Assembly (NCBI GenBank): GCA_022843625.1
Contig: JALHNH010000016.1
Coordinates: forward strand, 1-64,000
Direction: 5' to 3'
Source: Bryobacter sp.
Lineage (GTDB): Bacteria; Acidobacteriota; Terriglobia; Bryobacterales; Bryobacteraceae
DNA: 64,000 bases
The position numbers and the translations under genes are program-made. Positions 1 to 64,000 of the stretch are shown here, one piece after another; the first letter of the stretch is position 1, and each line of letters starts with the position of its first letter. The notes beneath the pieces are model-generated. The model made no database searches. It worked only from the letters and a program-made list of their open reading frames with translations, and was not told where the DNA came from.

Positions 1-38
1 AAGTCTTACAACCCCGAAGAGGTCTACAAACACTAGCC

Positions 39-908
39 ATGAAGCTCAAACTCGGTATTCCTAAAGGCTCGCTTGAGTCCGCCACGATCGACATTTTCCG
101 CCGCGCCGGCTTCCAGATCACCACCAGCTCCCGCAGCTACTTCCCCTCGATTGACGATCCCGAAATCGAATGCATGCTCATCCGCGCCCAGGAGATGGCC
201 CGCTACGTAGAAGACGGCATCCTCGATGCTGGCCTTACCGGCCGAGACTGGGTGGAAGAAAACAACTCTGACGTCGTTGCTGTTGCCGACTTGATCTACA
301 GTCGCGCCAGCTTCAGTAAAGTCCGTTGGGTCCTTGCAGTTCCTGAGAACTCCACCATCAATTCCGTCAAAGACCTCCAGGGAAAAGTCATTGCCACCGA
401 GTTGGTCGGCGCCACCAAGCGTTACCTCGAGCGCAACGGCGTCACCGCCAAAGTCGAATTCTCCTGGGGTGCCACCGAAGTCAAGCCACCCATCCTCTGC
501 GACGCCATCGTCGAAGTTACCGAAACCGGCAACTCCCTCCGCGCGAACAAGCTCCGCATCGTCGAGACCATCCTGGAATCGAACACCCAGCTCATCGCCA
601 ATAAAGCCTCTTATTCTGACCCCTGGAAGCAGCGCAAACTCGCTGACATGAAGCTCCTCCTCGATGGTGCCATCGCCGCCCTCGGCAAGGTCGGTCTTAT
701 CCTCAACGTCGAAAAGGTAAATCTCGACAAGGTCATTGCCGCCCTGCCGGCTCTCAAGACCCCCACCATCAGCCAGCTCTCCGACCCAGACTGGGTTGCC
801 GTCCACACCATCCTCGACGAAACCACCGTCCGCACCATCATCCCCAGACTCAAAGAAGCCGGTGCCCAGGGCATCGTCGAATACCCCTTGAACAAGATCA
901 TCCTCTAA
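39..908 (+). CDS. hisG: ATP phosphoribosyltransferase, long form
   Basis: 289 aa ORF starting [26 protein letters not shown]-terminal extension typical of long-form HisG; first gene of a his operon. Confidence 0.96.
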
Positions 909-2155
909 TGCCAATCCTACGCATCCTTCCACGCACCAAGGCTTCAAGCCTGCTCAAGCGCCGCCAGGTTCAGATGGACGACGCAATCAAAGTGGTCGAA
1001 CCCATCCTCGCCGCTGTCCAGAAAGATGGCGACAAGGCTCTGCTCGAATACGCCCGCAAATTCGATAACTTCGATCGCAAATCTCCCCGCGTCTCACCCA
1101 AAGAATGCGAAGCCGCAGCCAAACAACTCACCCCCGCCTTCGTCAAGGCAGTCAAAACCGCTGCAGCCAACATCCGCAACTTCGCCAAGTTCCAGATTCC
1201 CAAGCCCGCCTCGGTCGAAGTCGCACCAGGCCTCAAGCTCGGCTACCTCGTACGTCCCCTCGACACGGTTGCCTGCTACATCCCCTCAGGCCGTTACCCC
1301 CTGCCCTCCACTCTCTTGATGACCACCCAGCCCGCCCAGGTCGCAGGCGTCCCCAACATCTGCGTTACCAGCCCGCGCTTTGTGCCTGAGATCTTCGGCG
1401 CGGCGCATCTGCTGGGAGTCACCAACACCTTCCTCCTCGGCGGCGCACATGCCATCGCCGCCTTTGCCTTCGGCACCAAAACCGTCCCCAAGGCAGACCG
1501 CATCGTCGGCCCCGGCAACATCTATGTCGCCGCTGCCAAGAAGCTTCTGGCCGGTGACGTAGGCATCGACTTTGTCGCTGGCCCCACCGAGATCCTGATC
1601 ATTGCCGACAAAGGCAACCCCCGCTGGATCGCCGCCGATATGCTGGCCCAGGCAGAACACGATACTGACGCCGCAGCGATCCTGCTCACCACTTCCACCA
1701 AGCTGGCCGAAGAGGTGGCCGCTGAAGTAGATCGTCAACTCGAAACCCTGCCCACCGCCGAAGTCGCCCGTGTTGCCCTCAAGCGCAACTCAGCCATCCT
1801 GTTGGTGGACACCTTAGAGGAAGCCTGCGAGCTATCCAATCGCTTCGCCCCCGAACACCTTTCGATCCCAAGCGACAAGCTGCTCAAGCACCTGAAGCAC
1901 GCCGGTGGCATCTTCATCGGCGGCTACTCACCCGAAGCCGCAGGTGATTACGCCAGCGGCCCCAATCACGTCCTCCCCACCAGCGGCGCCGCCCGCCTCC
2001 GAGGCGGCCTCTCTGCGGCTGATTACGTGAAGGTCATCACCATCCAACAAATCAGTGAATCCGCCCTGGCCAAACTCGCCCCCTCCATCACCACACTCGC
2101 CCGCGCTGAAGGCCTCGAAGCCCACGCTCGATCTGTAGAGGAGCGCTTCCGCTAA
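908..2155 (+). CDS. hisD: Histidinol dehydrogenase
   Basis: Motifs DTVACYIPSGRYPLPST, GPTEILIIAD, LAQAEHD, FAPEHL; start overlaps hisG stop (TAATG). Confidence 0.97.
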   Translation: MPILRILPRTKASSLLKRRQVQMDDAIKVVEPILAAVQKDGDKALLEYARKFDNFDRKSPRVSPKECEAAAKQLTPAFVKAVKTAAANIRNFAKFQIPKPASVEVAPGLKLGYLVRPLDTVACYIPSGRYPLPSTLLMTTQPAQVAGVPNICVTSPRFVPEIFGAAHLLGVTNTFLLGGAHAIAAFAFGTKTVPKADRIVGPGNIYVAAAKKLLAGDVGIDFVAGPTEILIIADKGNPRWIAADMLAQAEHDTDAAAILLTTSTKLAEEVAAEVDRQLETLPTAEVARVALKRNSAILLVDTLEEACELSNRFAPEHLSIPSDKLLKHLKHAGGIFIGGYSPEAAGDYASGPNHVLPTSGAARLRGGLSAADYVKVITIQQISESALAKLAPSITTLARAEGLEAHARSVEERFR

Positions 2156-3228
2156 TGGAATTCCCACGCCCCGTCCCACGCCCCGCCATCGACAGGATGG
2201 CCGCCTATCACCCGCCTAGTGCGGGCCGGGCCGGCAAGCTTCGCCTGGACTTCAACGAGAACACCTCAGGCGCCAGCCCCAAGGTTCTGGCCAAGATCCA
2301 GGAAGTCCTCACCGCTGACGCCCTCACCGTTTATCCGGAATACACCGAAGTCCTGCCCACTCTGGCTAAATTCTTCGAAGTGGGCGAAGACGAGCTTGTG
2401 ATGACTAACGGCACAGACGAAGCCATTCAGGTCCTCATCAACGCCTATGTCGACAACGACGATGACGTCCTGATCCTCACCCCCAGCTACGCCATGTACC
2501 GCTTCTATTCTGAAGTGGCTGGCGCCAGTGTTCGCACCCTTCCTTACAAGAAAGACACTCTCAAATTCCCCCTTGATGAGCTTCTCGCTGCTATCCGTCC
2601 TGACACCAAAGCGATCCTCATCTCCAACCCCAACAACCCCACCGGCACCGCCATTAAGCGTGAAGGCATAGAGCGCATCCTCGACAAGGCCCCTGGCGCT
2701 GCGGTCCTGATCGACGAAGCTTACTTTGAGTTTTGCGGTATCACCATGCTGCCTTACCTGAACGAATACCCAAATCTCTTCGTCAGCCGTACCTTCTCAA
2801 AGGTCTACGGCATGGCCGCCCTGCGCGTCGGTTGCCTCTTCTCCTGCTCAGACAACATGCAGGCGATCCACAAGTCACACTCACCTTACTCGGTCAATTA
2901 CCTTGCCGCAATCGCCGCCAAAGCCGCCGTCGAAGATACGGCCTTCCTCAAGTCCTTCGTAATTGAAGTGCTCGCGGCCCGCGAAGTTCTCACCGCTGGC
3001 CTTGAAAAACTCGGCGTCCCCTATGTCCCCACCCAGGCCAACTTCGTCCTCATGCACATCGGCCCGCGCGCTCAGGAAGTCTGCGACAAACTCAAGGTTG
3101 CCGGAATTCTGGTCCGCAACCGTAGCTATGAGCTCCCTGGCTGCGTCCGTGTCACTGTAGGGACGCAGGAACAAACCCGCCGCTTCCTCGCGGCATTTGA
3201 ACCCCTCTGGAAGGAAATCCAACGATGA
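2155..3228 (+). CDS. hisC: Histidinol-phosphate aminotransferase
   Basis: LDFNENTSGASPKV, NPNNPTGT, SRTFSKVYGMAALRVG (PLP lysine region); overlaps hisD by 1 nt. Confidence 0.95.
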   Translation: MEFPRPVPRPAIDRMAAYHPPSAGRAGKLRLDFNENTSGASPKVLAKIQEVLTADALTVYPEYTEVLPTLAKFFEVGEDELVMTNGTDEAIQVLINAYVDNDDDVLILTPSYAMYRFYSEVAGASVRTLPYKKDTLKFPLDELLAAIRPDTKAILISNPNNPTGTAIKREGIERILDKAPGAAVLIDEAYFEFCGITMLPYLNEYPNLFVSRTFSKVYGMAALRVGCLFSCSDNMQAIHKSHSPYSVNYLAAIAAKAAVEDTAFLKSFVIEVLAAREVLTAGLEKLGVPYVPTQANFVLMHIGPRAQEVCDKLKVAGILVRNRSYELPGCVRVTVGTQEQTRRFLAAFEPLWKEIQR

Positions 3229-3872
3229 GCAAACCCATGCTGGTTTTTGACATGGACGGTGTCCTCGTCGAAGTCAAAGAGTCCTATCGCGAATCGATCC
3301 GCGCCACGGTCCTTCACTTCACTGGACGCTCGGTTGAGCACAGCCTCATCCAGCACTACAAGAATCAGGGCGGCTGGAACAACGACTGGAAGCTTTCGAA
3401 AGAGCTCGCGAGTGTCTACGGCAAGGAAGTCCCCTACGACACCATCGTTGAAGTTTTTAACCAATACTTCTTCGGCCACAACGGCGTCCCGGGCCTGATC
3501 GAACGTGAGAAGTGGATCGACACCACAGGCGTCCTCGCCCGGCTCAATCAGCGTTATGACTTCGCAATCTTCACCGGCCGTCTGCAGGAAGAAGCGCAAA
3601 TCACCCTTCGCCGTTTCGCTACCCACCTGAACTGGGTCGCAGTAATCGGCGACGATGACGTCACTCATTCCAAGCCCAACCCCGAGGGCCTTCTCAAGCT
3701 CATGGCCGATCACAACGTTGCCTATTACCTTGGCGACACAGTCGATGATGCCAAGGCCTCAAAAGCTGCCAAAATCCCCTTCATCGCCATCACTGCCCCA
3801 GGCGGCAACTTCGCTGCCTTCAGCCCTGCCCACTTCATTGACAACATCAACCAACTGGAGACTGTCCTTTAA
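3225..3872 (+). CDS. HAD-superfamily phosphatase, candidate histidinol-phosphate phosphatase
   Basis: HAD motif I VFDMDGVL, later IFTGR and [10 protein letters not shown]; sits between hisC and hisB with overlapping ends. Confidence 0.85.
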
Positions 3873-4459
3873 TGCGCACCGCAAAGATCGAACGCATCAC
3901 CAAAGAAACTCAAATCCGAGGCAGCCTCAAGATTGAAGGCAAAGGCAAGTACGCCATATCGACAGGTGTCCGCTTTCTCGATCACATGCTCGAACTCTTC
4001 ACCAGGCACGGCGGCTTTGACCTGAACCTCGAAGCAACCGGCGACCTCGATGTCGATCAGCATCACACCGTCGAAGACGTGGGTATCGTCCTCGGCCAAC
4101 TCTTCAGCCAGGCCCTCGGGGATCGCAAAGGCATCAACCGCGCGGGCTACTTCGTCCAGACCATGGACGAAACCCTCGCCGTCACCGCCGTCGACCTCGG
4201 TGGACGTCCTGCCCTCGTCTACAAAGACCTCGTCAAGGTGGTCCACGTTGGCGACTTGCAAACCGAGCTGCTGCCCGACTTCTTCGACGGCTTCGTCACT
4301 CACGTAAAGGGCAACCTCCACGTCAAGGTGCTTTATGGCCGCTCCAATCATCACAAGATCGAAGCGATCTTCAAGTGCTGGGCACGCTCCATGAAATACG
4401 CCTGCTCAAAAGACGTCCGCATGAAGGATCAGCTCCCTTCCACCAAGGAGCTTCTGTGA
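3872..4459 (+). CDS. hisB: Imidazoleglycerol-phosphate dehydratase
   Basis: [40 protein letters not shown]. Confidence 0.96.
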
Positions 4460-5052
4460 TCTCGATCATCGACTATGGGGCCGGCAACCTGCGTTCGGTG
4501 CAGAACACTCTCGCTGAACTCGGTGCCACCTACAAGCTCATTGATACGCCCGAAGCCATTCGTGCCGCGGACAAGCTGGTGCTGCCCGGCGTTGGCCACT
4601 TCGGTCAGCTCATGCAGTCCCTCGATGCACTAAAACTCCGCCAGCCAATCTTGGAGAAGATCGCCGCCGGCAATCCTTTCTTCGGTATCTGCCTCGGCAT
4701 GCAGGCCCTCTTCTCGAGCAGCGCCGAAGCCCCGGATCTCGAAGGCCTCAGCATCTACCCCGAGCGCATCGAGCGCTTCCCCGCCGGTGCACGTGTACCT
4801 CATATGGGCTGGAACTCGCTCAAGCCCCGTCCAGACTCGAAGCTATTGAGGGGCTTGAACGAACCCATCTACGTCTACTTCGCCAACAGCTACTACGCTC
4901 CTCCCATTGAGGCCACGTCCGCCACTTGCGACTACCAGCTCCCCTTCAGTGCGGTGCTAGAGCGGGATAACATCTACGGCGTACAGTTCCACCCCGAGAA
5001 GTCCGGCCCCACCGGTCTCAAGATCATGAGCAACTTCCTGGAGCTTGCCTGA
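4456..5052 (+). CDS. hisH: Imidazole glycerol phosphate synthase, glutamine amidotransferase subunit
   Basis: [35 protein letters not shown] start at 4456 preferred over the longer ORF start at 4375, which overlaps hisB. Confidence 0.94.
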
Positions 5053-5813
5053 TGCTAGCCAAACGAATCATCCCCTGCCTTGATGTCACTGCCGGCCGTG
5101 TTGTGAAAGGCATCAACTTCGTCAACCTCCGCGATGCTGGAGACCCGGTTGAGCTCTCGCAGCGTTACAACGAACAGGGCGCCGACGAAGTCGTCTTCCT
5201 CGATATCACTGCCAGCTCAGATGAGCGCAATACCATGGTCGATGTGGTCTTCCGCACTGCCCAGCGAGTCTTCATCCCGCTCACTGTCGGTGGCGGCATT
5301 CGCGAAGTCCGCGATGCACGCCGCATCCTCGTATCAGGTGCCGACAAGGTCAGCGTCAACACTGCCGCCGTCCGCCGGCCTGAGCTCATCACAGAGCTAT
5401 CCAACGAATTCGGCGCACAAGCCGTTGTTCTTGCCATCGACGCTCGCCGCAAGGGCGACTCATGGAGCGTCCACACCAAGGGCGGTCGTGTAGATGAATC
5501 GATCGACGTGATCGAGTGGGCCCAGCGCGGAGAAGCGCTTGGAGCTGGCGAGATCCTGCTCACCTCGATGGATACCGACGGCGTCCAGAAGGGCTTCGAT
5601 TGCGCTCTCACCCGCGCCGTTAGCCGTGCCACGCGCATCCCGGTGATTGCTTCCGGTGGTGGAGGCATCCCCGAACACTTCCTCGAAGTGTTGACCGACG
5701 GCGAAGCTGATGCCGCCCTGGCTGCCAGCATTTTCCACTACGGAACCTACACCGTCAACGATCTCAAAGAGTTCCTCGACAAACACAACATCCCGGTAAG
5801 AAAGAACGCATGA
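5052..5813 (+). CDS. hisF: Imidazole glycerol phosphate synthase, cyclase subunit
   Basis: [44 protein letters not shown]. Confidence 0.97.
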
Positions 5814-6505
5814 TCGTACCCTGCATCGACCTCATGGACGGCAAAGTCGTCCAACTCATCCAAGGCAAAGAGAAGGCCCTCGAGGGCGAAGAGCCACTCG
5901 TGATGCTCGCGAAATTCGCGGGCTTCCCTGAGATCCAGGTGATCGACCTCGACGCCGCCCTCGGTCGCGGAGCCAATGACGACATCGTCGAACTCCTCGC
6001 TGGTCGCGCCCGCTGCCGTGTCGGTGGTGGTGTTCGTTCCCCCGAGCGAGCCCAGACCCTCGTCGACCAGGGTGCTGCCCAGGTCATCGTCGGCACTGCC
6101 GCCTTCACCAGAACTGGTATCAACGTCCCGCTGCTTGAATCCATTGCCGCGCAGATCGGCAAGGATAAAATCCTCATCGCCCTCGATTCCAAATACGGCA
6201 AGATCGTAGTCAAGGGCTGGCAGGAGTCGACTGACCTTACCGCCGTCGAAGTGCTGAAGTCGCTTGAGCCCTACTGCGGCGGCTTCCTGTGCACATACGT
6301 CGATAAAGAAGGCATGATGCAGGGCACAGACCTCGATTGGTTCCGCAGCCTCCGTGCCGCAACCACCCTGCCTATCACCGCAGCCGGTGGGATTACGACT
6401 CTTGAAGATGTAAAATCCTTAATGTCGATGGGAATCCACTCGGCGATGGGGATGGCGATTTACACGGGTCACGTCAAGCTCGACGATTTACGCCAATTGC
6501 TCTAA
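5810..6505 (+). CDS. hisA: Phosphoribosylformimino-5-aminoimidazole carboxamide ribotide isomerase
   Basis: [38 protein letters not shown]; last recognisable gene of the his operon. Confidence 0.95.
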
Positions 6506-6533
6506 GACTCCGGCCTCAAGACCGATATGTGTC

Positions 6534-7520
6534 TTGAGCAACCGAACAGTGAGTATCCTTAGCAACCTCTTTCAGAAGAGCCCCGAGTCTGAATCCACTT
6601 CTCTGTCCGAGCAGTTCAGCAGCCTGGAGTGGATCGAAGCTACACGCGACGCGGCCATCCAGCTTTGGCGTTCCAGCATGATCAGCATGAGCGAAGCCAT
6701 GCCCTCCTCGCCCAAACAGATCTGTGACCCCCACCGCAAGAGCATCAAGCAACTGGTGGAGGACATGCCCAATAAGCCCGCACCCAACGTCATCGAACAG
6801 CGCAAGCAGAAGACGATGGAGATCCTCAAAAGCTATGGTGCGCAAATGGGTTCGTTCATCGATTCCCAGGACAAGGAAGCGAAGGCCGTCCTGAACTCCG
6901 TCGCCCAACTTACCGAGACCCTTTCGAGCTTTGACCAGCGCTACGCCGTCCGCCTGCAGGGCATCACCAAGAAGCTCCGGCTCCTTGCCACCTCAAACGA
7001 CCTCGGCGAGATCCGAACCAAGCTCAGCGCCGAATGCACCCAGCTCGAGAAGTGTCTTGAAGAACAACAGCGAGATACACGAGGTGCGATGCAACGACTG
7101 AACGAAGACCTCACCAAGAGCGACAGCCGCAAGCAACGTTCCATCCCCGGCCCTGGCTCACAGCATGCTTCAGACAGCCTCCTCACTCTTGAGCTTGCCG
7201 TACGCGGATGGGACCGTTACTGCCTGGTGCGCTATGAGTTTCACGCCCGCGCAGGCACTGATGTCTGGTCTGCCAAAGAGAAGGCGATCCTCGATGCGCT
7301 ACCTGAGCGGCTGGGTCATCTTGTGAAGGCCGTCGTCCCCAAGACAGGTGTGATTCTCGCTGCAGTGCAATGCCAGTTGCTGGAGTATGCTGGCCAAGCG
7401 GAATCCATGGAGCGGTCTCTATCGCAGACCTGCGGCATGGTCTGCACATCCCGTGTGGTTGAGCCTCTTCGCGGTGAGGCGATGCGTGACGCGATGCTTC
7501 GTCTTGAGAAGGCTGGTTAA
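6534..7520 (+). CDS. Uncharacterised coiled-coil protein; C-terminal third possibly a degenerate GGDEF-like fold
   Basis: 328 aa ORF with probable TTG start; long charged helical middle region; immediately upstream of a CpaE-like gene. Confidence 0.65.
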   Translation: MSNRTVSILSNLFQKSPESESTSLSEQFSSLEWIEATRDAAIQLWRSSMISMSEAMPSSPKQICDPHRKSIKQLVEDMPNKPAPNVIEQRKQKTMEILKSYGAQMGSFIDSQDKEAKAVLNSVAQLTETLSSFDQRYAVRLQGITKKLRLLATSNDLGEIRTKLSAECTQLEKCLEEQQRDTRGAMQRLNEDLTKSDSRKQRSIPGPGSQHASDSLLTLELAVRGWDRYCLVRYEFHARAGTDVWSAKEKAILDALPERLGHLVKAVVPKTGVILAAVQCQLLEYAGQAESMERSLSQTCGMVCTSRVVEPLRGEAMRDAMLRLEKAG

Positions 7521-7521
7521 G

Positions 7522-8703
7522 ATGCTGCGCTATGCCTTGTTCGCACCCGATACATCCATTGCCTTTGGCCTCGAGCGCTGCCAGAGCCTTTTGCTCCTGC
7601 GAGCTTTTGATCACTTCCTCTCACCTGAGGGTCTCCTGGACTATGTGCGAGCCTACTCTCCTCAGGTCCTTTTCTTTGACATCAGTGAGGGTCGGGAAGG
7701 GCTGAACGAAGCCGCCGAGCTGCTTCGCGGGTCGGCGCACACCCATTTGGTTGCCGTCGCTCGTGACCTTGATCCTGAAGTGCTGATTGAACTGATGAAT
7801 CTGGGTGTCCGTGAGTTCTTGCGATTCCCTTTCGATCCCGATAAGCTCATGGCTTCGGTGGCCCGGATTGAGCACATTGTGGCCAGCGCACCGGCTGAGC
7901 GTGAATCGACCGACCTGTTGTTTAGCTTTCTTCCGGCCAAGCCAGGCGTTGGGGCGTCGACAACGGCGATTCATACCGCTCTTGAGCTGGCCCAGCGCCC
8001 GCACAGCCGTGTCCTGCTGACTGACTTCGACCTAAATTGTGGCTTGAGTCGCTTTCTTCTCAAACTGGCTAATCCACTTGGGGTCCGCGATGCTGTGGCC
8101 AAGATGAGTGAGATGGATGATGGCCTGTGGATGGAGATCAAGTCGAGTGTCGAAGACCTGGACGTACTGCCCTCTTGTCTGATTGAGCCTTGCCTCGAGA
8201 TTGAACCGATGCGGATTCGGAATCTATTTGAGTTCGCCCGCCGGCGCTACCGTATTGTCCTGGCTGACCTGAGCGGCATGATGGAGAACTTCTCGCTCGA
8301 CATACTGCAACAATCTCGCCGCATCCTGCTGGTCGTTGAGCCTGAACTCGCTGGAGTGCATATGGCTCGCGAGAAGATGCGCTTTCTCGAAGCTCGCGAG
8401 TTGCAAGACCGGGTGGCTCTTGTGATCAACCGCTGGCGTAAGGATGCTCCGCTCACGATCGCTGACATCGAGAGCGTACTCGGGGTGCCGGCTGAGATCA
8501 CCTTAAGTGACTCGCCCGAGCAGGTCTACAAGTCCGTAATGCGCGGGGGAGCACTCGACCCCTCCTCCACTTATTACCGGGAGGTTGCCGATCTAGCTTC
8601 CTGGCTTGCTTCAGAGTCTGGCGTCAAGCGGGGCCCCAAGCCCAAGCGCAAGGTCGAGTACTTCTCACTGATCCCGAGTCGCTATTCGCTCAATCGCGCC
8701 TGA
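7522..8703 (+). CDS. CpaE/TadZ-like protein: receiver-like N-terminus plus ParA/MinD-type ATPase with atypical P-loop
   Basis: LLFSFLPAKPGVGASTTAIHTALELAQ..RVLLTDFDLNCGLSRFLLKL; N-terminus resembles a receiver fold; ATG at 7522 chosen over the 7387 ORF start, which overlaps the previous gene. Confidence 0.8.
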   Translation: MLRYALFAPDTSIAFGLERCQSLLLLRAFDHFLSPEGLLDYVRAYSPQVLFFDISEGREGLNEAAELLRGSAHTHLVAVARDLDPEVLIELMNLGVREFLRFPFDPDKLMASVARIEHIVASAPAERESTDLLFSFLPAKPGVGASTTAIHTALELAQRPHSRVLLTDFDLNCGLSRFLLKLANPLGVRDAVAKMSEMDDGLWMEIKSSVEDLDVLPSCLIEPCLEIEPMRIRNLFEFARRRYRIVLADLSGMMENFSLDILQQSRRILLVVEPELAGVHMAREKMRFLEARELQDRVALVINRWRKDAPLTIADIESVLGVPAEITLSDSPEQVYKSVMRGGALDPSSTYYREVADLASWLASESGVKRGPKPKRKVEYFSLIPSRYSLNRA

Positions 8704-9634
8704 GCAATTCGGCATAGCCGATCTGCCCGTTGAGCCGCTCGTCGGGCTTGGGCAGGTCGCCGCCCCCGAACCAGATCCTCGCTTTGCCGTTCTCAACCAG
8801 CACCGTTGCGTCGCAGACCACTGCTGAGTTCCAGGGCTGATCGCCTCTCAGAACGGGTTCCTTGAGCTTCTCCCAATGGCGTCCATCTTTCGAGACAGCG
8901 TAACCCATGGCACGCTTCTCTTTTCGATCTCGCCCGGTGTAGATCATCACCCATTGGCCATTGGCTTCAAACACAGCTGGTTCGCCGAGCCCATTCTCAT
9001 CAAAGTCTCCTGCGCCACCAAGTTCCAGCAAGTGTCCGCGATGCTTGGTCCATTGTTTGCCGTCCTTAGACCTGGCAACTCCAAGCCTCTGCCGGCGGGC
9101 ACGGTCTTCACCGAGGTAGAAGAGATAGAGCTCACCGGATGCCTTGAGCAGATAGGGATCTCCGATGCTGATCTCGTCCCAACTCATGTTCGGCCCCAGT
9201 GGGAGGATGGGCTCCTGGGTCCAGTTACGGCCATCTCTCGAGCGTGCGAGATGAATGACGGTCTTGCCCTTGGGGCCAGCCTGGTAGGCATAGAGTAGTT
9301 CTTCGCCCAGCGCCAAAGCCCCGCCATTGGCCGCGATGTAATCGTTACCTGCGTTGAGTACTGTGCCTGAATCCTGCCAGGAGAGGCCATCTTTTGAAGT
9401 AGCAAGGGCAGTATGCCAGCTCTTGCCATCAAAGAGCGAATAGAGGTTGATGTATTGATCACGCCAGCGCACCACTGAAGGATTCAGCACATCGAGCGAC
9501 GTACCTCGCTCCATGACAGGCGTGGCGGTGAGCTTCCAGCGAAGGTCAAGCGCAGGGCCTTGTGGCTTGGGCAGTGCGAAGTCGTCATAGCGGCCGCAAC
9601 TACAAAGGAGAAGGGCAAACAGCAAATACCTCAT
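8690..9634 (-). CDS. Putative lipoprotein with GH43/GH32-like five-bladed propeller
   Basis: Lipobox-like LLLCSC near N-terminus; repeated SKDGxxW / ARSRDGRNW blade motifs; FWLGG..GQIGYAELL-type C-terminus. Confidence 0.72.
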   Translation of the reverse strand: MRYLLFALLLCSCGRYDDFALPKPQGPALDLRWKLTATPVMERGTSLDVLNPSVVRWRDQYINLYSLFDGKSWHTALATSKDGLSWQDSGTVLNAGNDYIAANGGALALGEELLYAYQAGPKGKTVIHLARSRDGRNWTQEPILPLGPNMSWDEISIGDPYLLKASGELYLFYLGEDRARRQRLGVARSKDGKQWTKHRGHLLELGGAGDFDENGLGEPAVFEANGQWVMIYTGRDRKEKRAMGYAVSKDGRHWEKLKEPVLRGDQPWNSAVVCDATVLVENGKARIWFGGGDLPKPDERLNGQIGYAELLRRD

Positions 9635-10782
9635 AGCGGAATGCGAACCCGGATCGTAGCTCCATGACCCGGCCGGCTGAGAACTACCAACTCACCGCCA
9701 AGACTACGGGCGCGGCGCTTGATACTGCCTGGGCCGATGCGCAGAGCTTCGAGCTCAGCAAGGTCATAGTTGCCGCTGAAGGGGAATCCTGTGCCGTCGT
9801 CTTCGATATCGATGTGGAGCATTTCACCTTGCATGGTGAGTGCAATAGCGACACGAGATGCCTTGGAATGTTTGTGAACATTGTTTAAAGACTCACGGAC
9901 AATCTGGAGTACTTCAAGAAAGCTTTCGGGCTCCCCGGTGACTTCCTGGCTGGAGTAGCTGGCTGAGATGCCAGTGTCCTTCTTGAAGTTCTCAACCAGG
10001 CGGCGGATCGCTGTCGAGAGGCTTTCGCCTTCCACCTCAAGAGGCCTCATACTGCGAACAAAAGCGCGTAGCTCGGCAACCTGTGCCCGGCAGACCATCT
10101 GCAGGTCTTGCAATTCTTTAAGCCCGGCGGCGAGTTCGCGGCCCAGCATTTGTTGAACGACGTTGAGACGCATCTGGAAGCTGATGAAGCTTTGGAGTGG
10201 GCCATCGTGGAAGTCGTCGGCAATGCGCTGACGCTCGGTTTCGCGGAGTTTTTCTGCTTCGCTGCGCAACTTGATCACGTCCAACTGAGCTTCCTCAAGT
10301 CGGTCTGAAAGTACCCGTTTTTCAAGCGACAAAGTGCAGGCAAGGATCCCCGAGAGCATGACCAGCGGCTGCAGGATTTCCCCCTGAGGCGGTCGCATGA
10401 GCAGAAAGAATCCCTGGCAGAGCACAAGCACGGTGAAGACTTCTCTCCAGCTATGCAGGATGCCCGCTTCAAGTAAAAGGTAAACATAAAAGAGGGAGTT
10501 GAACCAGATATTCTGATCTGCTGAGAAGTGGGCAAAGATCAAAAAGACGACGACGTCAACGCCGAGGCTGAAGATGGGGGGCCAGCGTCTTTCAACATCA
10601 CGCCAAAGCAAAGCCATCAGGCTATAGATTGTAAATGCTGAGGCCATTGCCATTACTGGCCAGGGAATCGGCCGCGCCGCAGCGCTGCCTACGGCGAGGA
10701 ATGCGAGTGCAAGGATCGTCCTGATGACGGCGAGGCTCTGCCACCATAGCGGAGACAGGTATTTGGGCTCGGATACGTTCAT
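9631..10782 (-). CDS. Membrane sensor histidine kinase, NarL/HisKA_3 type
   Basis: N-terminal TM segments; ERQRIADDFHDGPLQSFISFQMRL H-box; IVRESLNNVHKHSKASRVAI and DDGTGF ATPase motifs. Confidence 0.92.
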   Translation of the reverse strand: MNVSEPKYLSPLWWQSLAVIRTILALAFLAVGSAAARPIPWPVMAMASAFTIYSLMALLWRDVERRWPPIFSLGVDVVVFLIFAHFSADQNIWFNSLFYVYLLLEAGILHSWREVFTVLVLCQGFFLLMRPPQGEILQPLVMLSGILACTLSLEKRVLSDRLEEAQLDVIKLRSEAEKLRETERQRIADDFHDGPLQSFISFQMRLNVVQQMLGRELAAGLKELQDLQMVCRAQVAELRAFVRSMRPLEVEGESLSTAIRRLVENFKKDTGISASYSSQEVTGEPESFLEVLQIVRESLNNVHKHSKASRVAIALTMQGEMLHIDIEDDGTGFPFSGNYDLAELEALRIGPGSIKRRARSLGGELVVLSRPGHGATIRVRIPL

Positions 10783-10785
10783 TAG

Positions 10786-11307
10786 TTAGCGCCTGTAGAA
10801 GAAGAGAGTGTGACTGCGACCTTCGGTGTCTTCCATCACTTCAGTTTTTTCGGGATTCCACTCGGTGAACTCAAAATCGTGACAAACAATTCGGACCCCT
10901 TTTTTGATGGTCTTCTCAAGTACTGGCGAGAGCCTGATGTTGGTGATTGGCAACAGGTAGACGGTGATCAGGTCGGCGTCGGCGTAGTTCTGCTCGAAAA
11001 TGTCCCCTTCGATGATGCTGGCGAGCTTGCCCAGATTGAGGCTCAGAAGACGCTGGCGACTTTGCGCCACCAGAGACTTGTCGAACTCGACACCGACAGC
11101 GGTCGCGCCAAATTTCTGGGCGGCCGCAACAACAATGCGGCCGTCGCCGGAGCCGAGGTCGTAGACCTTTTCGCCCTTCTTTAACTCCCCGAGTTTGAGC
11201 ATTCGGTCCACCACCACTTGAGGGGTCGGGTAGTAGGGAGCCGCCTTTTCAGGCGGCTTGCCTTGATCCTGGAGGATCAGCGCGAAGAGGAAGAAGAGTA
11301 ACTTCAT
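10786..11307 (-). CDS. Class I SAM-dependent methyltransferase with N-terminal hydrophobic signal or anchor
   Basis: MKLLFFLFALIL leader; VYDLGSGDGRIVVAAAQKFGATAVGVEFD SAM-binding motif. Confidence 0.82.
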   Translation of the reverse strand: MKLLFFLFALILQDQGKPPEKAAPYYPTPQVVVDRMLKLGELKKGEKVYDLGSGDGRIVVAAAQKFGATAVGVEFDKSLVAQSRQRLLSLNLGKLASIIEGDIFEQNYADADLITVYLLPITNIRLSPVLEKTIKKGVRIVCHDFEFTEWNPEKTEVMEDTEGRSHTLFFYRR

Positions 11308-11313
11308 AGACTA

Positions 11314-12051
11314 TTAGCGGATAGGTGAATAGGCGGTTGGCGAGAGGATCGAGTTTGAGATGTTCGAGACGACTTCACCGTCGCTAAGGCCAGGTAGTGC
11401 TTTGAGCTTGTCCCACTCGGGGTGGGTGACGAACTTCTTCCAGTTGGCTTCGCGGGCTGCGAGGTTGTCATACCAGAGCATGTAAGTGAGGTTGGGCATG
11501 TTGGTGCCAAAGATGGTTTCACCGAAGAAGACGGGGTTGAGGCCAGTCTTTCGGAAGACGGCGATCTCGCCGTTGTTGAACATCCCGATCTTCTTGCCGA
11601 GAGAATCGAAGTGGTTGGATTCGTAGGTGCGGAGTTCGAAGGTGCGCGGGGCGCGTCCGGCTTCTGCGACGGGCATTTCAAGGGCAGGGAAGCCGTCGAA
11701 GCTACGAAGCAAGCTTGATTCGATACGGACGTAGTCGGCAATCTGATTGGGGACAGCGGCCCAGGCAGACTCGAGTTGTGCAATGTTTGCGAACTCGGTT
11801 ACCTGCATTACAAGCGGGCTCGAGTTGCCGATGACGTTGCCAAAGAAACCGACTTTTGAGATGCCCGCTTTCTTGAGGGCAGGGAGTTGCTTTTGGGCAA
11901 GGAATTCGTTGAGTCGCTTGGGCATGCTGTCGAGTGTGTTGCGCAGTTTGTAGTAGCGCAGTTCGATCAGGCTATTGGACTTTTTCTGGGTAGGCTCATA
12001 GGCGGATGCGCTAAGTGCAGCGCTGCTGGCAAAAAAGGTGCGACGGTTCAT
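11314..12051 (-). CDS. NIPSNAP-family protein with twin-arginine-like leader
   Basis: MNRRTFFASSAALSASA leader; IELRYYKLRNTLDSMPKRLNEFL and FELRTYESNHFDSLGKKIGMF repeats typical of NIPSNAP. Confidence 0.82.
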   Translation of the reverse strand: MNRRTFFASSAALSASAYEPTQKKSNSLIELRYYKLRNTLDSMPKRLNEFLAQKQLPALKKAGISKVGFFGNVIGNSSPLVMQVTEFANIAQLESAWAAVPNQIADYVRIESSLLRSFDGFPALEMPVAEAGRAPRTFELRTYESNHFDSLGKKIGMFNNGEIAVFRKTGLNPVFFGETIFGTNMPNLTYMLWYDNLAAREANWKKFVTHPEWDKLKALPGLSDGEVVSNISNSILSPTAYSPIR

Positions 12052-12072
12052 TCCCCTTGATCGTATAACGGC

Positions 12073-12726
12073 CTAGGCGGCGCTGGTTTGGGCAACTTCA
12101 CCGAAGCGGCGTTCGCGGGCGCGGAATTCGTTCATTGCCGACTCAAGATCGCTCTCGTCGAAGTCTGGCCAGGCAACCTGAGTGAAGTGGAATTCGGCGT
12201 ATGCGCATTCCCAGAGCAGGAAATCACTGAGGCGTTTTTCGCCTCCGGTACGGATCAGCAGGTCGACGTCCGGCCCGAGGCTACGGCTGAGCTCTTCGCG
12301 GTCCATCCCAGGGCGGAGGGCGGCGAGGAGCATGTCGCGGGAGGAGTAGTCAAGAGCAATGCGCACATGAACGCGCTTGCCGTGGAGGGTGGCTCGCTCT
12401 GCTTGTTCCATGGCCGGGATGAGGTTGGCTGGAAGGCGATCGCGACGGCCGATGAATTCGAGGCGGACGCCGTTCTTAAGGCACTCGGCGACTTCTTTCT
12501 CGATGAAGTGGGCGAGGAGGCGCATGAGGCCGGAGACTTCTTCGGCGGGGCGTTTCCAGTTGTCGCTAGAGAAGGCGTAGAGAGTGAGGACGTCGATGCC
12601 GAGCTTGGGCGAGTGGCGGATGACGCGGCGCACGGACTCTGCGCCTTGCTTGTGGCCTGCGAGGCGAGGCCAGCCAAAGCGCTGGGCCCAGCGGCCATTA
12701 CCGTCCATGATGATCGCGACGTGCAA
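12073..12726 (-). CDS. uppS: Isoprenyl (undecaprenyl) diphosphate synthase
   Basis: HVAIIMDGNGRWAQRFGWPRLAGHKQGA, LTLYAFSSDNWKRP, DLLIRTGGEKRLSDFLLWECAYAEFHF. Confidence 0.96.
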   Translation of the reverse strand: MHVAIIMDGNGRWAQRFGWPRLAGHKQGAESVRRVIRHSPKLGIDVLTLYAFSSDNWKRPAEEVSGLMRLLAHFIEKEVAECLKNGVRLEFIGRRDRLPANLIPAMEQAERATLHGKRVHVRIALDYSSRDMLLAALRPGMDREELSRSLGPDVDLLIRTGGEKRLSDFLLWECAYAEFHFTQVAWPDFDESDLESAMNEFRARERRFGEVAQTSAA

Positions 12727-12731
12727 AGTGT

Positions 12732-13070
12732 CTACTTCTCCTTCGGCTTCATAGCCTGAATCAGGGCTTCCATGTGGTTGACGTACTTCTCGAATGCTTT
12801 ACGCCCGGTAGGGGTTAAAGTGTATTCGGATTGAGGACGACGGCCTTCAAAGAATTTGCGGCATTCAACGTAACCAGCGTCTTCGAGCTTGCGCGCATGA
12901 ATGCTTAGGTTTCCATCGGTCAGATTGAGGATTTCCTTCAGCTCTCCGAAGCTAAGTTTTTTGGTTGAGACCAGAGCGCTGACGATTCCGAGGCGGACGC
13001 GCTCGTGGATGAGCTGGTCGAGGCCGATCGCTTTTTGCGGCAGCGGGACGAGATTCGGTTTAGCCCCCAT
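12732..13070 (-). CDS. Winged-helix transcriptional regulator
   Basis: RLGIVSALVSTKKLSFGELKEILNLTDGNLSIHARKLEDAGYV..TLTPTGRKAFEKY; ATG at 13070. Confidence 0.85.
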   Translation of the reverse strand: MGAKPNLVPLPQKAIGLDQLIHERVRLGIVSALVSTKKLSFGELKEILNLTDGNLSIHARKLEDAGYVECRKFFEGRRPQSEYTLTPTGRKAFEKYVNHMEALIQAMKPKEK

Positions 13071-13644
13071 GTTTTCTCGCAATCCAAAGGCCGAAGCCGA
13101 TGTGGAGGCCGCCGAAGCCGGCGGCCAGGTAGATGTCGTTGTACTGCTCTGGCGTGAATAGTGCGCCGGCACCGAGTGCCATGAAGGCAACGCCCATCAT
13201 CAGGACAGGACGGACGCTGGACATGCCACCGGTGATGACACCTGCACCGTAAAGGAGGAGCCAAAGGGCGGCGACTTCGGAATAGTGATTGGAGCGCGCA
13301 GCCGCGGCAGTGAAGGCAGCACCAGCCAGCAAGGGTGGGGCGAAACCAAGGCCGAAGCGGCGGGCCGGGCTTGAAAGCAGCGAGACACCGGAGTGGTTAG
13401 CCTTCCAGATCAGCGCGATGAAACCGAAGAGGATTGCGGCCATGCCTTCGGCCGTCCAGATCGCGAGCCAGGCTTCGCGAGTCTTGGCACCGTTACCGAG
13501 CCAGGCGGCCAGGAGGGCTGAGAGGCCGACCAGGACCATCCCGTAGCCTGGGACGGCGGTGAACTCGGTCGTGTTCTCCATCGTGGAGCGGATGTATTTG
13601 AGATTGTCGAGCGCGTGCTCGTGCATGTCGGCGCGTAGGCCCAT
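13060..13644 (-). CDS. Conserved membrane protein, likely co-transcribed with the downstream regulator
   Basis: Multiple hydrophobic segments; overlaps regulator start by 11 nt; start ambiguous (ORF opens at a TTG at 13674). Confidence 0.68.
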   Translation of the reverse strand: MGLRADMHEHALDNLKYIRSTMENTTEFTAVPGYGMVLVGLSALLAAWLGNGAKTREAWLAIWTAEGMAAILFGFIALIWKANHSGVSLLSSPARRFGLGFAPPLLAGAAFTAAAARSNHYSEVAALWLLLYGAGVITGGMSSVRPVLMMGVAFMALGAGALFTPEQYNDIYLAAGFGGLHIGFGLWIARKHGG

Positions 13645-13694
13645 GAGGAGATAGTAGAGTACTTTGTCTTGCAAAGCAACTAAAATTATTATCG

Positions 13695-14309
13695 ATGACG
13701 CGACTGGAACAACAACTCAACTTTATTCTCGAAATCGACAAGCTCAAGCAGGTTATGCGCCGGACGCGGCTGCTGCATGGCGGGAAGCAATTGGGACGAT
13801 TCGAGAATACGGCGGAGCATTGTTGGCACATCACTTTGATGGCTGTTGTGTTTGCTGAACACAGCAATGAGCCGGTGGATCTGGTGCGGGTGATCCGGAT
13901 GTTGCTGGTACACGACGTGGTGGAGATTGATGCCGGGGACACGCCGGCCTTTGGAGAACAGGGCAGCAAGGAGGAGCTTGAGGCCGCTGGGGCAGAGCGG
14001 ATTTTTGGCTTGTTGCCAGAGGATCAGCGGGACGAGTTTATCGGGCTTTGGCGGGAATTCGAGGGAAGGGAGACGGCGGAATCGCGATATGCGAATGCTG
14101 TGGACCGCTTTCTGCCGACTTTTCAGAATATTCAGAATCAGGGTGGGTCGTGGAGGGACTTTGCGGTTACACGGGCCAAGGCTGATGTGCGGCTGAGTCC
14201 GATTGGAGAGGGATCACAGGCGCTATGGGGCTTGGTGAAGGGAGTGCTCGATGAGGGGGAGGCTAAGGGCTATTTCACCGATCCAAACGCCAGCCGTGGA
14301 GGACTTTGA
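13695..14309 (+). CDS. HD-domain hydrolase, YfbR/HDDC2-like
   Basis: NTAEHCWHITLMA..VRMLLVHDVVEIDAGDTPAF: H...HD...D arrangement. Confidence 0.85.
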   Translation: MTRLEQQLNFILEIDKLKQVMRRTRLLHGGKQLGRFENTAEHCWHITLMAVVFAEHSNEPVDLVRVIRMLLVHDVVEIDAGDTPAFGEQGSKEELEAAGAERIFGLLPEDQRDEFIGLWREFEGRETAESRYANAVDRFLPTFQNIQNQGGSWRDFAVTRAKADVRLSPIGEGSQALWGLVKGVLDEGEAKGYFTDPNASRGGL

Positions 14310-15540
14310 GCACGGCTTCGGTCAGGTGTTGTTCCGCCTTGTCTGTAAAGGGTGAAGTGTTGGGTTCGTAGCCTCCTTCTGCGAAGCCTTTGGTTGTGGG
14401 GAGGTAGCCGAGCCAGCCGTTGGTGAAGCCGCAGAAAAAGGTGTGGCGGAAGGGGGATTGCTGGCGGATGTTGAGGGCGATTTCTGAGAAGAGCTCTAGT
14501 GGCGCGGCCCAGAATAGGGCTTCGGAGTTGATGCTGAGGAAGCGAATGGGGAGCTTCACCATATTTGTAGGAGTTAAGTAAGCGGCGAGGTCGTCGGCCC
14601 AGCCGAGCCCTGGTTTTCGAGGGGATTCGACGATGGTTTCGGCTACGCGGAGGCTGACTTTCTCGGTGGCTGGGGGGAGGCCTTTTATGGCTTCGAGGAT
14701 GCGGTCTCCGAGGAGGACGTTGAACTCGGTGATGTGGGCAGCGCGGAAGTCCTGGGCGGAATAGATGGGGGCGGTGTCGCCGGCGGCTCCGTTTACGAAG
14801 AGGAGGGTGGTGTTGAGTTTGGCTTCGATGTATGAGGCGACGATGCCGGGGACGTCGCCTGAGATCTGGAGATTGCCGCCGCCAAGGGCAGTTCCGTGGA
14901 TGGCGTAGTTGGCTACCATTGCTAGTGGCGAGCCGTCGGCTTTTTCGATGCGGATTAGGCCGATTTGCCGGTCTACGGGGCCGTAGGGGTTGAGGCCGAG
15001 TTTGATTTTGCCATCGATGTCTTTGGCGCGGCGATTGATGTTGGCCATGGCGAAGCCCGAGCCTACGGCAAGGCGGGCAGGGGCGAGTTGGGTGCGGGCC
15101 TGGCGGATGGCGTCGAGGAGTTTTTGTTTGACGAGGTTGGTGTAGGTGTTGTCGCGGGTGTGTTTGTAACGCTCTGGCATGAAGGCCTGGGGAAGGCCGG
15201 CGGGGCCGACTTCGGGGGCGGAGTGGGTGTGGGTGTTGGTCCACCAGATTTGGTGGCGGTCGATGCCGGTGGCTGCTTTGAGTTCGCGGCAGAAGTCGTC
15301 GTAGACGGAGGGGGAGATGAGGGCGATGTCGGTTGAGACGAGGAAGAACTGGAGGGTGCCGTCGTCGAGGGCGAGGACACGGTGAAAGAGGGGATCGTGG
15401 ACTCCGGTGGAGGTGCGGGCCTGGTAGCCGAGGAGGGGCTGGGGATCGGTGGGAGTGATGTCGACTTTGACTACGGCGGCGCGGAAGTCTGCCAGGAGGG
15501 CGGCCTGGATGGTGACGACGAGTAATAAGACTCGGAGCAT
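14275..15540 (-). CDS. Neutral/alkaline ceramidase-like secreted protein
   Basis: Signal peptide; VVKVDITPTDPQPLLGYQ, WWTNTHTHSAPEVGP motif of neutral-ceramidase N-domain proteins. Confidence 0.78.
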   Translation of the reverse strand: MLRVLLLVVTIQAALLADFRAAVVKVDITPTDPQPLLGYQARTSTGVHDPLFHRVLALDDGTLQFFLVSTDIALISPSVYDDFCRELKAATGIDRHQIWWTNTHTHSAPEVGPAGLPQAFMPERYKHTRDNTYTNLVKQKLLDAIRQARTQLAPARLAVGSGFAMANINRRAKDIDGKIKLGLNPYGPVDRQIGLIRIEKADGSPLAMVANYAIHGTALGGGNLQISGDVPGIVASYIEAKLNTTLLFVNGAAGDTAPIYSAQDFRAAHITEFNVLLGDRILEAIKGLPPATEKVSLRVAETIVESPRKPGLGWADDLAAYLTPTNMVKLPIRFLSINSEALFWAAPLELFSEIALNIRQQSPFRHTFFCGFTNGWLGYLPTTKGFAEGGYEPNTSPFTDKAEQHLTEAVLKVLHGWRLDR

Positions 15541-15597
15541 GGGGTGAAGTTTAACACCGAGAGCTCAACCCATGCGGCAAACAGTTGTGGGCGTGGA

Positions 15598-16542
15598 TCA
15601 CGATCCAAACCAAACAAGAATACGCCGAAACACACTGAGAAATCCTTCCGGCGGCTGCTGACCAGGCAGATCAAAGCCATGATCGCCAGACTCAACTCTG
15701 TCGAAAATCGCCTTTCGCCCGCGAGCGGCGAGTTCAGCACGCAGGACATCGAATGCGCTGATGGGGTTTTGGTCATCACGGGTGCCGTGCCCAATGTAGA
15801 GGGCACTTCGAGAGCGGGAGGCCTCTTGAACGAGCGAGGTTTTCATGAAACTCGACCATTGTCGAAAGGTCTGGCCCCAACAGAAACGCGATGTGCTGGA
15901 AGGGTCGCTCAGAACCTCATTCCAGCACGGGTAAACTTCCTTTTCCGGGTCGAGTCCCTTCTTTCGGAAGAACTCGCTCATGTGAAACAGATAGGTTGGC
16001 CCTCCTCCTGAAAGGGCGGCCACGTGAGTAATGTCTTGAGCCAGATTCGAGAGGCGCAGTCCAACGATCGCGCCCTCGGAGTGCCCAATCACAAGCATGC
16101 GTGTTCGGTCAATCCCGGCGAAGGTTCTCACGGTTTTCAGCGCACGAACAAGCGTGGCCGACCAAGTATCGAGGGTATATTGCCGAATGAATTCTGGGCG
16201 GCAGTGCCTGTGGTTAGCGGGTTGGGCGGGGTTGTCCAGATAGCGGACGCCTGGCTTTTCGACAACCATGACTCGGGCCTCCCCTGCACTGACTTCTTGC
16301 AGGACAGATTGCAGGCCGCTGAGGATTCGCCCGTTCTCTTGAACGAATGGAGAGCCGCAACCGGTGCCTTGAATGAAAAGCACGATTGGGCGTGGCCTGC
16401 TCTCTACCTGCCCGGACAGGTAAAACGTCAGTTGCCCGTGGTCGACTGTGTATCGAAAAAATGGAGTGCCCTGGACAGGTGTGCCCACCGGGGCGGCGGC
16501 CAGCGGCAAGATGGCACTCGAATAGAAAATCAGTTTCCACAT
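15598..16542 (-). CDS. Alpha/beta hydrolase, secreted
   Basis: Signal peptide; MLVIGHSEGAIVGLRLS nucleophile elbow GHSEG; ALYIGHGTRDDQNPISAFD; terminal GDHGFDL. Confidence 0.8.
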   Translation of the reverse strand: MWKLIFYSSAILPLAAAPVGTPVQGTPFFRYTVDHGQLTFYLSGQVESRPRPIVLFIQGTGCGSPFVQENGRILSGLQSVLQEVSAGEARVMVVEKPGVRYLDNPAQPANHRHCRPEFIRQYTLDTWSATLVRALKTVRTFAGIDRTRMLVIGHSEGAIVGLRLSNLAQDITHVAALSGGGPTYLFHMSEFFRKKGLDPEKEVYPCWNEVLSDPSSTSRFCWGQTFRQWSSFMKTSLVQEASRSRSALYIGHGTRDDQNPISAFDVLRAELAARGRKAIFDRVESGDHGFDLPGQQPPEGFLSVFRRILVWFGS

Positions 16543-16783
16543 CTTACTCCCTCAGCCTGACACTCCTAAGGCAGTCATCGCAAGGGGGGCACATCCGCTC
16601 ACGATTTGTCATCAAGGGTAGAATTGTTTTCCGCAAGTGCCCTGGATCATGCGGTTGTGCCAATTACGGTTGTAGACGCGCAAGAATACCAATCGCCTTG
16701 CAGATGGGTCTGTATCCAGACTAAACGAACATTGTGATGGCTGCAGATCCCAGTTTGTCCTTGATAGGGTTTGAGGCTTGGAC

Positions 16784-17431
16784 CTAGTACAACCTGGTCA
16801 GCCCTTCTCGCACTGCCATGGCTTCCAATTCTTGCGGCGTCGTGTCGAGCCTGGCGTGGGCGATCATGGCCTCGGCGATTCCCGCTGTAGCCGAGGAATC
16901 CGGCCACTGTTCGGGCTGCCAGAGCTTCGCTCGCAAGACGCACTTTGGGCAGTGGATCAGAATGCGCTCCACATGCATCACGATCGCGAAGTCCGGGACG
17001 CGGCCGTCGATTGCCATGCTCTCGCGCAGCGTCTGGTCGCGCACGATGCGTGTTTCCCCTGTGATCCGCAGTGTTTCGCCTTTGCCCGGAATCATGAAGA
17101 GGATCGCGAGGTAGGGATTCTGAAGGAGATTCCCGAAGGTGTCGACCCGCTTGTTGCCGGGCCGGTCTGGGATTGCCAAATACTTTTCGTCCAGCACTTT
17201 CACGAAGCCGGCGGGATCGCCCTTGGGAGAGATATCAGGGTAAGCATCAGGCGTGGCGGAGGCCATGACGATGAAGGGCGACTTTTCGATAATGGCACGA
17301 GATACGGAGTCGATGTGATCCATGACCTTTGCGATGACAGGCGGTGGCGGCTCACCGATGATTTCTCGAATTTCTTCCAGACTGTGGATGACACCCTGAA
17401 ACTTCGCGAATGGATCTTGTCCCTCAATCAT
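16784..17431 (-). CDS. Pyridoxamine 5'-phosphate oxidase-like FMN flavoprotein
   Basis: PFIVMASATPDAYPDISPKGDPAGFVKVLDEKYLAIPDRPGNKRVDTFGNLLQNPYLAILFMIPGKGETLRITGETRIV. Confidence 0.88.
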   Translation of the reverse strand: MIEGQDPFAKFQGVIHSLEEIREIIGEPPPPVIAKVMDHIDSVSRAIIEKSPFIVMASATPDAYPDISPKGDPAGFVKVLDEKYLAIPDRPGNKRVDTFGNLLQNPYLAILFMIPGKGETLRITGETRIVRDQTLRESMAIDGRVPDFAIVMHVERILIHCPKCVLRAKLWQPEQWPDSSATAGIAEAMIAHARLDTTPQELEAMAVREGLTRLY

Positions 17432-17470
17432 GCAACCTCCTCGGTTTTGAAAACGCTCCGCTTATGCAGG

Positions 17471-17496
17471 CAACTCAGCTAAGGTTAGCTGAGTTG
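17471..17496. promoter_or_regulatory. 26-bp near-perfect palindrome upstream of the PPOX flavoprotein gene
   Basis: caactcagctaa-gg-ttagctgagttg: two perfect 12-nt arms with a 2-nt centre, 40 bp upstream of the 17431 start. Confidence 0.7.
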
Positions 17497-17517
17497 GGGA
17501 GCATTGCGCGAAGCTTC

Positions 17518-18285
17518 TTACCGGCCCAAGATTTGCAGAGCGATTGATCTCCAGAAGGGTTGGAAGTAAAGCCACCCGGCAAGGATGTGGATGGGGAGAG
17601 AGAAGGCAATTGCGCGGACATATGCTGGGTGCAGGCGCTTTTGGGTGAAGAGGTCGAAGACACCAAGGGCGGCGATGAGTGTGTAGACGGGGAGTAGCTG
17701 GAACCGGATGAAGGGCCAGGCTCCCTCGGCGAAGGTCTTGAGGTCCCAATAGTTTTTTAGCCCCGCCCACTCTACAATCTTTGGGCTGAGCCAGCGGCCA
17801 AAGCCGGCATCGGTGAGTACGAGGGTTGCGATTAAGATGAGCCGTTTGTGCGCAGCTGGTATGCGGCGGGCTCGGATTGCGGCTGTCATGAGGCCACCGA
17901 AGACGAGCATGTCAGCGAGCATTACGCTGAGGAAGGGCGGGTCTGAGGCAGGGGTGCCGAACTTGATTTGCTCGGTCATGATTGCGGTCATTACGCCGAG
18001 AATTACCATCGCTGCGGCCAACGCAGCACCGTAGATTCCCAAGCGGCGATGGGTACTGACTTTGCCTCGATGTACGAGGACCATTTGCGCAGTAAAGAGC
18101 AGGAGCCAGCCCATGAAGAAGGCAGCGTGGATGTGGACGATCCAGGGGTAGGTGAGGTTTCCTTTCAGGTACTTCTGGACGTTGTTGTAGGCGAAGCCGG
18201 ACAGGATCGCCAACCACACGGCAACGAGCATTGAAAGGAAGAAAGGCCTATCCCATTTCGTAGGCTGCCAAGTGGTTTTCATCAT
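17518..18285 (-). CDS. Uncharacterised conserved membrane protein
   Basis: Several TM segments (HIHAAFFMGWLLLFTAQMVLVHRG, HRRLGIYGAALAAAMVILGVM, HKRLILIATLVLTDAGFGRW). Confidence 0.75.
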   Translation of the reverse strand: MMKTTWQPTKWDRPFFLSMLVAVWLAILSGFAYNNVQKYLKGNLTYPWIVHIHAAFFMGWLLLFTAQMVLVHRGKVSTHRRLGIYGAALAAAMVILGVMTAIMTEQIKFGTPASDPPFLSVMLADMLVFGGLMTAAIRARRIPAAHKRLILIATLVLTDAGFGRWLSPKIVEWAGLKNYWDLKTFAEGAWPFIRFQLLPVYTLIAALGVFDLFTQKRLHPAYVRAIAFSLPIHILAGWLYFQPFWRSIALQILGR

Positions 18286-18389
18286 CTTATGAAGGCTCGC
18301 GACATGTCGGTTGGACTTGTGCTTCCGAGTGGCCGCACAAGTCTAAGTGATCGGAGTGCTGGTTGGGCCTGTGTAATTGTCCTGACCTG

Positions 18390-20963
18390 CTACCTGACGG
18401 GCTGTATGCCCTTGAACAAGACGATGTCGCTGGTGTTGGTGGAGCGGGCAATTGCGAGCCGTTTGCCGTCGGCCGACCAAGCGAAGTCCACGATGGCGCG
18501 ATCATCGGCGAAGTGGGTGATTTGCCTGGATGCCGATCCGTCCAATGGTTGCACCCAAAGATTGCCTCCGCTGCCATTCTCGTAATAAGCGATACCCTTC
18601 CCGTCCGGTGTAAATCGGGAAATCGGGCCGCCCTGTGGCGTTGTAAATTGTCGCACCGTCGTACAAGCAGGCAGATCGCAAATACCCAGCTGACCTCGCG
18701 TGATAGTTGAAGCGCCGAATACGACGAATTTTCCATCTGGCGAAACACTTGGGCGGAACGCAAACACCTTGGCCAGTTGCGCCGGTGGACCGCCGTCGAT
18801 CGAAACGCTCCACATGGATTGAAGGCCGCTTCGATTCGAGATGAATATTACTCTACTGTTGTCTGGCGTCAGAGTTTGCCAGACGGCGTGACCGGACACC
18901 AACTGCACAGGGTGACGACCGTCGGCATCCACTTTCCAAAGGCCCGCGCGATCGCCATTCTCGGCAGACTGGAAGATGATTGTCCGGCCATCAGAAGTTG
19001 CCGTAGGGTGGAGCCCTCTTGTGATGAACTCGTCTGACATGGTAGACGGCGTAAAGGCTGAAATCGAAGTGTGCCCGTTAGAGTAGTTGGTGTGGATGAG
19101 CCGCTCAGCGGCCCAAGATACCCCTCCTTCTCGCCCTGGCCCAGCGGCTAGAGGGAGCAACTCTGAGCCATTCTTTCCGGAAGCGTCACCGATCCAGATA
19201 CCAACGCGGGACTCTAATCGCGATGTCACGAGGCTCCTTCGATCTGCCGTAAGGCTTACGGATCCGTAGTTGTTCAAATCATTTGTCAGCCGGGAAAGCT
19301 GTCCGCCCGGGTAAGCCAAGCGCCACAACTGCGTTGGGGCGCCAGCTTCGATGGAAATGCTGGCAACGAGTGTTTCAGGATCTAGCCATGCCAGACCGGC
19401 TACTCCAATCAGTGGCAAGGTAAGGGGCAGCACTTTTTCTTTACCCGATGCGACGTCTACTGCAAGGACCTGTTGGGCTGGCACGCCTCCCGGTGCGTCG
19501 TAACCATTTACGGCGAGCACTCGGCCGTCGGGCGACCAGGCGGGTGAGCTTCCGGTAATCACAAATTGCGAGGGGGACTTCCGCGTGGCCAGTTGCCGCT
19601 CATGGGTTCCGTCAGCGTCGGCGATTATTAGAGCTGTAGCTGTATTCAGATCGATGCTACGTATGAAAGCAATGTGCTGCCCATCGGGCGACCAAGCCGA
19701 AGCGCCAACAAAGCTGTCGAGCAGCTTCTTTGGTGTTCCGCCGAGGAAAGGCACACGCCACAAGTCTGAATGAACCACGGTCATAGCAGAACGAATGAAA
19801 TCAACGAAGCCGCCGCTTGGCGATATGGTTGAAGAAAAGGAAACTATCCCCAGCTGAGGAGGGGCGAGTTGCATCTGGCTGCCGGTTTCGATTTGACGCA
19901 TCCAGAGGCTGGACGCATTGCCCTCACGCTGGGTGTACACGACGTATTTGCCGTCGGGTGAGATGCCTGGACTTGAAGCGGTGCCCGTCGAGGTTAATAG
20001 CGTGACCTGCATGTCTGCGATGGAGGAGGCTGCCGACTGCGACAAGGTGCGCCAAGGTGCTTTGAAGTAGAGTGTTGTGGTTATCGTGAGGACGCCGAGC
20101 AGAGCTGCGGCGGCCAGGCTCCAGGCGAGCCAGGGGCTGCGAGGGGCGGCTTCGAGAAGCGGCATTTCGCCGGAGCTGCTTGCGCTCCAGTCGATGGCTC
20201 GCTTCAGGTCGCGGGCGCTCTGGAAGCGGGCGTCGGGGTCTTTGGCGAGGCAGGCTTTGACGAGGCGGTTCAGGCCTTCTGGTTCGAGGGTTGGGGCTTC
20301 GCGCTCGAGGATTGCGGCGATGATGCTGGCTGGGTTTGAGCCATCGAAGGCGCGTTTGCCGGTGATCATTTCGTAGAGGACGAGGCCGAAGGAGAAGATG
20401 TCGCTGCGGGCGTCTACTTTCTTGCCTTGTGCCTGCTCAGGCGACATGTATTGCATGGTGCCGAGAATGGTTCCCTTGGCAGTGATGGTTTCCATGTCGT
20501 GCTCTTCGGCGTGGCTCTGTTCGATTTTTGCGAGACCGAAATCCAGTACCTTGAGGCCGGATTTTGTGAGCATGATGTTGCCGGGTTTGAGATCGCGATG
20601 CACGATGCCTTTGGCGTGAGCGGCTGAGAGGGCATCGGCGATTTGCGCGGCGAAGTGTAGGGCTTCCGGCATGGTGAGCTTGCCGCGCTTGAGGCGGGCG
20701 GCGAGGGTTTCTCCGTCGCACAGTTCCATGACGAGGTAATCAGGCCCGACGTCGTAGAGGTGGCAGATGTTTGAGTGGTTGAGTGCGGCGACGGCGTGGA
20801 CTTCGCGGGAGAAGCGGTCACTGAAGCTCTCGGAGTTTAGTTTGATGGCGACGTCGCGGCCCATTCTTGGGTCATGAGCACGATAGACCTCACCCATGCC
20901 GCCGGCACCGATGGACGTTACGATTTCATACGGGCCAAGTTTGGTCCCAGGTGAGAGGTACAT
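18390..20963 (-). CDS. Ser/Thr protein kinase with C-terminal TolB/WD40-like propeller (paralogue A)
   Basis: GAGGMGEVYRAHDPRMGRDVAIK, IVHRDLKPGNIML, DFGLAK; TM segment WLAWSLAAAALLGVLTITTTLYF; many SPDGKYVVY-type repeats. Confidence 0.95.
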   Translation of the reverse strand: MYLSPGTKLGPYEIVTSIGAGGMGEVYRAHDPRMGRDVAIKLNSESFSDRFSREVHAVAALNHSNICHLYDVGPDYLVMELCDGETLAARLKRGKLTMPEALHFAAQIADALSAAHAKGIVHRDLKPGNIMLTKSGLKVLDFGLAKIEQSHAEEHDMETITAKGTILGTMQYMSPEQAQGKKVDARSDIFSFGLVLYEMITGKRAFDGSNPASIIAAILEREAPTLEPEGLNRLVKACLAKDPDARFQSARDLKRAIDWSASSSGEMPLLEAAPRSPWLAWSLAAAALLGVLTITTTLYFKAPWRTLSQSAASSIADMQVTLLTSTGTASSPGISPDGKYVVYTQREGNASSLWMRQIETGSQMQLAPPQLGIVSFSSTISPSGGFVDFIRSAMTVVHSDLWRVPFLGGTPKKLLDSFVGASAWSPDGQHIAFIRSIDLNTATALIIADADGTHERQLATRKSPSQFVITGSSPAWSPDGRVLAVNGYDAPGGVPAQQVLAVDVASGKEKVLPLTLPLIGVAGLAWLDPETLVASISIEAGAPTQLWRLAYPGGQLSRLTNDLNNYGSVSLTADRRSLVTSRLESRVGIWIGDASGKNGSELLPLAAGPGREGGVSWAAERLIHTNYSNGHTSISAFTPSTMSDEFITRGLHPTATSDGRTIIFQSAENGDRAGLWKVDADGRHPVQLVSGHAVWQTLTPDNSRVIFISNRSGLQSMWSVSIDGGPPAQLAKVFAFRPSVSPDGKFVVFGASTITRGQLGICDLPACTTVRQFTTPQGGPISRFTPDGKGIAYYENGSGGNLWVQPLDGSASRQITHFADDRAIVDFAWSADGKRLAIARSTNTSDIVLFKGIQPVR
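20160..20935 (-). repeat. Direct repeat copy 1: kinase-domain coding region, near-identical to copy 2
   Basis: Visual alignment with 22800-23577 at DNA and protein level; boundaries approximate. Confidence 0.85.
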
Positions 20964-21019
20964 CTGACTTAGTCAGCCAAGTTTATCGGATTGAGGCGCT
21001 GGTTGGGAATGGAGAGGAA

Positions 21020-23605
<2,586 letters not shown>

Positions 23606-23678
23606 TGGAGTAGTTTATCGGATCATGTCCTTAAGATGCGGTCTGATGGCAGCGCTGTGATATGTTCGTCGCATCTCA

Positions 23679-25703
23679 ATGACAACTTATGTCCGCCTAT
23701 TTGCCTTAATTTCAATGGTGGCAGTCTATTGCCATGCCCAAGCTTCCCGCGAAAAGGAAACTGAGAACCGGCTGAAGGCGATTTACGAACGAGGCGAGTT
23801 TGCGGCCCGGAATTTGCAGGTGGAATGGCTGCCCGATAGTTCTGGATACACGGTGCTGGAGAGTGATCCGAATACAGGAAAAACGATGAGGGTGGACTTT
23901 GATGTTCGCAGTGGCCAGCGCATTGGATCCAAGCCCGGGGATGACATGAGGCTTGTGTCACCGGATGGTAAGCGGGTGCTGGAGTTTCAAAATCAGGAAC
24001 TTTTTGTTCGCGATCTGGAAGGCGGCCAGAGGACTCAGTTGACGAAGCGTTCCCCTGGGCGTGATCTTCGATTTCAAAACCCTCGCTGGAGCCCTGATGG
24101 GAGGCGAGTTGTGTTTGTCGAGTCTGACCTGACCGACGTGCGGCAACGCGCTGTGCTGGTGCCTGATGACCCGTCCTATCCGGGCCTGCGGCATAATCGG
24201 TTTGCTCGCGTCGGAGGAGTGATCGCAAAACTTCGAGTCGGTGTAGTGGATTTGGGTGGGACGAGTGTGTCGTGGCTGCCTATCGAATCGCCACAAGAAG
24301 GGATGTATTTGGGCCAGGTGGATTGGGCTCGAAATTCTGATGAGGTGCTGGTTGAAAAGTTCAGTAGATTTCGGGATGAGCGCGAGTTTCTGCTGGTGCA
24401 GCCCAAGGGTGAGGTGAAGCGGATTTATCGCGAAGTGAATGATGCGTGGGTGGAATCAAGCGAAGGGAAGAATTCGGGACTGGTGTGGCTTCGGGGCGGG
24501 AAGGCTTTTGTAGTTGTGAGTGAGAAAGATGGCTGGCGTCATGCTTTCCTCTACTCTCGCGAAGGCAAGGAACTCTATTTACTGACTCCCGGTGAATACG
24601 ACATGATTGACCGCAGTGCCATTGATGAGGCCGGGGGTTGGTATTACTTCTATGCCTCACCTCGCAATGGGACTCAGAAATATCTGTATCGTGTGCCGCT
24701 GGATGGGTCGGGCAAGCTGGAGCGTATTACGCCCGAGGATCAGCCGGGGACGCACAGCTATGAGTTTTCGCCCGATGCCAAGTGGGCCATTCATAGTTAC
24801 TCAACAGCGGATTCTCCGCCGCTGGTTGAGATTGTGGAACTACCGAAACACCGGGTGCTTCGAGTTCTTGAGACCAACAGCAAAATCCGCGAGCGGATGA
24901 AGGAATTTGTGTCGCGACCGACTGAGTATCTACAACTGGATATTGGCAAGGGAATCAGTTTCGATGCATGGCTGCTGAAGCCGAAAGACTTTGACGCTTC
25001 GAAGAAGTATCCGGTCTTCATCTATGTTTACGGTGAGCCGCATGCTCAGACGGTGCTGGATGAATGGGATAAGTCTCACGCGAGATTTCATCGTTTGGTG
25101 GCGGATTTGGGGTATCTTGTGGTGTCGATCGATAATCGGGGCACGCCAGCGCCTAAGGGAGCTGCCTGGCGGCGGGCGATATTTGGGAGTCTTGGGCCAC
25201 TCTCGACAGAGGAGCAAGAAGCGGGGTTGAAAGCGTTGGCCAGGATGCGGCCTTATGTCGATCTGACACGGGTTGGGATTTGGGGACGGAGCGGTGGCGG
25301 AACGAACACACTGAATGCTTTGTTTCGCAAGCCGGATTCGTATCAGGTGGGTATCTCGCTGGTGCCCAAGCCGCAGCCTCATCTTTACAATGCCTGGTTT
25401 CAGGAGATGTTCATGCGGACGCGCGAGGTGAATCCAGAAGGGTATGCGCGGGCGGCGTCTATTAATTTCGCTGAAGGCCTGAAGGGCAAGCTGCTGATTG
25501 TTAGCGGCTCGGGGGAGACCAATACTCACATCCAGATTGTTGAAGGACTGGTGGACCGGCTAGTTGAACTCGGCAAGCCCTTTGACTACATGGTTTATCC
25601 CAACCGGGATCACAGCCTGAGTGATGGCAAAGGGACGGATGTGCACCTTCGAATGCTGATGATCCGGTACTTGCTTCAGAATCTTCCCGCTGGGCCTCAG
25701 TAG
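23679..25703 (+). CDS. S9-family (prolyl oligopeptidase-like) peptidase, secreted
   Basis: Signal peptide; TolB-like N-domain; GIWGRSGGGTNTLNALF (serine elbow GRSGGG); YPNRDHSLSDG with catalytic-type His. Confidence 0.85.
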   Translation: MTTYVRLFALISMVAVYCHAQASREKETENRLKAIYERGEFAARNLQVEWLPDSSGYTVLESDPNTGKTMRVDFDVRSGQRIGSKPGDDMRLVSPDGKRVLEFQNQELFVRDLEGGQRTQLTKRSPGRDLRFQNPRWSPDGRRVVFVESDLTDVRQRAVLVPDDPSYPGLRHNRFARVGGVIAKLRVGVVDLGGTSVSWLPIESPQEGMYLGQVDWARNSDEVLVEKFSRFRDEREFLLVQPKGEVKRIYREVNDAWVESSEGKNSGLVWLRGGKAFVVVSEKDGWRHAFLYSREGKELYLLTPGEYDMIDRSAIDEAGGWYYFYASPRNGTQKYLYRVPLDGSGKLERITPEDQPGTHSYEFSPDAKWAIHSYSTADSPPLVEIVELPKHRVLRVLETNSKIRERMKEFVSRPTEYLQLDIGKGISFDAWLLKPKDFDASKKYPVFIYVYGEPHAQTVLDEWDKSHARFHRLVADLGYLVVSIDNRGTPAPKGAAWRRAIFGSLGPLSTEEQEAGLKALARMRPYVDLTRVGIWGRSGGGTNTLNALFRKPDSYQVGISLVPKPQPHLYNAWFQEMFMRTREVNPEGYARAASINFAEGLKGKLLIVSGSGETNTHIQIVEGLVDRLVELGKPFDYMVYPNRDHSLSDGKGTDVHLRMLMIRYLLQNLPAGPQ

Positions 25704-25708
25704 CCTGA

Positions 25709-27121
25709 TTAGCGGAGCAGGTCCTTCATGATTCGGCCTTCATCGGTGGGGCCGATCAGGCGCTGGTTCAGGCCCTGGAAGGGATAGTGGAGCCGGTAGG
25801 GGTCGAGGCCTATTTGCTGCAGGATGGTGGCTTGCAGGTCGCGCGGGGTCATTTTGTCTTTTGTGACGTAGTAACCGATGTCGTCGGTCTCGCCGAAGTT
25901 GAAGCCTCGCTTGAGGCCAGCGCCGGCCAGCATCATGGTGAAGGCGTGGGGATGGTGATCTCGCCCAAGGTAAGGGCCCTCGACCCCACCGCGATTTTCT
26001 CGCATCGGTGTGCGGCCGAACTCACCGCCGAAGACGATCAGGGTCTGATCAAATAAGCCGCGCTCTTTGAGGTCCTGAATGAGGGCTTTGAGCGGCTGGT
26101 CGACGGATTTGGCTTGCGGCTGGAGGGCATAGCGGATGTCTTCGCGCCGGCTGGAGCCGTGATGATCCCAGCCCCAGTGGTACAACTGCACGAAGCGAAC
26201 CCCGTTTTCGACCAGACGCCGGGCGAGCAGACAGTTGTTGGCGAAGCTGACTTTGCCGGGCTCGGTGCCGTAGGCCTGGTGGACGGCTTCTTTCTCTTTG
26301 CTGATGTCCATGACCTTCGGCACTGCAATCTGCATGCGGAAGGCCAGCTCATACTGCGCCATGCGGGAATCGATCTCGGGGTCGCCGGCTTGTTGCTTTT
26401 CTATGGCGTTGAGGTCGTTGAGGGTGTCGAGAGTTTTGCGTCGCAAGCTGCGGGTCATGCCCTCGGGCTCGCTGAGAAACAAGACGGGATCACCCTGAGA
26501 GCGGCAGTGGACGCCCTGATAGACGCTGGGAAGGAAGCCACTGCCCCAGAGGCTTTTGCCGCCGTCGGGATTGTTGCCGCCGCTGGTCAAGACTACGAAG
26601 CCGGGTAGGTCAGCATTTTCGGTGCCGAGACCGTAGGTGGCCCAGGCACCCATGGACGCGTAGCCAAAACGCGGGTTGCCTGTTTGGACAAAGAGCTGGG
26701 CGGGGGCGTGATTGAATTGATCGGTGCTCATGGAGTGCACCATCGTCACGTCATCGACAACTTGTGAGAAGTGCGGGAGCAGTTCGCTGATCCAGGTGCC
26801 GGACTGGCCGTGTTGCTTGAACTGATAGGGCGTGCCGAGCATGTTGGGGACGCCCTTGATGAAGGCGAAGCGCTTGCCCTTGAGTAACTCGTCGGGGCAG
26901 GGTTTGCCGTTGTACTTCTGCAGCTCTGGCTTGTAGTCGAAGAGTTCCAACTGGCTGGGAGAACCGGCCATGTGGAGATAGATTATGGACTTGGCTTTGG
27001 CATTGGGTAAGCGGGCGCCTTCCTGGGCTCCGGCCAGGAACATGGGGGCAAGGCCGAGAGAGCATTGGCGGAGGAAGTGGCGCCGGGTGGCTTGTTTGAC
27101 GGAGTTCAGGGTGTCTTGCAT
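25709..27121 (-). CDS. DUF1501 protein (sulfatase-like fold) with Tat-like leader
   Basis: RRHFLRQCSLGLAPMFLAG leader; KSIIYLHMAGSPSQLELFDYKP; VFGGEFGRTPMRENRGGVEGPYLGRDHHPHAFTMMLAGAGLKRG. Confidence 0.92.
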   Translation of the reverse strand: MQDTLNSVKQATRRHFLRQCSLGLAPMFLAGAQEGARLPNAKAKSIIYLHMAGSPSQLELFDYKPELQKYNGKPCPDELLKGKRFAFIKGVPNMLGTPYQFKQHGQSGTWISELLPHFSQVVDDVTMVHSMSTDQFNHAPAQLFVQTGNPRFGYASMGAWATYGLGTENADLPGFVVLTSGGNNPDGGKSLWGSGFLPSVYQGVHCRSQGDPVLFLSEPEGMTRSLRRKTLDTLNDLNAIEKQQAGDPEIDSRMAQYELAFRMQIAVPKVMDISKEKEAVHQAYGTEPGKVSFANNCLLARRLVENGVRFVQLYHWGWDHHGSSRREDIRYALQPQAKSVDQPLKALIQDLKERGLFDQTLIVFGGEFGRTPMRENRGGVEGPYLGRDHHPHAFTMMLAGAGLKRGFNFGETDDIGYYVTKDKMTPRDLQATILQQIGLDPYRLHYPFQGLNQRLIGPTDEGRIMKDLLR

Positions 27122-27126
27122 GGTGG

Positions 27127-29757
27127 TTAGCGCCTTGTTAGTGCTTCGTCGAGATTTAATACAGTGTTTGCCACGACGACCCAGGCAGCGCGGGCGGCAT
27201 CGAGCCTGGTGGGCTTGCTGAGGTCGAGAGGAGCTGTGGCAACTAGGCCAGCGTCGAAGAAGGCGTTGCCGTTGTTGTTGCGGGTGGCTTTGATTGCGAT
27301 TACGTTGCGGCCGGGCTTGAAGGCTTTCTGGCCTGGTTCTGTCAGATCGTATTCGAAGTGGCCGGCACGTTCGTAGACGTTGTTGGTGAGGGCGGGGACG
27401 CCGTTGACCCAGATTTCGAAGGAAGTGTTGGCGCGGATGGGAACCCTGAATTCCGAGGGCATGCGCTCGGGCAGGTCGAAGGCGATGCGGAGGAAAATGC
27501 TCTCGGTGTTCCAGGGGCTCTTGAGGGGAGTGGCCTGGGCGGACGGGGTGTCGGGCTTTTCGAAGTATCCGAAATAGCCGGGACCGCTCTTCCAGCCGGA
27601 GTCGTCAAAGGCGGCCTCCTGCCAGTCTTTGGCTGGCTCTGAGATGGCGAAGCGCCATTCGCGGGGAGAAGTGCGGGCGTCGGGAATGATGGTGAGGGGG
27701 CGGTCTTCTTTGTAGAGCACTTCACCGAAGCGGACGAGCTTTTGGGCGTTGTCTGGGTTGGCACGCAGTTCGGCTTCGGATTGCTTCCAGAGAGCTTGAA
27801 GGCGTTGCTGTTCAACGCGCGAGGGCGAGCGCAGGAGTACGGATTCGAAAATGGCTTTGGCTGGATCGCGGGGCGAGGTCTCGAGTGCCTGCTGTGCGAG
27901 ACGCTGGGCTGCTTCCATGAAGGTGGGGTCGTTCAGGGTGGTTAGAGCTTGTAGAGGAGTGTTGGTGCGGATGCGGCGGATGGTACATGTCTCGCCGGTG
28001 GGCGCGTCGAAATTGGTCATCGAAGGGTAGGCACTGGTGCGGCGCATGAAGGTGTAGAGTGCGCGGCGGTAGCGATCGTCACCTTTGGAGGTCTTCCAGG
28101 ATTCTCCGTTGTAGACGACTTGCCAGACGCCCTCGGGTTGCCAGGGCATCACTGGTGGGCCGTAGGCTTTTGTGCTGAGGAGGCCGGCGGAGGCGAGCGC
28201 CTGATCTCGCACGGATTCGGCATCAAGACGGAAGCGAGCGCCGCGAGCGTACCACTGATTCTGCGGGTCTCGCTTAAGGAGTTCTGGCGAGACGGCGGAG
28301 GACTGTTGGTAGGTGGCGCTCATTACGATCATCTTGAGGAGTGCCTTCATGTCCCAGGTCTTTTGGAATTCGACGGCCATCCAATCAAGGAGTTCGGGAT
28401 GTGTGGGCGGGGTGCCCTGGCGGCCGAAGTCTTCTTCTGTTTCGACAAGGCCGCGGCCCATGACGCGGCTCCAGAAACGGTTGACGGTGACGCGAGCCGT
28501 GAGCGGGTTTTGCGGGCTCATCAGCCAGCGGGCGAAGCCGAGACGGTTGCGGGGAGCATCGGCGGGCATGGCGTGGAGGAAGGCCGGGGTTGCGGCTTGC
28601 ACCTCGTCGCCGGGGGTGAGAAAGTTGCCACGGTCGAAGATGCGGGTTTTGCGTTGCTTGTCTGCAGGCAGTTCCCGCAGCACCAGGGTGGAGGTGGAGT
28701 TGGTTAGTTTGAGGACTGGCCTGTCGGAGGGATGGTCGTTGTCTTCGGTCTGGTTGAGGAAGGCATAGAGCTGATAGAACTCTTTGTGCGAGAGCGGATC
28801 GTATTTGTGGGAGTGGCACTGGGCACAGCCCCAGGTCTGACCCATCCAGACCTGACCGGTGGTGGCGATGCGGTCTCGAATGGCGAGGTCGCGGAATTCT
28901 TCGTCGTCGGTGCCGCCTTCGGTGTTGGTCATGGTGTTGCGATGGAAGCCGGTGGCAACCAGGTCGTCGACGGAAGGATCGGGGAGCAGGTCGCCAGCGA
29001 GTTGGGCGATGGAGAACTGGTCGAAGGGCAGGTTGTCGTTGAAGGCGCGAATGACCCAGTCGCGATAGGGCCAGATGGAGCGGCGGCTGTCTTTCTCATA
29101 GCCCTGGGTGTCGGCGTAGCGGGCGAGGTCGAGCCAGATCTTGGCCCAGCGCTCGCCGTAAGCGGGACTGGCCAGCAGGGTGTCGACATATTCTTCGAAG
29201 CCTTTGGCACTGGGGTTGGCGAGGTACTTTTTGAGGGTGGTGGGATTGGGCGGGAGGCCGGTAAGGTCGAGGGCGGCTCTGCGGGCTAGAGTTGGAGCGT
29301 CGGCGGTGATTGAGGGAGTGAGGGACAAGGTGTCGAGTTTGGCGAGGATGAAATGATCGATCGCGTTCTTTGGCCAGGCCGGATTTTTCACTGGTGGGAA
29401 CGCAACCTTTTGTGGTTTCTCGTATGCCCAGTGAGCGGTGTAGGTGGCACCGGCATCGATCCAGTTTTTTAACGCGTCGACTTCAGCGGGGGTTAGGCGT
29501 GGACCCGATGGTGGCATTGGCCGTTTGGGATCTGTGATGCGGGCAATGAGTTTGGATTCTGCGCTGCGGCCGGGTATGATGGCGCCCTTCTGTGTCGCGC
29601 CCTCGGCGGTATCGAGACGTAAGCCTGCCATGCGGCTGGCTTCGTCAGGGCCGTGGCAGGCGAGGCAGCGTTTGCTGAGGATGGGCCGGATGTCGGTTTG
29701 GAAGTTCGGCTGAGCTTGCAGGGAGGTCAGGAAAAGAAACGCGAGCAGCGGGCGCAT
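27127..29757 (-). CDS. PSD1 / DUF1549-DUF1553 planctomycete-type cytochrome protein
   Basis: FQTDIRPILSKRCLACHGPDEASRMAGLRLDT heme-site N-domain; FNDNLPFDQFSIAQLAGDLLP; NRFWSRVMGRGLVETEEDFGRQGTPPTHPELLDW. Confidence 0.93.
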   Translation of the reverse strand: MRPLLAFLFLTSLQAQPNFQTDIRPILSKRCLACHGPDEASRMAGLRLDTAEGATQKGAIIPGRSAESKLIARITDPKRPMPPSGPRLTPAEVDALKNWIDAGATYTAHWAYEKPQKVAFPPVKNPAWPKNAIDHFILAKLDTLSLTPSITADAPTLARRAALDLTGLPPNPTTLKKYLANPSAKGFEEYVDTLLASPAYGERWAKIWLDLARYADTQGYEKDSRRSIWPYRDWVIRAFNDNLPFDQFSIAQLAGDLLPDPSVDDLVATGFHRNTMTNTEGGTDDEEFRDLAIRDRIATTGQVWMGQTWGCAQCHSHKYDPLSHKEFYQLYAFLNQTEDNDHPSDRPVLKLTNSTSTLVLRELPADKQRKTRIFDRGNFLTPGDEVQAATPAFLHAMPADAPRNRLGFARWLMSPQNPLTARVTVNRFWSRVMGRGLVETEEDFGRQGTPPTHPELLDWMAVEFQKTWDMKALLKMIVMSATYQQSSAVSPELLKRDPQNQWYARGARFRLDAESVRDQALASAGLLSTKAYGPPVMPWQPEGVWQVVYNGESWKTSKGDDRYRRALYTFMRRTSAYPSMTNFDAPTGETCTIRRIRTNTPLQALTTLNDPTFMEAAQRLAQQALETSPRDPAKAIFESVLLRSPSRVEQQRLQALWKQSEAELRANPDNAQKLVRFGEVLYKEDRPLTIIPDARTSPREWRFAISEPAKDWQEAAFDDSGWKSGPGYFGYFEKPDTPSAQATPLKSPWNTESIFLRIAFDLPERMPSEFRVPIRANTSFEIWVNGVPALTNNVYERAGHFEYDLTEPGQKAFKPGRNVIAIKATRNNNGNAFFDAGLVATAPLDLSKPTRLDAARAAWVVVANTVLNLDEALTRR

Positions 29758-29832
29758 ATGGCATAGGCTATCAAACGCGGCCTCGAGTCGTTTTCTACTT
29801 TAGGCGGGCAAAGATGTTAATTTGGTCTGGCA

Positions 29833-31308
29833 ATGATACGGATGAAATTCGAGTTGGCGGCTGGGTTGCTGGTGGTTTTGACTGCAAGCGGGCAGGGCTT
29901 TAAGCCTGAGATTCCGAAGGTTTGGGATGAGGAAGCTGTGGAGCGGTTTGAGTTGCCGCTGGCGCAGCGGGATCGCTCGCCGAAGCATATGAGCTCCTCG
30001 GAATACTATGCGCTGAAGGTGCGTCCGATTTATAAGACTTATCCGATGTATGAGGCGGGGAAGGAGCCGGCCGGGTATCTTGACTGGTTGAAGCAACAGG
30101 AGCCGGAGGTGGTGTTTGACCCGGCTAAGCTTAAGACCAAAGAGGACTGGATTGCGGCTGGGAAGCTGGTGTTTGAACATGAGCCGCTTGTGTTTCCGCT
30201 GCCGATGAACGGGGTGTTTTTCAAGACTCCTTTGCCAGCTTCGAAGGAAGGCGTGCTGCCGGACTTCATCCCGGGTAATCGCTACATCATTCGCAAGAAG
30301 GGTGTGCTTGAGGTTGGTATCAATTCCTGTTCGGGCTGCCATACGCGGGTGATGCCGGATGGGAGTTATTTGGCTGGTGCGCAGGGAGTGGTGGATTTTC
30401 GCAATGATGAGGCGACGATAGAGCGGGTGAAGAATATTAAGCCTGAGGTGCTTGCGCGGCGACGGGAATCGGCCTGGGTTTTGTTTGGTGCGCCCTGGGT
30501 GGAGAGTAAGGAACAGTTTTTTGAGCGGCTGTCGAAGGAGGAGCTGGTGCGGCAAGTAGCCGCTAGCCACTCTGGCGTGATTGCGCGGCAGGGAACCAGC
30601 GGGAGCCATCCGCCCCATATCCCCTCGTTGATTGGTGTGAAGAATCACAAGTATCTCGATTCCACTGGCTTTGGAAGGCATCGGTCGATTGGGGATCTGG
30701 CTCGTTATGCAGTTACGAATCAGGGGCTCGATACGATGGCGCATTATGGGGATTTTCAGCCGAGTGTGAATGAGACTCCGTTTAGCTCTGAGAAGGGGAC
30801 TCGGTATAGCGATGAGCAGTTGTATGCGCTGGCGCTTTATATCTATTCGCTTGAGCCGCCGAAGAATCCAAACCCGGTAGATGATTTGGCCAAGCGCGGG
30901 CAGAAGGTGTTTTCGCGGCAGGGTTGTGCGGGGTGCCATACGCCTCCGCTCTATACGAATAACAAGCTGACGCCGGCTAAGGGCTTTACTGTGCCGGCGG
31001 ATTTGCGCAAGACCGATGAGATTTTGGACGTGAGTGTTGGGACGGATACGACGCTTGCGCTGAAGGCCCGGCGTGGGACTGGTTTTTATAAGGTGCCTTC
31101 GTTGCGTGGGGTCTGGTACCGGAATGCGTTTGGGCACGGCGGGTGGGTGGATACGCTTGAGGAGTGGTTTGATCCGGAGCGGGTGAAGAGTGATTATGTG
31201 CCCAAGGGTTACTGGATGCAGCCGGGGCCGGTGGAGGGGCATGAGTTTGGATTGAAGCTGTCGCCGGAGGATCGCAAGGCGCTGATTGCGTTTTTGAAGA
31301 CGCTGTAG
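29833..31308 (+). CDS. Di-heme c-type cytochrome-like protein, secreted
   Basis: Signal peptide; two CxxCH motifs (CSGCH, CAGCH). Confidence 0.85.
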   Translation: MIRMKFELAAGLLVVLTASGQGFKPEIPKVWDEEAVERFELPLAQRDRSPKHMSSSEYYALKVRPIYKTYPMYEAGKEPAGYLDWLKQQEPEVVFDPAKLKTKEDWIAAGKLVFEHEPLVFPLPMNGVFFKTPLPASKEGVLPDFIPGNRYIIRKKGVLEVGINSCSGCHTRVMPDGSYLAGAQGVVDFRNDEATIERVKNIKPEVLARRRESAWVLFGAPWVESKEQFFERLSKEELVRQVAASHSGVIARQGTSGSHPPHIPSLIGVKNHKYLDSTGFGRHRSIGDLARYAVTNQGLDTMAHYGDFQPSVNETPFSSEKGTRYSDEQLYALALYIYSLEPPKNPNPVDDLAKRGQKVFSRQGCAGCHTPPLYTNNKLTPAKGFTVPADLRKTDEILDVSVGTDTTLALKARRGTGFYKVPSLRGVWYRNAFGHGGWVDTLEEWFDPERVKSDYVPKGYWMQPGPVEGHEFGLKLSPEDRKALIAFLKTL

Positions 31309-31309
31309 G

Positions 31310-33052
31310 TTAGCGAACTATGGTGGCGAAGTCTGCTCTTTGACGGAGTGGGTCGAAGACGGGCTCGAAGCGTGGGGCGCTGGGGTTGATGCAGCCGGTG
31401 GCGAGGCAGGTGCGGAGGAGCTTGACTGCTTCGTCGTTGTGGCCGAGACCCATGTGGGCTACGGCGCGCTGGTAGGGGGAGACGTACATCATTTTGGACT
31501 GATCGTCCATGGCGAGGAGGATGCGTTTGGCGTCTTCTTTTCTTCCGCTGCGGCCGTAGGTGTAGGCGAGGCCCATTGCGACCATTGGCTGGTTGAGGCC
31601 GGCGCTTTCGGCTCGGCCAGCGAGCCAGGCGGCGGTGCGCCAGTCGCCGGTCATCCACATTGGCGGAACCAGGAGGCCGTAGCCGGTGCCGCTGCGGGGA
31701 TTGGCTCGGATGATACGCCAGGCTTCGCGCTTGGATAGATCGAACTGGCGGCTTTGGTAATAGTGATAGGCGAGGATCTGGCGGCCCAGGGTAAAGGTGG
31801 GGTCAGCGTGGATGGCTTGTTTGAGGATTGTCTCTGCTTCGCTGAAGCGGCCGAAGCGGGAGAGGAGTTGGCCGCCGAGGAGTTGGAGGTGGACGCTGGA
31901 GGGGTCGCTGGCGAGGACGCCGCGGACGATTTGTTCGGCTTCGGTTTCGTTCTGGTCGGCGTAGGCGAGGACCATGGCCTGGACCATGCGGGCTTCTCCG
32001 TTGTCGGGGTCGAGGGCGACGGCGCGTTGGGATAACTCTCGGGCCCGGGGCCAGACGAGGTCTGGAGCTTCGGCCTGGTTGATGCCTTGCCAGGCGTAGG
32101 CGAGGGCCATGCCGGTGTAGGCGGAGGAGAAGTCCGGGTCGGCGCGGAGGGCCCGCTGGAAGGCTTCGATGGCGGGGCGGCTTTCGGTGGATTTGCGGGC
32201 CAGGAGGCGCTGGAGGCCGTCGAGGTAGGCAGTGTAGGCTTCCTGGTTTTTGGGAGGCTTGCGCCCCGCTAGGGCGCGGCGGCGGGCACCGGCTTGTTCT
32301 TCCAGGGTGATGGCGGTTTGGGCGATGAGCTCGGCGGTGAGTTCGGGGAGGGTGTCTGACCATTCGCGATGCCAGAGGAGGTCGCCATTGCTGCGGCGGA
32401 AGTCTGCGGTGAGGGTTTGGTTGTTGAGGGCGCCGGTGAGGATGAAGTCGCCGGTGGAGGTGCCGCTGATGGGCTGGACTACCTGGACGTGGATGCCATC
32501 CATGCGACCGAGGCCGGCGGCTACTTCTGCGGCGAGGGCTGCGCCTGAGGGGCCGTTGAGGGGGTGGATGGAGACGGTGGGCTGGGATTTGGTGGCGGGT
32601 GGATCGTCTGCCATCCAGAATTCCCATTGGCGGCGACCGTAGCTTACGGTGACCAGCAAGATGGCTGCGGCGGCGCTGGCCCAAATCCAGGTGGGGAAAC
32701 GCTTGCGAGTGGGTTCGACGGTTCGGACTGGAGCGACAAACTGGTAGCCGACCTTGGGGAGGGTTTCGAGGAAGGGGGTGTCGCCGGCAACGGAGGAGAG
32801 CGCTTTGCGGAGCTGGAAGATGTGTTGCGTGAGGTTGTTTTCTTCGACGTGGACGTCGGGCCAGACTAGGTCGCGGAGTTCTTGTTTGTCGACAGGTCGG
32901 CCGGCGCGCTCGACCAGGGCGAGGAGTAAATCGAACTGTTTGGCGGTGAGGACGAGGGCCTGGTCGCGCCAGAGGAGGGTACGGGCGCCTGGGTTGAGGG
33001 TGAATTCGTGGAAGCGGTAAATCAACTTGGACAATTCTCTAGTGTATCGCAA
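31310..33052 (-). CDS. CadC/ToxR-like transmembrane regulator: winged-helix DNA-binding domain, TM segment, TPR region
   Basis: YRFHEFTLNPGARTLLWRDQALVLTAKQFDLLLALVERAGRPVDKQELRDLVWPDVHVEENNLTQHIFQLRKAL; TM IWASAAAAILLVTVSYG; TPR-like C-terminus. Confidence 0.9.
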   Translation of the reverse strand: MRYTRELSKLIYRFHEFTLNPGARTLLWRDQALVLTAKQFDLLLALVERAGRPVDKQELRDLVWPDVHVEENNLTQHIFQLRKALSSVAGDTPFLETLPKVGYQFVAPVRTVEPTRKRFPTWIWASAAAAILLVTVSYGRRQWEFWMADDPPATKSQPTVSIHPLNGPSGAALAAEVAAGLGRMDGIHVQVVQPISGTSTGDFILTGALNNQTLTADFRRSNGDLLWHREWSDTLPELTAELIAQTAITLEEQAGARRRALAGRKPPKNQEAYTAYLDGLQRLLARKSTESRPAIEAFQRALRADPDFSSAYTGMALAYAWQGINQAEAPDLVWPRARELSQRAVALDPDNGEARMVQAMVLAYADQNETEAEQIVRGVLASDPSSVHLQLLGGQLLSRFGRFSEAETILKQAIHADPTFTLGRQILAYHYYQSRQFDLSKREAWRIIRANPRSGTGYGLLVPPMWMTGDWRTAAWLAGRAESAGLNQPMVAMGLAYTYGRSGRKEDAKRILLAMDDQSKMMYVSPYQRAVAHMGLGHNDEAVKLLRTCLATGCINPSAPRFEPVFDPLRQRADFATIVR

Positions 33053-33060
33053 GTGTTTGA

Positions 33061-33098
33061 AATCATTAGGATTTAAGAAGAATTAAGAAGGAATGATT
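33061..33098. promoter_or_regulatory. Tandem TTAAGAAG direct repeats inside an AATCATT/AATGATT inverted repeat between divergent genes
   Basis: ttaagaag at 33073-33080 and 33083-33090 (10-bp period); aatcatt 33061-33067 and aatgatt 33092-33098. Confidence 0.6.
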
Positions 33099-33136
33099 GG
33101 CGCTCTGGACCCTGCCGATGGGATGCTTGCCAAGCT

Positions 33137-34855
33137 ATGTTGCGATTTTTCCTTCTACTTTGCTTGCCTGCGATGATGTTCGCCGCCAAGCCTGAATATG
33201 CCTGGACCCTTGAGGCCAATGGCGATGTAAAGTGGCACCGGGTGACCGCTGCTGGGACTTATCTGTATGCGACGGACAACGGCGTTTATGCTGCCGATGC
33301 CGAGACGGGACAGGAGCTTTGGAAGCGGGAGGATCTGAAGAAGGTTCCCGATTTTGCGATTGAAGAAGTGCCGGGAGTGCCGCTGCTTTTTGTGGCTGAC
33401 GATGAGGGGAAGATCATGAAGTCGACGAAGCTGTATGCGCTCGACATCATGACGGGGAAGACGATTTGGGAGACGGATAAACTGCAGGGGCAGATGGCGG
33501 ATCTGTTTCCGGACTATGAGCACAATGCGATGGTGCTGGTGGCGACGGCGTATACGGGGAAGGCGCGGCTGCAGGTGTTGCATCTCGATTTTGGGACAGG
33601 CAAGGCGAATTGGGAGTTGCCGCTGGAGGTGAAGGTGGACCTTTATGTGTCGGAGAAGGGGAGCAAGTTTTCGCCCCGGATGGATTTGAATGGCCATGCA
33701 GCGCCGACGATTGCGGGGGATTCGTTGTACCTCGCTTATGCGGGATTGCACAAGGTGAATCTGAAGACGGGGAAGCTTGAATGGGGCTTTGGGTTTGACG
33801 TCACCGAGAAGTCTCTGAAGAATACGAATGCCTCGCCGGTGGTGGCGGGTGGCTTGGTTTATAGCAGCGCCAAGGGGGTGATTCGGGCTTATGACGATGC
33901 GAGTGGGCAGTTGAAGTGGACCTCGACCGATTTTGGTGCGGCTATCCCGGAAATGATTCATGACAAGGGGACGCTTTATGGACGGATGGGGGGAGTGTTT
34001 TTGGAGCCTGCCAGCCGGGCTTATCAGTTGAAGAAGCCGGTGGGTGTGGTGGCGCTCGATGCGGGTGCCGGGTCTGTTCGCTGGAGGTATGAGGGTGCTA
34101 AGGAATCGATTACGAATATGCACCTTGATACGAAGGCTGGAGTGTTGCTGGTGGCGGATGCGAAGAACCTGATTGGGTTGAGCCTGGATGCGTCTGGCAA
34201 CAAGGTGAAGGAGAGCTACCGGTTGCCGCTGGAGTTTAAGTTTAAGTCGAGTGGGGCGAAGAATGCGGCGAAGATGGCGGGGCGCTTTGCGATGGGCGGG
34301 ATTGCCGGGATGGCTCGCAAGGACAAGAGTGATGAGGATCAGCCGATTGCTCTGGTGCCGCGGGCGGATGGGCAGTTGATTGTTCGCGGGAAGCAGCATC
34401 TGTTGCTGTTTGATCCGCAGGCGAAGAAGACTGGCTGGGGGAGTGCGTTTAAGGCGCCTGGAATTTCGAATTTTGCCAAAGTGATGACGGTGGCGGCGTT
34501 TGCGATGTCTTATGCGTATCACACGAGCCAGGCGGCTTCGAGTTATTACGGGACGAGTGAGAATCGCTGGCACAATGATCAGCGCTTTGGTGCGATCAAC
34601 CAGTTTGAGAAGGCGATGGCGAAGCGGTATTCTGCGGCGGCGTTGAATAGCAAGTACGCCTATATGCTGACCGATGTTGATACCGATGACGGGGATGGCC
34701 CGGGTATTGTGGGCGTGAATCTGGAGAATGGAGAGGTGGAGCGCGAGTTGTACTTCAAGGATCGCGAGCCGGACTATGTGATCGATGAGAAGAGCGGGAC
34801 GGTGATCCGTACGCACAAGGGCAAGGGAGGGATCTTCGCGCAGCAGGTGCGTTAG
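33137..34855 (+). CDS. PQQ-like beta-propeller repeat protein, secreted
   Basis: Signal peptide; repeats such as YAADAETGQELWKRED, YALDIMTGKTIWETD, KVNLKTGKLEWGFG. Confidence 0.85.
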   Translation: MLRFFLLLCLPAMMFAAKPEYAWTLEANGDVKWHRVTAAGTYLYATDNGVYAADAETGQELWKREDLKKVPDFAIEEVPGVPLLFVADDEGKIMKSTKLYALDIMTGKTIWETDKLQGQMADLFPDYEHNAMVLVATAYTGKARLQVLHLDFGTGKANWELPLEVKVDLYVSEKGSKFSPRMDLNGHAAPTIAGDSLYLAYAGLHKVNLKTGKLEWGFGFDVTEKSLKNTNASPVVAGGLVYSSAKGVIRAYDDASGQLKWTSTDFGAAIPEMIHDKGTLYGRMGGVFLEPASRAYQLKKPVGVVALDAGAGSVRWRYEGAKESITNMHLDTKAGVLLVADAKNLIGLSLDASGNKVKESYRLPLEFKFKSSGAKNAAKMAGRFAMGGIAGMARKDKSDEDQPIALVPRADGQLIVRGKQHLLLFDPQAKKTGWGSAFKAPGISNFAKVMTVAAFAMSYAYHTSQAASSYYGTSENRWHNDQRFGAINQFEKAMAKRYSAAALNSKYAYMLTDVDTDDGDGPGIVGVNLENGEVERELYFKDREPDYVIDEKSGTVIRTHKGKGGIFAQQVR

Positions 34856-34874
34856 GTGAGCGTCGGCCAGCAGC

Positions 34875-35837
34875 TTAGAGAGGGAGGGAAAGTTGCTGGC
34901 CTTGCTCCCAGTCTGGGGGCAGGTAGGGGGTTGCTCTTCTACCGAGGTTGGTTTGGTTTCGGATCGCATCGAAGCGGGCTTCGATTTGTTGGTGGTATTC
35001 GCGGGAAGGGCGGGAGGATTGCTTGTAGGTGGCCTGGTAGCGGGGGGCTAGATGGGCGTGGTCTTGATCGAGATAGTTGAGGAAGACCTCTTTGGTGGGG
35101 CTCTTGAGGAACAAGACGCCGCCGCCGAACCATTGGGCCCCGTGGGTTTTTGCTTGCTGGGCTAGCGCCAGGAGTTCTGGCTCTGTGTCGTTAATGCCGG
35201 GGAGGACGGGGGAGGCGATGACGCCGCAGCGGATGCCGGCTTGGGTTAGGGTTTGCATTGCTGCCAGACGGAGGGCTGGGGTTGGGGCTTTGGGCTCGAG
35301 TCCGCGGGCCAGATCGGGATCTAGCGTGGTGATCGTGAAGTTGGTGTAGAGGACGTTGCGGTTGGCTACTTGTTTGAGGAGATCGAGATCTCGGGTGGGG
35401 AGGTCGCTTTTGGTCGTGATCCAGAATTTGTGGCCGCTTACGGTTGCGAAGACTTCGAGCATGCGGCGGGTGAGTTCGTATCTGCGCTCGGCGTGCTGGT
35501 AGGGGTCTGTGGCTGTGCCTATTGCGATTGCCTGGGATTTGGGGATGCGCATGAGTTCGCGGCGGAATTCGGAGGTGTTCCAGACTTTGGCGAAGATGCG
35601 GGTTTCGAAGTCTTCGGGGCGGCGGAGTTCCATAAACTCGTGGGTGTATCTGGCATAGCAGTATTGGCAGGCCATTTCGCAGCCACGGTAGGGATTGATG
35701 GACCAGTTGAAGGGGAAGCGGGAGCCGGCGACGTGGTTGATCCACTTGCCGGTCGCGAGGTGGCTATAGGACACGGTGCGCTTGGATTCCAAGAGCGGTG
35801 CGGCCTCGGCCGCCTTCGCGATACCGACGAGTTGCAT
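34875..35837 (-). CDS. Radical SAM protein, Rv2578c/PA0069-like family
   Basis: NPYRGCEMACQYCYARYTHEFMEL (CxxxCxxC); VLYTNFTITTLDPDLARGLEPKAPTPALRL; ASPVLPGINDTEPEL. Confidence 0.9.
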   Translation of the reverse strand: MQLVGIAKAAEAAPLLESKRTVSYSHLATGKWINHVAGSRFPFNWSINPYRGCEMACQYCYARYTHEFMELRRPEDFETRIFAKVWNTSEFRRELMRIPKSQAIAIGTATDPYQHAERRYELTRRMLEVFATVSGHKFWITTKSDLPTRDLDLLKQVANRNVLYTNFTITTLDPDLARGLEPKAPTPALRLAAMQTLTQAGIRCGVIASPVLPGINDTEPELLALAQQAKTHGAQWFGGGVLFLKSPTKEVFLNYLDQDHAHLAPRYQATYKQSSRPSREYHQQIEARFDAIRNQTNLGRRATPYLPPDWEQGQQLSLPL

Positions 35838-35899
35838 AGGGAGAATGGATTTAATTTCGCCTTTTCTTCTCCATTCGTCAAGGGAATTCGTCCATTACA

Positions 35900-36610
35900 A
35901 TGAAGGTGGCTGAAAATATGAGAGTTAGCGTTATTCTGCCTGCTGCCGGACTCGGCACGCGTATGGGCAAATCGGCAAAGAAGCAGTTTCTTGAGTTGGA
36001 CGGGGTTCCGATCCTGATCCATACGCTGCGGCGCTTTGCCGGGATTGCAGAAGTGAACGAGATTATTGTGGCTTGCCGCGAAGAAGACATGGCTGATGTG
36101 AAGGGCATGTTGAGCGGGACTCCGCTGATTAAGCCGGTGAGGCTGGTTGAGGGCGGGGATTCGCGCCAGGAGAGCGTGGAGCATGCGCTGGCTACTGTGG
36201 CCGATGATGTGGATCTGGTGGCGGTGCATGATGCGGTTCGGCCATTTGCGGACGAGATGATGATCCGTACTGTGATTGCGGCGGCTGCGGAATCTGGCGC
36301 GGCGATTGTGGGGATTGTGCCGGTGGATACGGTGAAGCAGGTGCATTTGGCGAAGGTGCAGACGACGATTTCGCGGGACCGGCTGGTGCTGGCGCAGACG
36401 CCTCAGGTGTTCAAGACTTCGTTGCTGAAGCAGGCTTTTTTGAAGGCTCGCGAGGATGCGTTTATTGGTACGGATGAATCGAGTCTGGTGGAGCGGCTTG
36501 ATTTAGTAGAAGTGCAGGTGGTGCCGGGGAGTGATCGCAACATCAAGATTACGCGGCCTCGGGATCTGGATCTGGCACGGCATTTTCTGGCTGAAGAGAG
36601 TGGTAGCTAG
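35900..36610 (+). CDS. ispD: 2-C-methyl-D-erythritol 4-phosphate cytidylyltransferase
   Basis: VILPAAGLGTRMGKSAKKQFLELDGVPILIHTL; VAVHDAVRPF; TDESSLVERLDLVEVQVVPGSDRNIKITRPRDL; start codon among nearby ATGs uncertain. Confidence 0.95.
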   Translation: MKVAENMRVSVILPAAGLGTRMGKSAKKQFLELDGVPILIHTLRRFAGIAEVNEIIVACREEDMADVKGMLSGTPLIKPVRLVEGGDSRQESVEHALATVADDVDLVAVHDAVRPFADEMMIRTVIAAAAESGAAIVGIVPVDTVKQVHLAKVQTTISRDRLVLAQTPQVFKTSLLKQAFLKAREDAFIGTDESSLVERLDLVEVQVVPGSDRNIKITRPRDLDLARHFLAEESGS

Positions 36611-36611
36611 G

Positions 36612-37103
36612 GTGGGCCACGAGTACCGGAGTGGGCTGGGCTGGGACTCGCATCGCATCGCTGTGGGTAGGCCGTTGTTGCTGGGTGGGGTGTTGGTAGA
36701 GAGTGAGTTTGGCCTCGATGGGCACTCCGATGCGGACATCCTGCTGCATGCGATTACCGATGCTTTGCTTGGGGCGTTGGCGCTGGGGGATATCGGGATG
36801 CATTTTCCGGATACGGACCCGAGATGGAAGGGTGCGGAGAGTATGCAGTTTTTGCTGCACGCGTTGGGGCTGGTGAAAGAGAAGGGTTATGAGGTGGTGA
36901 ACCTCGACACTACTGTAATTCTAGAGCGGCCGAAGCTTAAGGATTACCGGGTGCGGATTCGCGAGCATATTGCTTCTCAGATGGGACTGCATGTGGATGT
37001 GGTGTCGGTGAAGTTCAAGACGGCGGAGAAGGTGGGGCCGGTGGGTGAGGGGAAGAGTGCGGAGGCGCAGGCGATTGTGATGCTGCGGCGGCATCAATCC
37101 TGA
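36612..37103 (+). CDS. ispF: 2-C-methyl-D-erythritol 2,4-cyclodiphosphate synthase
   Basis: GLGWDSHRIAVGRPLLLGGVLVESEFGLDGHSDADILLHAITDALLGALALGDIGMHFPDTD; start GTG at 36612 (or 36600) inferred. Confidence 0.94.
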   Translation: MGHEYRSGLGWDSHRIAVGRPLLLGGVLVESEFGLDGHSDADILLHAITDALLGALALGDIGMHFPDTDPRWKGAESMQFLLHALGLVKEKGYEVVNLDTTVILERPKLKDYRVRIREHIASQMGLHVDVVSVKFKTAEKVGPVGEGKSAEAQAIVMLRRHQS

Positions 37104-37146
37104 GTTGATGCTTGCCTGACGGGTAGATTTCACTTATCTTCAGGGA

Positions 37147-37371
37147 ATGGAAGTAGAATTCACGATTGAGCAAGAAGCTAAGCTTGCACGCATTGCCGCT
37201 AATGAGGGGATTGATGCGAAGCGGCTGGTAATGGATGCCGCTTTACGTCTCATTGATCGTGATGCTCATTTCCGCGTTGCGGTGCAAGAGGGTATTGCCC
37301 AAGCCGATCGGGGAGATTTGATTGGGGAAGCCGAAATGGACTTGCGCTTTGAAGAATTACTGCGCTCCTAA
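37147..37371 (+). CDS. Antitoxin-like protein of a type II TA pair
   Basis: 74 aa, MEVEFTIEQEAKLARIAANEGIDAKRLVMDAALRLI; directly upstream of a RelE/ParE-like ORF. Confidence 0.75.
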   Translation: MEVEFTIEQEAKLARIAANEGIDAKRLVMDAALRLIDRDAHFRVAVQEGIAQADRGDLIGEAEMDLRFEELLRS

Positions 37372-37383
37372 GCCCTTGAACTC

Positions 37384-37662
37384 GTGAAGGAGATTCGATG
37401 GACGCCCGCCGCCGTTGCGGATTTGGAACAAATCAGCAAGTACCTTGAAATTCATTTCCCGCAATTCAGGTTGCGGACGCTGCGAAGGCTGTATGCCGAA
37501 ATCAAGGCTCTTAAAGCTTCACCGAAGCGAGGGCGGGTTGGGGCGGAGGATGGGACTCGGGAACTTGTTTTTTCGCCACTTCCTTACATTGCTGTTTATC
37601 GCGTGATGCCACAGGGTGTAGAAGTTTTGCGTATCTATCATGGCGCACAAGACTGGATGTGA
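37384..37662 (+). CDS. RelE/ParE-family toxin
   Basis: 92 aa with GTG start; RWTPAAVADLEQISKYLEIHFPQF...GTRELVFSPLPYIAVYRVMPQGVEVLRIYHGAQDW. Confidence 0.85.
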   Translation: MKEIRWTPAAVADLEQISKYLEIHFPQFRLRTLRRLYAEIKALKASPKRGRVGAEDGTRELVFSPLPYIAVYRVMPQGVEVLRIYHGAQDWM

Positions 37663-37744
37663 CGGGTGAAGGCTGGTGCGACAATGTTAGATGCGTTCCG
37701 GAAGTAACAGTCCTGGTTGGAGCGGGATCATAAGCGAGGTATTG

Positions 37745-39001
37745 ATGCGGGCATTTGTTGTCATTTTTGTGTTGGGGCTGGCTAGTGTTGCGGCACGGGC
37801 CGAGGTGACCTACGCGAAGGAAGTGTCGCGAATTCTGGCGGCTCGGTGTCAGCAGTGTCACCGGCCTGGGGATATAGGCCCGATGGCTTTTATGAACTAC
37901 GGCGATGCTTTCAACTATGCTCCCGATATCAAGCGTGTGATCGAGGAAGGCATTATGCCGCCGTGGAAGCCGAGCGAGAGCCATGGAAAGTTCAAAGGAG
38001 CTTTCGCGCTGAAGCCGGAAGAGAAGCTGGACTTGCTTGCGTGGATCGAGAATGGGACACCGTTCGGGGATGAGGCGGATCTGCCTCCTGCGCCAGAGGA
38101 TAAGGGTGTTTGGATTTTGGGTGAGCCTGACCTGACGGTGAAGATGCCGATGGCCTATACGCCTGCTCGGGGCAAGGATGTCTATCGCTGCTTTGTGTTG
38201 CCTACGGGAATTGACGCGGACCGATTTGTGAGTGCGATCGACATCGTGCCGGGGAACCGGAAGATCGTACACCACGTAATCGTTTACCTTGATCCGACGG
38301 GTGATTCCGAGAGGCTCGACGCCAAGGATGAAGAGCCTGGTTATGACTGCTATGGCGGGCCTGGGTTTGAGATCGGTGTCAGCAATCTGGAGAGCCTGCT
38401 CTTGAATGGCTATACGCTAGGTGGCTGGGCTCCGGGGGCGCGGCCTGAGCATTTGCCAACGGGGATCGGTATGAAGCTGGGCAAGACTGCTCGCGTCGTG
38501 ATGCAGATTCACTATTACACCGGGGGGCGGAGTGGTGAGGATCAGACCTCAGTTGGAATCTACTTCAACAAAGAGAAGGTGGAGAAGCAGCTTTACTTTG
38601 TGCCTGTCGTGCAGACGCGTTTGAACATTCCCGCCGGGGATCCCGCGCATGTGGTGACGGCGAGTTTCTCAATATTTCCTGGCCTTGAGATGAAGGTGAT
38701 CAATGTGTTTCCGCATATGCATCTGCTGGGGACCAAGATTGAAGTTGAAAAGAGTTTCCGCGGCGACAAGGAGCGGATGATTCTGATCGATAAGTGGGAC
38801 TTTAACTGGCAGGGGGCTTATACGTTTGAGGAACCTGTCAAGATGCCCGCGCTATCGCAGTTGAGCCTTCGCTGCACTTTTGACAACTCGGTGAACAATC
38901 CGAAAAATCCAAGCAATCCATTGAAGAATGTGAAGTGGGGCGAGGGTACTGAGGATGAGATGTGCCTTGCCTTTGTTGGTGTCGTATTCGATCGCTTTTA
39001 A
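37745..39001 (+). CDS. Secreted fusion: mono-heme cytochrome plus copper type II (PHM/DBH-like) monooxygenase-like domains
   Basis: CQQCH heme motif; HHVIVYLD, MQIHYYTGG, FPHMHLLGTKIEV His-rich motifs resembling PHM-like domains; ATG at 37745 preferred (ORF opens at 37691). Confidence 0.8.
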   Translation: MRAFVVIFVLGLASVAARAEVTYAKEVSRILAARCQQCHRPGDIGPMAFMNYGDAFNYAPDIKRVIEEGIMPPWKPSESHGKFKGAFALKPEEKLDLLAWIENGTPFGDEADLPPAPEDKGVWILGEPDLTVKMPMAYTPARGKDVYRCFVLPTGIDADRFVSAIDIVPGNRKIVHHVIVYLDPTGDSERLDAKDEEPGYDCYGGPGFEIGVSNLESLLLNGYTLGGWAPGARPEHLPTGIGMKLGKTARVVMQIHYYTGGRSGEDQTSVGIYFNKEKVEKQLYFVPVVQTRLNIPAGDPAHVVTASFSIFPGLEMKVINVFPHMHLLGTKIEVEKSFRGDKERMILIDKWDFNWQGAYTFEEPVKMPALSQLSLRCTFDNSVNNPKNPSNPLKNVKWGEGTEDEMCLAFVGVVFDRF

Positions 39002-39010
39002 GAGAGAACC

Positions 39011-40399
39011 ATGGTTGAACATAAAGCTCGCGTGCTGGTGGTGGATGATGAGGAGAACCAGCGGCGTGGTTTGTCGTCGCTGATTTCTGCCTGGGGGTAT
39101 GAAGTAAGGCAGGCGGAGAATGGGGCGAAGGCGCTTGAGGTGATGGAGACCTGGCCCGCGCAATTGATCGTGACCGACATGATGATGCCGGTGATGGATG
39201 GGGCGGGGCTGCTGGGGAAATTGAAGGAGCAGGAGAACCCGCCGCTGGCGATTGTGGTGACAGCGTTTGGGAGCCTTGAGACTGCGCTCAATACAATTCA
39301 TGAACTGGGGGCGTTCTGGTTTCTTGAGAAACCGATTGACCCGCAGGCGATGAAGCTTCTGCTGGATCGTGCACTGTCGGCTCGCCGTTTGAGCGAAGAC
39401 AAGGTGATTCTGGAGCGGCAACTGGGCTATGAAGGGCGTCTGGGCGGGCTGGTGGGACAGACGCCGGTGATGCACGAGCTCTTTGGGCTGGTGCAACAGG
39501 TGGCACCGACAAGGGCCTCGGTGTTGATTACCGGCGAGAGTGGGACGGGTAAAGAAGTGCTGGCGCGGGCGATCCATGGATTGAGCCCACGCGCGAAGGA
39601 TCCGTTTGTGGCCCTCAATTGCGCGGCATTGCCGGAGAGCCTGATTGAGAGCGAGTTGTTCGGGCACGAGAAGGGGGCGTTTACGGGAGCGCTGGAGCGG
39701 CGGGCCGGGTGTTTTGAGCTGGCGCATCGGGGAACCTTGTTGCTGGATGAGATTGGTGAGATGCCGGTAAGCACGCAGGCGAAGTTGTTACGAGTGCTTG
39801 AGGACGGCAAGGTGAGGCGTCTGGGGGCCAAGGGCGAGATTGAAGTGGACGTGCGGATTGTGGCTGCAACAAACCGGAAGCTGGAAGATGCTATCAGCAA
39901 GGGAACGTTTCGGGAAGATTTGTTTTACCGGTTGAACGTGTTTCGTCTGGAACTGGCGCCGCTACGGGAGCGGATGGAGGATCTGCCGCTGCTGGTGGAA
40001 ACCCTGATTCAGCAGATGAACGCCAAGCATGGGGTGCGGGTGCCCGGAATTGAAGATGCGGCGATGCTTGCGTTGAAACGGCGGAGTTGGCCAGGGAATA
40101 TTCGTGAGTTGCGCAATGTGCTGGAGCGAGCAGTGATTCTGGCGGGAGAGGGGCCGATCCGGATGGTGCATTTACCTCCTGTGCCTGGAACAGATAGTGG
40201 CCCTGCTGTATCTAATGACCCTGAGGCAATTCTGATCCGGGTTGGTACGACTGTGGATGAGTGTGAGAAGGTGTTGATTTTTAAGACGCTGGAACATACC
40301 AGACAGAACAAGACGCGGGCGGCGGAGATCCTTGGTTGTAGTTTGAAGACACTCCATAACAAGTTGAAGCAATATGGCGCCGACGATAGCGATGCCTAG
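39011..40399 (+). CDS. NtrC-family sigma-54-dependent response regulator
   Basis: Receiver VLVVDDEENQRRG / LIVTDMMMPVMDG; GESGTGKEVLARAIH; GAFTGA; HTH TRAAEILGCSLKTLHNKL. Confidence 0.96.
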   Translation: MVEHKARVLVVDDEENQRRGLSSLISAWGYEVRQAENGAKALEVMETWPAQLIVTDMMMPVMDGAGLLGKLKEQENPPLAIVVTAFGSLETALNTIHELGAFWFLEKPIDPQAMKLLLDRALSARRLSEDKVILERQLGYEGRLGGLVGQTPVMHELFGLVQQVAPTRASVLITGESGTGKEVLARAIHGLSPRAKDPFVALNCAALPESLIESELFGHEKGAFTGALERRAGCFELAHRGTLLLDEIGEMPVSTQAKLLRVLEDGKVRRLGAKGEIEVDVRIVAATNRKLEDAISKGTFREDLFYRLNVFRLELAPLRERMEDLPLLVETLIQQMNAKHGVRVPGIEDAAMLALKRRSWPGNIRELRNVLERAVILAGEGPIRMVHLPPVPGTDSGPAVSNDPEAILIRVGTTVDECEKVLIFKTLEHTRQNKTRAAEILGCSLKTLHNKLKQYGADDSDA

Positions 40400-40405
40400 A
40401 AATCC

Positions 40406-42226
40406 ATGACACTGAAGAGCCGATTGAGGCTGACGATCCTGCTGCCACTGCTGGCGGTTGCGGTGGGGTATTCACTGTTGAGCCTCTCGACTGGGGCGAG
40501 TGTGTTGTTTCGGGAAGCGGCGGAGCGATCGATGCTGCTGGCAAGCCAGGCGCAGACACTGCTGGTGCAGCGGGTGGATGAGTATGGGCGGCAGGGAGAG
40601 CCCGGGGCGAGTCTGAGCGAGACCGAGCAAATGTGGATGGAATCCGCCCTGAAGGACGAGGCGCTGGCGAAGATGCTGGAGCAAACAATGGCTTCGACGC
40701 GCACTGCTGTGGAGATCGATATCAAGGGGCGGGACGGGCGGATATTGTCGTCGTCGAATCCGATGAGCAAGGGTAAGGCGGCGCGGATTGCATTTCCGAT
40801 GCGGGATTGGGCGGAGATGGGGCGGGCGCGGCAGATCTGGCGCGTGTTCACCAAGAAGGAAGAGTACGAGACAATTATTCCGCTGGGGCTGCCGGGGAGT
40901 AAGAAGCCCACGTTTGAGGTGAGGGTGCTGGTGTCGAGCGAGTTGTTGCGGAATACGCTTGAGCCTGAAGTGGGGAATCTGTTGTTTGCGCTGGCGATGT
41001 CTCTACTGGTGTCACTGGGAATTGCGGTTCTAACGGCGGATTTGGCCTTTGTGCCGTTGAGACGATTGAGTGAAGCGATTGACAAGGTGTCTCGTGGGGA
41101 GGCGTTGCATGAGCCTGTAAATCGTGAGGCGCAGGAAGTGCAGATCGTAGAGAGCAAGTTGAGTTTGTTGGGAGAGCAGGTGCGCGGGGCGAAGGAAGAC
41201 CTGAAGCAGATGCGCGGGAATGTGCAACAGTTGCTGGAGCGTATGGAAGACGCGGTGTTGTTGTTTGACGAGGAAGAGAAGCTGGTGAATGCGGGGCGGG
41301 CGCTGGAGAAGTTTTTGGGCCGTGGGCGGTGGGAAATGAGCGGGGCGCATGTGAGCGAATTGTTTGCGCCCGGGACGGCTGCGGGGGATTTGATTCAGGG
41401 GGCTATGGCGCTGAAGCAGAATGTGACCAATGCGGAGTTGACGCTTGGGGCACGGCGGACGGTTCTGGATTTGGAGGTGCTGGAAGCCAAGGGTTTTTTG
41501 CTTACGATTCGCGATGCGGAGGCGAAGCAGAGTATTTCGCGGCAACTCGATGTGTCGCAGCGGTTGAGTGCGCTGAATCGTTTGACGGGTGGGGTGGCGC
41601 ATGAAATCAAGAACCCGCTGAACTCGATTGGACTGCATCTAGAGATCCTCAAAGAGCGGGTGGGTGGGGCTGACCCGGTGGCTGAGGAAGAGCTGCGAAT
41701 TTTGCGGGATGAAACCAAGCGGCTGGACCGGGTGGTGAAGACGTTTCTCGACTTTACAAAGCCTGTGGAGTTGAAGCTGGCCCCGCTTGATTTGTTTGAG
41801 TTGGTGAATAATCTGGCGCAGTTTTTGATGCCTGAGGCACAGTCGAAGAATGTGAAGCTAGCGATTGTGTGTGACGCGGAACGGAGCCGGATTCGCGGGG
41901 ATGCGGATTTGTTGAAGCAGGCGTTTTTGAATCTGCTGCGGAACGGAATGGAGGCGATGCCGGAAGGGGGCCCGCTGTCGATTCAGATTCGCAAAGAGCC
42001 CGTGGAGATTGTGGTGGAGATAAGGGATCATGGGATCGGGATCCCGCCTGAGAGTTACAACAAGATCTTTCAGCTTTACTTTACGACCAAGACACAAGGG
42101 ACCGGGATTGGGTTGGCCGTGACGTATAGGGTCGTGCAGTTGCACAATGGAAGCATCCACTTTGAGAGCAAAGCTGGAGAGGGGACTATGTTTGAGTTGC
42201 GGTTCCCGCGGCTAGAGGAAGACTGA
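40406..42226 (+). CDS. Membrane sensor histidine kinase partnered with the upstream NtrC-type regulator
   Basis: Two TM segments; LTGGVAHEIKNPLNSIGLHLEIL H-box; FLNLLRNGMEAMPEGG N-box; DHGIGIP; TKTQGTGIGLAV. Confidence 0.95.
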   Translation: MTLKSRLRLTILLPLLAVAVGYSLLSLSTGASVLFREAAERSMLLASQAQTLLVQRVDEYGRQGEPGASLSETEQMWMESALKDEALAKMLEQTMASTRTAVEIDIKGRDGRILSSSNPMSKGKAARIAFPMRDWAEMGRARQIWRVFTKKEEYETIIPLGLPGSKKPTFEVRVLVSSELLRNTLEPEVGNLLFALAMSLLVSLGIAVLTADLAFVPLRRLSEAIDKVSRGEALHEPVNREAQEVQIVESKLSLLGEQVRGAKEDLKQMRGNVQQLLERMEDAVLLFDEEEKLVNAGRALEKFLGRGRWEMSGAHVSELFAPGTAAGDLIQGAMALKQNVTNAELTLGARRTVLDLEVLEAKGFLLTIRDAEAKQSISRQLDVSQRLSALNRLTGGVAHEIKNPLNSIGLHLEILKERVGGADPVAEEELRILRDETKRLDRVVKTFLDFTKPVELKLAPLDLFELVNNLAQFLMPEAQSKNVKLAIVCDAERSRIRGDADLLKQAFLNLLRNGMEAMPEGGPLSIQIRKEPVEIVVEIRDHGIGIPPESYNKIFQLYFTTKTQGTGIGLAVTYRVVQLHNGSIHFESKAGEGTMFELRFPRLEED

Positions 42227-42228
42227 AG

Positions 42229-42816
42229 ATGAGATGGAGAATCAGTGGCGGGTTGGTGATGCTGGCGAGCATGATGCTGGAGCAGGGGTGTTGGTTCAGG
42301 AAGAAGCCGCCAAAGGCATCGATCGTGATCCCGCCCACGCCACAGGCAAAGCCTCCGCAGCCGATGCCGCCGCCACCGCAATTGCCGCCGAGCGATGCGA
42401 AGCCGGTAGTGAAGAGTGCGCCGCTGCCGACTTTGCCGCCGCCGGTAATTGTGCCTGCAAAACCCAAGCCGAAGCCAGCGCGCAAGACGCCGCCTGCCGT
42501 TGCGAGTCCGGAGGTGGAGACTCCAACGCCAGCTAATTTGCCGCCATTGGTAGTAAACCCAGGGCCGAGTTTGCAGCCGATACTGGGGGCCAAGGAAGTG
42601 CAGGAGCGGACGCAGCGGATCCAGCAGTATCTGGAGAAGGCGCGGCTGGTGGTGTTGCGGGCGGAGAGGTCGAACCCGGACGCGAAGACTAAAGAATTGA
42701 TTTCGCAGGTGCGGACCTTCCTGCAGCAGGCCGAGGATGCACGGCGGGTGGATCTGGTGCGGGCGGAGAATCTGGCTGAGCGCGCGGAAGTGTTGTCGCG
42801 GGGACTGGTGCGCTAA
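42229..42816 (+). CDS. Proline-rich putative lipoprotein co-transcribed with the two-component system
   Basis: Lipobox-like LEQGC; PPTPQAKPPQPMPPPPQLPP; helical C-terminus; start 3 nt after kinase stop. Confidence 0.7.
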   Translation: MRWRISGGLVMLASMMLEQGCWFRKKPPKASIVIPPTPQAKPPQPMPPPPQLPPSDAKPVVKSAPLPTLPPPVIVPAKPKPKPARKTPPAVASPEVETPTPANLPPLVVNPGPSLQPILGAKEVQERTQRIQQYLEKARLVVLRAERSNPDAKTKELISQVRTFLQQAEDARRVDLVRAENLAERAEVLSRGLVR

Positions 42817-42845
42817 GGGGGATTTGTGATAGCGTCGGCTTGCCT

Positions 42846-44057
42846 ATGCAACGTCGATTGTTTCTATCCACACTAGCTGGTGCCGCTGCTCTCGCAGCAC
42901 CCCTGCCGAAAGTAAAAATTACGCGGGTCCGAATTTACAAGCCCAAAGAATTTAACCCGACCTTCAACCAGAGCAACATGGTTGTCGTTGTAGAAACCGA
43001 TACCGGGCTTATCGGTATTGGCGAGGGCGGGACCAAAGACATGATCGAGCAGTGTGCAGGAAGCTTGATCGGGCAGGACCCGTTCAAGATCGAACGCATC
43101 TGGCATGAGATGTATAAAGCGTGGTTTTATCCGCCGGGGCGGGAGAAGATTCACGCACTGGGGGCACTGGACCTCGCGCTGTGGGATATCAAGGGGAAGG
43201 CTCTGGGGGTGCCTGTGCATCAGTTGTTGGGCGGGATGATTCGAGATCACCTGGAGTGCTACGGAACCGGGCCGCTGGGGGCTTCTCGCGGGCGGTTGTC
43301 GGTACGAGAGAGGGCCAAGGGGGCAATGGAGTCTGGTTTTAGGGCGTTCCGGATGGGGGCGGGAAGCGGAGACCCGCGGGCGGGAGAAGTTTTTGAGACG
43401 CATGCGCAGGTGAGGGGGACGGTGCAGGCTTGTAAGGAGGCTCGTGAAGGTGTAGGTCCTGATGGGGACTGGATAGTGGACTTTCACCAGCGATTCGATT
43501 TTGCCGATGCATTGCGGGCCTGCCGGGGGATAGAGGATTTTGAGCCCTACTTTGTAGAAGACCCAGTGGCGGATGCGCAGGCGCTATCGGAGATTCCGAA
43601 GTTGCGGCAATTGACGACGGTTCCGCTGACGCATGGGGAGGAATGGGGTCAGAGGTGGGATTTCTTCCCACTGGTTGAGAAGAAGGATATCGACTATATT
43701 CGTGCGACTTTACCTAATGTTGGCGGGATTACCGAGATGACAAAAATTGCTGCGCTTTGTCAGACGCACGCCGTTGGAATTGCGCCGCACTTTACGGGGA
43801 GCATTGCCACGGCAGCAATTGTACATACTCTAGGGCCGTTTTCGGGGCCGGTGATTGTCGAGATTGGTTCGAATACAAAGTTGCCCAGCCATATCCAGGA
43901 AGGGCTTGATTTTAAGGCCGGAAAGTGTTGGCCAAATGACCGGCCGGGGCTTGGGGTGACGCTCGAGATGAGCCAGATGACGATGATCGGAGAGGTGACT
44001 GCGCCGGGGAACAAGTTGTTCTACTTGCGTAAGGATGGTTCGTTAACGCACTGGTAA
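42846..44057 (+). CDS. Mandelate racemase/muconate lactonizing (enolase superfamily) enzyme with Tat-like leader
   Basis: MQRRLFLSTLAGAAALAAP; NMVVVVETDTGLIGIGEGG; ALGALDLALWDIKGKALGVPVHQLLGG; WIVDFHQRFDF; YFVEDPV. Confidence 0.9.
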   Translation: MQRRLFLSTLAGAAALAAPLPKVKITRVRIYKPKEFNPTFNQSNMVVVVETDTGLIGIGEGGTKDMIEQCAGSLIGQDPFKIERIWHEMYKAWFYPPGREKIHALGALDLALWDIKGKALGVPVHQLLGGMIRDHLECYGTGPLGASRGRLSVRERAKGAMESGFRAFRMGAGSGDPRAGEVFETHAQVRGTVQACKEAREGVGPDGDWIVDFHQRFDFADALRACRGIEDFEPYFVEDPVADAQALSEIPKLRQLTTVPLTHGEEWGQRWDFFPLVEKKDIDYIRATLPNVGGITEMTKIAALCQTHAVGIAPHFTGSIATAAIVHTLGPFSGPVIVEIGSNTKLPSHIQEGLDFKAGKCWPNDRPGLGVTLEMSQMTMIGEVTAPGNKLFYLRKDGSLTHW

Positions 44058-44061
44058 ACAG

Positions 44062-44096
44062 AAAAAAGCGCCTGCCGCGAGGGAAGCGGCAGGCGC
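44062..44096 (-). terminator. Rho-independent terminator for the OmpA gene
   Basis: Perfect 11-bp stem gcgcctgccgc / gcggcaggcgc with 7-nt loop; on the minus strand followed by TTTTTT. Confidence 0.85.
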
Positions 44097-44119
44097 CCGA
44101 GTGTTGAGAAAAACAAGGC

Positions 44120-44893
44120 TTAGTTGGAAGGTGTGCCAGTGGAGGAGACCTGTGCCGGGGCTTGGTCGCCAGCGACATAGAGTTTCATTTCCACGCGGCG
44201 GTTGAGTTTACGCCCATCGCGGGTTTTGTTGTCGGCAGTCTCATTGTCCATGCCGTAGCCGGCTACAAAGATGCGATGGAGGGGGAGGCTGTGTTTGGCC
44301 GTCAGGTAACGGACGACGGAATCGGCGCGTCTGCGGCTGAGCTCGAGGTTGAGATTCTTGGGGCCGGTGTTGTCGGTGAAGCCTTGGATTTCGACCACGA
44401 AGTTCTTTTGTGTGGTGACTTTTGCGACAGTTGAATCGAGCATTTCCATGGCTTCCTTGCCAAGCTCGGATTGACCACTGCGAAAAAGCACCTGATCTGT
44501 ACTGACTAGCTTGTAATTCTGCATGCCCTCAATGCGGGTGTTAATGGACTTGCCCATCAAGGTCATATCTTTGCCAAGTTGGTCGGCACGGACAAGACCC
44601 TGTTCGGCAAGATTCTTGCCGTCGGCGGCTTCTTTACGAGCGAGGGTTGCCTGCTCAGCTGCGGCGTCTGCTTTGCCTTGAGCCCCCTGAGCGCGCTCGT
44701 CGGCGCGTGATACGCCCCGTTCGAGTTCTTCGATGGACTTGGCCTGAGCCTTGGTCGTTCCGTCAAGATCCCCGACTTTTTGTTCAATGGGGGTGACAGT
44801 TGCTTTTACATATTTCTTCGTTGCGCAGCCGGTGATGAATGGCGCCAGTGCCAAGGCCGCGAAAGAAGTGGTACGGAGAATTGTGTTGGTCAT
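44120..44893 (-). CDS. OmpA-family outer-membrane lipoprotein
   Basis: MTNTILRTTSFAALALAPFITGCATKKYV lipoprotein signal; NFVVEIQGFTDNTGPKNLNLELSRRRADSVVRYL OmpA C-domain; SD AGGAG precedes ATG at 44893, so the ORF start at 45046 is probably not used. Confidence 0.9.
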   Translation of the reverse strand: MTNTILRTTSFAALALAPFITGCATKKYVKATVTPIEQKVGDLDGTTKAQAKSIEELERGVSRADERAQGAQGKADAAAEQATLARKEAADGKNLAEQGLVRADQLGKDMTLMGKSINTRIEGMQNYKLVSTDQVLFRSGQSELGKEAMEMLDSTVAKVTTQKNFVVEIQGFTDNTGPKNLNLELSRRRADSVVRYLTAKHSLPLHRIFVAGYGMDNETADNKTRDGRKLNRRVEMKLYVAGDQAPAQVSSTGTPSN

Positions 44894-44943
44894 TTTTTTG
44901 CTCCTGGGGTTTAAGGCGCTTTGATATTCGTCTGAGGCAAAGG

Positions 44944-45034
44944 CTCCGGCAGTGAATGGTGTGTTTCCACTGCCGGAGGCTCTATTCACGCTATCGGCAT
45001 TTTGTTGCCGATTGCTGCCTCCGAGCGTGAATAG
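44944..45034 (-). promoter_or_regulatory. Structured leader upstream of the OmpA gene: nested and tandem hairpins with a possible alternative pairing
   Basis: Perfect inverted repeats: 44944-44954/44968-44978 (11 bp), 44982-44992/45024-45034 (11 bp) enclosing 44993-44999/45006-45012 (7 bp). Confidence 0.7.
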
Positions 45035-45126
45035 AAGCGAAGTCATTGCATAAGGGAAATATGCAAGTTGTGTGCCAAAGTGGAAAATTTTCTTAAGTTG
45101 TTGATTCGAAATGGAAATGCGTGTCG

Positions 45127-45163
45127 GGAAAGAAAAGAGGGAAGCCTGTAAAGACTTCCCTCT
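45127..45163 (-). terminator. Rho-independent terminator for the PEP-CTERM gene
   Basis: 9-bp stem agagggaag / cttccctct followed on the minus strand by TTTTCTTT. Confidence 0.75.
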
Positions 45164-45190
45164 AAGGTAGAACTTACGTGAAGTAGGTGG

Positions 45191-45856
45191 TTATGCTTTG
45201 TTTTTTGTGCGACGGCGGAATGCGCCGAGGCTGATGAGCGCGCTGCCGATGAGGGCGAAGGTGGCCGGTTCCGGAGTTTGAAAGAGGATGTCCTGCTGGA
45301 CGGCATTGTTAAAGGCGATCAGATTCATTGCCTTGGGGCCAGTGCCGTCGAGAGCATCCAGGTAGATCTGCGCCTGAGCCATCATCGCGATGTTTTCGTT
45401 TCTGTAGCGGACGAGACCTGTCAAAACATTGAAGCCATTAGCCGCTTTGTCTTCGCGGATGATTTCCCAAAGAGCCATTTGCATTGCACCTGCCTGGATG
45501 TCGGGGAGTGCCACATTGAGATTCGGGTAGAAGCGGCCAATTAATTCACGCACGAAGTCAGCCTTAGCGAGCCCCATTCCGCCGATGTTTGTTGTGGCCT
45601 GATCGAGGGAAACGACGTCGTAGTCGAGAATCGATGGGGAGACCGGTTGCAGGGGCTCAAGACAAAACGTGAGGTAGTTGAAGCTATTATCGATTCGCAT
45701 GTTGAGCATGCTGAATCCGGGGCTTGTCCAATTTGCTCCGCCGTCTACAGTGCGTTGGGCGGAACCGCTGTTGGGGGCACTGATGAATTGGACTTTGATG
45801 GTGGAGGCAGAGAGCGAGGTGGTTAGGGCGAGGATCGCAAAGAATATTTGTTTCAT
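45191..45856 (-). CDS. PEP-CTERM sorting-domain protein 1
   Basis: Signal peptide MKQIFFAILALTTSLSAS; C-terminus TPEPATFALIGSALISLGAFRRRTKNKA (PEP, TM, basic tail). Confidence 0.88.
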   Translation of the reverse strand: MKQIFFAILALTTSLSASTIKVQFISAPNSGSAQRTVDGGANWTSPGFSMLNMRIDNSFNYLTFCLEPLQPVSPSILDYDVVSLDQATTNIGGMGLAKADFVRELIGRFYPNLNVALPDIQAGAMQMALWEIIREDKAANGFNVLTGLVRYRNENIAMMAQAQIYLDALDGTGPKAMNLIAFNNAVQQDILFQTPEPATFALIGSALISLGAFRRRTKNKA

Positions 45857-45891
45857 GTAGTTCACAACCTGATATTAGGAATAGGCTAGAA

Positions 45892-45957
45892 CTAGTACTA
45901 TGGCTTAAAAGTTTATCCAGTACTAGGTTTAATTCTGTAAAAGTCCTAGTACTGGAT
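45892..45957 (-). promoter_or_regulatory. Promoter-proximal cluster of three AGTACT palindromic cores, including a 13-bp inverted repeat, upstream of PEP-CTERM gene 1
   Basis: ctagtact at 45892; atccagtactagg 45915-45927 and cctagtactggat 45945-45957 (perfect inverted repeat, 17-nt spacer). Confidence 0.65.
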
Positions 45958-46059
45958 GCCAGGCTGCAGGATCTGTTTGTTTACTTTCAATCAGATGGCA
46001 AGGATGTCTCAAGGATGGCGGAACTCATTCACCCTAGACGATGGAGTGACGATGTAGTG

Positions 46060-46557
46060 CTAAGGGATATCTGAGACTGGTACGCCTTTTGTATCGCCGA
46101 AGGTTGCGAAACGGATATAGGCGATCAAATCGGCGAGTTGCTCGCGCTTGAGGCCTCGGGATTCTGGAGGGTGCTTCCAATTCCCATTGTCTTTGGCGCT
46201 CTTGATATCAGATGGAGAAAGAGCGACTTTTACGGGAGGATTCTTCGACAGATCGAAATAGTCTTCGCCGGATTTGATGGCCGGGAAGGATTTACGCGTT
46301 TCCTGCGAGATCTCCTTGACGTACTGGGTGCGTGTGGCAAGGATTCCCATGACGACGGCTCGGGGGTGTAAACGGCCCATGGTTTTGAGGTCTGGGCCTA
46401 CGGCGGAACCAAGGTCATCGAGTTGGTGGCAGGTGGAGCAAGCCGATCCGGAGGCGCTTTTTAGGGCGAACAGTTCTTTTCCGCGTTTTGCTTGTTCGGG
46501 AGGATCTGCGGCGAATGCCGCGAGAGAGGAAATTAAAGCCAGTGTAAGATACCGCAT
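46060..46557 (-). CDS. c-type cytochrome, secreted
   Basis: Signal MRYLTLALISSLAAFA; KRGKELFALKSASGSACSTCHQLDDLGSAVGPDL; ATG at 46557 preferred over the longer ORF. Confidence 0.85.
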   Translation of the reverse strand: MRYLTLALISSLAAFAADPPEQAKRGKELFALKSASGSACSTCHQLDDLGSAVGPDLKTMGRLHPRAVVMGILATRTQYVKEISQETRKSFPAIKSGEDYFDLSKNPPVKVALSPSDIKSAKDNGNWKHPPESRGLKREQLADLIAYIRFATFGDTKGVPVSDIP

Positions 46558-46804
46558 GTTTGCGACCTCTTTTCGTATCCAGCATACACCCGTCTGTAGA
46601 GAAATGGGGAGAATAACCTCCATCAAAGGTCTTCCCACAAAATTGAACGTACCGGTACTGAATACAAATTTGGCTGAGAGCGATCTCCGCAATAGCTCCT
46701 ATAAAAGTGGGCCAGTGAAGATAGATTCCCGGCCTCAATATTTCGCCCTGGCGATGCTACTCGCCGAAACATCCACCCTTCCCGTTCAAGAAAGGTAGTC
46801 TACC

Positions 46805-47419
46805 GTGAAATCATTTGTCGTTCTTTTTGTTTTGTGCGCCGCCCCACAAATAAATGCAGCAGTTGTGGTTCAGTCTTCAGGTCCAGGTCCATGTAACGTC
46901 ATGGCGTCGGATCTTCCTCGGTTAATCGCTTCTGCAGGCTACAATATGATTCCCAGTGGAGGATCTTGCCTGGTGCAGGTGGATTTTATCTTTCAAGTTT
47001 CAGGTCCTCTTAGACTTGGTGAATTGGAAGTAATCTACACGAAGGATGGCAATGCATCTGCTGGCATCTATGGTCTGGATTCGGAAATCCAGCTTGCAGG
47101 GTCCGGGATGAGGCCCGGGATGGATTTTGGCGGATTTCAAAATATCGAGATCCTGTTTGGCCGGCCGTACCGCGGTAGATTGTCCGCGATGGCCAACAAT
47201 AACGGGATATTTTGGAATTACGGCGGAATTTCTACGTTGGACTTAAGGGCGTTTGACATCAGCAGCCCATTCAGAAGGCCTGTAGAGATATCTTACTTTT
47301 CGCAGGTTCCGGTTGCCGAGAACGTTGAGACCCCTGAGCCTTCCACGTATGCCATGGTCGCCGGCACACTGGCTCTTCTGATTTGCGGGCGTAAGGTTGT
47401 ATTGGGAAAGAAAAGGTAG
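46805..47419 (+). CDS. PEP-CTERM sorting-domain protein 2
   Basis: Signal peptide; C-terminus TPEPSTYAMVAGTLALLICGRKVVLGKKR. Confidence 0.85.
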   Translation: MKSFVVLFVLCAAPQINAAVVVQSSGPGPCNVMASDLPRLIASAGYNMIPSGGSCLVQVDFIFQVSGPLRLGELEVIYTKDGNASAGIYGLDSEIQLAGSGMRPGMDFGGFQNIEILFGRPYRGRLSAMANNNGIFWNYGGISTLDLRAFDISSPFRRPVEISYFSQVPVAENVETPEPSTYAMVAGTLALLICGRKVVLGKKR

Positions 47420-47546
47420 GTTGGAATGAAAATTCGTCCGCAGATCCAACGGAACGGCGGAGGGAGTGCCCGCACGGCGGGCGAAGAGGGCTTACACAAG
47501 CTAACGACACACCTAGAATAAGCTGCGCCGGAGGCCAAGAACAGCA

Positions 47547-47576
47547 AAAAGGCCTCGCCAAGAAGCGAGGCCTTTT
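47547..47576. terminator. Bidirectional terminator between convergent PEP-CTERM genes
   Basis: aaaaggcctcgc / gcgaggcctttt perfect 12-bp inverted repeat, loop caagaa, T-runs on both strands. Confidence 0.9.
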
Positions 47577-47606
47577 ATAAATCGCAGGTTCCGCAAAAAG
47601 CCAGAT

Positions 47607-48188
47607 TTAGTTCTTGTATCGACGCTTCAGGCTCAAGCCGCCTGCGATAGCAATGGTACACAAAGCGACTGTTGACGGTTCTGGCACTTCACTAGTGTTG
47701 TTAGACTCAGCCGAAACAAGGAAGGCGGTAACTGCAAAGAAGTTTGTCTCAGCGATCACGTCTGTCGAGTTAACGGCAAATTGGAATTGAACAGGGCCGA
47801 TGTAGGGCGCAATCGAAGGGTTTACAGAACCAGATAGCAGAGCTCCAGTGGCTGTAACAAAAAACGTTCCGCCTGAAAAAGAGATCGTGTTCCTGTCGAA
47901 GGTCAAGTCAAACGAACTTTCCTGAACTGGAGAATCCAAACCACGCAATACTAAATTTCCAAATGCAGCATTGGCGAAGAAATCTGTGAGGAGTGTGGAA
48001 TTCACTGAATCTGTCAGAATGGCACCGCCGCCCGGTGTCCGGAAATCGGCATCGATAATGTTGAGCGATACATCGATGATGACGGTTGCCTGGATCGTGC
48101 CCGAAGACGGTGTGAGGGTGGCTCCAAACATTGGAGACAACATCGACAAGCCTAAAAAGAAAGTGCTGTGTAAAATTTTTTTGACCAT
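47607..48188 (-). CDS. PEP-CTERM sorting-domain protein 3
   Basis: Signal peptide; C-terminus VPEPSTVALCTIAIAGGLSLKRRYKN. Confidence 0.87.
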   Translation of the reverse strand: MVKKILHSTFFLGLSMLSPMFGATLTPSSGTIQATVIIDVSLNIIDADFRTPGGGAILTDSVNSTLLTDFFANAAFGNLVLRGLDSPVQESSFDLTFDRNTISFSGGTFFVTATGALLSGSVNPSIAPYIGPVQFQFAVNSTDVIAETNFFAVTAFLVSAESNNTSEVPEPSTVALCTIAIAGGLSLKRRYKN

Positions 48189-48284
48189 CTGTCTGATTCC
48201 TTGCTGTGCTTAGAAAAGCAGTACTTCGTTTTGAACTGGTAGTGAGTTTAGCACTAGTGGGCTAGGACTTCAAGCCTTAAATTA

Positions 48285-48300
48285 CCAGTACTTTTCTAGG
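48285..48300 (-). promoter_or_regulatory. CCTAG-AGTACTGG-type motif upstream of PEP-CTERM gene 3, resembling the motif at gene 1
   Basis: Coding strand cctagaaaagtactgg then taatttaaggc; compare cctagtactggataaacttttaagcc at gene 1. Confidence 0.55.
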
Positions 48301-48379
48301 TAAAATAGAAGTCATCTCTAATGCAATATTGCGATGCAAACCAGTGGAGGGCGGCTAAGGGAAGGACGATACTAACTCA

Positions 48380-50224
48380 GTGGCGCACGGTTTTGCGAAA
48401 AACACTCAAACGACGGACAGAATCGCCGATACCCCTGAAATGACACTGGAAATTTGGAAATCCCTTGGCCTCGGGAGAGCAATGGCCTGGCTGCATTATT
48501 TTTCGCTGATCAACTTGATTTTTTGCGTTTGTGCCTCGGGCCAGTCGCTACGGCAAACCGTGGCATCCCGGCCATTTCGTATTGGTACTGCAGTGGATGT
48601 CTCGCGCCTTGGGGATCTAACCTATCGGAACCTGATTCGAAACGAATTCAATCAGGTACAACCCGAAAACGAATTGAAGTGGATGGTACTGCGTCCTTCG
48701 GCAGCAACATATACGTTTACTAAATTTGACTCATTGGTAGACTTTGCAACTGCCAATGGGATGAGCCTGCGTGGTCACGTACTCATAGGGGAATCCGGCT
48801 ACCCAAGCTGGCTTACGACTGGCAATTTTTCACAAGCGCAATTGAGAGAAATCCTCAGACAGCACATCAGCACTGTTGTAGGACGATATTCTGGCCGGAT
48901 TTATGCCTGGGATGTAGTGAATGAGGCATTCGATGGTGCAGGACAACTAAAAGCTACGCAATGGTTGAGTCACCCCGGAATTGGCGGCGCTGGAACACAA
49001 TACATCGAAACTGCTTTCCGGATGGCTCACGAAGCTGATCCGAATGCGCTCCTTTTTTACAACGACACGAATGCTGAAACTCTCAATGCCCAGTCTGATG
49101 CCATCTACAGGATGGCACTGGATTTCAAACAGCGTGGAGTTCCGATTCATGGCATCGGACTGCAGATGCATCTGGATCTAAACGGAATCGATATCAGGAG
49201 CCTGGAGCAAAATATTGCCCGATTCGCTGCTCTCGGGCTGCAAGTGCAGATTACTGAGTTGGACGTACGCCTGCCCGTTCCTGTTGGGGCTGCACCCACG
49301 CTGAGCCAGCTAAGTCTTCAAGCTGATATCTATGCCATAGTGGCCCAGAGTTGCTTGAGATCGCCAGCCTGTACGGCGGTTCAAACATGGGGTGTTACGG
49401 ATCGATATAGCTGGATTCCCGATTTTTTTCCGGGCACGTCGGCCGCGCTACCTTTTGATTCCAACTATGCAGCGAAACCCGCTTACTATTCCCTTCGGAG
49501 GGCGCTTGAGCCGTCTGCACAATTACTTATGCGGGGGGCACTTCGAGACAATGCCTCCTTCGCCGTTGCGCCGATTTCAGCGGGACAAATCCTCGTGCTT
49601 TTTGTGAACACGCAAGCGACTGGAAGTAGCGCATCCACGCCGATCAGTGGGTTTTATCCCACACGCTGGCAAGGAGTGGAAGTGCATTTCGATGGAATTC
49701 CCGCACCGATTCTGGCGGTTCATCGTGATTGTGTTGTGATGGCCGCTCCATACGGCATTGAATCCAAGGCATCCGTACCTGCTGTGGTGCGAGTGAATGG
49801 ACAGGCATCAAATGTTGTAGAAGTTGAAATTCGTGCGGCCAGTCCCGGCCTATTCACTGCTGCGGGAAACGGCACTGGAACAGTCCTCGCCCACTCGTCT
49901 GATGGCCGCCTCATTGATCGGTCCAATCCTGCACGTGCTGGCGATCTAGTTACACTTTATGGCACTGGAATTGGAAGATTGCCGGGAAGTAGTGCTGCAG
50001 CAGTAGCGTCGAGTCCCGCCCCACAAGCTCAGTTTCCAGTTTCGGCTACGATTTTGGGGTCTTCAGCTGAAGTTCAGTGGGCTGGAGCATTGAGCGGTGC
50101 AATTGTGGGTACGAGCAAGATCGTGATTCGCGTCCCTGCTAGTCTTCCAGGCGGTGAGCACCCGCTCCAGTTGCGAATTGGTTCAGTCAGCTCACAGGCT
50201 GGAGTTACGCTGCCTGTTCGTTAG
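48380..50224 (+). CDS. GH10-like endo-beta-xylanase family protein with C-terminal TIGR03437-like domain
   Basis: QVQPENELKW, YAWDVVNEAFDG (acid/base), VQITELDVRLP (nucleophile); C-terminus VRVNGQASNVVEVEIRAASPGLFTAAGNGTG..DLVTLYGTGIG; exact start uncertain. Confidence 0.88.
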   Translation: MAHGFAKNTQTTDRIADTPEMTLEIWKSLGLGRAMAWLHYFSLINLIFCVCASGQSLRQTVASRPFRIGTAVDVSRLGDLTYRNLIRNEFNQVQPENELKWMVLRPSAATYTFTKFDSLVDFATANGMSLRGHVLIGESGYPSWLTTGNFSQAQLREILRQHISTVVGRYSGRIYAWDVVNEAFDGAGQLKATQWLSHPGIGGAGTQYIETAFRMAHEADPNALLFYNDTNAETLNAQSDAIYRMALDFKQRGVPIHGIGLQMHLDLNGIDIRSLEQNIARFAALGLQVQITELDVRLPVPVGAAPTLSQLSLQADIYAIVAQSCLRSPACTAVQTWGVTDRYSWIPDFFPGTSAALPFDSNYAAKPAYYSLRRALEPSAQLLMRGALRDNASFAVAPISAGQILVLFVNTQATGSSASTPISGFYPTRWQGVEVHFDGIPAPILAVHRDCVVMAAPYGIESKASVPAVVRVNGQASNVVEVEIRAASPGLFTAAGNGTGTVLAHSSDGRLIDRSNPARAGDLVTLYGTGIGRLPGSSAAAVASSPAPQAQFPVSATILGSSAEVQWAGALSGAIVGTSKIVIRVPASLPGGEHPLQLRIGSVSSQAGVTLPVR

Positions 50225-50228
50225 TAAC

Positions 50229-51155
50229 TTAAGCTTGCCGGTTTGCCGCATCAGCAAATAAAATCCGGATTCCAGACCTTAAATCGATCGTTGGCCTCCA
50301 TCCATACTCCCGGAAGGCTTTCTGTATATCCAGCACAACCCAATCGGGTAATGCATTGGCCTCTGGGGTGCTTGCCTGTAAAATTTCAAGTGGGCGTCCG
50401 CAGGCTTCCCCTACCAAATTGAGGACATCGTTTACGGAATGCCCTACTCCACTCCCCACATTCACCAGATTGAATGATGTTCTAGGCTTTGCCGCTCGCA
50501 AAATCATTTCAGCCAGATCTTCGAGGTGAATGTAGTCTCTAACATTTGTTGCGTTGCCAAAGACGGTTACCGGCTTTCCAGCCATCGCCAATGATGCGGC
50601 TACTCCAATCAATCCCTGCATTCTCTGCTCTGGTAAAGGAGTACCATAGGCGTTCCCTACGCGAAGTACGGTTGCATTCAGAATTTCCTGCTCCGCTGCA
50701 ATCCTGATGTATTGTTCTGCCGCCAGTTTTTGAACACCGTACGAGTTTGAAGGTCTACAGGTGGCCTCTTCATCAAAAGGGACGCGGGTTTGCCCCGATC
50801 CATAAACGGCCCCACCGCTGCTGAGATAGATTAAATGCGGTTTTCTTCCGGCCGTCCGAATTGCGTGAATCAACTGCAATAGAGGCAGAAGGTTGGCTTG
50901 GACGTCGGCAAATTGATCTGAATTAGAATTCAGAGGGAAGTTATGGTGCGCGAAGTAAAAGATGCAATCGAGTCCCTCAGCAAATTTTTCGCAATCCCTT
51001 GCCGATACCAGATCTCCCTGCATCGTATTTGGCCAAAGTAATCCTTGCGTTGCCCGACTCCGCACCAGAATTCGAAACGAGCCGGGAATCGCTTTGAGCA
51101 GCCTTGGCACCATGAATTGGCCGATAAACCCCGCCGCACCAGTAACGCCTGTCAT
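50229..51155 (-). CDS. NAD-dependent epimerase/dehydratase
   Basis: VTGAAGFIGQFMVPRLL; YLSSGGAVYGSG; SYGVQKLAAEQYI; ATG at 51155 preferred, overlapping the upstream gene's stop. Confidence 0.92.
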   Translation of the reverse strand: MTGVTGAAGFIGQFMVPRLLKAIPGSFRILVRSRATQGLLWPNTMQGDLVSARDCEKFAEGLDCIFYFAHHNFPLNSNSDQFADVQANLLPLLQLIHAIRTAGRKPHLIYLSSGGAVYGSGQTRVPFDEEATCRPSNSYGVQKLAAEQYIRIAAEQEILNATVLRVGNAYGTPLPEQRMQGLIGVAASLAMAGKPVTVFGNATNVRDYIHLEDLAEMILRAAKPRTSFNLVNVGSGVGHSVNDVLNLVGEACGRPLEILQASTPEANALPDWVVLDIQKAFREYGWRPTIDLRSGIRILFADAANRQA

Positions 51156-52381
51156 AGTGACTTTCCAGCAAGATCCAGCGACTGCCAAGGTAGTTCTTTT
51201 GCCTGCACAATTGCCGACCGGATAATGCTTCCAATTTTTTGGATATCTTCTTTTGCCACCGTCATTCCATTCGGGAGTACGAGGACTCTCGCCGCAAGCT
51301 TGTCCGTATTGGGCAGTTCGTATTGAATCGAATTCTCGAATGGTGTTTCGCGGTGGCAGCCCGGATGAAAATAACTGCGTGCCATGCAATGTTCGGCATT
51401 TAGAATTCGTAGAAGCTGATCCCTGCCGATTCCGGCCCGGTGCTCGTCCAATTCGGCGACAATGTATTGGAAGTTGTTAACTCCACAGGGGTTACAATTA
51501 TGCAGCCGGATGCCGGCAACATCTTTTAAAGCGGCACCGTAGCAATCAGAATTCGCTCGATTTTGGGCAAGGAACGCCGGGATCGATGAAAAGGCGGCTA
51601 GTCCCATGGCCGCGCTCATCTCGGACATTTTGGCGTTGGTCCCCTCCCGGAGAACCATTCTCTTTTCGTTCATGCCAAAGTTTCTGGCCTTTCGCAACTC
51701 CTTTGCGAGACTGGCATCATTGGTTGAAATAATTCCTCCCTCGCCTGTGCTGAAGAATTTGGTTGCATGGAAGCTAAAGACCTCTGCTTGCCCGAACCCT
51801 CCAATCCGCTTCCCTTTGTAGGTGCAAGCAAACGAATGCGCAGCATCGAAGAGCAAAGGTATCGAGTATTGTTTTGCCAACGTGGTAAGCGAATCAATAT
51901 CGCACGGATGTCCCCAGAGGTGAACGCCCAGGATAGCCGCAGTGCTCGGATTGATTCGTTTTGCCACGTCGAGTGGGTCGAGGTTGTGCGTGACTAAATC
52001 GACATCGCAGAATACGGGTGTCAAGCCCATCCAACGCAAAGCAAGGGCAGTTGCGATGAAAGTATAAGAGGGAACAATGACTTCGCCGCGCAAGCCCAAG
52101 GTACGAACCAGCAACTCCAAACCAACAGTCGCATTTGTCACTGCCACACAGTGCCTGACTTCCAGAAACTGGGCTACTTTCTCTTCAAACTCCAAAACAA
52201 AGGGGCCATTAGAAAGCCAACCCGAATCCAACATTTGTCCTATCCGCTCAAACAGTTCCGGGCGGTTGACTGGATTTGGCCTATTGACGTACAGATAATT
52301 GCTAAAAGCTGGCTCCCCTCCAAATAACGCGAGGTCTTTCCATGCGCGGATCTCAGAAGGTGCACTCAAACCTAGGTCCAT
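51152..52381 (-). CDS. DegT/DnrJ/EryC1/StrS-family sugar aminotransferase
   Basis: NATVGLELLVRTLGLRGEVIVPSYTFIATALALRWMGLTPVFCDVD; FDAAHSFA; VFSFHATKFFSTGEGGIISTND. Confidence 0.94.
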   Translation of the reverse strand: MDLGLSAPSEIRAWKDLALFGGEPAFSNYLYVNRPNPVNRPELFERIGQMLDSGWLSNGPFVLEFEEKVAQFLEVRHCVAVTNATVGLELLVRTLGLRGEVIVPSYTFIATALALRWMGLTPVFCDVDLVTHNLDPLDVAKRINPSTAAILGVHLWGHPCDIDSLTTLAKQYSIPLLFDAAHSFACTYKGKRIGGFGQAEVFSFHATKFFSTGEGGIISTNDASLAKELRKARNFGMNEKRMVLREGTNAKMSEMSAAMGLAAFSSIPAFLAQNRANSDCYGAALKDVAGIRLHNCNPCGVNNFQYIVAELDEHRAGIGRDQLLRILNAEHCMARSYFHPGCHRETPFENSIQYELPNTDKLAARVLVLPNGMTVAKEDIQKIGSIIRSAIVQAKELPWQSLDLAGKSL

Positions 52382-53325
52382 GAATTTGATGCCTTATGCG
52401 GATTTGCTTCGCAGCCAAGTTGCTCGGTCCGGCGCCTCCATTGAGGTTTCTGGATTTTTCTTCGAAGCGAACGAAAGCCAATTGCCACAGGCCGTGAGAG
52501 CAGGTAAGGAATCGAACCAAAGCGGAGCAGGCGAGCCAAGCCTACCGAGGGACTGACATTTTGGGATTCATTGACGGCAATTAGAGTCTGGTGTACGCGC
52601 CGGCGAGTTTCGGCAAGCCCAGGATCGATTCGGTGGGCCCATCTTTCCACGAGCCACAGACATTCCTCATGCATCTGTACCCAACTTGGGCGGGTCATAT
52701 TGTTGCCATGAACCCGGTAACGGCAAACCACTTCTTCTACCGCCCTAGCCTCAAAACGGGAACAAACTTCAAGGTAGTAAAAATAATCCGGTGACATACG
52801 GACATTCGCTGGTACTTCCCCTGCCATTTCGAGCGCAGATCGCCGAAACATCGCCGAACTCATCGCTAGAAAACATGAATCGATGAACAGGGCATCAAAG
52901 ATGTTTCCTTCAGGCAATAAACTATATTCGTGCCGGTGGTCGAAATCCTGAACTTCTATGGATTCGCCGAAGCGAATGGTCCGACCGTACACCAAACCAA
53001 TACGAGGATCGTCACCGGCTGCTGCCAATTGCAATTCCAGCTTTCGATTTGTCCAAACATCATCCTGATCCAAAAAAGCGATCCAATCCCCCTTTGCCTG
53101 GCGAGAAGCCAGACACCGTGCGCGACCCAACGGCGTATCTTCAGGGGCGAAGATGTAGCGAATTCTTGAGTCCTGATATTGTTTGACTATGGAAGCGCTG
53201 TCGTCGGTAGACCAATCATCCCAAGCAATCAATTCCCAATCGGCGTGTGTCTGGGTCAAGACGCTGTCAATCGCCTCACGCAGATAAGGTGCGCCATTGC
53301 GGATATTCATGACAATACTAACCAC
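52372..53325 (-). CDS. Glycosyltransferase family 2
   Basis: VSIVMNIRNGAPYLREAIDSVLTQTHADWELIAWDDWSTDDS; WIAFLDQDDVW. Confidence 0.93.
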   Translation of the reverse strand: MVSIVMNIRNGAPYLREAIDSVLTQTHADWELIAWDDWSTDDSASIVKQYQDSRIRYIFAPEDTPLGRARCLASRQAKGDWIAFLDQDDVWTNRKLELQLAAAGDDPRIGLVYGRTIRFGESIEVQDFDHRHEYSLLPEGNIFDALFIDSCFLAMSSAMFRRSALEMAGEVPANVRMSPDYFYYLEVCSRFEARAVEEVVCRYRVHGNNMTRPSWVQMHEECLWLVERWAHRIDPGLAETRRRVHQTLIAVNESQNVSPSVGLARLLRFGSIPYLLSRPVAIGFRSLRRKIQKPQWRRRTEQLGCEANPHKASNSWT

Positions 53326-53393
53326 AGTTCCTCCCTTTCCAGTTGGTTGATCAGTGCCTCAGCCATTTCGGATTATACTTTTAGCGACGATCG

Positions 53394-55622
53394 TTGGAGC
53401 CATTGAATCAAATGACCTTTAAACTTAAGCCCTCCTATGTAATGTACTCAATCGGTTGTGTAGCCCTCATCGCTTTAGTCGCGAATTGGATTATCTCCTA
53501 CACTGGCGAAAATGAGGACGCCTTCGTTCGGATTGTATACGCTCAAGAACCTTCGCTTACCACGAATCCAGGTTTCGAGCAGGGTGGAAATCCAGCTGAA
53601 GGCTGGACTCGCGATGAGCAGCGGACCGCAGGCAAAGGCCAGATCATGCGCGATCTGGAGCGGAAACGATCTGGAATGGCCTCGATCAAACTTGTGCCAT
53701 CGGGCGGCAACGTTGCCAAAGATCCCCTTGCTATTACGCAGATTATCCCAGCCGACAAGTACCGGGGCAAGACGGTCGAATTCTCTGGATATCTGCTGAG
53801 CGAGCCAGGAACTCAGGGGATTCTTGGAATGCTGAGCCTGGTGAAAGGGCGAGTAAAGCAGATGGAAATGCTCTTCCAGCCTGGCGTGGCTGGTGGAGAC
53901 TGGGTCCGTCAGAGCAAGATCTACAAAGTTCCCAACGATCCAAACGTTCAGCTGGTGCTGATTTGCATGACAGACGGTAAATCGGGAGCATCCTGGTTTG
54001 ACGATCTTGCGGTCCGCGTTCTCGATCCAGCCGCCGCGAGCGCCACGATACCGGCAGGCACAGATCTGAATGCGAAGGTCCGTATTTCTGCGGCCAAAAT
54101 CATCCGGCAGATTCCGCGCACGCTTTATGGAACCAATATCGAATGGCGCTGGAATGCCACGTTGCTTTGGCAAGAGAAGGAAGACCGTCTGGATCCGAAT
54201 CTGGTTCGTCTTACCAGGGATCTGGGCCTAAGTCTGATCCGTTATCCGGGTGGCATATATTCCGATTTTTATCATTGGCGCGATGGTGTAGGGCCCCGCA
54301 ACCAAAGGCCCATCGTTACACACGAAGCTGGTAAGCCGGATAAATCCCGCGCAAATTTTGGTACCGACGAAGCCCTCGATTTTGCACGACAAACGGGAAG
54401 TGAAGTTTGGATTTCCGTTAATGCGGCCGATGGCACTGCACAGGAGGCGGCCGACTGGGTTCGCTATGTGAATGGGGCAAAGCCTCAGGTCCGCTACTGG
54501 GAGGTGGGTAACGAACTCTACATTAAAGATTTTTCAGATGCGGCCAAGGCCGTTACCGTAGACGCGAAAACATATACCGATCGCTACCTTGCGTTCTCAA
54601 AGGCTATGCGTGAGGCAGACCCTAAGATTCGCCTGGCCGCCATTGGGGGCAAGAATCATGGTCGATACGCATTCGTGGGCTACCCAGACTGGCTTCAGAC
54701 TTTGCTGCAGCGCGCGGGAAACGAAATAGATTTCCTCAGTATTCACAATGCATATGCACCTTTGGTGAGTGAAGAGAAGGTGCCTTTTGAAGCCGTGTAT
54801 GAAGCGATGCTGGGAGCGCCTGTGCTGATCAAGGACCGGTTGCAGTCAGTGGCCGACGATATCGCAAAATACTCGCCTCAGCGTGCAGGGAAAATAAAGT
54901 TGGCAATCACAGAATGGGGCCCTGCCTTTCGCTTCGACCTCAATAGCCGTTGGGTGGATCACGTCAAAACACTCGGGGCTGGACTGTTTACCGCCAGCAC
55001 ACTGAAGGCCTTCATTGAGTCGCCTCATACTGACGTAGCTAACTTTTGGATGCTTCACGACTTCAGTGCTCTCGGCGCCATTGGCTCAACCGACACCAGC
55101 TTTCCGCCACGCCCGAACTGGGTGCCCACGCCACGTTATTACGCCATTCAACTTTTCAGCAAGCATTTTGGCTCGCAACTGATTGGAAGCAACGTAGACG
55201 TCCCCGGCTTCAATACAAGGGCTGTTGGCTTTACCGATGCCGTTGAAGGGGTTCCCTATCTTGACATCGTCTCAAGTCTTAGCGACGACGGGAACACGCT
55301 TTATATAATTGGGATAAACAAGAGTTCTTCGCAGGCCGTTTCGGCGAGTATCGAACTCGATGCGTTTGTGCCCCAAGGCAAGGCGCAAGCCTGGGTTTTA
55401 AACGGGGCTGGTCTCGATGCGCATCCAGGCACCGGTATCATTCGCGCTCCGGGGGTGCGAGTGCCGACCCAGGCACAGGCTTCTGTCAATCCTCGCTACA
55501 GCAAGGGCAATCAGTCTGAAATCACATTCAGCAGCAATCCTGTCGAAATCGAAGGACGGGCGTTTCGCTACTCCTTTCCGGCGCATTCCGCTACATCGCT
55601 CATTTTGCAGCGTCGGCGCTAG
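53394..55622 (+). CDS. Membrane-anchored GH51-like (alpha-L-arabinofuranosidase-like) glycoside hydrolase with N-terminal CBM-like region
   Basis: N-terminal TM; TTNPGFEQGGNPAEGW jelly-roll-like start; RTLYGTNIEWRWN; RYWEVGNELYIKDF (acid/base); LAITEWGPAF (nucleophile). Confidence 0.82.
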   Translation: MEPLNQMTFKLKPSYVMYSIGCVALIALVANWIISYTGENEDAFVRIVYAQEPSLTTNPGFEQGGNPAEGWTRDEQRTAGKGQIMRDLERKRSGMASIKLVPSGGNVAKDPLAITQIIPADKYRGKTVEFSGYLLSEPGTQGILGMLSLVKGRVKQMEMLFQPGVAGGDWVRQSKIYKVPNDPNVQLVLICMTDGKSGASWFDDLAVRVLDPAAASATIPAGTDLNAKVRISAAKIIRQIPRTLYGTNIEWRWNATLLWQEKEDRLDPNLVRLTRDLGLSLIRYPGGIYSDFYHWRDGVGPRNQRPIVTHEAGKPDKSRANFGTDEALDFARQTGSEVWISVNAADGTAQEAADWVRYVNGAKPQVRYWEVGNELYIKDFSDAAKAVTVDAKTYTDRYLAFSKAMREADPKIRLAAIGGKNHGRYAFVGYPDWLQTLLQRAGNEIDFLSIHNAYAPLVSEEKVPFEAVYEAMLGAPVLIKDRLQSVADDIAKYSPQRAGKIKLAITEWGPAFRFDLNSRWVDHVKTLGAGLFTASTLKAFIESPHTDVANFWMLHDFSALGAIGSTDTSFPPRPNWVPTPRYYAIQLFSKHFGSQLIGSNVDVPGFNTRAVGFTDAVEGVPYLDIVSSLSDDGNTLYIIGINKSSSQAVSASIELDAFVPQGKAQAWVLNGAGLDAHPGTGIIRAPGVRVPTQAQASVNPRYSKGNQSEITFSSNPVEIEGRAFRYSFPAHSATSLILQRRR

Positions 55623-56577
55623 GCTGGCTTTTGGCTGCCCGATACCCGGCCAGCATGCTCCATCGAAATGCAGTGTAAAGGGCCAAATCTGTAAGCCTGT
55701 TTCGAGGACGGGGGTTAGCCACGTAGGCATTCAACAAGCTTGAGAGCGGCGGGATTGCCAATGCCATCAGGCCGACCCGATTCAACATCCTATGAAGCAG
55801 CACAGGGGTTCTCAACCCCATGCTCAGAATGCCGTAACGTTCTTGAATCGCCGCCTTTTCGGGAACCAGTTTTTCAAACTCGAAAAGCCATTTCCCGATA
55901 AATCTTCCCTTAGCCTGGACGTCGAAGGCCCGTATCTCGTGCCAGTGCTTACCACGAGCTTCTGGCAGGAATCGCAACTCCATCCCGGCAAGACTTAACT
56001 GATAGCCACACAGGCCATCTTCAAAATATAAAAACCGCTCATTGAACATTCCATGCTGCAGCATGAATTTGCGCTTGACACTCACATTACAGGTCCAAAA
56101 ATCCAGATAGTGAAGTTTCTCGCGTTGACGCAGCAAATGATAAGGAAACTCATGAAATACAGAATAGGGGTCTCCAAGCACCTCTTGTGGCAAATCCAGT
56201 TCGCCGACGGCTGCAAATTCCTGATGTGGATTTTGCTGGTGAAATCGCCAGTGCTGTTTGGCCAGATCCTTATCCGGCTCCACATCGTCATCAAGAATCA
56301 CTATGACCTCCCCCTGGGCTTTACGGATGCCCACGTTGCGGGGAGCTGCAGGACTGCCTGATCCTTCGATCTTGAACACGCGGAGCCGCTCAGGGTGGCG
56401 CGCAGCCATTTCCTGGAGATAATCCTCGCTCGTGTCGGTTGAGCCATTGAGCACTATGATTACCTCGTATTGGAAGTCTTCACAATCTTGCGCTAATAGT
56501 ACAGGAACGGTCCTTCGCAGCATTCCGACACGATTGTAAGACGGAATCACGATTGAGATCTGAAGAATTGGAGACAC
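55600..56577 (-). CDS. Glycosyltransferase family 2
   Basis: ISIVIPSYNRVGMLRRTVPVLLAQDCEDFQYEVIIVLNGSTDTSE; VIVILDDDVEPD. Confidence 0.92.
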   Translation of the reverse strand: MSPILQISIVIPSYNRVGMLRRTVPVLLAQDCEDFQYEVIIVLNGSTDTSEDYLQEMAARHPERLRVFKIEGSGSPAAPRNVGIRKAQGEVIVILDDDVEPDKDLAKQHWRFHQQNPHQEFAAVGELDLPQEVLGDPYSVFHEFPYHLLRQREKLHYLDFWTCNVSVKRKFMLQHGMFNERFLYFEDGLCGYQLSLAGMELRFLPEARGKHWHEIRAFDVQAKGRFIGKWLFEFEKLVPEKAAIQERYGILSMGLRTPVLLHRMLNRVGLMALAIPPLSSLLNAYVANPRPRNRLTDLALYTAFRWSMLAGYRAAKSQPSADAAK

Positions 56578-56677
56578 TAGACCGATAGTTTACTTCGAAA
56601 CTCGAAGCACAGATGTTGTGCAAGCGGTTGATGAAACTTCATGAGGAAAGGAGCCAAGTTCTTGTACCTAAAAGGTA

Positions 56678-58129
56678 TTGATGCTAAGATCGAAATCTGC
56701 AAAAGTGGTTCGACCAGCACGTTTTGGGACCGAGGCTCTTGAGTTGTTCAATATGAGATCTTATTCATCAGAATGGATGGTTGGGCTAAGCTGGGTCGAC
56801 CAGGTTAGCACTGCTTTGCTTCTGGCGGTGGCTTGCAACGTGGTTCACCCGGTCAGAACAAGAGAAGTTCTGGTACTTCTTTTAATCGTGCCCTGGTGGC
56901 ATTTTCTCCATTCTTATTTTGGATTTTATCGATCCTACCGGGTTGAAGGGATTTCCCGGGTTGTGTCGAGCACGTTTACCGCCACATCCCTTGGTTTTTC
57001 CTCTGCTGCGCTCGCGCTGTGGCTGCTCAATTGCAGAGAACTGATCATTGCCATTGGACTCTTCTCTCTGTTGTGGCTCTTGTATGCGGTGTGCTTAAGG
57101 ACTTCTGCATATGCGGTGCTTCATCACCTTCGCCGCAGAGGCCTTGATCAGCACCAGGTTTGCGTTATTGGATCACTGGATCAGGCGGAAGAAATTGCTG
57201 AACGCTTCCAGCGGTTTCCTGAGTGGGGCTTGCGAGTCTCCGCCGTTGGGCTCGGTTCCCCTGAGAACCGCATATATGTAACATTTCCCGATACGAATGA
57301 AATTAGCCACTCGCTGGAAGAGGTTCTGAAGCGTGAAGTGATCGATGAATTGCTAATTGCAAAGCCTGCAGACGACCTAGCCAAAGAATTCGATGCTATC
57401 GAGCTTTGCCGCAGCCATGGGCTCCAGTGCCGCCTGCAATTCAGTCCTGGGTTTGAAGCCCCGGCACAGAGGGTTGAGAACGTGGATGGAAAGGTGGTGA
57501 TGACCGTTTCGGGATTGCCACATAAACTTGCGTCCCGAATACTCAAGCGCGGAATGGACATTATCCTGTCAGCAACCCTGCTTATACTTGTCTCGCCGAT
57601 CATGCTGTGTATTGCAATCCTGGTAAAGCTCTCGTCTCCGGGGCCGATTTTATTTCGCCAGCTTCGCGCGGGCGTTCATGGCCGTCGATTCGAAATGTTT
57701 AAATTTCGGACCATGGTGGATGGTGCCGAGTCTCTCCTGCATTCGGTTGCTGCCCGGAATTCTATGGGTGGGCCCACTTTCAAAGATCCTAATGATCTTC
57801 GCATCACCCCCCTTGGCAGAATTCTGCGTCGCCTCAGTTTGGATGAATTCCCCCAACTCTGGAATATCCTCCGGGGCGAAATGAGCCTTGTTGGTCCGCG
57901 GCCTCTGCCGCTGCATGAAGCAACAGTAATTCAGGGAACCTTTCGTCGCCGATTTTCGATGCGCCCTGGCTTAACCTGCTACTGGCAAGTGGCGGGCCGC
58001 AGCAATATTTCTTTCGAAAAATGGATGCAGTTAGATATTGAATATGTCGATCACTGGACTCTAGGAACGGATATGGTTTTGCTTCTACGGACGATTCCAG
58101 CTGTGCTCAGCGGACGTGGGGCTTACTAG
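56678..58129 (+). CDS. Exopolysaccharide polyprenyl glycosylphosphotransferase (initiating sugar transferase)
   Basis: N-terminal TM segments; KRGMDIILSATLLILVSPIMLCIAILVKLSSPGPILFRQLRAGVHGRRFEMFKFRTM; LRRLSLDEFPQLWNILRGEMSLVGPRPLP. Confidence 0.95.
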   Translation: MMLRSKSAKVVRPARFGTEALELFNMRSYSSEWMVGLSWVDQVSTALLLAVACNVVHPVRTREVLVLLLIVPWWHFLHSYFGFYRSYRVEGISRVVSSTFTATSLGFSSAALALWLLNCRELIIAIGLFSLLWLLYAVCLRTSAYAVLHHLRRRGLDQHQVCVIGSLDQAEEIAERFQRFPEWGLRVSAVGLGSPENRIYVTFPDTNEISHSLEEVLKREVIDELLIAKPADDLAKEFDAIELCRSHGLQCRLQFSPGFEAPAQRVENVDGKVVMTVSGLPHKLASRILKRGMDIILSATLLILVSPIMLCIAILVKLSSPGPILFRQLRAGVHGRRFEMFKFRTMVDGAESLLHSVAARNSMGGPTFKDPNDLRITPLGRILRRLSLDEFPQLWNILRGEMSLVGPRPLPLHEATVIQGTFRRRFSMRPGLTCYWQVAGRSNISFEKWMQLDIEYVDHWTLGTDMVLLLRTIPAVLSGRGAY

Positions 58130-58173
58130 GCGAGTTGATAGATCTTTACAAATTTTCGGAGGAAGACTGAATC

Positions 58174-58896
58174 ATGAAAGTTGTCGTGTTGTGCGGAGGG
58201 AAGGGGACCAGGTCCTACCCATTCACTGACCTCTATCCCAAGGTGATGATGCCAGTTGGCGGGTCGCCAATTCTCATCCATCTAATGCGGATTTATGCGG
58301 CGCAGGGCTTCACCGAGTTTGTGCTGGCTGCGGGCCACCGCAAAGAAATGCTCTATGACTATTTTGACGGACGCTTTCCGCAATGGGATGTACGGATTGT
58401 CGACACGGGGGCGGAATCCGACACTGGGGAGCGAATCCGGCGCTGCCTACCCTACGCCGGGGACCGATTTTTTGGAACTTATGGCGATGGACTTGGCAAT
58501 GTGGATCTTCATGCTTTGGCAGACTTTCATGAAGCGAATGGAGGATTGGCAACCGTAACCAGCGTGCCTCTTCGTTCCCAGTACGGAACAGTACACTTCA
58601 CGCCGGATCAGCGCGTGATCCGTTTCGAAGAAAAGCCGGTGGTGCGCGATTACTGGATCAATGCAGGCTTTTTCGTATTTGACAAGCAAGTTTTCGAGCA
58701 GTCCAGCGGCCAGAACCTGGAAGCGGACATACTTCCTCCACTGGCTGCTTCAGAAAAACTATACACATTCCTCCACGAAGGCTTCTGGAAGTCGATGGAT
58801 ACGAGCAAAGATCAGCAGGAATTTGAAGCCATTCTGCGGAATGGAACCGCTCCCTGGACTGAAGTCCCATCGCGACTGGTGCCCTTGAGCGCCTAG
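58174..58896 (+). CDS. Sugar-phosphate nucleotidyltransferase (glucose-1-phosphate cytidylyltransferase-like)
   Basis: MKVVVLCGGKGTRSYPFTDLYPKVMMPVGGSPILIHLMRIYAAQGFTEFVLAAGHRKEMLYDYF. Confidence 0.9.
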   Translation: MKVVVLCGGKGTRSYPFTDLYPKVMMPVGGSPILIHLMRIYAAQGFTEFVLAAGHRKEMLYDYFDGRFPQWDVRIVDTGAESDTGERIRRCLPYAGDRFFGTYGDGLGNVDLHALADFHEANGGLATVTSVPLRSQYGTVHFTPDQRVIRFEEKPVVRDYWINAGFFVFDKQVFEQSSGQNLEADILPPLAASEKLYTFLHEGFWKSMDTSKDQQEFEAILRNGTAPWTEVPSRLVPLSA

Positions 58897-58954
58897 TGGC
58901 CTGGGAGACACCAATGATTTTGATTCTAACTAGGCAGAATTTTGAGGCTAACCA

Positions 58955-60586
58955 GTGAGCTCACTCCGGCAATGGAAATCACCAGAACTCCGAGATCCGG
59001 ATGTATTCGATATCCGGATTTTCACTGTTACGCTCTGGCATGCAATTCGGCACCATAAAGCGTTGGTCGTTGCGGTGACGATTGCATTACTTGTATTGGT
59101 ACAAGCTTACGTCATGATTTGGCCACCGATCTATCAGGTTGAGGCCCGCATCGCAGCCGAACGAGAGCTTGACCCCTCGCGTGACACCTTCTACTCGAAC
59201 TGGCAGACTTTTCGCAAATTCGATGGTCGTGACGAAATTGGCTTTATTACGTCCGGTGACGTGCTTAACGATGTGGTTCGAAAACTGAACCTGAAATACG
59301 ATGACGTTTATCATCCTTTTATGTCCCACGCCAGCTACCTATGGGAGAAATCCTGGCCTGGGCGCACTTATAAACAATTAAAGCGACAACTGCTGCCAGA
59401 TCCAGATGACCAGCCAACCGACAATATGGAACTGGGCCGTATTCTCGGGGACCTTCGAGCGGGTATCAATGTAACTCAAGAGCAGGACATGCACATTGCG
59501 ACAGTCACGGTAAAGGCTCCCAGTCGCCGCGCTTCGGAAATTGCAAACACGCTGCTGGACTCTTACCTGGAGCGTCGGGCCCAATGGAATTCGGAGGAAG
59601 CAAAGAAAGCCTATGACGCCCTTAGCCAGCAAATGACGACCGCCTGGGCGGAACTGGTTCTCATACGTGATCGACGCATGAAATTCAACCAGAGCAACGG
59701 TCTTTATCTGCAGTTCCAGAAAGATACTCAAGATCTAAAAGAACTAACCGATGTCGAGACAGACCTTGCCAATCAGCGTACAAAAATATCTGCACTTGAG
59801 GCGAGCCAGCGTGAGGTGCAACTCCAATTGGCTAAGGAGCCCGAGACACGGACAGTTTCAACTGTTCAGGAAGCCAGTTCTGTGCGCGACAATCTCCGCA
59901 CCAAGCGGCTAGACCTGGAAACCACTCTTGCTCAGGTGAAAAACCGGTACAAGTCAGATTCACCAGAAGTGCGCGAGATTGAGCAGGATCTCGCCGAGAT
60001 CAAAAAACTACTTGCCGCAGAACCAGCCCAGATCGAACGCAGCCGCACCGACGGCATTAGCGCGCTGCATCAGCATCTTCGCACCAGCGACACACAATTA
60101 GGCTCGGACGTAGCCGGTGCCCGTGCTGCTTTTTCCCGACTGGAAGAACGAGCCGCATCACTCCGCCAGCGTGTCAACCGCTTGCCCGGCCTATCCGCGA
60201 TGGCTACAGACTATGATCGGGAATATGGGCTTGCGGGTGAGAAATATCAACAAATTATGTTGCGTCGCCTGCAAGCAGAAGTTTCTATGGTCACTGCGAA
60301 GTCTGGCCCATCCAGCGTGCGTATATTAGACAGGGCAATGCCACCTTCTTCCAAGTATTGGCCCCGGATGAAACTGCTCTATCCGGCCGCTCTGCTGACA
60401 GGTATGCTTTTAGGCGCGGTTGCTGCTTATTTTCGCACTCTATTCAGCGGCCGGCTTCTTAGTGTCCATTTGGAAACCAACGGAATTTCGCTACCTTTGT
60501 ACGCCAGAATTCCAATTCCAGCAGGTGGTCCCAAAACCTTGCTTACCGTTTCGCGTGCATATGACCACCAAAGGGAGAAACAATAA
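58955..60586 (+). CDS. Wzz/GumC-like polysaccharide chain-length determinant
   Basis: N-terminal TM near VTIALLVLVQAYVMIWPPIYQVEARIAAERE; long coiled coil; C-terminal ILDRAMPPSSKYWPRMKLLYPAALLTGMLLGAVAAYF; GTG start. Confidence 0.9.
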   Translation: MSSLRQWKSPELRDPDVFDIRIFTVTLWHAIRHHKALVVAVTIALLVLVQAYVMIWPPIYQVEARIAAERELDPSRDTFYSNWQTFRKFDGRDEIGFITSGDVLNDVVRKLNLKYDDVYHPFMSHASYLWEKSWPGRTYKQLKRQLLPDPDDQPTDNMELGRILGDLRAGINVTQEQDMHIATVTVKAPSRRASEIANTLLDSYLERRAQWNSEEAKKAYDALSQQMTTAWAELVLIRDRRMKFNQSNGLYLQFQKDTQDLKELTDVETDLANQRTKISALEASQREVQLQLAKEPETRTVSTVQEASSVRDNLRTKRLDLETTLAQVKNRYKSDSPEVREIEQDLAEIKKLLAAEPAQIERSRTDGISALHQHLRTSDTQLGSDVAGARAAFSRLEERAASLRQRVNRLPGLSAMATDYDREYGLAGEKYQQIMLRRLQAEVSMVTAKSGPSSVRILDRAMPPSSKYWPRMKLLYPAALLTGMLLGAVAAYFRTLFSGRLLSVHLETNGISLPLYARIPIPAGGPKTLLTVSRAYDHQREKQ

Positions 60587-60588
60587 AA

Positions 60589-61254
60589 GTGCTTTTGGAA
60601 GATTCAAACACGGAACCCAAAATTTCAAATATAGAGCGGAATCAACTCATATTGGGAGAGAAGTCCGGTTCCGTCTCAAACGCTCCTTTCACTGGTCTCG
60701 CTTTTCAATTGCTACAGCAGATGCCAGTTGGCAGCATCAGCCGTTCGGTTTTGCTCGTTAGTGCGGCTGAGCCGGGCCTTTCGACATCAGCGAGCCTATC
60801 ACTCGCGATGACGTTCGCGGGTATTCTTGGTCAAAATGTAGTGCTTGCCGATGTTACCGGGGGAGCTCTCTCGCTCAGCGAGGCACTCGATTGCTCTAGC
60901 GCCTTTGGACTCGCTGAATGCGCTGACACCGCCGATTTGTCTCGCGCTCTGCGACCAACCTCTTCGCCCACAATCCGTTTTCTGCCTTCCGGTGGCGAAG
61001 TCACTCGCTCGCTTCCCGCTTCAACCACAAGCGCCCTGCTGAATTACGGCCTTGCTGGCGATTCGATGCTTGTAGTTTCGGGAGGGTCTTTGCTGTCCAG
61101 CCCTGTGGCTATGGCCCTTGCTCCCCAGGTAGGTCTTGTTCTGGTTGTGGTGCAGGAAATGAGCACGCAGATTTCTGCCATACGCCATCTTGAACAGGTA
61201 CTGGCTGCCGCTGGCGTTCAGCGTGCAGGAATGCTGCTTGCGGACCCAGGTTGA
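60589..61254 (+). CDS. CpsD/CapB (BY-kinase)-like protein lacking a recognisable P-loop
   Basis: SVLLVSAAEPGLSTSASLSLAMTFAGILGQNVVLADVTGG aligns with the BY-kinase/ParA fold; follows the Wzz gene; GTG start. Confidence 0.7.
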   Translation: MLLEDSNTEPKISNIERNQLILGEKSGSVSNAPFTGLAFQLLQQMPVGSISRSVLLVSAAEPGLSTSASLSLAMTFAGILGQNVVLADVTGGALSLSEALDCSSAFGLAECADTADLSRALRPTSSPTIRFLPSGGEVTRSLPASTTSALLNYGLAGDSMLVVSGGSLLSSPVAMALAPQVGLVLVVVQEMSTQISAIRHLEQVLAAAGVQRAGMLLADPG

Positions 61255-61260
61255 GGTGTC

Positions 61261-62799
61261 GTGCGTATTCGCGCCATTTCGATAGATAGACCCAAGACTC
61301 CCTTCGCTCCGGAGTTCTGGCGGGAACATTTTTTATCGTTTCTTTTTGCAGCGTTGGCGGTTGCTTTTGCGGCCACTATTGGAGTCATAGCCCTCGCTTC
61401 TGACAAAAAAGTTGCTCTTGCCATACTTGGTGGATTTGGTTTCCTCCTAGCATGCATCGCCTCAGGAAATCCAAGGCTGCTTTGCCTTTGGGGGCTTATG
61501 CTAACGCTGCCCCTGGATTTGAGTAAAAAGATCGGCCCAATGCTGCTTGGCAAGGATGGAGGGGAAAACAGCTTTCGAATTGACCTATGTGACGTATTCA
61601 TGTATTGCCTCGCAGTACTGCTGCTTTGGGACATTTTCATCGGAGTCCGCCGCGGATTTCGTATACCAAAGCTGCTTATTCCCTGGGTTTTGCTCATTGC
61701 TATAGGGTTTGCCTGGCTTCTGGCTGGGCCCTCGCGTCTTTCTGCAGCTCATGAACTTTTCCGGATGTTTAAGGTTATGCTGCTGTTTCTGATTCTGGTA
61801 AATGAACTTGAGCGGCCACGGCGGATCCTTCACTGTGCAGCCGCTCTTTCATTGGGTGCGCTCGCCGAATCTATCATCGCGCTACTGGAGTACCGCGCTA
61901 AAGGCGTCCTCGGATTGCAGATTCTCGGTGAGACAACCGCCGATACCGTCCGGCATCTGAAGCTCACTTCTTTGCTCGACGAGCAGGCATTCCGGGCTAG
62001 TGCATTGATGCAGCACCCGAATTTGCTCGGGATTTATCTCGCTATATTGGTTCCTCTGGCTTTAGCTTTGCTGTTACTTCGCACAAACAGGATCTATAAG
62101 CTGATCTTTTTATTTACCGTACTTGCCGGGATTCCGGGTATGGTAGTTACTCTTTCCCGGTCAGCCTGGCTCAGTTTTTCGCTGGCCTGTCTACTCATCC
62201 TTGTATTCTTGATACTCCATCATGGCATCCGGCGAAGAGCCCTTTATCTGACCTGCGCGCTGACGGTGCTTGGCAGTATCACTCTAGGAGTTTTTTCCGG
62301 CCAGATATTAAAACGCCTTTTCGAGAGCAAGAATGACGCCACAATCGGTCGTGAGGTTTTTAAGGAGGATGCACGGCGAATGATCGATGCAGCTCCTCTT
62401 TTGGGCCATGGGCTAAACACCTATGTAATCCAGTTGCCGCGGTTTACCAGGGTTTCCATGAAGTCCTACGGCACCTGGCTACCGCCCGTCCATCACATCT
62501 TTTATCTCTGGTGGGCTGAGACCGGTGTTATCGGGATGATGCTGTTCATCTCACTCTGGGCGTGGGTGATCTACGAAGCCCTGCAAAACTTGCGCATTCG
62601 CGATCAACTTCTCTTTACTTTGAATGCTGCATGTCTGGCTGCCATGATTGCTTTAATTCCCGACTCCTTCCTGAGCTTCACTCTACGAGTCAACAGCATG
62701 CTACGTGTATTCTGGGTCTTGGCGGCGATCATTGTTGCAATCCGCTATTTGCGATTGCGAACGGAACGTGAATCCCTGCAAGGCCACCCAAATGGATAG
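61261..62799 (+). CDS. O-antigen ligase/polymerase (Wzy-like) family protein
   Basis: Many TM segments; QHPNLLGIYLAILVPLALALLLL; TLSRSAWLSFSLACLLILVFL; LLGHGLNTYVIQ; HHIFYLWWAETG. Confidence 0.9.
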   Translation: MRIRAISIDRPKTPFAPEFWREHFLSFLFAALAVAFAATIGVIALASDKKVALAILGGFGFLLACIASGNPRLLCLWGLMLTLPLDLSKKIGPMLLGKDGGENSFRIDLCDVFMYCLAVLLLWDIFIGVRRGFRIPKLLIPWVLLIAIGFAWLLAGPSRLSAAHELFRMFKVMLLFLILVNELERPRRILHCAAALSLGALAESIIALLEYRAKGVLGLQILGETTADTVRHLKLTSLLDEQAFRASALMQHPNLLGIYLAILVPLALALLLLRTNRIYKLIFLFTVLAGIPGMVVTLSRSAWLSFSLACLLILVFLILHHGIRRRALYLTCALTVLGSITLGVFSGQILKRLFESKNDATIGREVFKEDARRMIDAAPLLGHGLNTYVIQLPRFTRVSMKSYGTWLPPVHHIFYLWWAETGVIGMMLFISLWAWVIYEALQNLRIRDQLLFTLNAACLAAMIALIPDSFLSFTLRVNSMLRVFWVLAAIIVAIRYLRLRTERESLQGHPNG

Positions 62800-64000
62800 G
62801 CCTGATTCAAATCTTCGACGCAAAGCGTTCGTCAATACGGCCGCCCAGATTTTGGGAAGGGTATTTGCTTCCTTTGGACGGCTTGCCGTCGGGAGTCTGA
62901 TAGTACGGTCATCCGGTCGCGAAATCTTCGGTGAATATGCGCTAGTTCTTACCCTGGTTGCATTGTCGGAGTGGGTTCTTGACTTCGGGACCGGCGACGT
63001 TTTCGTACGAGAAGCCTGCAGTGCCCCCGAGCGTCGAGATCACCTGCTTCGCGTGCTTACGGCCACCAAAGCAGTTCAGTTGCCGATGGCTGCACTCTTG
63101 CTTTCTGCAGTTTGTATCCTCGCTGGCTACAGTAGAAATGTCGTTGAGGCAGTGGCCCTTGCCAGTATCAGTCTTCTCTTTTCCGCTGGCATTTCAATCT
63201 ATCGGGTACTTTTCCGGTCAAGGTTGACCATGCAGTTTGAGATCATTGCCGAACTCATTTCAGTAGCTGTTATGATTGCAGCGACCTATTTTGCGACTCA
63301 GGTTCAGGCGTCTCTTTCTTCGCTTGCTCTTGTGTATGCCGGTTCACGTGCCCTGATGTTTTTCATCTGTACGGTATTGGCTTTGCCCCAATTCCGGCTC
63401 TCAATGTTGGGTGTGCAGTGGCATGAAATCGTTTGGGGCCTCAAATCCTCGTGGGCGATTGGTGCTGCGGGCTTTGGAATGATTTTCTGTGACTCTCTTG
63501 ATTTCTTGCTTCTCCCCCGATTTGCCTCCCTTTCCGATCTTGGATACTACTCTGGCGCACAAAAGCTGGTGTGGCCGCTTTTGGTCCCGATGGCTGCCAT
63601 TGGTTCTACGCTCTTCTCAGTGTCAGCCAGCTATTGGCCCGACCAGAGACTTCGTTTTTATGCGGCGTGCCAGCGCGGAATCAGCATAGTGCTCGCTTTG
63701 TCAGCATTGATTTTGACGCCTGTCTTTGCTGGTGCACCGTTTCTGATGAACCTTTTTGGCCCGGATCTTGTACCCGGGGCACCAGCGCTTCAAATCCTTA
63801 CACTTGCTGTTTTTGTCAAAACAATTTCTCTCACGCTAGGAGCGGTGTTGCCGGTTGTACATGGACAGAATCACGCCTTGCGGATTGTTGGATTTCTAAT
63901 TGTTGCCAAAGCACTCACTGTCGCCATTGCTGCAACGGCGTTTGGATATATAGGGGTGGCCTGGGGAATTTTGGGCCTGGAAATTTTGTTTGCCTCGATC
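62792..64000 (+). CDS. Oligosaccharide flippase (Wzx-like), truncated by the window end; absent from the ORF track
   Basis: Manual translation from ATG 62792: MDRPDSNLRRKAFVNTAAQILGRVFASFGRLAVGSLIVRSSGREIFGEYALVLTLVALSEWVLDFG, followed by hydrophobic segments; overlaps the previous gene by 8 nt. Confidence 0.85.
   Translation, partial: MDRPDSNLRRKAFVNTAAQILGRVFASFGRLAVGSLIVRSSGREIFGEYALVLTLVALSEWVLDFGTGDVFVREACSAPERRDHLLRVLTATKAVQLPMAALLLSAVCILAGYSRNVVEAVALASISLLFSAGISIYRVLFRSRLTMQFEIIAELISVAVMIAATYFATQVQASLSSLALVYAGSRALMFFICTVLALPQFRLSMLGVQWHEIVWGLKSSWAIGAAGFGMIFCDSLDFLLLPRFASLSDLGYYSGAQKLVWPLLVPMAAIGSTLFSVSASYWPDQRLRFYAACQRGISIVLALSALILTPVFAGAPFLMNLFGPDLVPGAPALQILTLAVFVKTISLTLGAVLPVVHGQNHALRIVGFLIVAKALTVAIAATAFGYIGVAWGILGLEILFASI

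Follow-up and report, generated by a model that had tools for sequence, protein, structure and literature searches.

The minus strand of the analysed window, a 64,000-nt stretch of DNA considered as a whole, carries ahead of an OmpA-domain lipoprotein gene, whose product is a cell-envelope anchor protein, a folded leader that, from comparison of its sequence among relatives in a genus of soil Acidobacteria, is in all likelihood a genuine control element. Our preferred reading, with a probability of about 0.6, is that of a cis-acting structured 5′ leader RNA found in one genus on a sigma54-driven lipoprotein mRNA, in which a conserved bulge would dock a trans-acting factor. The sequence-only reading had proposed a cis-regulatory RNA rather than coding sequence at this place, and three lines of evidence agree with it: a conserved orthologous site in six genomes, a sigma54 promoter upstream and strand-specific covariation. 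It had also said what would speak against it, namely a transcription start downstream of 44944, no conservation or covariation in relatives, or recurrence as a dispersed repeat. What we find is a predicted start near 45051 and a conserved, covarying element that is not a dispersed repeat.

The lipoprotein gene and its sigma54 promoter

The gene downstream of the leader (44120..44893, minus strand) encodes a 257-aa protein with an OmpA_C domain (PF00691, E = 1.7e-19) and a signal peptide with a lipobox-like FITGC, its ATG (hereafter ATG2) being at 44893-44891. By its sequence, then, the "OmpA" of this locus is a lipoprotein with an OmpA_C domain (PF00691) and should not be taken for the porin. 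Orthologues within the genus show 54–87% identity, and against NCBIfam the protein fell under the cut-off for every listed model.

A sigma54 (−24/−12) promoter, TTGGCACACAACTTGCA, is located at 45078-45062 on the minus strand. It has the form TTGGCAC-N5-TTGCA, matches the full consensus (23.5/23.5) and is conserved in front of the orthologous gene in the six leader-bearing genomes and in many family members; rpoN was found in the genome. The predicted +1 (45051, minus strand) falls 12 nt past the −12 C, at fixed spacing, and is a purine in 6/6 leader-bearing genomes. We infer that transcription starts near 45051 from this promoter and, since the promoter puts the start there, that the leader is probably transcribed. 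A scan of the leader found neither sigma70-like nor terminator-like sites.

Upstream of the promoter, two half-palindromes, CGTAAGTTCTACC (45178-45166) and GGGAAGTCTTTACA (45160-45147), form a GGTAAN(3-4)TTACC-like arrangement (45147..45178, minus strand). Similar palindromes precede most family orthologues having a good sigma54 promoter, and such paired palindromes are probable sites of a sigma54 activator. GGTAA-N3/4-TTACC-like pairs, about 20 nt apart and roughly 60–110 nt upstream of the sigma54 promoter, were seen in the genus and in many family members.

Terminator-like hairpins follow both the upstream PEP-CTERM gene and the lipoprotein gene (the latter at 44066..44098, minus strand, 3′ of the gene, an intrinsic-terminator-like hairpin from the consensus scan), so the unit looks monocistronic. 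The hairpin after the first PEP-CTERM gene (45163-45136) overlaps the second palindrome. PEP-CTERM-type proteins are encoded upstream of the locus at 45191-45865 and 46805-47419. Given this vicinity, and given that sigma54 sites are known upstream of PEP-CTERM genes in proteobacteria (PMC1569441), a regulon shared between these genes and the lipoprotein locus is possible.

Fold and conserved unpaired segments of the leader

The leader, 161 nt long between predicted start and ATG, has a minimum free energy (MFE) of −57.9 kcal/mol (z = −5.70), whereas its dinucleotide shuffles give −36.2 ± 3.8 kcal/mol and reach so low a value in 0/200 cases. Nested and tandem hairpins had been claimed for the minus-strand transcript, and both are found at the claimed positions. 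An 11-bp helix, P1 (45034-45024/44992-44982), encloses the 7-bp P2 (45012-45006/44999-44993), the two making up a bulged hairpin (P1-P2, 44982..45034, minus strand), several of whose pairs change on both sides with pairing kept; it is followed by the 11-bp hairpin P3 (44944..44978, minus strand; 44978-44968/44954-44944). About 17 nt stay unpaired before P1, which begins at about +18 from the predicted transcription start.

P2 is missing from G001, which retains P1 and the bulge sequence, and the inner part of P3 is expanded by an extra paired segment in G006 and G002. In leaders L005 and L006, P3 is bigger by roughly 40 nt and has its own inner hairpin, the architecture being otherwise fixed. 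A role of P3 as an intrinsic terminator or attenuator was dismissed, as it has no T-run, and the consensus scan returned no terminator-like site at P3. Searching the window against Rfam 15 gave 0 matches at the gathering threshold and, at a relaxed threshold, weak sub-threshold matches of which none was credible.

Nearly invariant among the unpaired segments is the one-sided bulge of 11 nt, CGGAGGCAGCA (45013..45023, minus strand), our proposed recognition site, in which 10/11 positions are identical across the six genomes and the first is either C or T. Also conserved are the first 17 nt of the leader and, upstream of the Shine-Dalgarno (SD), the motif ACGAATNTCANNGYGCC, with G003 the most divergent. 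In the interval between P3 and the SD, the motif ACGAATATCAAAGCGCC (44915..44931, minus strand) is conserved at the RNA level in the six genomes, and in G006/G002 it is found in a different reading frame. The SD itself, AGGAGC (44905-44900, minus strand), is invariant in all six and lies about 6–7 nt before ATG2, SD and ATG2 being about 40–50 nt downstream of P3. Only two sites show a GGA common to all six leaders: the bulge (leader position 30) and the SD.

Covariation and selection on the transcript strand

Covariation was measured on a six-way alignment of leaders, all from one genus. Changes on both sides of a pair, with pairing kept, were observed for 4/11 pairs of P1, 3/7 of P2 and 4/10 of the P3 main helix. 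Taken over the whole structure, this check across orthologous leaders, which had been suggested from the sequence alone, supports the fold: 11 pairs changed on both sides, compared with 4.8 ± 1.6 in shuffles, and 0/500 shuffles reached as many. The shuffles ignore relatedness and the sequences are six, so that the covariation is strong but 0/500 is not a formal probability. Helix cells are paired in 94% of cases across the six leaders, and the covariation signal is lost when partner columns are slid by 1–3 positions.

Non-Watson-Crick cells comprise 13 G-U and 1 A-C. Because the transcript strand alone tolerates G-U, selection appears to act on the mRNA-strand RNA and not on DNA palindromes or an antisense transcript. 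In every genome pair the leaders are more alike than the stretches of DNA directly upstream of them. In close pairs, synonymous/non-synonymous change in the leader is 0.08/0.09 and 0.14/0.19, and synonymous change is far lower in the leader than in the coding sequence (0.08 vs 0.50; 0.14 vs 0.58). A low synonymous change, nearly equal to the non-synonymous one, is what would be expected of RNA-level constraint. Plain protein coding was rejected as the cause of leader conservation, the codon signal being weak and the conserved motif being read in different frames.

Distribution among relatives

Orthologues of the lipoprotein gene were sought in 60 relatives, the genus belonging to Bryobacteraceae, Acidobacteriota. 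The element is present in 6/8 genomes of the genus (G000, G007, G003, G006, G002 and G001), once in each, and always sits between the sigma54 promoter and the same gene. A dispersed repeat was rejected on this single-copy, single-locus occurrence, and a phage, plasmid or viral origin on the lack of any match. In the six leader-bearing genomes the promoter starts 167–230 nt before ATG2. It starts nearer to the ATG, about 40–75 nt before it, in G004, the seventh orthologue, and in the majority of those members of the family, order and class for which a promoter could be recognised. The short distance in these other relatives suggests that the leader was added between promoter and Shine-Dalgarno.

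G004 lacks the element though gene and promoter remain, and the element would therefore not be essential to the gene. In the tree this genome and G001 both branch at the group's base, in an order that is not settled, so that the element may have been gained once, whether or not it was then lost once. In G005 (assembly 88% complete) a close orthologue of the lipoprotein gene was not found. A covariance model of the leader 5′ half, searched with filters able to lose weak matches, returned 0/229 other family genomes and, beyond the six, no other match in a 396-genome sample of the phylum.

An open reading frame through the leader

At about +6 there is an upstream AUG (ATG1, 45044..45046, minus strand) that shares the reading frame of the OmpA gene and lies 17 nt from the −12 C in 6/6 genomes. 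From it, a potential in-frame N-terminal extension of 51 codons (44894..45046, minus strand) spans the whole structured leader. That the ORF is formally open through the leader had already been remarked, and this holds: in the window it runs for 308 aa from the ATG at 45046, and the leader frame is open and of 3n length in each of the six genomes (45, 51, 51, 51, 65 and 66 codons). A chance simulation in which changed columns and branches were kept and target bases were random left all six open in 12% of runs, and four distinct lengths all divisible by three have a chance of about 1/81. The joint chance of about 0.0015 (0.12 × 1/81) is a rough, post hoc figure. Overall pN/pS is 0.70 in frame 0, compared with 1.13 and 0.98 in the other frames, and purifying amino-acid selection in the leader was not found in close pairs, where pN about equals pS. 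We take the open frame as an open observation, not as evidence for a protein extension. Gene-calling software may pick ATG1 (45046) over ATG2 (44893), giving a 308-aa annotation in which the lipoprotein signal and the leader RNA are hidden.

Discussion

In the mechanism that we propose, transcription from the sigma54 promoter would begin near 45051 and the transcript would fold into P1-P2, with its bulge, and the separate hairpin P3, with selection preserving these helices in the mRNA strand, as the sequence evidence suggests. P1-P2 would display the near-invariant bulge, on which a trans-acting RNA-binding factor would dock, and P3 would act as a spacer whose sequence is free to vary. Main initiation of the lipoprotein would occur at ATG2 (44893), and occupancy of the bulge would set either ribosome access to the SD or the decay rate of the mRNA. 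The most concrete candidate factor is CsrA, because the shared GGAs occur only in bulge and SD and because csrA is present in all six leader-bearing genomes (csrA is found in 7/8 genus genomes, hfq in 8/8). Against this link, the two GGA triplets on which it stands are separated by at least 100 nt of sequence and, GGA aside, the bulge is unlike the CsrA consensus. The preferred reading as a whole draws on six sequences of a single genus and on a predicted transcription start, a purely untranslated role leaves the in-frame ORF through the leader unexplained, and G004 has gene and promoter without the element. In addition, no conserved helix sequesters the SD, so that no classical on/off mechanism is visible.

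The main rival to the docking-site mechanism, on our analysis, is an mRNA stabiliser like the E. coli ompA 5′UTR, in which hairpins would keep RNases from entering at the 5′ region and neither a ligand nor a protein would be sensed. We consider it a possibility to be taken seriously, albeit an unlikely one: in its favour, the hairpins close to the 5′ end are very stable, the stretch after them, which bears the SD, is less structured, and the P3 sequence varies freely, but it does not account for the near-invariance of the bulge or for the conservation of the unpaired flanks. Moreover, the E. coli ompA stabiliser requires pairing at the extreme 5′ end, and no hairpin was found there in this leader, with P1 at about +18 and some 17 nt unpaired before it, both counted from the predicted start. 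More doubtful is a dual use of the leader, in which translation would start at the nearly leaderless AUG at about +6 and be read in frame through the hairpins into a longer OmpA isoform, a 45–66-residue extension preceding the lipoprotein signal and the structure tuning the choice of two starts. The shared AUG position, the 3n frame open in all six at four lengths, the chance of about 0.12 for openness times about 1/81 for length, and the frame-0 pN/pS would all fit. However, that chance estimate is rough and post hoc, close relatives show no amino-acid constraint (pN/pS of 0.09/0.08 and 0.19/0.14), G006/G002 read the conserved 3′ motif in another frame, and the AUG sits within a stretch conserved as RNA anyway. 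Besides, ATG2 has a good SD while ATG1 has no space for one, and the extension would bury the signal peptide. That one stretch could be both conserved RNA and coding extension, with the fold picking between the signal-peptide lipoprotein and a longer, differently located isoform, is a speculation to which we likewise give little credence.

A riboswitch-like change between mutually exclusive states, by alternative conserved pairings, seems to us improbable. The sequence-only reading had pointed to CGGAGGC (45023-45017) and GCCTCCG (44980-44974) as a pseudoknot or switch; the complementarity is there as described, but the pairing shows no covariation and mismatches interrupt it in G001 and G003, that is, in 2/6 leaders. 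The duplex amounts to −6.2 (G001) and −2.7 kcal/mol (G003) vs −12.8 kcal/mol in the window, and it competes with the P3 hairpin at −22.1 kcal/mol. Apart from this bulge pseudoknot, the switch could pair the 5′ end RYGCAAUGA.UUCG with the 3′ motif CGAA..UCA..GYGC, or GYGCC with the SD GGAGC. The complementary segments are conserved, RNAalifold predicts the GYGCC-SD helix and the MFE structure of some leaders contains a long-range closing helix; nonetheless, the closing helix has 0 double-sided changes and is broken in G003, and both it and the GYGCC-SD pairing have low probabilities in single sequences that include coding sequence. No conserved alternative pairing controlling the SD or a terminator was found in the six leaders. 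Palindromes working at the DNA level, as a dispersed repeat, a cruciform or an operator, would suit inverted repeats that adjoin a promoter, yet the single copy per genome, the absence of a phage or plasmid match and the G-U bias of one strand make them highly improbable.

In a phylum that has received little study, the leader appears to have come to lie between its gene and an old sigma54 promoter, and relatives with and without it open the gain of a post-transcriptional layer to comparative study. The bulge, being conserved, offers a direct way to look for the factor that would bind it, and the open frame makes start-site choice a question that can be put to the test.

Stabilising elements have been reported for the E. 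coli ompA 5′UTR (PMC7509114, PMC2777011), which resembles our case as a long leader with stem-loops on the mRNA of an OmpA-domain protein. Here, unlike there, the product is an OmpA_C lipoprotein and not a porin, no Rfam match was obtained, and the leader has 17 unpaired 5′ nt, a conserved bulge and a sigma54 promoter. In E. coli iraD, CsrA acts through an upstream ORF (PMC5574718); both cases present a GGA-bearing leader and a gene with an upstream ORF, with csrA present in the genus, but our leader has two conserved GGAs only and its upstream ORF is fused in frame, whereas the iraD type ends at the gene start codon. As in orphan cis-regulatory RNA motifs that comparative genomics has brought to light (e.g. 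PMC2864571), covarying helices and conserved unpaired nucleotides occur in the 5′ leader of one gene class, although here they are restricted to one genus and one gene and have no Rfam 15 match. With newness judged by absence from Rfam, this appears to be an undescribed orphan structured leader RNA of a known kind.
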